Part shown: positions 1 to 38,977 of the stretch, piece by piece
Position numbering within the stretch: the first letter of the stretch is position 1
Layout: each line of letters opens with the position of its first letter
NCBI RefSeq assembly: GCF_003611635.1
Contig: NZ_RAVZ01000045.1
Span: forward strand, 1 to 38,977
DNA from: Corallococcus terminator
GTDB taxonomy: Bacteria > Myxococcota > Myxococcia > Myxococcales > Myxococcaceae
Direction: 5' to 3'
Length of the DNA: 38,977 nt
Position numbers and translations under genes: made by a program
The notes under the pieces: model-generated
The model's input: the letters and a program-made list of their open reading frames with translations, nothing else
Told to the model about the DNA's origin: nothing
The model's database searches: none

Positions 1-1015
1 GGGGGACGATGGGCCGGGGCTCGGGAGCGTCCTTCAGGGGCTGGCCGTTGGCGTGGTGCCGGGCCGCGGCGCCCGCGGCGTAGACGGCCTTGCGCACCAC
101 CGCGATGGAGGACGCGTCCGACGGTGCGTTCTGCGGAGGGGTGCGCCAGATGTTGAAGGAGAGGCCCTGGCCGTAGTCGGCCTGCCCGCGCTCACCGATG
201 TCCTGGCGGGGCAGCACCAGCGTGGCGATCTGCACGAACGGGCTCTGCTTCTCCGACCAGTCGTCCATGGCCCGGTCCAGGGGCATGGTGGACGGGTGGG
301 TGCGGCGCTGGATCATGAACCGGAAGCGGAAGCCGTCCCGTGAAAGCCGGTGGGCCATGTCCGTGGCCAGATAGTCGGGGGCGTCATCCGGCACGTTCTG
401 GGGCGCGGTCTCCGGCTCCAGTCTGTATTTGACCACCTCCTTGCCCAGCTTGAACGGGAGGATGGCCCAGTAGGTGGCGGTGAGGACGCTGCCCTGCGGC
501 GCCGTCATCGCGTCCAGCACGGCCTGGGTGTCCGGATGCTGTTTGAGATAGCTGGGATAGTCCTTGAGGACGACGCCCGCATAGGTGAACTCACACATCG
601 CCTTCGCGTCCTGCACGAAGAAGCGCGGGAAGTTCTGCAGGATGAGGTCCGCGGTGGTGCCCGCATCGCCCAGCCCGTCCGAGCCGGGAACGCCGAACAG
701 CTTGATGCCCACGCCCAGCGTGCTGCCCAGGTCGGGCAGGGTGGGGGAGGTGTCGCTGGAGAACCGCACCCAGGCCTCCAGCCGGTCCTGGGCGAAGATG
801 CCCACCCGCAGCTTGCGGTCCACGCCGGGAAGGATTTCGAAGTGGCCATGCGCCACGCCGTGCAGCTTGCGGAACACGGAGCGCTCGGCGGGCGTCTGGC
901 CCAACTGGATGCGCTTCTGCTGGGTCATGCGCACGAACATCTCGATGAGGCGCTCGGTGGGCTGGCCTTCACAGTCGAAACAGTCGGGAGGAGCGCCCTT
1001 CTCTTGCTTGGACAT
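1..1015 (-). CDS. Catalase-family heme protein (3' end cut by window edge)
   Basis: About 338 codons are visible from an ATG at 1015, and the C-terminus lies outside the window. The protein reads as a catalase-fold heme enzyme. A KLHGVAHGHFEIL stretch near residues 50-62 supplies candidate distal histidines (H52/H56). It is followed by a VRFSSDTSPTLPDLGS segment that matches the catalase VRFS motif, and then by PRFFVQDA, which resembles the catalase FFIRD segment. Further on are LSFNIWRTPPQNAP and KAVYAAGAAARHHANG, which are typical of the shorter catalase-like family rather than of large housekeeping catalases. No signal peptide is seen, so a cytoplasmic location is expected. A GAGG element lies about 7 nt before the start. 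The gene is divergent from the lipoprotein at 1236, with about 220 bp between them. True catalase activity versus another hydroperoxide-using reaction cannot be decided from this sequence. Confidence 0.82.
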   Translation of the reverse strand, partial: MSKQEKGAPPDCFDCEGQPTERLIEMFVRMTQQKRIQLGQTPAERSVFRKLHGVAHGHFEILPGVDRKLRVGIFAQDRLEAWVRFSSDTSPTLPDLGSTLGVGIKLFGVPGSDGLGDAGTTADLILQNFPRFFVQDAKAMCEFTYAGVVLKDYPSYLKQHPDTQAVLDAMTAPQGSVLTATYWAILPFKLGKEVVKYRLEPETAPQNVPDDAPDYLATDMAHRLSRDGFRFRFMIQRRTHPSTMPLDRAMDDWSEKQSPFVQIATLVLPRQDIGERGQADYGQGLSFNIWRTPPQNAPSDASSIAVVRKAVYAAGAAARHHANGQPLKDAPEPRPIVP

Positions 1016-1235
1016 GGTGTGCCTCGCAGCGTGAGCAGGATTGACGGGTCGTGAAGGCTGGCAGGTGGCTCGGTGCCCGGCAATCCGGGAGACCCCTGAC
1101 GCGCTTCGGCGAGGTCCTGGGTGCGGTCAGCCCTGTCCCGGGGTTCCCGCCGACCCAATCCTTTGCATCCGAGGGCGCGTTTGACGGAAGGGGCCGTGAC
1201 TCTGTAGAGGCCACCCGGATCAATACGATTCCATC

Positions 1236-4200
1236 ATGATCAGAGAGCCGGTGTTGCCTTTGAGACTCGGACGGGTTTGGGCGGTCCTCGCGTGCCTGGC
1301 GGTGTTCAGCGGGTGTGGTGTCGACAGGACGGAGGAGGCGGCGTCGGGTGAGGTCCTGTCCCAGGCGGAAGCCGCGCTCGACGGCGGGAGCGTGGAGCTG
1401 GAATCCAACGTGCTGAAGGGCACGGTGCGCTTCACCAACCAGAACCCGGAGATACTGGCGTTCCTGGCGACGGATCCCTGGAACGGAGATGCGGGCACCG
1501 TGACGGCGGTGAGCACGGCGCCCACGGGCTTTGGCGCGAGCACCAGCGCCATCGTGCCCGTCAGCCCTTCGGAGTACCGCTTCGAGATGCTCGTCGGAGC
1601 AGGGGCCGCAGGCGGGCAGGGCGTGACCTACAACGTTGGCGCCAGTCGGGGAACCTACAGCTTTCCCTCGCTGGCCGGGGTGACCGTCCCGCCCGTTTCG
1701 GGGCAACCCGCACCCACGGAGGTCACGGTGCAGGGCTGCATGGGCGTCGTCCAGTTCGCCTTCGGGACGGATGCCACCTGTCAGACGCCGGTGGCGGTCC
1801 GGGATGTCTACATCCCGTTCTTGCCACTCCATGGCTCGGGGCCCTACCGGGGCTTCATCGCGGGCGGCACGGCGCGAGCCAATCCGCTCTCCTATTGGGT
1901 CAACACCCCCACCGGATGGGTCAATCAAACGGTGCCCATGGAGTACTCCGTGAGCTGCGATCAGATCGTCCGGAAGTGCATTCCCGTGACACCTCCGGAA
2001 CAGGTGGAGCCGGGTCGCTTGACGGGAGCGTTCGAAATCCATGGTGAGCCGGTCCACGGCTCGATGAGGGTCCTGTTCAACGGGCCCACCAGCGGCAACA
2101 AGGTCTTGCACGGCCCCTGGTATTCCGCGAGCGATCCCTCCTCATGGTGGACGGTGCCGAACCTGGCCGTGGGCACCTATTCGGTGGGAGGTATCGTGGA
2201 GCTGCGCTCGGGGCGGAACTACACGTATTTCAACGCGCGCACCCTCGACCCTGCCGTCATCCTGGCGGGACAGTCGACCTCCTTGACGAAGCAGGTGGAG
2301 GGGATGACCCGCCATGCCTTCGACATGCACCCCGCGTATTTCTATGGCGCGGTCCAGTTGGAGGACCCCTTCGTGCCGCGTCATCCGGGGACGTGGAGTT
2401 CGCTCCAGGCCCTCTTCTTCGATGCGGATCTCGACAGCAATGCGGATGGGGTGCCAGACACCGGTCTCCAGGGCAGGGGGACCTACCTGGCGGCGGGAAC
2501 GCCGAACAGCAGCAGCCTGACGGCATTTCCGGGTGTCTTTGATGCGACCCGGGGTGCGCTGACGTCGACCTACGAGCAGGTGCTTCCGGGGCCCTATGAT
2601 CTGCCGTACCTCTGGACCCAGGCCGCGCTGAACCTGAAGTTCTGGTCCGAGCCGGTGGGCATCGGCCCCTTCACCACGCGACCCGGGCTGTATGACCCGG
2701 CGCGCTTCCGCTACGGCTCGCTTTCGCTGCGACCTTCCGCGGCGGAGGACTCCAGTGCCCTGTTGGGGCCCGAGCAGCGCTTCCGCATCGACCACGCGTA
2801 CTGCTTCAACGAGGTGCAACTCCAGTACGCCGCCAACGGGGGCCGGTTCTTCAACCCGAGGGCGGAGGTGTCCGGAGTCTTCTCGGGAACGGACTGGCGC
2901 GACCAGCCGGTGGCCTACGCGGTGAACGGCACGTTCCATGGGACGCCCGCGGTCTGGAACATGCCGAACCCCGCGTCGTATGCGCAGCCCGAGGGGCAGA
3001 TTTCCCTGACGCTGCCGCAGGGCAGCTACACCCTGAAGCCCGGCGTCTCCATGGTGAGTGACTCCGGAGCGGTGAACGACGCGAGCTTCGCGTCGCTGGG
3101 TGTGACGCTGGGCTGCGGGCAGCGGCTCAAGCTGGTGCCTCCGCTCGCGGTCAGCATCTCGTCGGCGGATGGCTGCGCGGCGTCGGGGACGGCGCCAGTC
3201 TCCGGGCAGGTGAAGAGTCGGCCCGCCGAGGTGGACCGCATCTGGTATCGCCTCAACGGCGGGCCGGAGGTGACGCTGTGCACGAACTGCGGCTTCGACC
3301 CGACCTTCTCCTTCAACGTGCCGTTGCAGGCGTGTGGCAACAGCATCCAGGTGCATGCCTTCAGCGAGGGCATGAGCGAGCCCGCCACCGCCCTCGCGCA
3401 GCTCGTCTGGGACGACCCCTCCAACGGACCGAGCTGCGCGGGCACGACGTGCGTCAACCGGCCTCCGGTGGCCCGTTGCCGCAGCGTGACGGTGCCGGCG
3501 GACGGCGCGTGCAGCGGGTGTGGCTCGGTGGATGACGGGTCCTACGATCCGGACACGGGCGACAGCCTGAACTGCGTGCAGACGCCGGCATGTCCGTACC
3601 CGAGGGGCTCGCACAAGGCGACGCTGACGTGCACGGACAGCGCGGGCCTGAGCTCCACGTGCGAGGGGACGGTGACGGTGCGGGATGAGACTCCGCCTGT
3701 GATTGGGTGCGCGGACGTGCCGGTGCTGGAGTGCAGCGCGGGAGGTGCGACCGCCAGCTTCACGCCGAGCGCCACGGACAACTGCGGTGCCGTGTCGAGC
3801 ACCTGTGTGCCGGCATCCGGTGGGCGCTTCCCCTTGGGAACCACCGCGACGACCTGTATCGCCACGGACAGCGCGGGGCTGCGGTCCAGTTGCACGTTCC
3901 CGGTGACGGTGCGGGACACGCAGCCTCCGGTGCTCAGTTGTCCTGAACCCCTCATCCTCGCGTCTACGATGCCCGAGGGGGCCCTGGTGACGCCGGGCGT
4001 GGCCGTGGCGAGCGACACCTGTGCTCCGCCCCAGGTCTCCGGCCCCGTGGCGGGGGTGTACCCGATAGGCGTGACGCCGGTGACGTATACGGCCACCGAC
4101 GTTGGAGGAAACCAGGTCACCTGCGTCTCCACCGTCCAGGTGACGGACCCCACCCTGGTGGATCCGCCGCATGTGACGCTGTGCAACCTGCCGCGCTACA

Positions 4201-4763
4201 CGCGGGAGACGCACCTGAAGGCGTGCGGCTGGGCCACGCCGCTGCCGGACACCGCGCCCGTCCATCGGGCGTACTTCCGGGTGGATGGGGGCGCCCCCAT
4301 TCATGTGACGCCCGACCTCAGCGGGGGCTTTGTCCTCACGTGGCTGGACCTGACCGAAGGCACGCACGTCGTGGAGTTGACCGCCACCGACACGCGCGGG
4401 GCCTTCAGCCAGAAGCGGATGACGGTGACGGTGGACCTCACGCCGCCGGTGCTGACCGTCCTGTCACCGCTGGAGGGCGAGTCGCTCGCCAGTACCGTGG
4501 TGGCCGTGACGTCCTCCGTCCAGGATGTCTCTCCCACGCGGGTGCGGACGCAGTGGTTGGAGATGAGCCTGGTGGAGAATGGCTCGGGAACGGTCACGCA
4601 CACGGTGGACCTGTTCAACCGGGGCTTCGCGCCGCTGCTGGTGTCCGCCACGGATGAAGCGGGAAACACCACGCAGCGGGTGATGCAGGTCTTCATCGAA
4701 CCCGCCCCGCCGACTCCGCTCCTGTCGTCGAGGGCCGGGGGCATTCCGCCCGCTCCGCGGTGA
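1236..4763 (+). CDS. Large secreted lipoprotein with HYR domains
   Basis: This 1175-residue protein starts with a basic stretch, a hydrophobic core and a lipobox-like FSGC with Cys27, so it is probably an envelope lipoprotein. Residues ~40-700 are beta-rich, without a motif I recognise, and contain several cysteines. From ~742 to ~970 there are three HYR-type (hyalin repeat) immunoglobulin-like modules. The second and third open with TPPVIGC and QPPVLSC and carry the usual TDNCG or SDTC and ATDxxG signatures. Two further Ig-like modules follow (~978-1065 and ~1068-1155). HYR modules are usually adhesive. No catalytic domain is evident. The ribosome site before the ATG is weak. A TTGACG at 1181 followed 18 nt later by TAGAGG is a possible promoter. 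A strong hairpin follows the stop codon, so the gene is probably transcribed alone. A surface or matrix role is inference. Confidence 0.85.
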   Translation: MIREPVLPLRLGRVWAVLACLAVFSGCGVDRTEEAASGEVLSQAEAALDGGSVELESNVLKGTVRFTNQNPEILAFLATDPWNGDAGTVTAVSTAPTGFGASTSAIVPVSPSEYRFEMLVGAGAAGGQGVTYNVGASRGTYSFPSLAGVTVPPVSGQPAPTEVTVQGCMGVVQFAFGTDATCQTPVAVRDVYIPFLPLHGSGPYRGFIAGGTARANPLSYWVNTPTGWVNQTVPMEYSVSCDQIVRKCIPVTPPEQVEPGRLTGAFEIHGEPVHGSMRVLFNGPTSGNKVLHGPWYSASDPSSWWTVPNLAVGTYSVGGIVELRSGRNYTYFNARTLDPAVILAGQSTSLTKQVEGMTRHAFDMHPAYFYGAVQLEDPFVPRHPGTWSSLQALFFDADLDSNADGVPDTGLQGRGTYLAAGTPNSSSLTAFPGVFDATRGALTSTYEQVLPGPYDLPYLWTQAALNLKFWSEPVGIGPFTTRPGLYDPARFRYGSLSLRPSAAEDSSALLGPEQRFRIDHAYCFNEVQLQYAANGGRFFNPRAEVSGVFSGTDWRDQPVAYAVNGTFHGTPAVWNMPNPASYAQPEGQISLTLPQGSYTLKPGVSMVSDSGAVNDASFASLGVTLGCGQRLKLVPPLAVSISSADGCAASGTAPVSGQVKSRPAEVDRIWYRLNGGPEVTLCTNCGFDPTFSFNVPLQACGNSIQVHAFSEGMSEPATALAQLVWDDPSNGPSCAGTTCVNRPPVARCRSVTVPADGACSGCGSVDDGSYDPDTGDSLNCVQTPACPYPRGSHKATLTCTDSAGLSSTCEGTVTVRDETPPVIGCADVPVLECSAGGATASFTPSATDNCGAVSSTCVPASGGRFPLGTTATTCIATDSAGLRSSCTFPVTVRDTQPPVLSCPEPLILASTMPEGALVTPGVAVASDTCAPPQVSGPVAGVYPIGVTPVTYTATDVGGNQVTCVSTVQVTDPTLVDPPHVTLCNLPRYTRETHLKACGWATPLPDTAPVHRAYFRVDGGAPIHVTPDLSGGFVLTWLDLTEGTHVVELTATDTRGAFSQKRMTVTVDLTPPVLTVLSPLEGESLASTVVAVTSSVQDVSPTRVRTQWLEMSLVENGSGTVTHTVDLFNRGFAPLLVSATDEAGNTTQRVMQVFIEPAPPTPLLSSRAGGIPPAPR

Positions 4764-4774
4764 GCGTGGGGATG

Positions 4775-4804
4775 CAAGGGGGCTCGTCAGAGAGAGCCCC
4801 CTTG
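4775..4804 (+). terminator. Terminator hairpin after HYR lipoprotein gene
   Basis: CAAGGGGGCTC (4775-4785) and GAGCCCCCTTG (4794-4804) form a perfect 11-bp stem with an 8-nt loop. TTGTTCC follows, giving a short T-rich tail. It lies 12 nt after the lipoprotein stop codon. Because the next gene is on the opposite strand and ends at 4836, the hairpin may also block opposing transcription. Confidence 0.75.
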
Positions 4805-4835
4805 TTCCCGTGGAAAGCCCTCGGCGGCTGTCCAC

Positions 4836-5042
4836 TCAGTCGAGGAAAGCGTCGTTGCTCGTCGCGGACCGGTCCACGGACCGTGCGCGGTCCGCGGCTT
4901 CAGCGGCGAGGCCGGCGGACAGGGCATTGAACAAGCCCTGGGATGAAAGGGACTCAAAGCCTGGCGCCGCAGCCCCGAACGCGAGCCATCCGTTCCGGGA
5001 CACCGGACCTCCTTGTCGCCTTGTCCTCACCTGACTGGACAT
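4836..5042 (-). CDS. Possible small protein (68 aa) at end of toxin/immunity set
   Basis: This is a 68-codon reading frame starting at an ATG at 5042, with GGAG about 5 nt upstream. It begins 19 nt after the preceding gene on the same strand. The product is rich in Ala, Ser and Arg, has no membrane segment and no motif I recognise. A plus-strand frame covers nearly the same bases, so the coding case rests on position, ribosome site and strand only. It could be the last cistron of the 8304-to-4836 set, a decayed gene end, or chance. Confidence 0.35.
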   Translation of the reverse strand: MSSQVRTRRQGGPVSRNGWLAFGAAAPGFESLSSQGLFNALSAGLAAEAADRARSVDRSATSNDAFLD

Positions 5043-5061
5043 GGGAACTCCAGGCTGTTGC

Positions 5062-5598
5062 TCACGTATGGAGCTGCTCTCGGAGGTAGTCGACCGCCGC
5101 ATCGAGGGTGGGGAAGGGGAGGTCCTCCTGGCCGCCCGGATCCGGCTTCTGGGGTCCGACCCACCAGCCCGAAGGCTCCTGGCGAAGGCGCATCGACTTG
5201 CGCCAGCCACGAACGTCTTGGAGTTCGTGGGTCCGGGGCTCCGGCAGACTCACGAGGAGCGTGGTCTCTCCGATGTCGGGATGCTGGCGCGCGCGGAAGC
5301 CCTTCTGCCCTAACGCATCGCGCGTCGCGAGGAAGTCGAACCAGAAGCGCATGAACGCGACCGCATCCTCGAAGTGCTCGAAGGCTTTCCCGTGCGTTTG
5401 GAGTGTCTCGACGCTCCATCCGTCGGGCGTCTCGCAAAGGTAGATCGCCTGCCGGGCTCCGCCGATCCCGTCAGCTTCGACCACGAGGTGGGGAAGGGTG
5501 ACGAAGACCGTGCGGCCCAGGGCCCAGTCACGGGCACGGGCCACGAATCCCAACTGTCGGAGCGTGTCGACTGCGCTGTCGCGATCCGTTATCGGCAT
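5062..5598 (-). CDS. Unrecognised 178-aa protein with internal duplication
   Basis: The start is the ATG at 5598, with GAGAAG about 3-9 nt upstream, 7 nt after the stop of the DUF3396 gene, so it is almost certainly cotranscribed with it. The protein has two similar halves of ~85 residues. The first holds LGFVARARD, VTLPHLVVE and a GWSVETLQ segment ending in an FEDAVAFMRFWF helix. The second repeats KGFRARQHP, VSLPEPRTHE and a GWWVGPQK segment ending in LDAAVDYLREQL. No signal peptide, membrane segment or catalytic motif is visible. Its place behind an immunity-type gene suggests a second immunity or accessory protein of the same locus. That is inference; I do not recognise the family. Confidence 0.7.
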   Translation of the reverse strand: MPITDRDSAVDTLRQLGFVARARDWALGRTVFVTLPHLVVEADGIGGARQAIYLCETPDGWSVETLQTHGKAFEHFEDAVAFMRFWFDFLATRDALGQKGFRARQHPDIGETTLLVSLPEPRTHELQDVRGWRKSMRLRQEPSGWWVGPQKPDPGGQEDLPFPTLDAAVDYLREQLHT

Positions 5599-5605
5599 GT
5601 TCTTC

Positions 5606-6583
5606 TCAGTCGAGGAAGCGGCGCCACCAGCGCCGGGTTTCTTCTTCGGTGAAGTCGGACCAGGTGTTGAAGGGACGGAAGGGTTGGAGCCAGGGCTCCA
5701 GGACCTGGGCGAGCTCGCGGTATGCCAGCAGGGGGTTCGGTTCATCCAGCTTCGTGTCACCCGCCAACGGGGCGGCCCCCAGGCTGACCAGGGCGCGTCC
5801 CTCGGTGAGTTCCTGGACCGTGGTGTCAGGATTGCTCAGGCGCGAGCGAAGCGTCTGGGCGCCGCCCACGGCTTCGAGTACGGAGGGTCCCAGGAAGTTC
5901 AGCCAGTGAATGCCGTCGATCTGGTTGCCCAGGTCCATCGTGGCGCCTGTGTTCGGTACGTCCCAGCCTGGATGCCGGTTCAGCTCATTCTTGATGATGG
6001 GTAGGATTCTCGAGCGACCCCAGGTAAAGGAGAGCGACAGTCCGGCATGGCCCGTCGTGAAGGGAAGATGCTCCGCGAACTCCAAGGCGAGGTCTCGCAA
6101 CTTGTCGGCGCCGTGGTCTGTGAGGAAGCGAATCGGGACACTGACGCTCAGTATGCTGTGTTCGGACGATATCTCACACCAGGGCAACCGGGCGCGGTAT
6201 CTGAATTCATAGCCAGAGGGATCGAACGTGTCTCCGGTCAGGAGTATCCCCGTGTCAAAACCTCGCTTGGTCAAGATGCGAAACCAGGTGGAGTCCTCGT
6301 CCATGTCATCCAGAAAGCCAAAGCGAGGAGTCTCCAGGTGCTTGTGGATGGTTGCCCACGCGGAGGCTGTGAGCGGGAATGGAGCTTCGTTGATGTCGGA
6401 GCTTTGGCCCGTCGTCAGTTTGTTGCCGTCATCTCCAATGTGTCGGAGGTAGATGTCGAGCATCTGCCGCAGGCGAGGGGCCAATGCCCTATGGTCATGC
6501 GGCAGGTAGAAGACGACTCGTGCCTGGAGCTGGACCCGCGGGAGTTCCTCGGCGAAGTGTTCCGATGAGGAGTATCTAGTCAC
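5606..6583 (-). CDS. DUF3396-type immunity protein
   Basis: The 325-residue product has the look of the DUF3396 (type VI immunity) family, as in the RVVFYLPHDHRALAPRLRQM opening, the central GHAGLSLSFTW segment and the DGIHWLNFLGP segment. Proteins of this family protect cells from PD-(D/E)XK-type (VRR-Nuc) nuclease effectors in enterobacterial TseV/TsiV pairs, as I recall from the literature. Translation appears to start at GTG 6583, which overlaps the stop of the upstream lipoprotein gene by 8 nt, a typical arrangement for coupled toxin and immunity genes. No signal peptide is present, so it should act in the cytoplasm, where a nuclease would strike. Immunity function is inferred from family and position, and its cognate toxin is probably the lipoprotein at 6576-7340. 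Confidence 0.78.
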   Translation of the reverse strand: MTRYSSSEHFAEELPRVQLQARVVFYLPHDHRALAPRLRQMLDIYLRHIGDDGNKLTTGQSSDINEAPFPLTASAWATIHKHLETPRFGFLDDMDEDSTWFRILTKRGFDTGILLTGDTFDPSGYEFRYRARLPWCEISSEHSILSVSVPIRFLTDHGADKLRDLALEFAEHLPFTTGHAGLSLSFTWGRSRILPIIKNELNRHPGWDVPNTGATMDLGNQIDGIHWLNFLGPSVLEAVGGAQTLRSRLSNPDTTVQELTEGRALVSLGAAPLAGDTKLDEPNPLLAYRELAQVLEPWLQPFRPFNTWSDFTEEETRRWWRRFLD

Positions 6584-7340
6584 GAATGATTCCCAGTTGA
6601 GGTGTGACGATCGCAGGATTGCAATGTCCTCCGAGCTTCTTGTAGAGAGTCATCTGGTCTTGTGTGTCGGGATCGGAGCGCGGATTCTCCTTTCTGGATT
6701 TCATGCATGGAAATTTGAAATCGTAGACGCATTGGACCTGCCCTGGCTGGCCTGTCGCGTGAGTGACGACGTCAGGCTTCATTGAACCCGTCCATCGGTT
6801 CGTCAATGAGTATCCGCCCGGTTTGCCATTGGGGCCATAGCGCGGTTCGATGGAGATGTTCTCGGGAAAGAGCCGGAGGATTTCCTGCTGGACGCACTTG
6901 AAGGCCCGCTCGTGTTTCATGCGGCCCAGCTCCGCCTGCCGGGGGATGGGATCGCCCGCTTTGTCCTTCCCGACCTGTCGCATGCACTCGGCATCGTCTG
7001 GACTCTTTCCCTCCCCATACTCCCGCTCATTGATCTTGAAATGCGCCTTCTTCGCGCACTCCACCAGCAGGTACTCAATCCGTGCCACGTCCGCGGCCTC
7101 CAGGACGCGCTGGGCGGCATGGGCAGCCGCCGCCGCCCTCGCGGCACGCCCCACCCAGGGCAGGATGGTGTCACTGCCCGTCTGGGTGTAGCAGGCCGGA
7201 TTGCGAAGACAGGCATTCGTCGCGGAGTCCACGGTCTGTTTGTAATGGCCCGATCCCGAAGCACACGACAGGCAGAGCAGGGCAACCCATCCAGCCAGCC
7301 ACCGGCTCAAGCCCTCAATCATCCTCTTCGTCCATGTCAT
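6576..7340 (-). CDS. Lipoprotein with PD-(D/E)XK-like nuclease C-terminus (SitA-like toxin candidate)
   Basis: From ATG 7340 the product has 254 residues. KR, a hydrophobic stretch and CLSC with Cys26 form a lipoprotein-type signal, although the -3 residue is unusual. The middle part contains an Ala-rich helix (WVGRAARAAAAAHAAQRVLEA). The C-terminal third has KPDVV followed 15 residues later by VYDFKFPC, i.e. D190, D207 and K209 in the spacing of a PD-(D/E)XK nuclease core, then a DQMTLYKKLGG helix. A lipoprotein signal joined to a cytoplasmic-type nuclease, followed by an overlapping immunity-type gene, is the architecture of myxobacterial SitA toxins, which spread by outer-membrane exchange. 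The start overlaps the preceding gene by 26 nt; an alternative ATG at 7322 overlaps by 8 nt. Toxin activity is inferred. Confidence 0.72.
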   Translation of the reverse strand: MTWTKRMIEGLSRWLAGWVALLCLSCASGSGHYKQTVDSATNACLRNPACYTQTGSDTILPWVGRAARAAAAAHAAQRVLEAADVARIEYLLVECAKKAHFKINEREYGEGKSPDDAECMRQVGKDKAGDPIPRQAELGRMKHERAFKCVQQEILRLFPENISIEPRYGPNGKPGGYSLTNRWTGSMKPDVVTHATGQPGQVQCVYDFKFPCMKSRKENPRSDPDTQDQMTLYKKLGGHCNPAIVTPQLGIIRD

Positions 7341-8304
7341 GCGCGGCCGCGTTGAACAGGCCAAACCCTCCGGCCTCCTCCCGCGTGATTCCCGCCCTGC
7401 GCAGCGCGGGTGAATCCTGCGTCTGTCCCACCGCCATCCAGCGCGGCGCCGCCAGCAGCACGCCCTCCTTCGGCAGCTCCGGCAGCAGGTGCTCCAGGTC
7501 GTCGATGATGAACTCCGCGTGGCCCACGCCCTCCGGCTCGCGCAGCTCCTCCGGGGAATGCCAGGGCCCGCCGTCCAGGTGGCCGAAGGGAAAGCTCTGC
7601 GTCCCGCTCGCGCCCCCGTACCCGCCCTCCAACAACATCCGGACCCGCTCCACGCTCCCCGCCACCGTCGGAAGACAGACGCGCGTCAGCCAGTTCCACG
7701 TCGCCGTGCCTTCTTCCACGGGCCAGTCCAGCTCCACCGCGTCGTCCGCCTTCTCCAGCAGCGCGTCGATGTACGCGCACGCCGCCCGCGGCCCCAGCAC
7801 GCCTCCCTTGCGCGCCTCCTCCGCCGCTGCCTCCCACAACTCCTCGCGGTAGTAGTGCGCGAAGTAGAACCCCGGCTCCACCAGCTCCGCCTTCGCGCCG
7901 CGCGGAAGCTTCGCCAGCACCAGGCCGCTCGACAGGTACGCCGGCCCCGAGGCCCGGGGATGGAACTGGCTGAAGGCGGACCGGAACGCCCGCACCGCCA
8001 CGCCCGCCTCCTCCGTGGACTCCATCCCGTCCGGACACCCCGCCCGCAGGTGGAAGTCGTCGAAGCGCAGGAACACGTCCACCCCGATGCCCGTCGCGTT
8101 CTGGCACAGCGACTCCAGGCACGCGGCCAGCGGATGCTCCGCGCCCACGCTCGCCGGGGCCTCCCACGCCGCCTTGGAAATCGCCCGGGACTCCGATTCC
8201 ACCCGGAGCGACAGCCGCACCCATCCCCCCTCGAACGGCGCCTCTCCGTGGCGCACGTCCTCCCCTTCGAGCCGGCCCCGGTGTTCCTGCGCTGGAATCG
8301 TCAT
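7315..8304 (-). CDS. Unrecognised 329-aa cytoplasmic protein
   Basis: The start ATG at 8304 lies 55 bp from the divergent methyltransferase gene. The product is acidic and soluble, with no signal peptide, ending in the acidic tail HDMDEEDD. Short features such as GVDVFLRFDDFHLRAGC and AEFIIDDLEHLLPELP do not match a family I know. Its 3' end overlaps the start of the nuclease-lipoprotein gene, so it probably heads the same transcript. It might be an accessory, chaperone-like or immunity protein for that locus, or it might be unrelated and merely cotranscribed. I assign no function. Confidence 0.7.
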   Translation of the reverse strand: MTIPAQEHRGRLEGEDVRHGEAPFEGGWVRLSLRVESESRAISKAAWEAPASVGAEHPLAACLESLCQNATGIGVDVFLRFDDFHLRAGCPDGMESTEEAGVAVRAFRSAFSQFHPRASGPAYLSSGLVLAKLPRGAKAELVEPGFYFAHYYREELWEAAAEEARKGGVLGPRAACAYIDALLEKADDAVELDWPVEEGTATWNWLTRVCLPTVAGSVERVRMLLEGGYGGASGTQSFPFGHLDGGPWHSPEELREPEGVGHAEFIIDDLEHLLPELPKEGVLLAAPRWMAVGQTQDSPALRRAGITREEAGGFGLFNAAAHDMDEEDD

Positions 8305-8359
8305 GCTAGGCAGCCATCCTTCCGCACCCGCCCCCTTCCAGGCCAGGAACCCGCGCCCC

Positions 8360-9205
8360 ATGTCCGACCCATCGAACCCGCGCGACGGCGACTTCGAACT
8401 CGTCACCCTGCGCAACGGCCACCGCGCCGTGCGCCACCTGGGCCACGGGGAGGTCATGCACCCCGCCGTGGGCCCGTGGCAGGAAGCCCTGGGCCTCTAC
8501 GTGGATCAACCCCGCCTCGCGGACCGCCTGCGCCAGCCCGGCCCGCCGCTCGTCATCCTCGACGTGGGCCTGGGCGCCGCCACCAACGCCGTCGCCGCGC
8601 TCACCCGCGCCCGCGAACTGGGCACGGAGCGTGCCCGCGACCTGCACGTCGTCAGCCTGGAGGTGGACCTGGCCCCGCTGCGCCTCGCGCTCGCGGACGC
8701 TGAAGGCTTCCCCTTCCTCCAGCCCTTCCGCGCCGCCGCCGAAAGCCTCATGCGCGACGGGACCTGGGAAGAGCCCGGCATCCGGTGGACCCTGAAGCTG
8801 GGCGACGCCGTGCCCTTCCTGGACGGCGAGCTGCCCGTGGCCGACCTCGTCTTCTTCGACCCGTTCTCCCCCGCGTCCAACCCGGACATGTGGACCGAGT
8901 CCGTGCTGGCCCGGGTGCGCCGGCACTGCCGCGAAGACGGGGAGGGGGCCCTGCTGATGACCTACAGCGCGGCCACGCCCACCCGCGTCACGTTGCTGCT
9001 CGCCGGCTTCTTCGTGGGCGCCGGTGCTTCCACCGGCACCAAGGGGGAGACCACCGTGGCCTCGACCCGCTTCGAATCCCTGGTTTCCCCGTTGGGAGCC
9101 CGGTGGCGCGAACGCTGGGAGCGCTCGTCCTCACGGGCCCCGCACGGAGCCGAACTCACGCCTGAGGTCGAGCGTCGCCTGCGGACCCATCCTCAGTGGC
9201 GCTGA
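8360..9205 (+). CDS. MnmC-like SAM-dependent methyltransferase
   Basis: The 281-residue product has a SAM-binding strand ILDVGLGAATNAVAAL near residues 64-79. It also has the signature FFDPFSPASNPDMWT (D167), closely matching the FAPAKNPDMW motif of the methyltransferase half of MnmC (Methyltransf_30). MnmC-N methylates nm5U34 of tRNA to mnm5U34. The protein lacks the FAD-dependent oxidase half found in the E. coli bifunctional enzyme, as in many other bacteria with a stand-alone version. The ATG at 8360 is preceded by AGGAA at a suitable distance. The last 50 nt overlap the converging DUF2378 gene. The tRNA substrate is inferred from the motif; another small-molecule or protein methyltransferase is possible. 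Confidence 0.72.
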   Translation: MSDPSNPRDGDFELVTLRNGHRAVRHLGHGEVMHPAVGPWQEALGLYVDQPRLADRLRQPGPPLVILDVGLGAATNAVAALTRARELGTERARDLHVVSLEVDLAPLRLALADAEGFPFLQPFRAAAESLMRDGTWEEPGIRWTLKLGDAVPFLDGELPVADLVFFDPFSPASNPDMWTESVLARVRRHCREDGEGALLMTYSAATPTRVTLLLAGFFVGAGASTGTKGETTVASTRFESLVSPLGARWRERWERSSSRAPHGAELTPEVERRLRTHPQWR

Positions 9206-9773
9206 GCGCCCCCTCGGACGGCGCTTCACTCCAGCGCAGGTGGAACGTGGCCGCCGTGCCGTCGAACTCCTCCGGCAGCGCCACCACGCGCCAGCCGCCG
9301 CACAGCGCCACCGCGCGCGCCAAGAGCCCCGCCGCGAACGTCGGCTGATCCGCCAGCACGTCGTTCATCCAGAGCTCTAGCGAAGTCGCGCTGCGCTCCA
9401 CGATTTTGATTTCACTGAAGTTGTTGCCGGCGCGAAAGCCGAGGTCCGCGCGCAGCAGCATCCGGCGGGGGCCGGCGAGCTTGCCTACGCCCAAGAGGGC
9501 GCGGCCAAAGAAGGTGCCGAAATAGGCATCCATGAAGCGCTCGCCCAGCGAGTAGTACGCCGCTTCCGCGGGCACGCCGCCGTAGACGTGGCCGGCCGCG
9601 ATGCGCAGGAACTCCCGCCACTGCTCCAGGGTGTAGGTGCGCTCCAGCCTGGCGTCGAGGTCCAGCCCCGCCCGCTTCAGGTGCTCGACGCACGCGGGCG
9701 TCAGGCGGTTCTCCAGCGCTCGGACGAACAGCGCGTCGACGGTCTGGGCGAAGACAAGCTTCTCTGGATTCAT
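9156..9773 (-). CDS. DUF2378 (TIGR02265-type) family protein
   Basis: The product of 205 residues, from ATG 9773, belongs to the DUF2378 family that is greatly expanded in Myxococcaceae. The N-terminal pattern MNPEKLVFAQTVDALFVRAL, the YTLEQWREFLRIAAGHVYGG segment and GERFMDAYFGTFFGRALLG are characteristic. No enzymatic motif or signal peptide is visible, and the function of the family is unknown to me. It lies 79 bp downstream of the LysR gene on the same strand and could share its transcript. Its 3' end overlaps the end of the methyltransferase gene by 50 bp in a tail-to-tail arrangement. Confidence 0.8.
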   Translation of the reverse strand: MNPEKLVFAQTVDALFVRALENRLTPACVEHLKRAGLDLDARLERTYTLEQWREFLRIAAGHVYGGVPAEAAYYSLGERFMDAYFGTFFGRALLGVGKLAGPRRMLLRADLGFRAGNNFSEIKIVERSATSLELWMNDVLADQPTFAAGLLARAVALCGGWRVVALPEEFDGTAATFHLRWSEAPSEGALSATEDGSAGDARPQA

Positions 9774-9852
9774 GGGCAGCACCCTACACGATGCCCCCCA
9801 TGCGATGCTCCCCCACCTGTGCACTTGCGTTCAGTGTCGCCGCCCCCGAGTG

Positions 9853-10875
9853 TCAGGAACCCGGCGTGCGCCGCACGCGTCGTGAACTCCGGGTGTTTCG
9901 TGACCCCGGATGCGACGCGCCCACGGCACGCGCGACGAAACCTCGCAGCCACTGGTGCGCCGGGTCGCCGTCGAACCGTTCGTGCCAGACCTGGATCATG
10001 TCGAAGGAGGGCACGGGCAGGGGTGGAGCAAACACCTGGAGTGGATACGCCTGACTGAACGCAGCGATGAGGCGACGGGGGGCGGTGAGGACGTGGTCGG
10101 AGCGCGTCACCACCAGCGGGGCGATGAGGAAGTAGGGCACGCGCAGGGCGATGCGGCGCGGGGGCAGCCCCCGCTGGGCCAGGACCCGGTCCACCGCGCC
10201 CACGCCGTCGCCGCGCGGACTGATGAGGACGTGGGACAGCTTCACGTACGTGTCCAGGTCCAGCGTCTTGCGCACCCGCGGGTGGCCCTTGCGCACCACG
10301 CAGACGAAGTCTTCGGTGAAGAGCTTCTGCTGGCGCAGACCGGGCCCGGTTTCCACCGGCGGCGTGACGACGACCAGGTCCACCTCGCCACTCTCCAGGA
10401 GCGCCGGGTAGGTGGTGTTCTCCACGTGCAGCACCGTCAGGTCCACGCCCGGCGCCTCGCGGCCGAGCAGCTCCAGCGCGGAGGGCAGCAGCGCCGAACC
10501 GAAGTAGTCGCGCGTGGCCACGGTGAAGCGGCGTGACGCGGTGGCGGGCTCGAAGGCGGGCTCGTTGCGCAGCGCGCGCTGGAGCTCCACCAGCCCCCGC
10601 CGCAGCGGCGCGGCGAGCTGCTCCGCGCGCGGCGTCAGCACCATGCCGCCCCGGCCCCGGATGAGGAGCGCGTCGTCCAGCAGCTCCCGCAACTGGCCCA
10701 GCGCATGGCTCATCGCGGACTGGGTGAGGCCCACGCGCGCGGCGGCGCGGGTGACGTGCGCCTCCTTCAGCAGCGCGTCCAACGCCACCAGCAGGTTGAG
10801 GTTGATGCCCGCGAGGTCCACCTCGTCGGGATCCCATTTCCGGGTTTCATGAATGCGGCGCATGTGGCCATGCAT
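9853..10875 (-). CDS. LysR-family transcriptional regulator
   Basis: This 340-residue protein has a LysR winged helix-turn-helix near residues 20-80 (INLNLLVALDALL, then VTRAAARVGLTQSAMSHALG and RGRGGMVLTPRAEQL). A full periplasmic-binding-protein-like effector domain follows, so it is an intact regulator. The start could be ATG 10875 or ATG 10863. It is transcribed away from the NmrA-like gene at 10945 across a 69-bp gap holding a perfect palindrome with a T-N11-A core, so it probably represses or activates that neighbour and itself. The effector is unknown. The protein extends past the usual domain end into an Arg/Ser-rich tail. Confidence 0.9.
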   Translation of the reverse strand: MHGHMRRIHETRKWDPDEVDLAGINLNLLVALDALLKEAHVTRAAARVGLTQSAMSHALGQLRELLDDALLIRGRGGMVLTPRAEQLAAPLRRGLVELQRALRNEPAFEPATASRRFTVATRDYFGSALLPSALELLGREAPGVDLTVLHVENTTYPALLESGEVDLVVVTPPVETGPGLRQQKLFTEDFVCVVRKGHPRVRKTLDLDTYVKLSHVLISPRGDGVGAVDRVLAQRGLPPRRIALRVPYFLIAPLVVTRSDHVLTAPRRLIAAFSQAYPLQVFAPPLPVPSFDMIQVWHERFDGDPAHQWLRGFVARAVGASHPGSRNTRSSRRVRRTPGS

Positions 10876-10877
10876 AC

Positions 10878-10894
10878 CATGAGGTGGCCTCATG
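10878..10894. promoter_or_regulatory. Probable LysR operator (17-bp palindrome)
   Basis: CATGAGGTGGCCTCATG is a perfect 7-bp inverted repeat around a 3-nt centre. Inside it, T10880 and A10892 are exactly 11 nt apart, which is the T-N11-A core recognised by LysR proteins. It sits between the divergent LysR and NmrA-like genes, right next to the LysR start. Confidence 0.65.
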
Positions 10895-10944
10895 ACCTGG
10901 GCGGGGGCACTGTTCGGCCATCTCGCTGTCGCTGGAGGCAGTCC

Positions 10945-11838
10945 ATGTCCATCGTCGTCAACACCCCGAATGGCAACATCGGTCGTCCCCTCGTCGAGAA
11001 GCTCCTCGCGGCCGGTCGCAAGGTGACCATCATCAGCCGCAACCCGGAGAAGGTGGCGGACCTGGCGAAGCTGGGGGCGAAGGTGGTGCAGGGCTCCCTC
11101 GACGAGAAGGCCACGCTGGACGCGGCCTTCCAGGGCGCGGAGGCGCTGTTCTGGCTGTCGCCGCCGCTGGCCCGTCCGGACTTCATCACCTGGGCGCAGA
11201 ACGCGGGGACGCAGGCCGCGGCGCTGGTGAAGGCGCACGGCGTGAAGCGCGTGGTGGTGCTCTCCAGCGTGGGCGCGCAGAACGGCCCCGGCACTGGCCC
11301 GGTGTCCGTGCTCAAGCCGGTGGAGGAGGCCTTCAAGGCCGCGGCCCCCCACGTCACCAGCCTGCGCGCGGGCTTCTTCATGGAGAACCTGCTGCGCGAC
11401 GTCGCGAGCATCGCGCACGCGGGGGCCATCTACACCTCCACGCCGCCGGACAAGGCCTTCCCGATGGTGTCCGTGGCGGACATCGCCAGCAAGGCGGCCG
11501 AGGTCCTGCTCGACGCGTCGTGGACGGGCCACCGGAACCTGGGCGTCCACGGCCCCAAGGACATCACCTATCCGGAGGCCGCGGCCGTCCTGACGCAGGC
11601 CCTGGGCCGGCCCGTGAAGTACGTGCAGGTGGGGCTGGAGGACATGCGCGCCGGGATGAAGAACGCGGGCCTGCCGGAGTGGATGGCGGACTCGTTCACG
11701 GAGATGTACGCCGCCATCAAGGACGGGCGCATGGACGCGGCCGAGCCCCGCTCCAAGGACACCACCACGCCCACCACGCTGGCGCAGTTCGCGACCACCG
11801 TGCTCAAGCCGGTGGTGGAGCAGGCTCGCCCGTCGTAG
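10945..11838 (+). CDS. NmrA-like NAD(P)-binding protein
   Basis: The 297-residue product opens with a Rossmann-fold nucleotide-binding loop (VVNTPNGNIGRPL, residues ~4-16). It continues in the style of atypical short-chain dehydrogenases of the NmrA/QOR2 group: SRNPEKVADL, HGVKRVVVLSSVGAQ, and SLRAGFFMENLL around residue 140. The usual Tyr-Lys catalytic pair of short-chain dehydrogenases is not evident, which fits sensor-like or quinone-reductase-like members. The ATG at 10945 is preceded by GGAGG 6 nt upstream. It is divergent from a LysR gene with a shared operator, which suggests induction by a LysR ligand, perhaps an electrophile or quinone. The substrate is not determined. Confidence 0.85.
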   Translation: MSIVVNTPNGNIGRPLVEKLLAAGRKVTIISRNPEKVADLAKLGAKVVQGSLDEKATLDAAFQGAEALFWLSPPLARPDFITWAQNAGTQAAALVKAHGVKRVVVLSSVGAQNGPGTGPVSVLKPVEEAFKAAAPHVTSLRAGFFMENLLRDVASIAHAGAIYTSTPPDKAFPMVSVADIASKAAEVLLDASWTGHRNLGVHGPKDITYPEAAAVLTQALGRPVKYVQVGLEDMRAGMKNAGLPEWMADSFTEMYAAIKDGRMDAAEPRSKDTTTPTTLAQFATTVLKPVVEQARPS

Positions 11839-11874
11839 GTGAAGGCGTGCTGTCCGCTGCATGAAGGCAGGGAC

Positions 11875-11905
11875 GGAGGGACCGGGCGGTGCGCCGGCCC
11901 CCTCC
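11875..11905 (+). terminator. Possible GC-rich hairpin after NmrA-like gene
   Basis: GGAGGG at 11875 and CCTCC at 11901 can pair, with an inner CCGGGCG/CGCCGG stem after a small internal loop. No T-run follows, so it would be an imperfect terminator or just a stable structure in the leader of the next gene. Confidence 0.3.
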
Positions 11906-11981
11906 CTCCATCTGGTGCACGATGGGGTCCGACCGGAAATTGAGCCGGAGCACGGCCACCCCACCGGAAGACGAGCGCACC

Positions 11982-14747
11982 ATGGACGAGCAGCGCCCCC
12001 ACAAGGCCCCGGCACGGACGGCCCCCTCCATCGACCTGCTCCACCAGCGCGCGCGTCAGCCGCTGGAGGCGCTCTTCTCCCCTCGCAGCGTCGCGGTGGT
12101 GGGGGCAAGCGAGCGGGCCGGCAGCGTGGGCCGCACCGTGCTCTGGAATCTCATCAGCAGCCCGTTCGGCGGCACCGTCTACCCCGTCAACCCGCAGCGC
12201 CCCAACGTGCTCGGCATCAAGGCGTGGCCGTCCCTGCGCGCGCTGCCGGAGGCCGTGGACCTGGCCGTCATCGTCACGCCCGCGAAGTCCGTCCCGGCCA
12301 TCATCCGCGAGTGCGCGGAGGTCGGCGTCCGGGGCGCCATCATCATCTCCGCGGGCTTCAAGGAGACCGGCCCCGAAGGCGTGAAGCTGGAGCAGGAGGT
12401 GCTGAGCATCGCGCAGGCCGGGAACGTCCGCATCATCGGACCCAACTGCCTGGGCCTGATGCGCCCCACCACCGGCTTCAACGCGACGTTCGCCAAGGGC
12501 ATGGCCCGGCCTGGCAACGTGGCGTTCATCAGCCAGTCCGGCGCGCTGCTCACCGCCATCCTCGACTGGAGCCTGCGCGAGTCCGTGGGCTTCAGCGCCT
12601 TCGTGTCCGTGGGCTCCATGCTGGACGTGGGGTGGGGCGACCTCATCGACTACCTGGCCGATGATCCGATGACGCGCTCCATCCTGCTGTACATGGAGTC
12701 CATCGGCGATGCGCGCGCCTTCCTGTCCGCCGCGCGCGAGGTGGCCCTCACCAAGCCCATCATCGTCATCAAGGCCGGCCGCACCGCGCAGGCCGCGCAG
12801 GCCGCCGCGTCCCACACCGGCACGCTCGCCGGCAGTGACGAGGTGTTGAGCGCCGCGTTCCGCCGCGCGGGCGTGCTGCGCGTGGACTCCATCGAGGACC
12901 TGTTCCACATGGCGGAAGTGCTGGCCCGCCAGCCCCGGCCCTCCGGCCGCAGGCTCACGTTGCTCACCAACGCGGGCGGCCCCGCCGTGCTCGCCACGGA
13001 TGCGCTGGTCGCGGGCGGGGGAGAGCTGGCCACGCTGTCCGCCGACACGCGCGCGCAACTGGACGCGTTCCTGCCGCCGCCGTGGAGCCACGGCAACCCG
13101 GTGGACATCCTGGGGGACGCGGACGGTGAGCGGTACGTGAAGGCCCTGGAGGTGACGGGCGCGGATCCGAACAGCGACGGCCTGCTCGTCATCCTCACCC
13201 CGCAGGACATGACCGAGCCCACCAAGACGGCCGACCGCCTCAAGGGCTACGCGAAGCTGCCCGGCAAGCCGGTGCTCGCGAGCTGGATGGGCGGCTCCGA
13301 AGTGGCCGCGGGCGAGCGCATCCTCAACGACGCGGGCATCCCGACCTTCGGCTACCCGGACACCGCGGCCCGCGTCTTCAACTACATGTGGCGCTACGCG
13401 GACAACATCGCGGGGCTCTACGAAACGCCCACCCTGGCGGAGGAGCCCACCGGCGGAGGCCGCGACGTCGCGCGCGCACTGATAGAGGAAGCCCGCGCCG
13501 CCGGCCGCACGCTCCTGTCGGAGTACGAATCCAAGCGTCTGCTGGCCGCCTACGGCATCCCCACCGTGGAGACGTGGCTCGCGACCTCCGAGGACGCGGC
13601 CGTGGAGAAGGCCCACGCGCTGGGCTTCCCCGTGGTGCTCAAGTTGCACTCGCTCACGGTGACGCACAAGACGGACGTGGGCGGCGTGCGACTGGACCTG
13701 CGCGACGAGGCCAGCGTGCGCCAGGCCTTCCAGGCCATCCGCGACGCGCTCATCGAGCGGGGCCTCCTGGACGCCTTCGACGGCGTCACCGTGCAGCCCA
13801 TGGCGAAGCTGGACGGCTACGAGCTCATCCTGGGCAGCAGCCTGGACGCGCAGTTCGGGCCGGTGCTGCTCTTTGGCGCGGGCGGCACGCTGGTGGAGGT
13901 GTTCCAGGACCGGGCCCTGGGCCTGCCGCCCCTCAACACCACGCTGGCGCGGCGGATGATGGAGCGCACGCGCATCCACCATGCGTTGAAGGGCGTGCGC
14001 GGCCGGGCTCCGGTGGACCTGGGCGCGCTGGAGCGCCTGCTGGTGCGCTTCAGCCAACTGGTGGTGGAGCAGCCCTTCATCCGAGAGCTGGACATCAACC
14101 CGCTGCTCGCCTCCGCCGAGCGCATCATCGCGCTGGATGCCCGCGTGGTGCTGCACCCGCCGGCCGCCACGGCCGCGTCGCTGCCCCGGCTGGCCATCGA
14201 GCCGTACCCGCACCAGTACGCGGAGTTCTTCACGCTGAAGAGCGGCGAGCAGCTCATGCTGCGCCCCATCCGCCCGGAGGACGAGCCCGCGATGACGCGC
14301 TTCCACCAGGCGCTGTCCGAACAGACGGTGTTCATGCGCTACGCGGGCCTGATGAAGTTGAGCCAGCGCGTGGCCCATGAGCGCCTGGCGCGCATCTGCT
14401 TCAACGACTACGCGCGGGAGATGGCGCTCGTCGCCGAGCGGCGCTCACCGGACCTGAAGGATGGAGGCGAAATCCTGGCGGTGGGCCGGCTCACGCGCTT
14501 GAGGGGCACGAAGGACGCGGAGTTCGCCATCACCGTCAGCGACATCGCTCAGCGCCAGGGCCTGGGGGCGGAGCTGCTGCGGCGGCTGGTGGACATCGGC
14601 CGGGACTGGGGCCTGCAGCGGATTGTCGCGGACATCCTCACGCGCAACCGCGGCATGCAGGCCGTCAGCAAGAAGCTGGGCTTCAGCATCCTCGAGAACG
14701 AGGAGCTGGCCCCGGACATGGTCAAGGCCGTGAAGGTGCTTGGCTGA
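11982..14747 (+). CDS. NDP-forming acyl-CoA synthetase fused to GNAT acetyltransferase (PatZ-like)
   Basis: The 921-residue protein has four parts. These are an N-terminal CoA-binding domain ([20 protein letters not shown], ~25-150), succinyl-CoA-ligase-like domains (~160-480), an ATP-grasp domain (~505-725, with GGVRLDL and [11 protein letters not shown]), and a C-terminal GNAT domain (~760-921, acetyl-CoA loop RQGLGAEL). This is the architecture of PatZ/Pat protein lysine acetyltransferases, which control acyl-CoA synthetases and other enzymes. The segment ASHTGTLAG carries His278 at the position of the phosphohistidine of ADP-forming acyl-CoA synthetases. In E. coli PatZ that His is replaced, as I recall, so ligase activity may survive here. 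I chose ATG 11982 because upstream residues are not family-like. An ATG at 11922 is an alternative. Confidence 0.88.
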
Positions 14748-14755
14748 CCGTGCCC

Positions 14756-14771
14756 GGGGCTTGAAGGCCCC
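14756..14771. terminator. Short hairpin between converging genes
   Basis: GGGGC and GCCCC form a 5-bp stem with a 6-nt loop, 9 nt after the acyl-CoA synthetase stop and 9 nt before the end of the opposing gene at 14780. It is followed by TTAAGG only. The position suits a shared terminator, but the stem is short and lacks a T-run. Confidence 0.4.
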
Positions 14772-14779
14772 TTAAGGCA

Positions 14780-15595
14780 TCACACGTCGTCGCAGGGCGT
14801 GCCCAGCCGCGCGCCCGTGTAGACGCCCAGCTCGTTGTAGATGAAGGGCAGGTTCTCGCCCACGGGCACCGCGCGCAGCTTCTGGCGCTTGCTCTTCACC
14901 ACCCAGAAGGACGACTCCTCGCGGTCCACCACGAGGCGCAGGTCGCCGCCCTGGGTGGAGAAGATTTCGCCCTGCGAGTCGGTGACGACGTTGAGCATCT
15001 TCTGCGGCTTCACCTGGCCGCGCTGGCCCGTGAAGATGCGGAAGGACTTGTTGTCCGCGCCGATGCCACGCTCCACCAGGTAGTACGTGCCCTTGTCATC
15101 CCGCAGCAGCGCGTACGGCTGGAACTTCATCGGGCTCGGCGCGAAGGTGGACTTTCGCAGCAGCTCCTTCGCCTTGTCCGCCTCCAGCGGCTGCTGGGGC
15201 AGGGCGCGGTCGCCGCAGCTCAGCGTGCACGTCTTCGAATCCTCGCTGACGGCCAGCCGCGAAATCACGCGGTAGTCCACGCCGCGGAAGTTGTCGTTGG
15301 CCTTGGGGTTGAAGAAGCGCGGCTCGAAGAAGTCCGCCTGCGTCTCGCTGTTGCTGCTGACGTTGGGAACCTGGACGAAGGCCTTGCCGTCTCCGTAGTA
15401 GAGCTGGCCGTCCGCTTCCGGCGTGGTGGGGACGAGGACCGTGTAGTGGCCCTTGCCGTCCGTGCACACGCGGGTGGACTCCAGCACCATGCGCTCGCGC
15501 AGCTTCTTCTCCTGCCCCCAGGGCGGATCCATTGCGAGCGCGGCTTGCGGGGCGATGACGAACCCCAGGGCGATGACCATGTGTCGAAGTGACAT
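14780..15595 (-). CDS. Secreted protein of unknown function (271 aa)
   Basis: Residues 1-21 form a Sec signal peptide ending in the cleavage motif AALA, so the mature protein is periplasmic or secreted. The mature part contains TRVCTDGKGHYTVLV, a TCTLSCGD cysteine pair and repeated strand-rich segments (YYLVERG, SSFWVVKSKRQKL), ending in GTPCDDV. I recognise no family. It starts 18 nt after the upstream lipoprotein gene, which follows a Ser/Thr kinase gene, so the three are probably cotranscribed. It may act as an extracytoplasmic partner or target of that kinase pathway, which is inference. Confidence 0.8.
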   Translation of the reverse strand: MSLRHMVIALGFVIAPQAALAMDPPWGQEKKLRERMVLESTRVCTDGKGHYTVLVPTTPEADGQLYYGDGKAFVQVPNVSSNSETQADFFEPRFFNPKANDNFRGVDYRVISRLAVSEDSKTCTLSCGDRALPQQPLEADKAKELLRKSTFAPSPMKFQPYALLRDDKGTYYLVERGIGADNKSFRIFTGQRGQVKPQKMLNVVTDSQGEIFSTQGGDLRLVVDREESSFWVVKSKRQKLRAVPVGENLPFIYNELGVYTGARLGTPCDDV

Positions 15596-15613
15596 GTTGT
15601 TCTGGGCTCCGGC

Positions 15614-16441
15614 CTAGAGGTTGTCGGTGAAGAAGGTGGTGGTCGCGTCGGGCTGGATCGTCTCACCCGACTTCACGGTCCAGATGACCTTCTGCGCTTC
15701 CAGCTTCAGCGCCGCCGCGGCGTCCACCCGGCACTCCACCGTCTGGACCTTCTGCTGGACAGTGCGCTTCGCTTCTTCCGACCGGGCGCACAGCTTCTGC
15801 AACGACTCCAGCGGACCCGCGCAGTAGCTGGGGACGGACAGCTCGTTGAGGACCGGATCCGGGATGGTGTCCCACGCGATGGTGGCGGCCATCTTCGTGC
15901 CGCACGCCTTGTTCGCCTCGGCCAGGTTCTCGCCCAGCTCCTTCTCCGCCTGGTCCGTCCAGAACTTCCGGTCGAAGCCGATGAAGGGCTTCAGGTCGCC
16001 GTCCTCCTCCGCGTCCTCGTAGCGCGCGAAGACCTTCTCCACCTTCAGCGCCGCGGTGCGGCCCGTGTCCGGCTTCAGGTGCGTGTAGCCGGAGGCGCCC
16101 GCGGGGCTGAGGATGAGGTCCTCGAAGCCACCCCGGTCGTGCACCGTGACGAAGCGCTGGGTGCGGCCGCGCCACTTCGTCCAGTACCCGGTGCCGCGAT
16201 CGCGATCCACGCTCGCGATGACGACCTTGCCGTCCAGCTCGCTCTTGGTGCCGTTGAACTCGAGCAGCGCCTTCTTCGAGTCGTGGGGCTCCAGCGGGAT
16301 GATGGTGACCTGCTCACCGGCCTCGTTGGAATACACCTTGCCAGTGGCAGGCTTCATGCCCGCCACCGCGCTGTCGAGCCGCACGCCCCGGGAACACCCC
16401 AGGGACAAGGCCACGACGCTGACTGCCAGTAGAATTCTCAC
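15614..16441 (-). CDS. Lipoprotein of unknown function (275 aa)
   Basis: The N-terminus MRILLAVSVVALSLGC is a textbook lipoprotein signal with Cys16. The mature part has strand-rich stretches (GKVYSNEAGEQVTIIPLEP, GKVVIASVDRDRGTGYW) and a C-terminal helical region with several cysteines (AYC-, LCAR- and VECR-type positions). I recognise no enzyme motif. It sits between the Ser/Thr kinase gene (57 nt upstream) and a signal-peptide protein (18 nt downstream) on the same strand, so the three probably form one envelope-facing unit. Confidence 0.82.
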   Translation of the reverse strand: MRILLAVSVVALSLGCSRGVRLDSAVAGMKPATGKVYSNEAGEQVTIIPLEPHDSKKALLEFNGTKSELDGKVVIASVDRDRGTGYWTKWRGRTQRFVTVHDRGGFEDLILSPAGASGYTHLKPDTGRTAALKVEKVFARYEDAEEDGDLKPFIGFDRKFWTDQAEKELGENLAEANKACGTKMAATIAWDTIPDPVLNELSVPSYCAGPLESLQKLCARSEEAKRTVQQKVQTVECRVDAAAALKLEAQKVIWTVKSGETIQPDATTTFFTDNL

Positions 16442-16498
16442 AGGGACTCCTTGAATGGGGGCGCGCTCGCCTTCCGGCTCCGCGCGCCAGGGACGACC

Positions 16499-18220
16499 TC
16501 AGAGGTCGATTTCGTACTTCTGACAGTATTGTCGGACCTTGGGACGCTCCGTTGCCGGCACCCGGGTCCAATTGGCCCGCGTATTCGCCAGGTCGCGCTG
16601 CTGGCAGTACACGCGGGTGAGCAGCGAGAACGACGCGCCGGTGATCTTCGTGCGCTGGCTGCGGCGGATGTGACGCAGTGCTTCCGCCGGGTTGTCCGCG
16701 TCCAGCGCACGCTGCGCCGCGGTCAGGTCCTCGCGGACGCTGTCGGGCATCTTCTCCGCGCCCTGGGACGGAGCCGGCGAAGGGTTTCGCGGCAGCTTGG
16801 GCTTCCCGGCGACGTCGGGCGTGTCGAGTCCAGCAATCCCCACGTGGGACGGATCCGCGTCCGGAACCGGCGTGGTCGAATGCTCGGGGTCCGCATCTGG
16901 CTTCTTCGGGTCCGGGGGCGCGGTCACCACGGCGACAGGCGGCGGCTTGACGTCGGCGGGCGGCGTGACGGCCACCGGGGGGGGCTGCACGGTGGCCGGC
17001 ACCGTGACGGCCGTGGTCGTGCCCGCGCCGCGCCAGAAGAAGGCGGTGGTGAAGGCCGCGATGACCACGACGCCCACGGCCACGCCCACCAGCCACTTCG
17101 GCCGGGAGCGGGCGAGGGGCTGCGGGGCCAGCGACTCCGTCCGGGGACCCGACTCCGTGCGGGGGCCTTGCGCCCGTGGGGCCTCGTCCTGACCGGCATG
17201 GGGGCGCATGCCCACGGTGGGCACATGCTCCTGCGAGGGGAGCATGGGCGTGGGCGCCGCTGACGGCGCGGAGGACACGGGGGCGGCGGTCTTCACGCGC
17301 GCGGGCTTCACTTCCCCCAGCGTCTGGAGCGAGCTGCCCGTCAGGTCCAGGATGAACGCGCCCACGTCCGGGTAGCGGTCCGCCGGACGCTTGGCCATCG
17401 CACGGTTGATGGCCGTCACCACGTGCGGCGGCGTGTGGGGCGCCAGCGTCAGCAGCGGCGCGGGCTCCAGGTGGACGATCTGGTAGATCAGCTCCGCGAT
17501 GTTGTCGCCGGAGTAGGGCGGCTGACCGGCGAGCATCTCGTAGACCATGCCGCCGAACGAGAAGAGGTCCGTCCTCGCGTCCACGTCGCTGTTGTGGCCC
17601 ATGGCCTGCTCGGGCGCCATGTACTGCGGCGTCCCCATCAGCACCGAGTCCAGCGTCTGCACCGTGCGCGAATCGATGAGCTTGGAGATGCCGAAGTCGA
17701 GCAGCTTCACCCGTTCGCTCACCACGCCGCCCGCTTCGGTGGGCACGAGGAACACGTTGCCCGGCTTCAGGTCGCGGTGCACCACGCCCGCGCGGTGCGC
17801 CGCCTGGAGCGCCGCGCCCATCTGCCGGGAGATGGAGAAGACCTCCTCCAGGGGCAACTGCTTGCGCTTGCGCAGCCGGCGCGACAGGCCCTCGCCGCGC
17901 AGGTACTCCATCACCATGAAGGGCGTGCCGTCCTCCAGGGTGTCGAAGTCCAGCACCTCCACGATGTTGGGGTGGCCCAGCCGGGAGGCTATCTCCGCCT
18001 CGCGCCGGAAGCGCACCGCCACCTCCGGCGACAGCTCCTCCGCGCCGTGCAGCACCTTGATGGCCACCTGCTTGCCCGGCAGGCGCAGGTGGCGCGCCAG
18101 GAAGACCGCGCCCATCCCGCCCTTGCCCAGGACGGTGCCGATCTCATAGGTGGCGTTCAGGATCCGCCCCGTGGTGAGGGGCTCGGACTGGGCGGAGGTG
18201 GGTTCGGTCGGCTTTTGCAT
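16499..18220 (-). CDS. Membrane-anchored Hanks-type Ser/Thr protein kinase
   Basis: The 573-residue protein has a complete eukaryotic-type kinase domain (~25-290): glycine loop GKGGMG (32-37), VAIK with Lys55, HRDLKPGN with Asp150, DFG with Asp175, and GTPQYMAPEQ. A Pro/Ser-rich juxtamembrane region leads to one membrane segment (~373-395, KWLVGVAVGVVVIAAF). A Pro-rich extracytoplasmic stretch and a C-terminal helical, TPR-like domain follow, ending in QKYEIDL. Kinase activity is therefore expected inside, with sensing outside. AGGA precedes the ATG. The next two genes on the strand encode a lipoprotein and a secreted protein, which are plausible ligands or partners. All catalytic residues are present. 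Confidence 0.95.
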   Translation of the reverse strand: MQKPTEPTSAQSEPLTTGRILNATYEIGTVLGKGGMGAVFLARHLRLPGKQVAIKVLHGAEELSPEVAVRFRREAEIASRLGHPNIVEVLDFDTLEDGTPFMVMEYLRGEGLSRRLRKRKQLPLEEVFSISRQMGAALQAAHRAGVVHRDLKPGNVFLVPTEAGGVVSERVKLLDFGISKLIDSRTVQTLDSVLMGTPQYMAPEQAMGHNSDVDARTDLFSFGGMVYEMLAGQPPYSGDNIAELIYQIVHLEPAPLLTLAPHTPPHVVTAINRAMAKRPADRYPDVGAFILDLTGSSLQTLGEVKPARVKTAAPVSSAPSAAPTPMLPSQEHVPTVGMRPHAGQDEAPRAQGPRTESGPRTESLAPQPLARSRPKWLVGVAVGVVVIAAFTTAFFWRGAGTTTAVTVPATVQPPPVAVTPPADVKPPPVAVVTAPPDPKKPDADPEHSTTPVPDADPSHVGIAGLDTPDVAGKPKLPRNPSPAPSQGAEKMPDSVREDLTAAQRALDADNPAEALRHIRRSQRTKITGASFSLLTRVYCQQRDLANTRANWTRVPATERPKVRQYCQKYEIDL

Positions 18221-18348
18221 CGGCGGTCCTTTTTCCTACTAAACCGGGCCGACATGATTGGAAAGCACCTGGGTCAAATCCTCCCCGACAGGTCGGTTTT
18301 GCGGACCTGGATTCTCAGGTTCTGAGACGACCTTCTCGCGGGGTAACT

Positions 18349-18377
18349 GTTCACCGGCTCATGCGGTGTGCGTGAAC
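18349..18377. promoter_or_regulatory. Inverted repeat upstream of kinase gene
   Basis: GTTCAC (18349-18354) and GTGAAC (18372-18377) form a 6-bp dyad with a 17-nt spacer. It lies in the 205-bp gap between the kinase start and the broken lipoprotein gene. It could be an operator for either direction; there is no direct support. A 12-bp palindrome CCGACAGGTCGG also lies at 18285-18296. No convincing -35/-10 pair was found in the gap. Confidence 0.2.
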
Positions 18378-18425
18378 TCACGCTCTTGCAGTTTGAGCGT
18401 GGTGACCGAGGTGGAGATGCGCTCG

Positions 18426-18715
18426 ATGAATGCGCGTGGAATGCACTTCCGAACTGGCAGCGCACTCCGCCAGGCCGTTGTCGTTGTCCTCGCCGTAGCT
18501 GGGTGCGCCACCTCTCAAGAGGCGCCTGAGACCTACGGTTGGATGCGGTCGGCATCGCAGCGGCGGCGGAGATGTTGGAAGGCGTGGCGGAAGGCGCGCG
18601 AGCGTTCTGGGGGCGCGTGTTGCCGGACGGAGTGGCGTCGGAGGTGGCGAAACAGTTTCGCCACTCGATGGAGCCTCGGCGCGGCTACCCCCTGAACGGA
18701 ATGACTTCGTCTGGC
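18426..18715 (+). pseudogene. Broken lipoprotein gene at left edge of accessory region
   Basis: An ATG at 18426 with GGAG about 8 nt upstream starts a typical lipoprotein signal (LRQAVVVVLAVAGC, then ATSQEAPETYG). Near 18538 the frame must shift by one base to continue into a protein-like stretch (LDAVGIAAAAEMLEGVAEG, ARAFWGRVLPDGVASEVAKQ, PLNGMTSSGLEA). In the original frame the remainder becomes Arg-rich nonsense. The shifted frame has no stop codon and runs straight into antisense of the next gene at ~18716, so the 3' end is also missing. I read this as a frameshifted and truncated relic of a Myxococcus-type lipoprotein, cut where the accessory region begins. Confidence 0.5.
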
Positions 18716-19729
18716 TTAGAAGCTCGTGAAATCAATCTGCAGGATGGGTGTGTCCGCTTCGATGTCGCGCCGGAACCGCCCCCACCGGTCGAGCGTGCTC
18801 TCGTCGAGCACGGCCGGGTCGCGATACTGGTGGAACAGCGCGTAATTCATCGAGCGCTGGAGCGCGAGCAGGTCCGGCACGGCCGCGAGCCACTCGCGCT
18901 CCATCCGTCGGAGCTCCCGATACCCTTCGAGGAACGGCCCCAGGAACGCAGCGACTGCTTCGTCGCGCGCCTCTCGAGCCTCGCCTCGCGCGATGTAGAA
19001 GAGGAGTACCGCGATGTCCTTGACGAACCACGCGTACTCGCAGTTGTCGAAGTCGAACGCGGTGATCTTCCCTTCGGCGAAGCAGAAGTTGTGCATGTGG
19101 AGATCGGCGTGGATCAGCCCGTAGCTCTCCGGTGTTCGCGGTAGCCGGTTCAATCGCGCGATGATCGCCGCGGTGCGCTCGCGAACGAGCTTCTCCTCGG
19201 GGGGCGCGAACCGGTTGATGTCGACCACGTCGTACTCATGCCATTCCTGGCGCTTGAGCCTGGGGCTCGAAGGCGCGTAGGTCTCGGCGCGGTTGTGGAG
19301 CCGCGCGAACAGCCGGCCCAGGTCGCGGAACAGGGGGGGCTTCCAGTAGCGCTCCTTGAGCGGAGGTGCGTCGTCGAAGACGATGCCCGGCGCGCGCTCG
19401 AACGCGGTGGCGACGAAGTAGCTGCCGGGCTCGCGGTCTTCGATCCGCTCCACGAACTGCCCCGAATCGGAGAGGATCGGCGAGGCGATTGGAATGCGCG
19501 CGGCGGCCAGGTAGCGAACGAACTCGACCTCACCCAGCGTGTAGTCGATCGTTCGCCGCGTACTGTGCGAGATGCGCAAGATAATGCCTTCGCCGTCGTC
19601 GTTCTCCGCCTCGTAGACGAAGTTCTCGAAGGCCGCGAGCTCGGTGAGCTGCTCGGGCGACAGGCCATACCGGCGCGCAGCCTCATCGCGAATCGGTTCG
19701 TGGAAGCGGCGGACGAGCTCTGGATGCAT
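18716..19729 (-). CDS. Aminoglycoside-phosphotransferase-fold kinase
   Basis: The 337-residue product has the APH/choline-kinase fold. It shows an N-terminal lobe (NFVYEAENDDGEGIILRISH), the catalytic loop HADLHMHNF with Asp209, and the metal-binding AFDFDNCEYAWFVKDIA segment. The overall look is closest to the homoserine-kinase/SrkA-like part of the family rather than to a known antibiotic-resistance enzyme. AGAGGA lies 5 nt before the ATG, and the start is 8 nt after the 582-residue gene, so it is the last cistron of the six-gene exporter operon. In this setting it could phosphorylate the exported compound or protect the producer. The substrate is unknown. Confidence 0.85.
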   Translation of the reverse strand: MHPELVRRFHEPIRDEAARRYGLSPEQLTELAAFENFVYEAENDDGEGIILRISHSTRRTIDYTLGEVEFVRYLAAARIPIASPILSDSGQFVERIEDREPGSYFVATAFERAPGIVFDDAPPLKERYWKPPLFRDLGRLFARLHNRAETYAPSSPRLKRQEWHEYDVVDINRFAPPEEKLVRERTAAIIARLNRLPRTPESYGLIHADLHMHNFCFAEGKITAFDFDNCEYAWFVKDIAVLLFYIARGEAREARDEAVAAFLGPFLEGYRELRRMEREWLAAVPDLLALQRSMNYALFHQYRDPAVLDESTLDRWGRFRRDIEADTPILQIDFTSF

Positions 19730-19737
19730 CGAATCCT

Positions 19738-21486
19738 CTAGTCCTTCAACGTGAGGCTGCTCTCACCGTAGCCCAGCACGGTCGAGGCAGAGTCGCTGGT
19801 GACCGAGACGCCCAGGCCGCGCGCGAGGGTCTCCGCCAACGGGGGGCCATTGCGCGGCCGCGTGAACACAGCCAGGTCTGTGCCGGTCAAGGGGTGATCC
19901 GGGCGCCGGAGCCGCTGGTTCAGCATCGCTTGCTCGCGCTCGACGACGCGCAGGCACCGGCGCTCGAGGGCGAACGCGCTGGCAGCGACGCCAGCGAGCT
20001 CACCGCGGATGAGCTCCGCCACGACCTTGTCTCCCGGCAGCCCATGCGCGAAGAGCTCGGCCAGCCGCCGCTGGCTCGTGGCCTGCTCGGCGGGATCCAG
20101 CTTCGCCAGCTCGTCCAGCGAGGTGCCCTGTGGCGTGCCGGGGAACGCCTCGCCGATGCGCGCGAACAACCAGCGGCTGAGCTTGATTTCGCGCTGGTAG
20201 GTCTCGGCGAGTGGGAAATCGTCCCGGAGCAACGGGTAATGCGCGACATCGATGGGCGCCTCCACGCACTCTTGCAGCGCGGTGCGCGGAAGGTGTCCGG
20301 CGAACGCCGCCCGGAGCCGTTCGTGGAGCAGCCCCTGGGTCGCGCCGAGGAAGCGGACCACCGATTCGACGCGCTGCCCGAGCAGGCCGTAATCGATCGC
20401 GGCGTCGAGATCGCCGAGGCGCGCTGCGATGTCGGGCTGGGCCTCGATGGGTGCCGGGGCCGAGCCGGTCAACACCTGCAGATATTCGTTGATCAGCGCC
20501 GGCGGCCCGGCGCACACGCCGTGCGGACCATGGAAGACCGCGTGACGCTCGGCATGGTCCACGATCGTTTGCGCGGTGACGGGCTGCTCGGGGGCGTCGC
20601 GCACCAGGTCGTTGGTGACCAGGCGAACTCCGTCGATCAGCCGGAACATGGCCGCGAGCCCGCTGTCGAGCTCTCCGTTCGGCACCGGATGGGTGCCCCG
20701 CACCAGCACGTACCCGACCGACGCGAGCGTGCAGACGACCATCATGTGGAGCTCGCCCGCGGTGAGCACGCCCGGGGTCCGGGGCGGCATGCGCGCGAGG
20801 AAGGCCTTGCGGAACTGCTCGGTCAGCGAGAGCAGGTCCGGCCACTGACGCGCCATGGCCTTCATTGCGGTCACGTTCATCGGGAGTTCGCTCTGGTACC
20901 GGCTCCCCGCGTAGTGGCACTGCTTGCGCACGGTCGGGAGATCGAGGAACAAGGTGCGCGGTGCGACGTTGTTCTCGCCCACTTGCCGGCCGTCACCGTC
21001 GAGCGCCGGATGCGCCACGCGGTAGACCGGCACGACCACCTCGAGGTTCGAGAGCTCGAACGCCCGTCCGAACGCCTGTTCGGTCAGCACGGGGCAACGG
21101 TTGTCGCGGGCGCTGAACGTGAGCGGCTCACGCCCGGCTGGCACCTCACCCAACCGCTCAGGGAAGGACACCGCGGTGCGGCCCGTGGGCGCATCCGAGA
21201 CCCGCCTCAACACCCGCTGTTCGATCAATGCTTCGAGCAGGTCCCGGATCTTGTCCCAGGAATGGGGCGCGCCGTCCGACCACGCCATGGCGTCGGAGGC
21301 TTGAAATTGCTCGACCTGGAGCAGCTTCTCGCCCAAGGGCGCGATGTCTGGCTCGTCGAAGATGAGCTCCACTTCGCCATAGAAGAGGTGCAGGACCTGC
21401 TGGCCATTGCCTGCGTCGAGCCGGTCGTGCGTGAGCCGCCTTCGATTGGGAATGTAGAGCATCTCATCCGCTTGCAGTTGTGCCAT
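19738..21486 (-). CDS. Unrecognised 582-aa cytoplasmic protein in exporter operon
   Basis: The gene starts at ATG 21486, 6 nt after the outer-membrane-factor gene, with GAGAAG upstream. The product has no signal peptide or membrane segment. Residues ~1-95 could form a small winged-helix-like unit (HSWDKIRDLLEALIEQRVL). The middle contains scattered His and Cys residues (RKQCHYAGSRYQSELP, ELHMMVVCTLASVGYVLVRG, ERHAVFHGPHGVCAG). The C-terminal third is helical and ends in SVTSDSASTVLGYGESSLT. I recognise no family and no nucleotide, SAM, flavin or Fe-S motif. Placement between export genes and a small-molecule-type kinase makes a peptide-tailoring or substrate-binding role plausible, but this is a guess. 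Confidence 0.82.
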   Translation of the reverse strand: MAQLQADEMLYIPNRRRLTHDRLDAGNGQQVLHLFYGEVELIFDEPDIAPLGEKLLQVEQFQASDAMAWSDGAPHSWDKIRDLLEALIEQRVLRRVSDAPTGRTAVSFPERLGEVPAGREPLTFSARDNRCPVLTEQAFGRAFELSNLEVVVPVYRVAHPALDGDGRQVGENNVAPRTLFLDLPTVRKQCHYAGSRYQSELPMNVTAMKAMARQWPDLLSLTEQFRKAFLARMPPRTPGVLTAGELHMMVVCTLASVGYVLVRGTHPVPNGELDSGLAAMFRLIDGVRLVTNDLVRDAPEQPVTAQTIVDHAERHAVFHGPHGVCAGPPALINEYLQVLTGSAPAPIEAQPDIAARLGDLDAAIDYGLLGQRVESVVRFLGATQGLLHERLRAAFAGHLPRTALQECVEAPIDVAHYPLLRDDFPLAETYQREIKLSRWLFARIGEAFPGTPQGTSLDELAKLDPAEQATSQRRLAELFAHGLPGDKVVAELIRGELAGVAASAFALERRCLRVVEREQAMLNQRLRRPDHPLTGTDLAVFTRPRNGPPLAETLARGLGVSVTSDSASTVLGYGESSLTLKD

Positions 21487-21492
21487 GGCTTC

Positions 21493-22986
21493 TCACTCCC
21501 TCTCCAGTGTGACGTCGCGCGACCAGGTGCCGCCGAGCGAGCGATAGACCGCGACGCGATGGTTGAGCAGCAGCCGTTGCGCTTGCAGACTTGCGCGCTC
21601 GAGCCCGACCAGATTCGTCAGGGCGCTGAGCACCGTCAGATAGTCCGATTGCCCCTGCTCGAAGAGCCGCCTCGCCTCGTCCAGGAGCTGCCGCCCGAGC
21701 TGGACCTGCGCACGCAGGCTGCGCAGGCTCGTCGCCTCGTTCTCCTCCTGGACCACGGCATCCTGCACCCGTCCGATCGCGGTGTGCAGCGCGAGCTGGT
21801 ATTGGACATGGCGACGCTGGAGCTGGATCGGCAGTCGCAAGTACTCGGTGACTCGCCTTCCATCGAACAGGGCCCAGGTCAGGCCCACCCCGACGACGGA
21901 CTCGCCCAGAACCGGCTCCTTGAGGCCGTACTTCGAAGCGCCCACGTTGCCCACCAGTTGGATCGTCGGAAGCCAGCTCGCCAGGTTCGCGTTGATGCGG
22001 TGCTCGACCTCGGCGACGCGCAGCTCCGCGAGCCGCATCTCGGGCGTGTTCACGTTCAGGTCGCCCGGCGTTCCGAGTTTCGGTGGGGGCGGGAGATCGG
22101 GAAGCTGTCGATCGAGTGGAACGACGTCGTCGGCGGGGCTGGGTACCCGGCCCAGCAGCGCCTTCAGCTCCGAATTCAAGAGCGCGTTCCGGGTGGCGAT
22201 CAGCGGCACCTGCGATTCGAGGTTCACCAGCAGTTGCTCCTGCTGCAGCACCACGAGCCGGGGCGTGAGGTGCTGCTCGAACCGCGCTCGAATCAGCCGG
22301 AGCAGCTCCTTGTTGTAGTCGATCTGCCGCAGCGTGAGGTCCCGGAGCGCGCGGGCCTCCAGGATGTCGAACCAGAGCTGGGTGATCCGCACCGCGAGGT
22401 CCTGGACGCGGCCCTCGGTGAGCTGCCGCTGCTGCTCGGCGAAGTTCAATCCCGCGCGCCGCTGCGCATCGAGGGCTCCAAACAGGTCGACCTGGTAGGC
22501 CACGCCCACTCCGACGGTGGCGACGCTGTACTCGGTCCGGGTTGGCGGCGCGGGCGGAACGTTGGCGACGACATGACTCAGCCCCGCCGGGTTCAGGATG
22601 CCGACCTGGAGCGGGTACCACCAACCTTGCGGCACGGCGGGGTCGAGCTGGTTCTCGTAGATCAGCTCCCGCGCGTCGCGCAGGGCCAGGTTGTCGCTGA
22701 AGCACTCCTGGATGGCCGTGTCGAGAGCCGGATCGGCGAACGCCGACCACCAGACTGCGTCCTGGGTGGCGCGCTCGGCTGGCTGCGCGGGCACGCCCTC
22801 CTCCGACGGCTGCGGGCTTGGAACCCCGCCCTCGGGTGCGCTGGACGGTTGGGGCGGCTGGGTGCGCGGATCGACGGCGGTCGAGTAGCTGCTCGGCGCC
22901 AGAGGCGGTTCGACGACGACGGGACGGATCAGCTCGCAACCGGAGCAGATCGTCGCGAGGAGGGCGAGCGTGAATCGAAGTCTCAT
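21493..22986 (-). CDS. TolC/NodT-family outer-membrane factor lipoprotein
   Basis: The 497-residue product begins with a lipoprotein signal (LLATICSGC, Cys17) and a Pro-rich linker. The two-fold repeated helical and strand pattern of outer-membrane efflux proteins follows: WWSAFADPALDTAIQECFSDN near ~75, YQVDLFGALDAQRRAGLN near ~160, and the second-half VGVGLTWALFDGRRV. It is the trimeric outer-membrane exit duct of a tripartite exporter. The start ATG overlaps the stop of the preceding ABC gene (ATGA). The partners upstream are an HlyD-like adaptor and two ABC exporters. The product class is secure; the cargo is not. Confidence 0.92.
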   Translation of the reverse strand: MRLRFTLALLATICSGCELIRPVVVEPPLAPSSYSTAVDPRTQPPQPSSAPEGGVPSPQPSEEGVPAQPAERATQDAVWWSAFADPALDTAIQECFSDNLALRDARELIYENQLDPAVPQGWWYPLQVGILNPAGLSHVVANVPPAPPTRTEYSVATVGVGVAYQVDLFGALDAQRRAGLNFAEQQRQLTEGRVQDLAVRITQLWFDILEARALRDLTLRQIDYNKELLRLIRARFEQHLTPRLVVLQQEQLLVNLESQVPLIATRNALLNSELKALLGRVPSPADDVVPLDRQLPDLPPPPKLGTPGDLNVNTPEMRLAELRVAEVEHRINANLASWLPTIQLVGNVGASKYGLKEPVLGESVVGVGLTWALFDGRRVTEYLRLPIQLQRRHVQYQLALHTAIGRVQDAVVQEENEATSLRSLRAQVQLGRQLLDEARRLFEQGQSDYLTVLSALTNLVGLERASLQAQRLLLNHRVAVYRSLGGTWSRDVTLERE

Positions 22987-25094
22987 GGGTGGCTGACGAC
23001 CACGAGGGCTTTCGCGTGGTTGAGGACGCAGCGCTGCGCGACCCGCATGGTCTCGGGATCGAGGGAGGCGAAGCTCTCGTCGAGGATGACCAGCTCGACC
23101 CCCTGCAGCAGCGTGCGCGCGATGTAGAGCCGGCTCTTCTCGCCGTGCGAGAGTTGCCAGCCGGTCTCGCCGATCATCTCCTCGAGGCCGGCGGGCATCT
23201 TGGCGACCAGCTCGTCCAGCCCGAGCTCCTTGCACAGCGCGGCGGCCTTGGTCCGCAGCTCGGGCGAGGTCGGCCACTCGCGCCCGAGCAGGAGATTGTA
23301 CGCGAAGCTGCCGGACAGGACGTGGTTCTCGTGGAACTGCGGCGCGGCGGTGATGCGCTTGCGCCAGCCCGAGGAGCCGAACGTCGCGCGGTCCAACGCG
23401 TGCAGCAGCATCACACCGCCCTGCGGCGTCCTCAGGCCCGTCAACAGCGACACCAGCGTCGACTTGCCACCGCCCGATGGGCCCTCCAGCAGGATGCGGT
23501 CGCCCTGAGCGATCTGGAACGAGCAGTTCTCGAGCACCGGCCGGGTGCGCGCGTCGTGCCGGAAGGTCACGCCCCGCGCCTCGATGAGGGTTCCGCCGGC
23601 GGCGTCGGTGGGCTTGCCTCCCTCCATTTCGAGAGGGACTTTCGATTCGAGCTCGGGGCGGCCCACCGCGAGCAACAAGTCGCGGATCTGCTCGAACGAC
23701 ACCGCCGCCTGGGAGACCTGCTGGAAGTAGACGGCGACCTCGTCGAAGGCTCGCAGCGCGAGCAAGATGCCGCCCACGGACACCGCCAGCGCGCTGGCAT
23801 TGGCCGTACCGCTGCTGAACGCCGGCAGCAAGGTCAGCAGGGCGAGCACCAACCAGCCGTCGCGCAGGAGCGCGGTCAGTTGCATGGTCCGGCGATCCAT
23901 GACCTTCGAGATCTCGGAGTAGGAGCTCAAGCGGACGTCTTCGCCATCATGCCAGCGCTCGAGTGGAAGCTGCGCCAGCCGCGTTCGATGGCCGAGCATG
24001 CGCTCGAGCAGGTCGTGGGTGATCTCGACGCGCGCGCTCGACCACGCCCGCTGGACGCCGTAGTGGCGGCGCGCGAGGACGAACGCGACCACGACCCACA
24101 GGGCGAGCACCATCGCCTGGGGCCACCCTCCCGCCCCGAGCACGAGGATGACGCCCGCCAGGATCAAGTCGACGAGCGACAACACCGCGAGCAGGGCGCC
24201 GCCGACCGCAAGCTGCTCGACGACCTCGGCCTCGGCGACGCGGCCGAAATGGCGGCCGATGCCGTCGAGCCGCACCTCGTCGGGGGTCAGCTTGAGGGTT
24301 CCCGCGAGGAGTTGCTGCTTCAGCAGCGTTCCGAGCCGGATCGAGAACACGCCCTGCCACCACACCTCGAGCATGCGTAGCGGAATCGCGCACGCAATCA
24401 CGGCGATCCACCCCAGGAACCAGCCGGTCTCGAGGTGGGCCTGGAGCGCGGCGCGACCGAGCAACCAGAACGAGCCAGCCAGCACCAGCGAGAGGAGCGT
24501 GTGGCTCACGAGGATGCCGGCGACGAGCGATGGGATGTCGCCGAGCAGCGTCCGCCGGCTCGCGGTGCGCCGGGGGCGCATGATCCACCCGGTGCGCAAC
24601 TGCGCCTGGCCGAGCCGCTGCAGCAGCATCTGTGAGCGGGCGTGCTCGCGCGCACGGGGCGACATCTCCACGCCGCCGAGCAACTGGTCCACCTCGGCGA
24701 CGGTGGCTTCCTGCTCTTCGCGCAGGAGCGCGAGCGCGCTCTTCGTCTGGACCGAAACCGCCGTGGCGTCGCGCGCGAGCAGGCGCAGCTTCCCGCGCCG
24801 CGTACCCAGCAGCACCAGATAGGACGGGACGCCGTCTCGCCGGACCTGGAGGATGCAGGGCGCGGCGCGTTCGAGGACGTCGGGCAACTCGTGGTAGAGC
24901 GGCGTGATCGGCTCGAGCTCCACGCCGAGTCGATCTCCGAGCGCGAACATCCAGACCCGGCTCGGCTCGACGGCCGCCGCGGGCGGAGCGATCTCGCCCG
25001 CGGCCCTGCCATAGCCTTGCCTCTGCGCCAGTTGCTCCAGCGCGTCGGGCAGTCGCTCGACCGGCCACAACAGGTCAAAGTGCGAGCGCGTCAT
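22983..25094 (-). CDS. ABC exporter with degenerate C39-like N-terminal domain
   Basis: The 703-residue protein consists of an N-terminal ~150-residue domain, an exporter membrane domain of about six helices (~205-480) and a nucleotide-binding domain. The latter has Walker A GPSGGGKST (Lys544), signature LSHGEKSR in place of LSGGQ, Walker B LVILDESFA with the catalytic Glu, and H-loop VVSHP at the very end. The N-terminal domain resembles a C39 peptidase fold in outline (CILQVRRDGVPSYLVLLG) but lacks the catalytic Cys and His, so it would bind but not cut a leader. The start ATG overlaps the stop of the protease-ABC gene as ATGA. It probably pairs with that protein, as in NHLM-type two-ABC bacteriocin systems. 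Confidence 0.88.
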   Translation of the reverse strand: MTRSHFDLLWPVERLPDALEQLAQRQGYGRAAGEIAPPAAAVEPSRVWMFALGDRLGVELEPITPLYHELPDVLERAAPCILQVRRDGVPSYLVLLGTRRGKLRLLARDATAVSVQTKSALALLREEQEATVAEVDQLLGGVEMSPRAREHARSQMLLQRLGQAQLRTGWIMRPRRTASRRTLLGDIPSLVAGILVSHTLLSLVLAGSFWLLGRAALQAHLETGWFLGWIAVIACAIPLRMLEVWWQGVFSIRLGTLLKQQLLAGTLKLTPDEVRLDGIGRHFGRVAEAEVVEQLAVGGALLAVLSLVDLILAGVILVLGAGGWPQAMVLALWVVVAFVLARRHYGVQRAWSSARVEITHDLLERMLGHRTRLAQLPLERWHDGEDVRLSSYSEISKVMDRRTMQLTALLRDGWLVLALLTLLPAFSSGTANASALAVSVGGILLALRAFDEVAVYFQQVSQAAVSFEQIRDLLLAVGRPELESKVPLEMEGGKPTDAAGGTLIEARGVTFRHDARTRPVLENCSFQIAQGDRILLEGPSGGGKSTLVSLLTGLRTPQGGVMLLHALDRATFGSSGWRKRITAAPQFHENHVLSGSFAYNLLLGREWPTSPELRTKAAALCKELGLDELVAKMPAGLEEMIGETGWQLSHGEKSRLYIARTLLQGVELVILDESFASLDPETMRVAQRCVLNHAKALVVVSHP

Positions 25095-27820
25095 CCCGCC
25101 AGCTCCAACTTGCCTGCGGCGGGCTCCGCGACCGGCGTCTCCACCGGCTTCGGCGCCGGCCTCTCCACCAGTTGGCCATCCGAAAGCCACCACTGGCGCC
25201 AGCGCCCACCGCCCCAGAGCAGCGTGCGATTCTCCTGGTCGGCGCGAAGGAGCACGGCGTACCGCGACTCTTTGTTCGCGAGCAGCTCCTTCGGCGGCCC
25301 GTTCTCGAGGATCCGACCGTTCTCGATCACGAGCACGCGATCGAACTCCTGGGTGTGCTCGACGTCGTGGGTGACACAGAGGAGCGTGATGTCTGCCCAG
25401 AGCCGCCGGGACTCGGCGAGGAGCCGCGCGCGCCGGTCGCGATCAAGACCACGAAAGGGCTCGTCGAGGATGGCCAGGCGCACGCCGGAGCGAAGCATCG
25501 CGCGCGCCAGGCGCACGCGCTGACCTTGGCCGCCCGAGACCAGCCCTCCGCCTTCGCCCAACGACGTCTGCAGCCCGTCTGGAAGCGCCTCGAGGATGTC
25601 GAGCATTTCGGCGCCCTTGAGCGCCCCCGACAGTGACCAGCCGTGCGCGCCGTCGTTGCCATACCGGAGGTTGTCGATGAGGCTCTGGTTCCAGAGACTG
25701 ATCGCCGGATCCACCCAGGCCGTGGTGCGCCGCAGCCGCTCGACAGCGGCCTGATTGAGCACCTGCCCGTCGACCTTGATCTCGCCGCGCGCCGGCCGGA
25801 GCCAGCCGAGCAAAAGGCCGACCAGCGTCGACTTGCCTGCTCCGGAGACACCGACCACGGCCACGTGCTCGCCGGGGGCGATGTTCAAGGAAACCTTGTC
25901 GAGGATGGTGTGACCGCCGCCTTTCACGCGGACCTTCTCCATCACGATCGAAACGCCGCTCGCGGCGTCCGCGGGCGCGACAGGCTCCTGCACTGGCGCC
26001 TCGGGCCGGGCCGGCGGATCCTTGATGTCGCCGATGACGTCGAGGAGCCGGCGAACCCGGTTCATCGCATTCGGGAACGCGCGGCTCAGCATCATCAGCC
26101 GCTGGCCGAGGATGGGGAAGCGCAGCGCCCAATAGACGACCAACAACACCAGCGAAGCCCGATCGGTGCCCTCGAGGTACGAATAGACGAGCAGCATGAC
26201 GAGGCCGTAGCTCATCAGCATCAGCCCGCCTTCGAACCCGACCGACAGCGTCTGGAGCCAATAGCGCGCCTTGCTCCAACTGACGAGCAAGGTCTCCTGC
26301 GCGCGGCGCAGCGACCGCTCGGCGCCGTGGATCCGGATCGGCGTGAGCCCGACGAGCGCGTTCAGGGTGAATCCGCTGAGCGCGCCTGAGTGCATCTGCA
26401 CGCGCAGGTCGGGCTCGAAGAGCAGCTTCTGCGCGACCAGGGGCACGAGCAGCGTGACCGCCGCGAGCGCGAGCACGATGTGCCATGCGTGCGGTGCGGC
26501 CCAGATGAGCGCGGCAGTGATGCTCGCGACTTCGAGCGACAGGACCAGGGCCTGCGAGAGCAGGAGTGGCAGCGACCGCATCGCCTGGATGTGGTGCGTG
26601 CGAGACGCCATGTCGGAGGCGAGCCGGCTCTGGAAATAGCGGTCCTCCATCTCGGGGAGCTTCTCGAAATACGCCTTCCGCAGCCGCACCTCGAGCCGGC
26701 GGCCGATGCCGAGCAATCCCAATGAAACGGGGATTTGGATGAGCATGAAGCAGAGCGCGACGCCCGCGAGAACGGCCATGCCCGTCGCACGCTGCGCGAA
26801 CGTGCCGAGGTCGCGCCCCAGGTCGAGCACGCCACGGAGCATCAGCGCTTGCAGGATCCGCCCGAAGGTGGCGAACACCAGTCCCACCGCAATCAGGCCC
26901 GGAACGACCCACGAATCTTCGCCTCGCAGGCGGAGCAACGTTCGCGCGGGGCTCACCTGCTTGGCGACGAGCTCCGTCGCCAGGTCGCTCGCGAGCACGG
27001 CTCTCGGCGCGTCTTCGCCTGCGCGCGAAGCCTCGCGCCAACCGCGAACCCGCATCAGCACCGCGCCGGTCATCGACAGCTCGCCCTCCACCTCGGGGTT
27101 GGGGCGAACGGACCAATAGGCAGCGGGAATGGGCACTTCGCCGGAATCGTCCTTCGCAATCATGGATTGCAGCAGACCCGCCGCCGTCCGGCCTCGCCGG
27201 ACGGCGCCCGCGCGGATCATCGCTTCGGACGCCCGGCACGCGGCGTCGAGCCTGGCGATCGACAGATACCCGGGGTCCTCGAGCGCCCGGGCAACCAGCG
27301 CCCGCGCCTGCGTCGCACCCAGGTTCAGCAGGCGGCGCTCGATCGTCGCGACCGCCTCCTCGGACCCGGCCCATTCGCGCCAGCCGGTCGCCGGAACGGA
27401 CGTGGTGTGCTGGTACAGGCGGCTCAGCAGCGTCGAAATCCGGGTCCAGTGACGGCCCGCCGCCGGGTCCATGACCTGGATGAACGGGCCGACGCGATTC
27501 CACAGCACCACGAAGTGCGGCCGTCCTCCCGCGCTGAGCGTGACGATGATGGCGGGAAGCGCCTTGGCTTCGGGGACCACCACGTGATCGAGCGGAAGCA
27601 TCACCTCCTCGGCGTCGAGCCCGAGCTGGTTCGCGACTTCATCCAAGGTGACGATCGAGGTGCCATCGACGTCCGTCTGACACACTTCGCGAAGGACGCG
27701 ATAGTTGAGCTCGGCGCCCATCCCCGCGAACAGGCTCTTGAGCGAAGCGGGACCGCAGTCCGTCGCCGAGATCTGGATCACCTCGGGAATGATCGAGCGC
27801 CGGCGCCTGGGAGGAGTCAT
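25091..27820 (-). CDS. C39-peptidase-containing ABC exporter (PCAT)
   Basis: The 909-residue protein starts with a C39 cysteine-protease domain bearing an intact triad: ATDCGPASL (Cys22), RPHFVVLWN (His102) and VMDPAAG (Asp118), with Gln16 as the likely oxyanion residue. Such domains cut leader peptides after Gly-Gly during export. An unassigned ~150-residue insert precedes the membrane domain (~300-580). The nucleotide-binding domain has Walker A GVSGAGKST (Lys663), signature VSGGQGQRVRLARAML, Walker B LAILDEP and H-loop VTHD. It lies 2 nt after the HlyD-like gene and is the only protease in the operon, so it is the expected maturation step for a Gly-Gly peptide such as the 14-residue product at 29255. 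The resemblance is to NHLM-type bacteriocin exporters. Confidence 0.93.
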   Translation of the reverse strand: MTPPRRRRSIIPEVIQISATDCGPASLKSLFAGMGAELNYRVLREVCQTDVDGTSIVTLDEVANQLGLDAEEVMLPLDHVVVPEAKALPAIIVTLSAGGRPHFVVLWNRVGPFIQVMDPAAGRHWTRISTLLSRLYQHTTSVPATGWREWAGSEEAVATIERRLLNLGATQARALVARALEDPGYLSIARLDAACRASEAMIRAGAVRRGRTAAGLLQSMIAKDDSGEVPIPAAYWSVRPNPEVEGELSMTGAVLMRVRGWREASRAGEDAPRAVLASDLATELVAKQVSPARTLLRLRGEDSWVVPGLIAVGLVFATFGRILQALMLRGVLDLGRDLGTFAQRATGMAVLAGVALCFMLIQIPVSLGLLGIGRRLEVRLRKAYFEKLPEMEDRYFQSRLASDMASRTHHIQAMRSLPLLLSQALVLSLEVASITAALIWAAPHAWHIVLALAAVTLLVPLVAQKLLFEPDLRVQMHSGALSGFTLNALVGLTPIRIHGAERSLRRAQETLLVSWSKARYWLQTLSVGFEGGLMLMSYGLVMLLVYSYLEGTDRASLVLLVVYWALRFPILGQRLMMLSRAFPNAMNRVRRLLDVIGDIKDPPARPEAPVQEPVAPADAASGVSIVMEKVRVKGGGHTILDKVSLNIAPGEHVAVVGVSGAGKSTLVGLLLGWLRPARGEIKVDGQVLNQAAVERLRRTTAWVDPAISLWNQSLIDNLRYGNDGAHGWSLSGALKGAEMLDILEALPDGLQTSLGEGGGLVSGGQGQRVRLARAMLRSGVRLAILDEPFRGLDRDRRARLLAESRRLWADITLLCVTHDVEHTQEFDRVLVIENGRILENGPPKELLANKESRYAVLLRADQENRTLLWGGGRWRQWWLSDGQLVERPAPKPVETPVAEPAAGKLELAG

Positions 27821-27822
27821 GG

Positions 27823-29040
27823 TCAGCGGGCCTCGGCTTCGGGCCGAAACTCGGCCGTGGGCCGTTCTTCAGGCTGCGGATTCCATTCGCCGACCGCCCG
27901 CATCAGCAGCGCGACAGGCGACGCCCGCGCGACCTCGACCTCCACCACCAGGGTCATGCCGTGGCGCAGCTGGATGCGCGGATCGTCCGGCGGTGCGAAC
28001 TTGAGCTCGACGCGCACCGTACCGGGGATGGCCTCGGGCGTGGCGGTCTGGCCGGGCTCGGTCCCGACGGCCGTCACCCTGGCGGGGACCGTCCCGTAGA
28101 TGGTCATCGGGTAGCCGTCGAGCTTGAGGCGCGCCGTTTGGCCGGGCTGGATCAACCCGACGACCTCCTTCGGGAAACGGGCGCGCACCCGCACCTCGGC
28201 ATCGCTCGCGACGATGGTGCCGACCCGCTGCCCGTCGGCGATGAACGCTCCCGCGCCGAGCTCCGCCACGTCGACCAGGTGGCCCGTGGCCGGCGCCCGA
28301 TACAGCTTCCGCTCGATCTGGTACTCGAGGCGGTCGATGGCGCCCTGGAGCTCCCGGATCCGCCCCTCGGCGTTCAGCTCCTCGCGCTCGAGTTCCAGCA
28401 GTTGCGCGGCGAGGGCTTGACGGCGCACGTTCTGCTCGCGCTGCAGTCGGATGAGCGCCAGGCCCTGCGCCGTCTGCGCGAAGCGGAGTGCGTCGACATC
28501 GGTCGTGCGCTCGAGCTTCTCCATCTCCGAGACCGCGCCCGTCGGGCTCTTGAGGGCCAACTGCGCGCGTTCCACCGCGAGCCGGTGCCTGGGCGCGAGC
28601 TCCTGCTCCCTCCCCAGCGCCTCCTTGACTGCGACCTCGTCCACCTTTGCCGTCAAAGCCGCCTCTTCGTGCTTGTTGGTGATCTGCTGGCGGATGATGG
28701 CGAGCTCCTTCTCGGTCGCGGCGAGCGTCGCCTTGCTCCGCTCGAGCTCGAGGCGCTCGGCCCGTGCGTCGAACTCGATGAGAAGGTCGCCTTCCTTGAC
28801 CTCCTGATCGAGTTTGAGCAGCGAGAGCACGACCCTGCCCGCGCTGGGCGGCTCAATGCGATGGACGGCGTTGTGTGGCTCGATCCGGGCCTGTGAACTG
28901 GCCTTGACGAGCGGGACCTTGGCGAACAGCGACCAGGCGATGAGCCCGCCGACACACAACACCATCAGAGCGACGAACACGAGGCGCGTGTCCGACTCGT
29001 AGTTCAGGGAACGAAGGGTCCGCTCGAAGGGATATGCCAT
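27823..29040 (-). CDS. HlyD-family periplasmic adaptor (membrane fusion protein)
   Basis: The 405-residue product has one N-terminal membrane helix (~20-39), a biotinyl-lipoyl-like half-motif (SAGRVVLSLLKLDQEVKEGD, ~65-85), a long coiled coil (~95-245), the returning lipoyl half (RAPATGHLVDVAELGAGAF) and beta-barrel segments. It links the inner-membrane ABC exporters to the outer-membrane factor encoded downstream. It is the first gene of a six-gene operon running to 18716. No clear Shine-Dalgarno precedes ATG 29040. The 214-bp gap upstream separates it from the divergent 14-codon gene. A TACAAT at 29116-29121 (minus strand) is a possible -10. Confidence 0.92.
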   Translation of the reverse strand: MAYPFERTLRSLNYESDTRLVFVALMVLCVGGLIAWSLFAKVPLVKASSQARIEPHNAVHRIEPPSAGRVVLSLLKLDQEVKEGDLLIEFDARAERLELERSKATLAATEKELAIIRQQITNKHEEAALTAKVDEVAVKEALGREQELAPRHRLAVERAQLALKSPTGAVSEMEKLERTTDVDALRFAQTAQGLALIRLQREQNVRRQALAAQLLELEREELNAEGRIRELQGAIDRLEYQIERKLYRAPATGHLVDVAELGAGAFIADGQRVGTIVASDAEVRVRARFPKEVVGLIQPGQTARLKLDGYPMTIYGTVPARVTAVGTEPGQTATPEAIPGTVRVELKFAPPDDPRIQLRHGMTLVVEVEVARASPVALLMRAVGEWNPQPEERPTAEFRPEAEAR

Positions 29041-29200
29041 GGTCCGCGAACCAAAGTCGCCTTAATGGCCGCGCCGTGTCAACACCTCGGCCACTGCTTT
29101 GTGATTCACGCTCCCATTGTATGAATACAGGGCACCTTGATGCGACGCGGGACTTCGTCTGCATCGCCGCAATGCGTTGCATATTGTTCTCTGGTTCGAT

Positions 29201-29230
29201 TTGACATCCAGCTTCGAGTACACGTAGCGT
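29201..29230 (+). promoter_or_regulatory. Candidate promoter of 14-codon gene
   Basis: A perfect TTGACA at 29201-29206 is followed 18 nt later by TAGCGT, a weak -10 match. The predicted start near 29237 would leave a leader of about 18 nt beginning just before the ribosome site. The surrounding 29100-29240 is less GC-rich than the coding DNA. The -10 assignment is uncertain. Confidence 0.45.
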
Positions 29231-29238
29231 TCAACTCG

Positions 29239-29246
29239 AAAGGAGG
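29239..29246 (+). promoter_or_regulatory. Consensus ribosome binding site for 14-codon gene
   Basis: AAAGGAGG lies 8 nt before the ATG at 29255. It is the strongest Shine-Dalgarno match in the window and points to heavy translation of the tiny reading frame. Confidence 0.8.
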
Positions 29247-29254
29247 CACACACC

Positions 29255-29299
29255 ATGAAGATCAAGATCCACGTCCGCGGCGGCCCGAAGGCGCGTTAG
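29255..29299 (+). CDS. Candidate 14-aa peptide precursor MKIKIHVRGGPKAR
   Basis: The frame ATG to TAG encodes 14 residues, MKIKIHVRGGPKAR, and a second in-frame TAG follows at once. A consensus ribosome site lies 8 nt upstream, a TTGACA promoter element upstream of that, and a rho-independent terminator starts 63 nt downstream, so the unit is self-contained. The peptide is strongly basic and alternates hydrophobic and charged residues before Gly9-Gly10. The divergent operon encodes a C39 protease-exporter that would be expected to cut after Gly-Gly, releasing PKAR or leaving a 10-residue piece. Alternatives are a leader peptide for attenuation or part of a small RNA. It is too short for standard gene callers and I know no firm homologue. 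Confidence 0.6.
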   Translation: MKIKIHVRGGPKAR

Positions 29300-29305
29300 T
29301 AGTCA

Positions 29306-29318
29306 GGCGTTTGACGCC
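29306..29318 (+). other. Small hairpin just after the 14-codon gene
   Basis: GGCGT, a TTG loop and ACGCC form a 5-bp stem starting 6 nt after the stop codon. It might stabilise the short transcript or take part in regulation. It lies between the coding part and the terminator. Confidence 0.35.
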
Positions 29319-29361
29319 AGCCGTCGGGGCTGTTCGCTCCTCGTTTCCGGTGACCAGAGGG

Positions 29362-29400
29362 GGGGTGATGGGGATCTTCCATCAGCCCCTCTTCTCATTT
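29362..29400 (+). terminator. Rho-independent terminator of 14-codon gene
   Basis: GGGGTGATGG (from 29362) pairs with CCATCAGCCCC (29379-29389) around a 7-nt loop with a single bulged G, giving about 10 base pairs. The tail TCTTCTCATTT is T-rich. It would end a transcript of roughly 160-170 nt beginning at the candidate promoter at 29201. Confidence 0.7.
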
Positions 29401-29533
29401 CTGGCAACGTCTTGATCTTGCAGGTGCTCGTTCCTGCCAGGTTGCTCCAGAGTCAACGACCGCTCCAGCCCAGGGTGCCAGCGGACGAGGAGCGTGGCAC
29501 GTAGAGCGCGTGAATGACGGTGCTTCGACGAGC

Positions 29534-29617
29534 CTATCGCTGCTGAGCCTGCTGCTGAGCCCACGCCTCGGGGAGGAGTTCGTTGAGACGGGAGTCCGGG
29601 AAGCGGGTGTCGCCGAG
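29534..29617 (-). pseudogene. Possible IS66-like transposase tail
   Basis: Reading leftwards, the frame CKLGDTRFPDSRLNELLP continues as EAWAQQQAQQR and a stop. The segment R-L-x-E-L-L-P-x-A-W is like the C-terminal end of IS66-type transposases. It is abutted by an IS end at 29619. The remainder of 29401-29533 shows nothing I can identify. This is a short match by eye only. Confidence 0.25.
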
Positions 29618-29618
29618 C

Positions 29619-29672
29619 TTACAGCGCCTCACGAAAGTCTGGGCTGGACTGGCCATTGGCAAGGGGCATCCT
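29619..29672 (+). repeat. Solo IS end related to the IS at 30327-31001
   Basis: 29619-29643 matches the terminal repeat at 30977-31001 (inverted) at 21 of 25 positions. The similarity continues inward through GGCTGGxCTGGCC and TTGGCAAGGGGC to about 29672. It then stops, so only one end of a related element remains. Confidence 0.6.
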
Positions 29673-29693
29673 GAGCGGGTGGCGTAGTTCAGC

Positions 29694-30254
29694 TCAACTC
29701 ATTCCCCAGTTGCCCAAAAAGTCGCCCATGGTGAGTCGCACGCCTTGGTTGCGCAAGATGCCGTAGGCGGTGGTCACGTGATAGAAGAAGTGGGGGATCG
29801 CGAATGCGATCAGAAACTGGCGGCCACTGGAGTGCATTGAGCCACGGCGGTGCTCAATTACGATCTCTCGATCGAGGCCGGCTTCGAGGTCGCTTGGCGC
29901 GATCTCTCGGAGATACGCGATCGTCGCATCGAGCCGCTGGTGCAGATCCGCAAAGCTCTTTGCATCGTTCGCGGCCGGCACCCGTGGCGCACCCAGCAAC
30001 TGCGCGATCGCCAACCAGGCTCCCTCCGCAGCCCAGTGGACTTGAGCAGCGAGCGTGTACATGTGCAGGTCAGTTGGCGCGTCACTCGCAACGCCACGCA
30101 TGCGCCCTTCCGCAGTGAGTTGCGCGTCGAGCAACGCCGCTTCACTGCTGCCACTGGCAGCGGCATGGTCTTCGGCCTTCGTCAACTGCGTTTTCAAGTT
30201 GGTCAGTCCGCGGACGAAGAGGCCAGCAGATAGATCGTAGGCATTCAAAGACAT
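29694..30254 (-). CDS. DUF1993-family protein
   Basis: The 186-residue product matches the DUF1993 family. It starts MSLNAYDLSAGLFVRGLTNL, contains a conserved helical core with SFADLHQRLDATIAYLREI, and ends with AIPHFFYHVTTAYGILRNQG followed by DFLGNWGMS. The family is related in outline to DinB-like four-helix proteins and has no established reaction that I know of. GAAGGA precedes the ATG at 30254. The gene lies between a solo IS end and a degenerate IS, so it may have been brought in or merely trapped. Confidence 0.85.
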   Translation of the reverse strand: MSLNAYDLSAGLFVRGLTNLKTQLTKAEDHAAASGSSEAALLDAQLTAEGRMRGVASDAPTDLHMYTLAAQVHWAAEGAWLAIAQLLGAPRVPAANDAKSFADLHQRLDATIAYLREIAPSDLEAGLDREIVIEHRRGSMHSSGRQFLIAFAIPHFFYHVTTAYGILRNQGVRLTMGDFLGNWGMS

Positions 30255-30326
30255 GGCCCATCCTTCACCGCGTCATGCGCCAGTGCCAACCGGTCACGTC
30301 CGGCGCGTATTGATGAAACGCAATAC

Positions 30327-30351
30327 TTACAGCCTCTAACAAATGTCAGGG
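30327..30351 (+). repeat. Terminal inverted repeat, left end of IS
   Basis: This 25-bp end begins TTACAGCCTCTAAC and ends GTCAGGG. It matches the inverted right end at 20 of 25 positions. The inner edge overlaps the transposase 3' end. Confidence 0.6.
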
Positions 30352-30934
30352 TAGAGGCGGCGTAGGAGCATGACGCAGCAGCCGAGAACGAGGAAGCCGA
30401 AGTGAACATCGTCCCTGCGCTCATCGCGGACGCGAAGCCGGCGCAGCTGGTTCTTCCAGGCCAGCGTGCGCTCCACCACCCAGCGGTAGCGTCCCAGCCG
30501 TTCCTTGGACTCGACGCCTGGGCGGGCGATGCGCGGAGCAATGCCGCGCAGGCGCAAGCCGAGTCGGTTCTTCCTGGAGGCATAGGCTTTGTCGCCGTGG
30601 ACCTTCGCGGGACGGAAGCGTCGCTGCCACGAAGGCATCCTCACCGCGGGCACGGAGTTGACGAGGGAGAAGAGTTCGTGTGTGTCGTGGACGTTGGCCG
30701 CTGTCACCGACTCGGTGAGAGGCAGCCCATGGCTGTCATGCCCGACAGGCCGAACTGCTTGCGAGGCAGCATCTCCCACGGGATGCCGCTCCTGAGCACG
30801 AAGACGATGGCCTCCAGCGCCGCCCGGTCGTCCGCACGAGGGCGGCCCAGCTTCTTCTTCGGCCGAGGCGGAGGCGGAGGCAGCAGGGGCGTCACGCGCT
30901 GCCAGAAGGCGTCGGGGACGAGTTCACGGACCAT
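30336..30934 (-). pseudogene. Broken IS5/IS427-like transposase
   Basis: The N-terminal part from ATG 30934 reads VPDAFWQRVTPLLPPPPPRP then ADDRAALEAIVFVLRSGIPW and KQFGLSGM, which is typical of the IS427 group. At about 30738 it jumps, in another frame, to HDSHGLPLTESVTAANVHD, then VHGDKAYASRKNR and RYRWVVERTLAW. The intervening roughly 90-100 residues, including the first catalytic Asp of the DDE triad, are missing, while the second Asp and the Glu remain. A programmed frameshift is known in this group but cannot restore the missing segment, so the enzyme is dead. Confidence 0.8.
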
Positions 30935-30976
30935 GTCCCTCAAGCTGATGAGGCCCCTTGCCAACGGCCAGCCCAG

Positions 30977-31001
30977 CCCTGACTTTCGTTAGGTGCTGTG
31001 A
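30977..31001 (-). repeat. Terminal inverted repeat, right end of IS
   Basis: Read inward on the minus strand it is TCACAGCACCTAACG to GTCAGGG. It matches the left end at 20 of 25 and the solo end at 29619 at 21 of 25 positions. The hsdR relic begins right outside it. Confidence 0.6.
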
Positions 31002-31002
31002 A

Positions 31003-31440
31003 TCCCAGCGCGCCATCGACCTCCTCCAAGAGCGCCGCACCGGCCAGAAGGTGAACACGCTGTTCGAGGGCGACCTCTCCGACGACGACAAGCTCATCTA
31101 TGTGAACAGCGTCGTGATGGGAAAATTGCTGGAGTCCTCCACGCTGGTCCAGCAGGCCGCGAACAACACCCAGGAGCAGTTCGCGAACTCGCCGGATCTC
31201 CGGCGCGAAATCGAGAACGCCATCATGGATGCGCTCGAAGCCCACACGCTGATGAGCAAGCAGGCGTTGAATTCCCAGGCCATCCAGGCTGGCATCAAGG
31301 ACATCCTGCTCAACCACGCGAAGCTGTGGGAAGCCCTCCGGTCGAGGGCGGGCAAGGGATGGTCGGGTCAGGCACAGGCACCGAAGCACCGCACCGGGAC
31401 TCCAGGGAGTTGTCACGTCCGAACAACTTGGGGTCGCTGA
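31003..31440 (+). pseudogene. hsdR: 3' relic of type I restriction enzyme R subunit
   Basis: The frame reads AIDLLQERRTGQKVNTLFEG, DLSDDDKLIYVNSVVMGKLL, QQAANNTQEQFANSPDL, then NAIMDALEAHTLMSKQAL and DILLNHAKLWEAL. This is the conserved C-terminal region of type I restriction endonuclease R subunits. The roughly 900 residues that should precede it (nuclease and motor domains) are absent, cut off at the IS end near 31001. The final ~35 residues before the stop look unlike the family. No hsdM or hsdS is in the window, so this is a dead remnant of a restriction locus. Confidence 0.75.
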
Positions 31441-31490
31441 CACGCGATTTTCCGAGGCGGCCCGCGCGCCAACCCCTAAAGTCACCTGCG

Positions 31491-34052
31491 ATGAGTGCCC
31501 CTGACGACTCCCGCGCCCCGCTCGCCGCCCTGTTGCCGAAGCCCGGCGAGCCCCCTCTCGACGCCGATGAAATCCTCAACCGCTTCGTGGGCTACGTGGC
31601 CACCAACGGGTTGAGCCTGTACTCCGCCCAGGAGGAGGCCATCCTGGAGCTCCTGAGCGACAAGCACCTGTTCCTCAAGACGCCCACGGGGTCCGGCAAG
31701 TCGCTGGTGGCGATGGCGCTGCACTTCAAGGCCATGGCCGAGGGCAAGGTGTCGTTCTACACGTGCCCCATCAAGGCGCTGGTGAACGAGAAGTTCTTCC
31801 AGCTCTCCAAGGCCTTCGGCCCGGAGAACGTGGGCATGCTCACAGGCGACGCGAGCATCAACCGCGAAGCGCCCATCCTCTGCTGCACGGCGGAGATCCT
31901 CGCGAACCTCGCGCTGCGCGACGCCTCCGCGCGCGTGGACGCGGTGGTGATGGACGAGTTCCACTACTACTCCGACAAGGAGCGCGGCACGGCCTGGCAG
32001 ATTCCGCTGCTCGCGCTGCCGAAGACGCAGTTCCTGCTGATGTCCGCGACGCTGGGCGACACGCACATCATCGAGCAGAGCCTGGAGCAGCTCACCGGCC
32101 GCGAGGTGGCCACGGTGCGAAGCTCCGAGCGCCCCGTGCCGCTGGACTTCGACTACCGCGAGGCGGCGCTGCACGAGACCATCCAGGACCTCATCGCGCG
32201 CGGGAAGTACCCCATCTATCTGGTGAACTTCACGCAGCGCGCTGCCGCCGAGCAGGCGCAAAATCTGATGTCGGTGGACTTCAACACCAAGGAGGAGAAG
32301 GAGGAGCTGCGGCAGGCGTTGATGGACGCGCCCTTCGACACGCCCTACGGCAAGGACTTCCAGCGCTACCTGCGCCACGGCATCGGGATGCACCACGCGG
32401 GCCTGCTGCCCAAGTACCGGCTGCTGGTGGAGAAGCTGGCACAGCAGGGCCTGCTCAAGGTCATCAGCGGCACGGACACGCTGGGCGTGGGCGTGAACAT
32501 CCCCATCCGCACGGTGCTCTTCACGCAGTTGTTCAAGTTCAACGGCGAGAAGCTGACGACGCTGAGCGTGCGCGACTTCAAGCAGATTTCAGGACGCGCG
32601 GGCCGCAAGGGCTTCGACACCGAGGGCAGCGTGGTGGCGCAGGCGCCCGAGTACGTCGTGGAGAACATCAAGCAGGCGGCCAAGGAGGCCGCAGGCAAGA
32701 AGAAGACGCCCAAGGCGAAGCCGCCGCAGAAGGGCTTCGTGCAGTACGACAAGAGCACCTTCGAGCGGCTCCAGAACGGCATGCCGGAGCCGCTGGAGTC
32801 CCGCTTCGAGGTGAGCCACGGCCTCTTGCTCAACCTGCTCCAGAGCGACAAGACGGAAGGCAGCGGCGGCTACAAGCGGCTGGTGCAGTTGGTGCGCCGC
32901 TCGCACAGCTCCGAGTACACGAAGAAGAAGCTCCTGAAGGACGCCGCCATGTACTTCCGCACGCTGCGCGAGGCGGGCATCGTGCAGGTGGTGCAGTGGG
33001 AAGGGCGCTCCTCCACCGTGGAGGTGGCGGGCGAGCTGCAACGCGACTTCAGCTTGAACCACACGCTGTCGCTGTACCTGCACGAGACGCTGGAGCTGTT
33101 GGATCCCGCGCTGGAGACATACGCGCTGGACGTCGTGACGCTGGTGGAGTCCATCCTGGAGAACCCGGATGTGGTGCTCTACGCGCAACTGCACCAGCTC
33201 AAGGGCGAGAAGATCCAGGAGATGAAGGCGCAGGGCATGGAGTACGACGACCGGATGGAGGAACTGGAGAAGCTGGAGTGGCCCAAGCCCAACCGCGACT
33301 TCGTCTACAGCACCTTCAATGCCTTCGCGCGCAAGCACCCGTGGGTGGGCGAGGAGAACATCCGGCCCAAGGCCATCGTGCGCGACATGTTCGAGCGCTT
33401 CATGTCCTTCCACGACTACGTGCGGGAGTACGGCCTCCAGCGCAGCGAGGGCGTGCTCTTGCGCTACGTGGGAGATGTCTACAAGTCGCTGACGCAGACG
33501 GTGCCGGAGCGCTTCCGCAACGAGGAGGTGGACGACATCATCGACCACCTGCGCGCGACGCTGCGTCAGGTGGACTCCAGCCTCCTGGATGAGTGGGAGC
33601 GGATGAAGAACCCGGGCGCGCCCGTCGAGGCGAAGCCGGTGGTGGACCTGAAGCCCAAGGAGCTCACCGAGGATCCGAAGGCCTTCGCCGCGCGCGTGCG
33701 CGAGGAGCTGCACCGGCTGCTGCGCGCGCTGGGCCAGCGCCGCTACCTGGACGCGCTGGGGATGTTGGACAACGCCCTGGGCGAATGGACCGCGCCGAAG
33801 CTGGAGCAGGCGATGGCGCCGTACTTCGAGGAGCACAAGCTGGTGGTGCTCACGCCCCAGGCGCGCAAGCCGGCGAACACCCAGCTCAAGGAGGCTGGCA
33901 CCCGTCAGTGGGAGGCCCAGCAGCGCATCATGGACCCGGAGGGCCATGGGGACTGGGTCATCGACGCGGAGATTGATTTGCGCGGCCGCCGCATGGACGA
34001 CGGCCCCATCCTGATGCTGCGCCGCATTGGCGGCATGAGCGCGTGGACCTGA
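31491..34052 (+). CDS. Ski2-like DEAD/DEAH helicase with DUF3516-type C-terminus
   Basis: The 853-residue protein has Walker A TPTGSGKS (64-71), the DEFH box at 155-158, motif III MSATLGD, and in the second RecA domain HHAGLLPKYR and QISGRAGRKGFD (motif VI). This is the Ski2/Mtr4-like superfamily 2 pattern. A basic insert (KEAAGKKKTPKAKPPQKG) and a long helical C-terminal region of the DUF3516 type follow. Members are thought to act on RNA or structured nucleic acids; the substrate here is not known. ATG 31491 is chosen because the upstream frame continues into the hsdR relic region and is not family-like. It stands alone on this strand and marks the return to core-type genes. Confidence 0.88.
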   Translation: MSAPDDSRAPLAALLPKPGEPPLDADEILNRFVGYVATNGLSLYSAQEEAILELLSDKHLFLKTPTGSGKSLVAMALHFKAMAEGKVSFYTCPIKALVNEKFFQLSKAFGPENVGMLTGDASINREAPILCCTAEILANLALRDASARVDAVVMDEFHYYSDKERGTAWQIPLLALPKTQFLLMSATLGDTHIIEQSLEQLTGREVATVRSSERPVPLDFDYREAALHETIQDLIARGKYPIYLVNFTQRAAAEQAQNLMSVDFNTKEEKEELRQALMDAPFDTPYGKDFQRYLRHGIGMHHAGLLPKYRLLVEKLAQQGLLKVISGTDTLGVGVNIPIRTVLFTQLFKFNGEKLTTLSVRDFKQISGRAGRKGFDTEGSVVAQAPEYVVENIKQAAKEAAGKKKTPKAKPPQKGFVQYDKSTFERLQNGMPEPLESRFEVSHGLLLNLLQSDKTEGSGGYKRLVQLVRRSHSSEYTKKKLLKDAAMYFRTLREAGIVQVVQWEGRSSTVEVAGELQRDFSLNHTLSLYLHETLELLDPALETYALDVVTLVESILENPDVVLYAQLHQLKGEKIQEMKAQGMEYDDRMEELEKLEWPKPNRDFVYSTFNAFARKHPWVGEENIRPKAIVRDMFERFMSFHDYVREYGLQRSEGVLLRYVGDVYKSLTQTVPERFRNEEVDDIIDHLRATLRQVDSSLLDEWERMKNPGAPVEAKPVVDLKPKELTEDPKAFAARVREELHRLLRALGQRRYLDALGMLDNALGEWTAPKLEQAMAPYFEEHKLVVLTPQARKPANTQLKEAGTRQWEAQQRIMDPEGHGDWVIDAEIDLRGRRMDDGPILMLRRIGGMSAWT

Positions 34053-34070
34053 CGGCCTGACGTGCGGCTG

Positions 34071-34355
34071 TCAGCTCGTGGGCGGCCTGGAGTCCCGGGC
34101 CGCCGCGCGCACGGTGTCCGCCGCCGCGTCCACCTCCGCGAGGATGCGGCGCGCGTGGTGGAGCAGGGCCTCTCCGGTGGGCAACAGGCGCATGCCCCGG
34201 GGAACGCGCTCGAACAGGGGCGTGCCCAGTTCGTCCTCCAGCGCGAGGATGTGACGGCTGAGCGGCGGCTGGGTGATGTGGAGCCGGAGCGCGGCCCGGC
34301 CCACATGGCCCTCTTCCGCCACCGCGACGAAGGACTGGAGGTGCGTGATGCTCAC
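34071..34355 (-). CDS. Truncated LysR-type protein (DNA-binding half only)
   Basis: From GTG 34355 the product has 94 residues: SITHLQSFVAVAEEGHVGRA, the helix-turn-helix ALRLHITQPPLSRHILALED and the wing PLFERVPRGMRLLPTGEALL. A linker helix follows and then the stop. The ~200-residue effector domain of a normal LysR protein is missing, and only 18 bp separate the stop from the end of the converging helicase gene. It is either a decayed regulator or a stand-alone DNA-binding subunit. It is divergent from the methionine aminopeptidase gene, with ~100 bp between them. Confidence 0.65.
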   Translation of the reverse strand: MSITHLQSFVAVAEEGHVGRAALRLHITQPPLSRHILALEDELGTPLFERVPRGMRLLPTGEALLHHARRILAEVDAAADTVRAAARDSRPPTS

Positions 34356-34455
34356 GCGCCCCAGGCTAGCGCGGGACGTGCGCGCCGTGCACCTGACCGG
34401 ACGATGCCAGAACAGCATTGGACGTTCCGAAGGGGCGGATGCCACCTTGCCCGCC

Positions 34456-35238
34456 ATGGGCATTCCACTCTTCAAGGGCACCGAGGTTGAACGGCTGCGC
34501 CTCGCGGGACTCGCGGCGGCCGGCACGCTGGCGCATGTCGCCGGCAAGCTCCAGCCGGGCGTGGCGACGGCGGACATCGACGCGTGGGTTCGCGAGGACA
34601 CGGCGCGCCGGGGCGGCACCCCCAGCCAGCTTGGCTACAAGGGGTTTCCCGCCACGGTGTGCACCAGCCGCAACCACGTGGTGTGCCATGGCATCCCGCG
34701 CCCGGATGAACACCTGAAGCCCGGGGACATCGTCAACGTGGACGTGACGACGTGCCTGGACGGCTTCCATGGGGACACGTCCGCCACGTTCCTCATCGGC
34801 GAGGTGTCCTCCGACGCGAAGCACGTGGTGGACGTGGCGCGGCGGTGCCGGGACGCGGGCGTGGCGGTGGTGCGGCATGGCGCCCGGTTGGGCGACATTG
34901 GCGCGGCGGTGATGGCGCTGGCGAAGGCGGAAGGGTGCAGCGTGGTGGAGGAGTTCGGCGGCCATGGCATCGGCCGGCAGATGCATGGCCCGCCGCATGT
35001 GTCCCACGTGGGCAAGGCGGGGACGGGCATCACCCTGCGCTCGGGGATGGTGATCACCATCGAGCCCATGGTGAACCTGGGCCGCCCGGACATCCGGATG
35101 ATGCCGGACGGGTGGACGGTGGTGACGGCGGACGGCAGCCTGTCCGCCCAGTTCGAACACACCGTGCTCGTCACCCGGGACGGCTGCGAGGTGCTGACCC
35201 CGAGCGAGCTGTCCCTCCACATCCCCGGCGGGTGTTGA
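34456..35238 (+). CDS. map: Methionine aminopeptidase, type I
   Basis: The 260-residue product carries all five metal ligands in the E. coli spacing minus one: Asp96 (VNVDVT), Asp107 (HGDTSATF), His170 (FGGHGIGR), Glu203 (TIEPMV) and Glu234 (FEHTVLV). It also has HVVCHGIPRP with the substrate-binding His. It removes N-terminal Met from new proteins in the cytoplasm. It lacks the N-terminal SEC-C or zinc-finger extension of some paralogues. The ribosome site before ATG 34456 is weak. Myxobacteria often carry more than one copy, so this need not be the essential one. Confidence 0.93.
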   Translation: MGIPLFKGTEVERLRLAGLAAAGTLAHVAGKLQPGVATADIDAWVREDTARRGGTPSQLGYKGFPATVCTSRNHVVCHGIPRPDEHLKPGDIVNVDVTTCLDGFHGDTSATFLIGEVSSDAKHVVDVARRCRDAGVAVVRHGARLGDIGAAVMALAKAEGCSVVEEFGGHGIGRQMHGPPHVSHVGKAGTGITLRSGMVITIEPMVNLGRPDIRMMPDGWTVVTADGSLSAQFEHTVLVTRDGCEVLTPSELSLHIPGGC

Positions 35239-35323
35239 GAAGGGGGCGCTTGCGTCCGCCCGTCCGGTCGTGTGTCGAGCGGTTCTCGTTGGCAGCGTCA
35301 GGGCCGGTGGTAATTTGCCGGCC

Positions 35324-36340
35324 ATGAAGAAGATCCTGGTCGCGCTCCTCGTGCTCATCCTCCTGGCGGTCGCGGGCGTGGGCGGAGCGTTCTGGTACGC
35401 GCAGAAGGCCGTCACGACGCCGCACGCCTCGGCGGATGCCACCCCGAAGGAATTCATCGTGAAGAAGGGCGCGTCCGCGCGCTCCCTGGGCCAGCAGCTC
35501 CAGGCGCAGGGCTTCCTGGATGACGCCCGTGTCTGGCGCTTCCACCTGTGGCGTCGGGGCAGCCTCAACGTGAAGGCGGGCCGCTTCATGCTGAGCCCGA
35601 CCTCCTCCGTGGAGCAGCTTGCCACCGCGCTGGAGGGCCCACCGCTGCCGGAGGACGTGCCCTTCGCGATGATTGAAGGCTGGCGCCTGCGCGACACCGA
35701 CCAGGTGCTCGCCGCGCAGGGCCTGATCAAACCGGGCGAGTACATCGCCGCGGCCAGCCGCTCCGAACTCTTCAAGGCACCGTTCCCCCTGCCCACGCGC
35801 GGGCTGGAGGGCTACCTGTACCCGGAGACGTACGGCATCGTGGTGGAGGGCTTCAAGGTGGAGGCCTTCATCCAGCGGCAGTTGGAAACCTTCCGCGCCC
35901 GCTTCTACGACGCGCACAAGGCGGAGATCGACAAGAGCGGCCGGTCGCTGCACGACATCGTGGTGATGGCCTCCATGCTGGAGCGCGAGGAGCCCATGCC
36001 TTCGCAGCGCCCGCTCGTCGCGGGCATCCTCTGGAAGCGCGTGGACAAAGGCTTCGCGCTGGGCGTGGACGCGACGAGCCGCTACGAGCTGGCGGAGTGG
36101 AACGACCGCAAGGAGTTCCTCAAGAGGCTGCGCGACAAGTCGGACCCGTGGAACTCGCGCACCCGCGTCGGTCTGCCGCCCGGCCCCATTGGGGCACCGA
36201 CGGTGGACTCGCTGCTCGCCGCGCTGCGGCCGACGAAGAGCGACTTCTTGTACTACCTGCACGACGCGCAGCGGATCCTCCGCCCCTCGCGCAACGCACA
36301 GGAGCACGAAGCGCTCCGCGCCAAGTACAACGTGTACTGA
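35324..36340 (+). CDS. mltG: Endolytic murein transglycosylase MltG (YceG)
   Basis: The 338-residue protein has a single N-terminal membrane helix (KKILVALLVLILLAVAGVGG) and a LysM-like domain (EFIVKKGASARSLGQQLQ). The YceG catalytic domain contains LEGYLYPETYGI and MASMLEREE with the catalytic Glu220, then DATSRYEL and SRTRVGLPPGPI. It cleaves nascent glycan strands in the periplasm and is thought to set their length. The length matches the family. The next gene, a histidine kinase, starts 7 nt after the stop, so the two are probably cotranscribed. Confidence 0.95.
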   Translation: MKKILVALLVLILLAVAGVGGAFWYAQKAVTTPHASADATPKEFIVKKGASARSLGQQLQAQGFLDDARVWRFHLWRRGSLNVKAGRFMLSPTSSVEQLATALEGPPLPEDVPFAMIEGWRLRDTDQVLAAQGLIKPGEYIAAASRSELFKAPFPLPTRGLEGYLYPETYGIVVEGFKVEAFIQRQLETFRARFYDAHKAEIDKSGRSLHDIVVMASMLEREEPMPSQRPLVAGILWKRVDKGFALGVDATSRYELAEWNDRKEFLKRLRDKSDPWNSRTRVGLPPGPIGAPTVDSLLAALRPTKSDFLYYLHDAQRILRPSRNAQEHEALRAKYNVY

Positions 36341-36347
36341 GCGCGCC

Positions 36348-38042
36348 ATGACGCCTGCTTCGCGCGAGTCGCTTCGTCCTTCCCCCGCCCCCTCCGCCGA
36401 AGGCGAGGCGGCCCTGCGGCAGGAGCTGGCCACGCTGCGCGAGGAGTCCGCGCGGCTGCGGCGGATGCTCGATACGGCGGCGCAGATCTCCTGGACCCAG
36501 GATGTCCGCGCGGGCGGGGATCCGGTGGCGCCGTCGTGGCACGCCTTCACCGGACAGACCCGGGACGCGTTCGCGAACCAGGGCTGGCTCACGGCGCTGC
36601 ATCCGGACGACCGCGCGGGGGCACTGGCCGCCTGGGCGGAGGCCGCCGCACAGAAGAAGCCCTTCAGCACGCGCTACCGCTTGCGACGCGCGGATGGCGT
36701 CTTCGTGTGGATGCTCGCGAAGGGGACGCCGGTGTTGGGGCACGACGGAGAGGTGTCCGAGTGGGTGGGCACCTGCTCGGACATCCATTCCCAGTGTCTG
36801 CGGGAGGAGCGGGCCGCGTTCCTCGCCAGGGCCGGGGAGCTGTTCGCGCTGGCGCTGGAGCCGTCCGCCACGCTGGTGACGCTCGCGAACCTGTCGGTGT
36901 CGACGCTCGCGGACTGGTGCATCGTGGATCTGCTGCACGTGAACGGCCACTTCGAGCGGGCCCAGGTGTCGACGGCGGATCCGGCCTGGCTTCCCCTGGC
37001 GGAGGTCGTGCGGCGGCTGGCCCCCATTCCCCGTGAGCGGCCCGTCTATCCTCCCGCGCTGGCGCTGACGACGGGCCAGTCGACCGTGGTGCCGGACGTC
37101 ACCCCCGCGCTGATGGAGGCCGTGGCGCAGGACGCGAACCACCTGGAGACCATGCGTCAGGTGGGCATCCGTTCGCTGCTCACCGTGCCGCTGGTGGCCC
37201 GGGGTCACATCCTGGGCGCGCTGTCGCTCATCGTCACCACGTCCGGCCGCCGCTATGGCGACGAGGACCTCAAGTTCGCGCAGGAACTGGCGAACGTGGC
37301 GGCCCTGGCCGTGGACAACGGGCGGCTGCTCCAGGGCGCGCGCGAAGCCGTCCGCCTGCGCGACGAGTTCCTGTCCGTCGCGAGTCACGAGCTGAAGACG
37401 CCGCTGACGCCGCTCAGCCTGAAGCTGCAGGCGCTCTCGCGCGCGGTGAAGGCACACCCGGATTCGCCGCTCGTGCCCGTGATTGAATCCCACGTGGAGC
37501 AGGGCCACCGGCAGGTCCGCCGACTCACGGAGCTGATGAACGACCTGCTGGACGTGTCGCGCATCAGCGCCGGCACCTTCCGGTTGCAGCGCGAAGCGGT
37601 GGACGTCGCGGCCCTGGTGCGCGAGGTGTCCGCGCGGTTCGCGCCGCGCTTCGGTCTGGAGCACAGCCCCTTCACGGTGGAGGCTCCGGAGTCGGTGCGG
37701 GGCTGTTTCGACCGTTCGCGTCTGGCCCAGGTGTTGGATCACCTGCTGGACAACGCCCTCAAGTATGGCGCCGGCACCCCGGTGTCCCTGCGGCTCCTGG
37801 TGGACGGCGCGGTGGCGCGGATCCGTGTGCGCGACGGCGGCATCGGCATCGCGCCCGAGCAGCGTCCCCGCCTCTTCGAGCGCTATGGCCGCGCGGTGTC
37901 CGAACGCCACTACGGTGGCCTGGGCCTGGGCCTCTACCTCACCCGCACCATCGTGGAGGCCGAGGGCGGCCGCGTGTCGCTGGAGAGCACCCTGGGCGAG
38001 GGCGCCACGTTCGAGGTGGAGCTGCCGCTCCAGCAGGCCTGA
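36348..38042 (+). CDS. Soluble PAS-GAF sensor histidine kinase
   Basis: The 564-residue protein has a short coiled coil (~18-40), a PAS domain (~42-150, ending in a PAC-like VSEWVGTCSDIH), a GAF domain (~165-335) and a HisKA dimerisation domain with the phospho-acceptor in SVASHELKTPLTPL (His347). The HATPase domain carries N (LLDNALKYG), G1 (DGGIGIAPE), F (LFERYG) and G2 (GLGLGLYL) boxes. There is no membrane segment, so the signal is cytoplasmic. No response regulator is adjacent, which is usual for myxobacteria. The start lies 7 nt after mltG, hinting at a link with cell-wall status, though cotranscription alone does not prove it. Confidence 0.93.
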   Translation: MTPASRESLRPSPAPSAEGEAALRQELATLREESARLRRMLDTAAQISWTQDVRAGGDPVAPSWHAFTGQTRDAFANQGWLTALHPDDRAGALAAWAEAAAQKKPFSTRYRLRRADGVFVWMLAKGTPVLGHDGEVSEWVGTCSDIHSQCLREERAAFLARAGELFALALEPSATLVTLANLSVSTLADWCIVDLLHVNGHFERAQVSTADPAWLPLAEVVRRLAPIPRERPVYPPALALTTGQSTVVPDVTPALMEAVAQDANHLETMRQVGIRSLLTVPLVARGHILGALSLIVTTSGRRYGDEDLKFAQELANVAALAVDNGRLLQGAREAVRLRDEFLSVASHELKTPLTPLSLKLQALSRAVKAHPDSPLVPVIESHVEQGHRQVRRLTELMNDLLDVSRISAGTFRLQREAVDVAALVREVSARFAPRFGLEHSPFTVEAPESVRGCFDRSRLAQVLDHLLDNALKYGAGTPVSLRLLVDGAVARIRVRDGGIGIAPEQRPRLFERYGRAVSERHYGGLGLGLYLTRTIVEAEGGRVSLESTLGEGATFEVELPLQQA

Positions 38043-38057
38043 GGGACCGGGCGCTGG

Positions 38058-38939
38058 CTAGGGCGCGGGTTCCGGCGTCTTCTGGAACTTCTCCGCGAGG
38101 ATGCGCTCGGCCGCGTCCGCGAGCAGATCGCGGGCCATGCGCGTCTCCTCGCCGAAGATGCCCGTGGACGTGCGCGCGTCCAGCACGTGCGTCGCGAGCA
38201 GCGAGAAGGCCGCGGCCTCGTCGAACGTCGCCTCGGAGGACAGGACGCGCTTGCCGGGATGGGGGTCCTCCTCGTGGAAGCGGCCCTCCCAGCTCTCGCC
38301 CAGCGTGATGGCGAAGTACTGCGTCGCCACGTTGCCGGGCCGCGACATGTGCGAGGCGGCGACCACCGCCCGGAGCTGCTCTCGCTCGTCGGACGTCATC
38401 CGCTGCTTCCACGCTTCAACCGCCGCGTGCATGGTCTCAATCTGATCCCTCGCCGCGTCCTCCGCGTTCTTCAGCAGGTCGGGCACCTGGGCGTGGACGA
38501 ACGCGGAGAGGTCCTCCTGGGCCACGCGGTTCGCGGCCAGCACGGCGTCCACGAGCGCCTGCGAGGCGTCCAGCACGCGGTGCTGCCGCTCCAGGGGCTC
38601 GGCGGGGAGGCCCCGTGCCGCGAAGCTGTCGCGCACCTCGGTGATGAGCCTGCGCAGGGTGGTGAGCCGGATGCGGGTATCGTCGTCGAGCACGTCCTTC
38701 AGCGGGGCCAGCAGCACGTGGAGCGCGAGCGGGACGTGGGTGACGGCCTTGTACACGTGGTAGCGGCGCGTGCGCGAAGGCGCTTCGAAGCGCTGGCCGC
38801 CCTTGCGCAGGATGAGCAGGTCGTCGATCTGCGCGATGACCGGCCCCATGCGTGACAGCACCGCTTCCCGGCGCGCGGCGTACGCGTCCCGGAACGCCTG
38901 GTTGAGCACGGAGAGCGAATCCGTGGCCTCCAGCGCCAC
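38058..38939 (-). CDS. Unrecognised helical protein at right edge
   Basis: About 293 residues are visible from a possible GTG at 38939. The frame stays open to the window end, so the true start may lie outside. The product is mostly helical and charged, with no signal peptide (LNQAFRDAYAARREAVLSRM, EPLERQHRVLDASQALVDAV, DEREQLRAVVAASHMSRPGN) and a C-terminal ETRMARDLLADAAERIL. I recognise no family or motif. It converges on the histidine kinase gene with a 15-bp gap. Confidence 0.7.
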   Translation of the reverse strand: MALEATDSLSVLNQAFRDAYAARREAVLSRMGPVIAQIDDLLILRKGGQRFEAPSRTRRYHVYKAVTHVPLALHVLLAPLKDVLDDDTRIRLTTLRRLITEVRDSFAARGLPAEPLERQHRVLDASQALVDAVLAANRVAQEDLSAFVHAQVPDLLKNAEDAARDQIETMHAAVEAWKQRMTSDEREQLRAVVAASHMSRPGNVATQYFAITLGESWEGRFHEEDPHPGKRVLSSEATFDEAAAFSLLATHVLDARTSTGIFGEETRMARDLLADAAERILAEKFQKTPEPAP

Positions 38940-38977
38940 GGTGCGCGCGACCTCGGAAGGGGGCTCGGGGGGAGGGG

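What the first reader, a model, noticed from the sequence alone, without database searches (positions are those of the whole stretch)
29201..29400. Self-contained transcription unit encoding only 14 residues next to a C39 exporter operon
The sequence shows a TTGACA element, AAAGGAGG 8 nt before an ATG, a 14-codon frame (MKIKIHVRGGPKAR), two stop codons in a row and a bulged hairpin with a T-rich tail, all within 200 bp. It is divergent from an operon whose exporter carries an intact C39 protease, an enzyme class that cuts after Gly-Gly; the peptide contains Gly9-Gly10. If this is the substrate, the leader would be only 10 residues and the released part four, far smaller than usual double-glycine precursors (roughly 30-90 residues). 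It may be a very small signal or toxin, or one that stays joined to its leader.
Basis: partly seen in the sequence, partly recalled or inferred. Interest (0 to 1): 0.85.

Follow-up and report, generated by a model that had tools for sequence, protein, structure and literature searches.

The report
Minimal 14-residue RiPP-like precursor, myxobacteria
A real and almost unchanging 14-amino-acid gene sits beside a peptide exporter in myxobacteria; it is the smallest member found here of a family of tiny precursor peptides, undescribed as far as I could search, that always occurs with one new protein predicted to grip the peptide's first ten residues, which points to a new kind of modified-peptide pathway.

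Summary
In detail: promoter-like box, Shine-Dalgarno, 14-codon frame (MKIKIHVRGGPKAR), tandem stops and a hairpin are where stated. The peptide is conserved in 23 of 145 genomes of the order, always with the exporter operon. It belongs to a larger family: 67 distinct peptides of 14-44 residues sharing M[KQ][IV][KQ]xx[VI][RK][GAS]G, mostly MxIKTKVRGG, followed by a variable tail. The family's presence matches exactly (30 of 30 with, 0 of 115 without) that of one protein of the same operon, here called U582 (19738-21486, minus), which matches no Pfam or NCBIfam family. Its first ~98 residues are predicted to form a winged helix like RiPP recognition elements; the rest has no recognised relative. 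Peptides lie next to U582 even where no exporter was found nearby, and were absent from two opened exporter loci lacking U582. Best reading: a RiPP-like precursor whose 10-residue leader is bound by U582 and ends in a Gly-Gly site for the exporter's C39 protease, with a four-residue core, PKAR. Modification, cleavage and export are inferred, not shown. The canonical C39 leader pattern is not met, and GG is AG in several members.

The parts
29201..29229 (+). promoter-like element: TTGACA (29201-29206), 17-nt spacer, GTAGCG (29224-29229)
   Evidence: sequence; similar TTGAC box and TTAGCG/GTAGCG-like box upstream of the orthologous frames; not found by the strict sigma-70 scan
29239..29246 (+). 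Shine-Dalgarno AAAGGAGG, 8 nt before ATG
   Evidence: sequence; AAAGGAGG present upstream of the orthologous copies
29255..29302 (+). precursor peptide gene MKIKIHVRGGPKAR with tandem TAG TAG; putative leader MKIKIHVRGG (29255-29284), putative core PKAR (29285-29296)
   Evidence: conserved in 23/145 order genomes and 7 genome-contig loci; synonymous-biased variation; family of 67 distinct peptides
29356..29395 (+). hairpin, probable intrinsic terminator with a weak T tract
   Evidence: sequence similarity ends just beyond it
27823..29040 (-). HlyD-type periplasmic adaptor
   Evidence: PF13437, E 9.2e-12; orthologs above 90% identity in every genome with the window-type peptide
25091..27820 (-). 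C39 peptidase-ABC exporter (PCAT) with intact Q/C/H/D positions
   Evidence: PF03412, PF00664, PF00005; alignment with 17 relatives
22983..25193 (-). second ABC permease/ATPase subunit
   Evidence: PF00005; co-conserved
21493..23277 (-). outer-membrane efflux protein (mechanical ORF; the true start is probably further inside)
   Evidence: PF02321, E 5.2e-29
19738..21486 (-). U582: 582-residue protein, predicted leader-binding RRE-like domain fused to a C-terminal domain with no recognised relative; the defining partner of the peptide family
   Evidence: no Pfam/NCBIfam family; exact co-occurrence with the peptides; model pLDDT 78.7
21193..21486 (-). RRE-like winged-helix domain of U582 (residues 1-98)
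   Evidence: VIA-align Z 9.3 to MINA53 winged helix, 7.1 ThcOx, 6.4 McbB and TigE, 6.0 TbiB1 with leader, 6.0 PbtF RRE
18716..19729 (-). APH-family kinase-like protein, last gene of the operon
   Evidence: PF01636, E 1.3e-22; 71% identical ortholog in the distant G010 operon

Best explanation
The 14-codon gene encodes the precursor of a RiPP-like pathway. Residues 1-10 (MKIKIHVRGG) form an ultra-short leader. The leader lies as a strand against the N-terminal RRE-like winged helix of U582; the helical C-terminal part of U582, of unknown type, modifies the four-residue core PKAR. The C39 domain of the adjacent exporter then cuts after Gly-Gly, and the exporter/HlyD/outer-membrane complex releases the product. 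SHOWN computationally: the gene is real and under protein-level constraint, it belongs to a family with a near-invariant leader and variable core, it co-occurs strictly with U582, and the C39 residues are intact. PREDICTED: the RRE-like fold. INFERRED: leader binding, modification, cleavage, export, and the product's role (signal, antagonist or other).
For: Orthologous frame plus operon in all 23 positive genomes. Across the order, 30 of 30 genomes with full-length U582 carry a family peptide and 0 of 115 others do (Fisher 1e-31, not corrected for shared ancestry); the reversed control pattern gave 0 hits. A distant operon (G010, U582 and HlyD about 54% identical) has four tandem 14-17-residue relatives just upstream of HlyD. 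All 19 more distant or distant U582 loci opened hold peptides in the same region, including seven in whose region no HlyD/PCAT match was found. Two opened exporter loci lacking U582 (L150, L151) show no short family peptide; L150 and relatives instead carry a 61-residue precursor whose long leader contains IKTAVRAG, so the 10-residue block looks like the end of an ordinary leader. U582 residues 2-98 match RRE folds, some solved with a leader peptide. C39 catalytic positions conserved. Leader nearly invariant and core variable, often in tandem arrays, as in RiPP precursor families.
Against: No expression, mass or binding data. The C-terminal domain of U582 resembles no known enzyme and may not be one. 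C39 leaders normally show hydrophobic -4, -7 and -12 residues on a helix (PMC10885120); here -4 is Val but -7 is Lys and -12 does not exist. Residue 9 is Ala or Ser in 8 of 67 peptides and residue 11 is Pro in 49 of 67, a poor site for cysteine proteases in general (own knowledge). A core of PKAR is very small. Co-occurrence could in part reflect joint inheritance of one gene cluster.
Confidence: 0.72

Rival explanations
1. Unmodified Gly-Gly pheromone: the peptide is cut by C39 and exported without modification as a tetrapeptide or 14-mer signal; U582 is a chaperone or adaptor that delivers it.
For: Intact C39; invariant GG in the clade; no recognisable modifying enzyme in the operon.
Against: The family follows U582 even where no exporter was found nearby and was not found at two exporter loci without U582; RRE-like folds usually belong to modifying systems.
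Confidence: 0.13
2. Scaffold or donor peptide, in the manner of PqqA: the peptide is consumed or extended by enzymes and the exported product is a small molecule.
For: Very short core; strong sequence identity of PKAR within the clade; a kinase-like gene in the operon; redox enzymes (di-haem peroxidase-like, haem peroxidase-like) near other U582 loci.
Against: Cores elsewhere in the family are long and variable, which suits peptide products better; no PQQ-type protein among the operon's Pfam matches.
Confidence: 0.08
3. Small regulatory RNA with an incidental reading frame, or a leader peptide that controls a downstream gene.
For: Conserved untranslated tail and hairpin.
Against: Protein-level family with different nucleotides, places and contexts; variation mostly synonymous; extra Ser/Ala/Gly codons keep the frame in paralogs; sequence beyond the hairpin is not conserved.
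Confidence: 0.03
4. Chance frame or artefact.
For: Only 14 codons long.
Confidence: 0.01

Closest known systems
RiPP pathways that use an RRE domain (e.g. thiopeptide PbtF, lasso TbiB1, cyanobactin ThcOx, microcin B17 McbB)
   Same: Short precursor with constant N-terminal block and variable C-terminal part, beside a protein whose N-terminal domain is predicted to have the RRE winged-helix fold.
   Different: The rest of U582 matches none of the enzyme families held; leader only 10 residues, core 4 in the window member.
Double-glycine peptides processed by C39 peptidase-ABC exporters (PCATs)
   Same: Intact C39-ABC exporter, HlyD and outer-membrane factor; block ending in Gly-Gly.
   Different: No helical leader with -7/-12 hydrophobics; total length 14; GG replaced by AG or SG in some members; Pro usually follows.
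NHLP/NHLM bacteriocin export systems (TIGR03794, TIGR03796, TIGR03797)
   Same: HlyD plus two ABC subunits, one with C39; these models are among the matches.
   Different: Scores far below the curated cut-offs (e.g. 190.9 against 853.3 bits); the 14-residue peptide has no room for a nitrile-hydratase-like leader.
Biarylitides (myxarylin) and other minimal precursors
   Same: Very small ribosomal precursor gene, also in myxobacteria; biarylitides use a five-residue precursor from an 18-bp gene (PMC13417212, PMC12951456, abstracts).
   Different: No P450 among the operon proteins; C39 exporter and RRE-like protein instead; leader conserved across a large family.
Bacterial JmjC proteins with an RRE-like winged helix in RiPP-like contexts (mentioned in PMC12710340)
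   Same: Related exporter loci in other myxobacteria encode JmjC_2 proteins, and the winged helices of the JmjC oxygenases MINA53 and NO66 are the closest folds to U582's N-terminal domain.
   Different: U582 itself has no JmjC match.

Membership tests
RiPP biosynthetic pathway | genetically encoded, conserved precursor peptide with leader and variable core | tested here: met
   67 distinct peptides, near-invariant first 10 residues, variable tails; co-occurrence with U582
RiPP biosynthetic pathway | post-translational modification of the core | not testable with these tools
   needs mass spectrometry; the C-terminal domain of U582 has no recognised relative
[quoted passage not shown]
   predicted strands 19-24, 30-36, 39-43 and helices 49-55, 63-68, 77-89; matches to known RRE and related winged-helix domains. 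By prediction only
RRE (RiPP recognition element) domain | binds the leader peptide | not testable with these tools
   inferred from fold and co-occurrence
C39/PCAT double-glycine substrate | cognate exporter with catalytic Gln, Cys, His, Asp | tested here: met
   alignment of the window protein with 17 relatives
C39/PCAT double-glycine substrate | GG, GA or GS at the leader end | tested here: met
   Gly9-Gly10 invariant in the window clade; AG or SG in 8 of 67 family members
C39/PCAT double-glycine substrate | hydrophobic residues at -4, -7 and -12 on a helical leader | tested here: not met
   -4 Val, -7 Lys, no -12 residue (sequence; rule from PMC10885120)
NHLP/NHLM export system | scores above curated NCBIfam cut-offs | tested here: not met
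   TIGR03796 190.9 against 853.3; TIGR03794 42.2 against 156.2
Biarylitide | P450 and five-residue aromatic precursor | tested here: not met
   no P450 among the operon proteins; 14-residue peptide without Tyr or Trp

The most novel reading that the evidence does not exclude
A new RiPP class confined, as far as searched, to myxobacteria: a novel enzyme (RRE-like domain fused to a domain of unknown fold) modifies a family of precursors that share a 10-residue leader, and one clade has reduced the whole precursor to 14 residues with a four-residue core, which would be an exceptionally small leader-plus-core substrate for a C39 exporter.
Probability: 0.5. Interest if true: 0.85.

Novelty: new variant of a known kind. 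Interest (0 to 1): 0.74.

Why it matters
It gives a simple, testable system: one 14-residue substrate, one candidate enzyme of unknown type, one exporter. If U582 modifies PKAR, that could reveal a new chemistry and show how small a leader and core can be. Genes this short fall below the size limits of ordinary gene finding, so whole sets of such peptides (23 pattern-matching copies in one genome) are probably unannotated. The motif M[KQ]IKTxxRGG together with U582 offers a direct way to list them.

Tried and rejected
Chance frame, sRNA-only and attenuator readings rejected. Pfam, NCBIfam and PADLOC give nothing for U582; Pfam and NCBIfam give nothing for six of the longer peptides. PDB sequence searches for U582 and a shorter relative: no credible match. 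Foldseek on the C-terminal model (pLDDT 76, pTM 0.82) found nothing at E < 0.001 and VIA-align only middling helical matches, Z up to 5.4; this is inconclusive, not proof of a new fold. U582 has no match in PLSDB plasmids. In the phylum search of 195 genomes, full-length U582 was found only in the same 30 genomes; other phyla were not searched. Exact-string searches of the paper library for the peptide motifs gave nothing; the library lacks most subscription journals, so prior description elsewhere cannot be excluded. Rfam found no family in the window.

Full report
CHECK. The frame 29255-29296 reads MKIKIHVRGGPKAR, followed by TAG TAG. The hairpin 29356-29395 folds at -26.5 kcal/mol, better than 198 of 200 shuffles, and about 27 of 29 relatives keep its 12-pair stem. 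Two corrections: 17 nt after TTGACA the sequence is GTAGCG, so the strict promoter scan finds nothing, and the T tract is weak, so the strict terminator scan finds nothing either.

REAL GENE. A degenerate pattern found the frame in 7 loci of public genomes, nearly all named as myxobacteria; a record labelled Comamonas (L008) carries the same operon at 93-95% identity. With one mismatch, 23 of 145 genomes of the order have it, some twice. In 29 distinct copies the variable sites are codon 5 (Ile/Leu), codon 13 (one Ser) and synonymous third positions of codons 7, 10, 11, 13 and 14, while upstream flanking identity falls to about 0.3-0.6. The first 29 bases were part of the search pattern, so the fair tests are codons 11-14, which lie outside it, and the independent relatives below. 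Similarity continues through the hairpin and stops; the next gene (DUF1993) was not found in the seven loci. Paralogs with an extra Ser or Ala have a sense codon at the first stop position and end at the second.

PARTNER. U582 (19738-21486, minus) has no Pfam or NCBIfam match. In 145 genomes it is present at >= 90% identity in exactly the 23 genomes with the window-type peptide. A distant operon in another family (G010; U582 and HlyD about 54% identical) carries MKIQTNVKAGLTKIR, MKIQTNVRAGVLVKGR, MKIQTNVKAGMKIR and MKIQTNVRAGLIAVKGR just upstream of HlyD. Loci of more distant homologs (about 35% identity) carry peptides such as MQIKTKVRGGPRGCGGVIAV or MKIKTTIRGGLTAIRTVPIVGRGCGGGGGFPVLLPKTIVVE. 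In all, 67 distinct peptides of 14-44 residues were collected. A pattern for the family's first ten residues hit 27 genomes, with 0 hits for the reversed control; adding three genomes with the Ile-to-Leu form (G056, G112, G114) gives exactly the 30 genomes with full-length U582. Fisher p is 1e-31, not corrected for shared ancestry. Seven U582 loci without a HlyD/PCAT match in the region opened still have peptides (L098, L099, L101, L102, L103, L107, L110), and two exporter loci without U582 (L150, L151) show none. The peptide therefore follows U582.

FOLD. AlphaFold2 on 20 homologs (pLDDT 78.7, pTM 0.73) gives residues 2-98 as a winged helix. VIA-align ranks MINA53 and NO66 winged helices, ThcOx, McbB, TigE, TbiB1 with leader and PbtF with leader fragment (Z 6.0-9.3, 76-87 residues). 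This is the RRE fold by prediction, and the order of elements fits the definition in PMC12710340. The tool warns that Z under 8 can be a common arrangement; the weight comes from several RRE domains appearing together, with the next, unrelated rows at Z 5.4 and below. The C-terminal domain was modelled alone and matched nothing convincing. Two Cys (190, 325) are invariant across full-length and shorter homologs, but no His is, so the chemistry is open.

LONGER RELATIVES OF THE LEADER. Exporter loci without U582 in several genomes of one genus (G094, G104, G108, G109; also a second locus of G114) encode a 61-residue precursor-like frame whose leader contains KL(N/T)IKTAVRAG; in L150 it lies next to AurF/desaturase-like, esterase-like and JmjC_2 proteins. 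The 10-residue block of the window peptide looks like the end of this longer leader, stripped of the rest. This is an inference from sequence similarity.

MECHANISM. Most likely the block MKIKIHVRGG is bound by the RRE-like domain, U582 modifies PKAR, and the C39 exporter cuts after Gly-Gly and exports the product. C39 catalytic positions are intact in the window and in relatives. Against this, the published C39 leader pattern (hydrophobic -4, -7, -12 on a helix; PMC10885120) is met only at -4, and Pro usually follows the site. Binding, modification, cutting and export are all untested.

VERDICT. A real, strongly conserved minimal precursor of a RiPP-like system with a new partner protein. Filed as a new variant of a known kind, because modification is not shown.

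Noticed in passing
L089/L096 (G010) 125, 294, 959, 1122: Four tandem 14-17-residue relatives directly upstream of HlyD, in the same direction as the operon, in two alternating types.
   Followed up: partly
L150 4579 (+), L173-L177: 61-residue precursor-like frame with IKTAVRAG in its leader beside an exporter, an AurF/desaturase-like protein, an esterase-like protein and a JmjC_2 protein; a 44% relative in G060.
   Followed up: partly
G120, several contigs: 23 pattern-matching copies of family peptides spread over one genome, many far from U582.
   Followed up: no
L109, L111, L113, L114, L115: Three genes (in L113: DHOR-like, an unknown protein, and CCP_MauG-like di-haem peroxidase) recur beside U582 in five loci; L105 has an animal-haem-peroxidase-like gene.
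   Followed up: partly
L153 (12141-12386) and L154 (about 6500-6960): Second peptide copies lie beside remnants of the HlyD gene, suggesting tandem duplication of the peptide-HlyD junction.
   Followed up: no
L005: A copy MKIKIHVRGGPKSRG in a Myxococcales MAG with no operon gene found in the 8 kb held.
   Followed up: no
L171, L158: Family members with cores FNPQPDPPG and LNPQPEPPG..., quite unlike the Cys-containing cores.
   Followed up: no
L008 (BNCN01000007.1): Record labelled Comamonas sp. KCTC 72670 holds the myxobacterial operon at 93-95% identity; probably mislabelled or contaminated.
   Followed up: no
window 30245-30992: Two overlapping minus-strand frames look like an IS5-type transposase split by a frameshift (own knowledge, not tested).
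   Followed up: no
window 29303-29355: The untranslated stretch between stop and hairpin is well conserved in relatives (79-88% over the matched stretch); reason unknown.
   Followed up: partly
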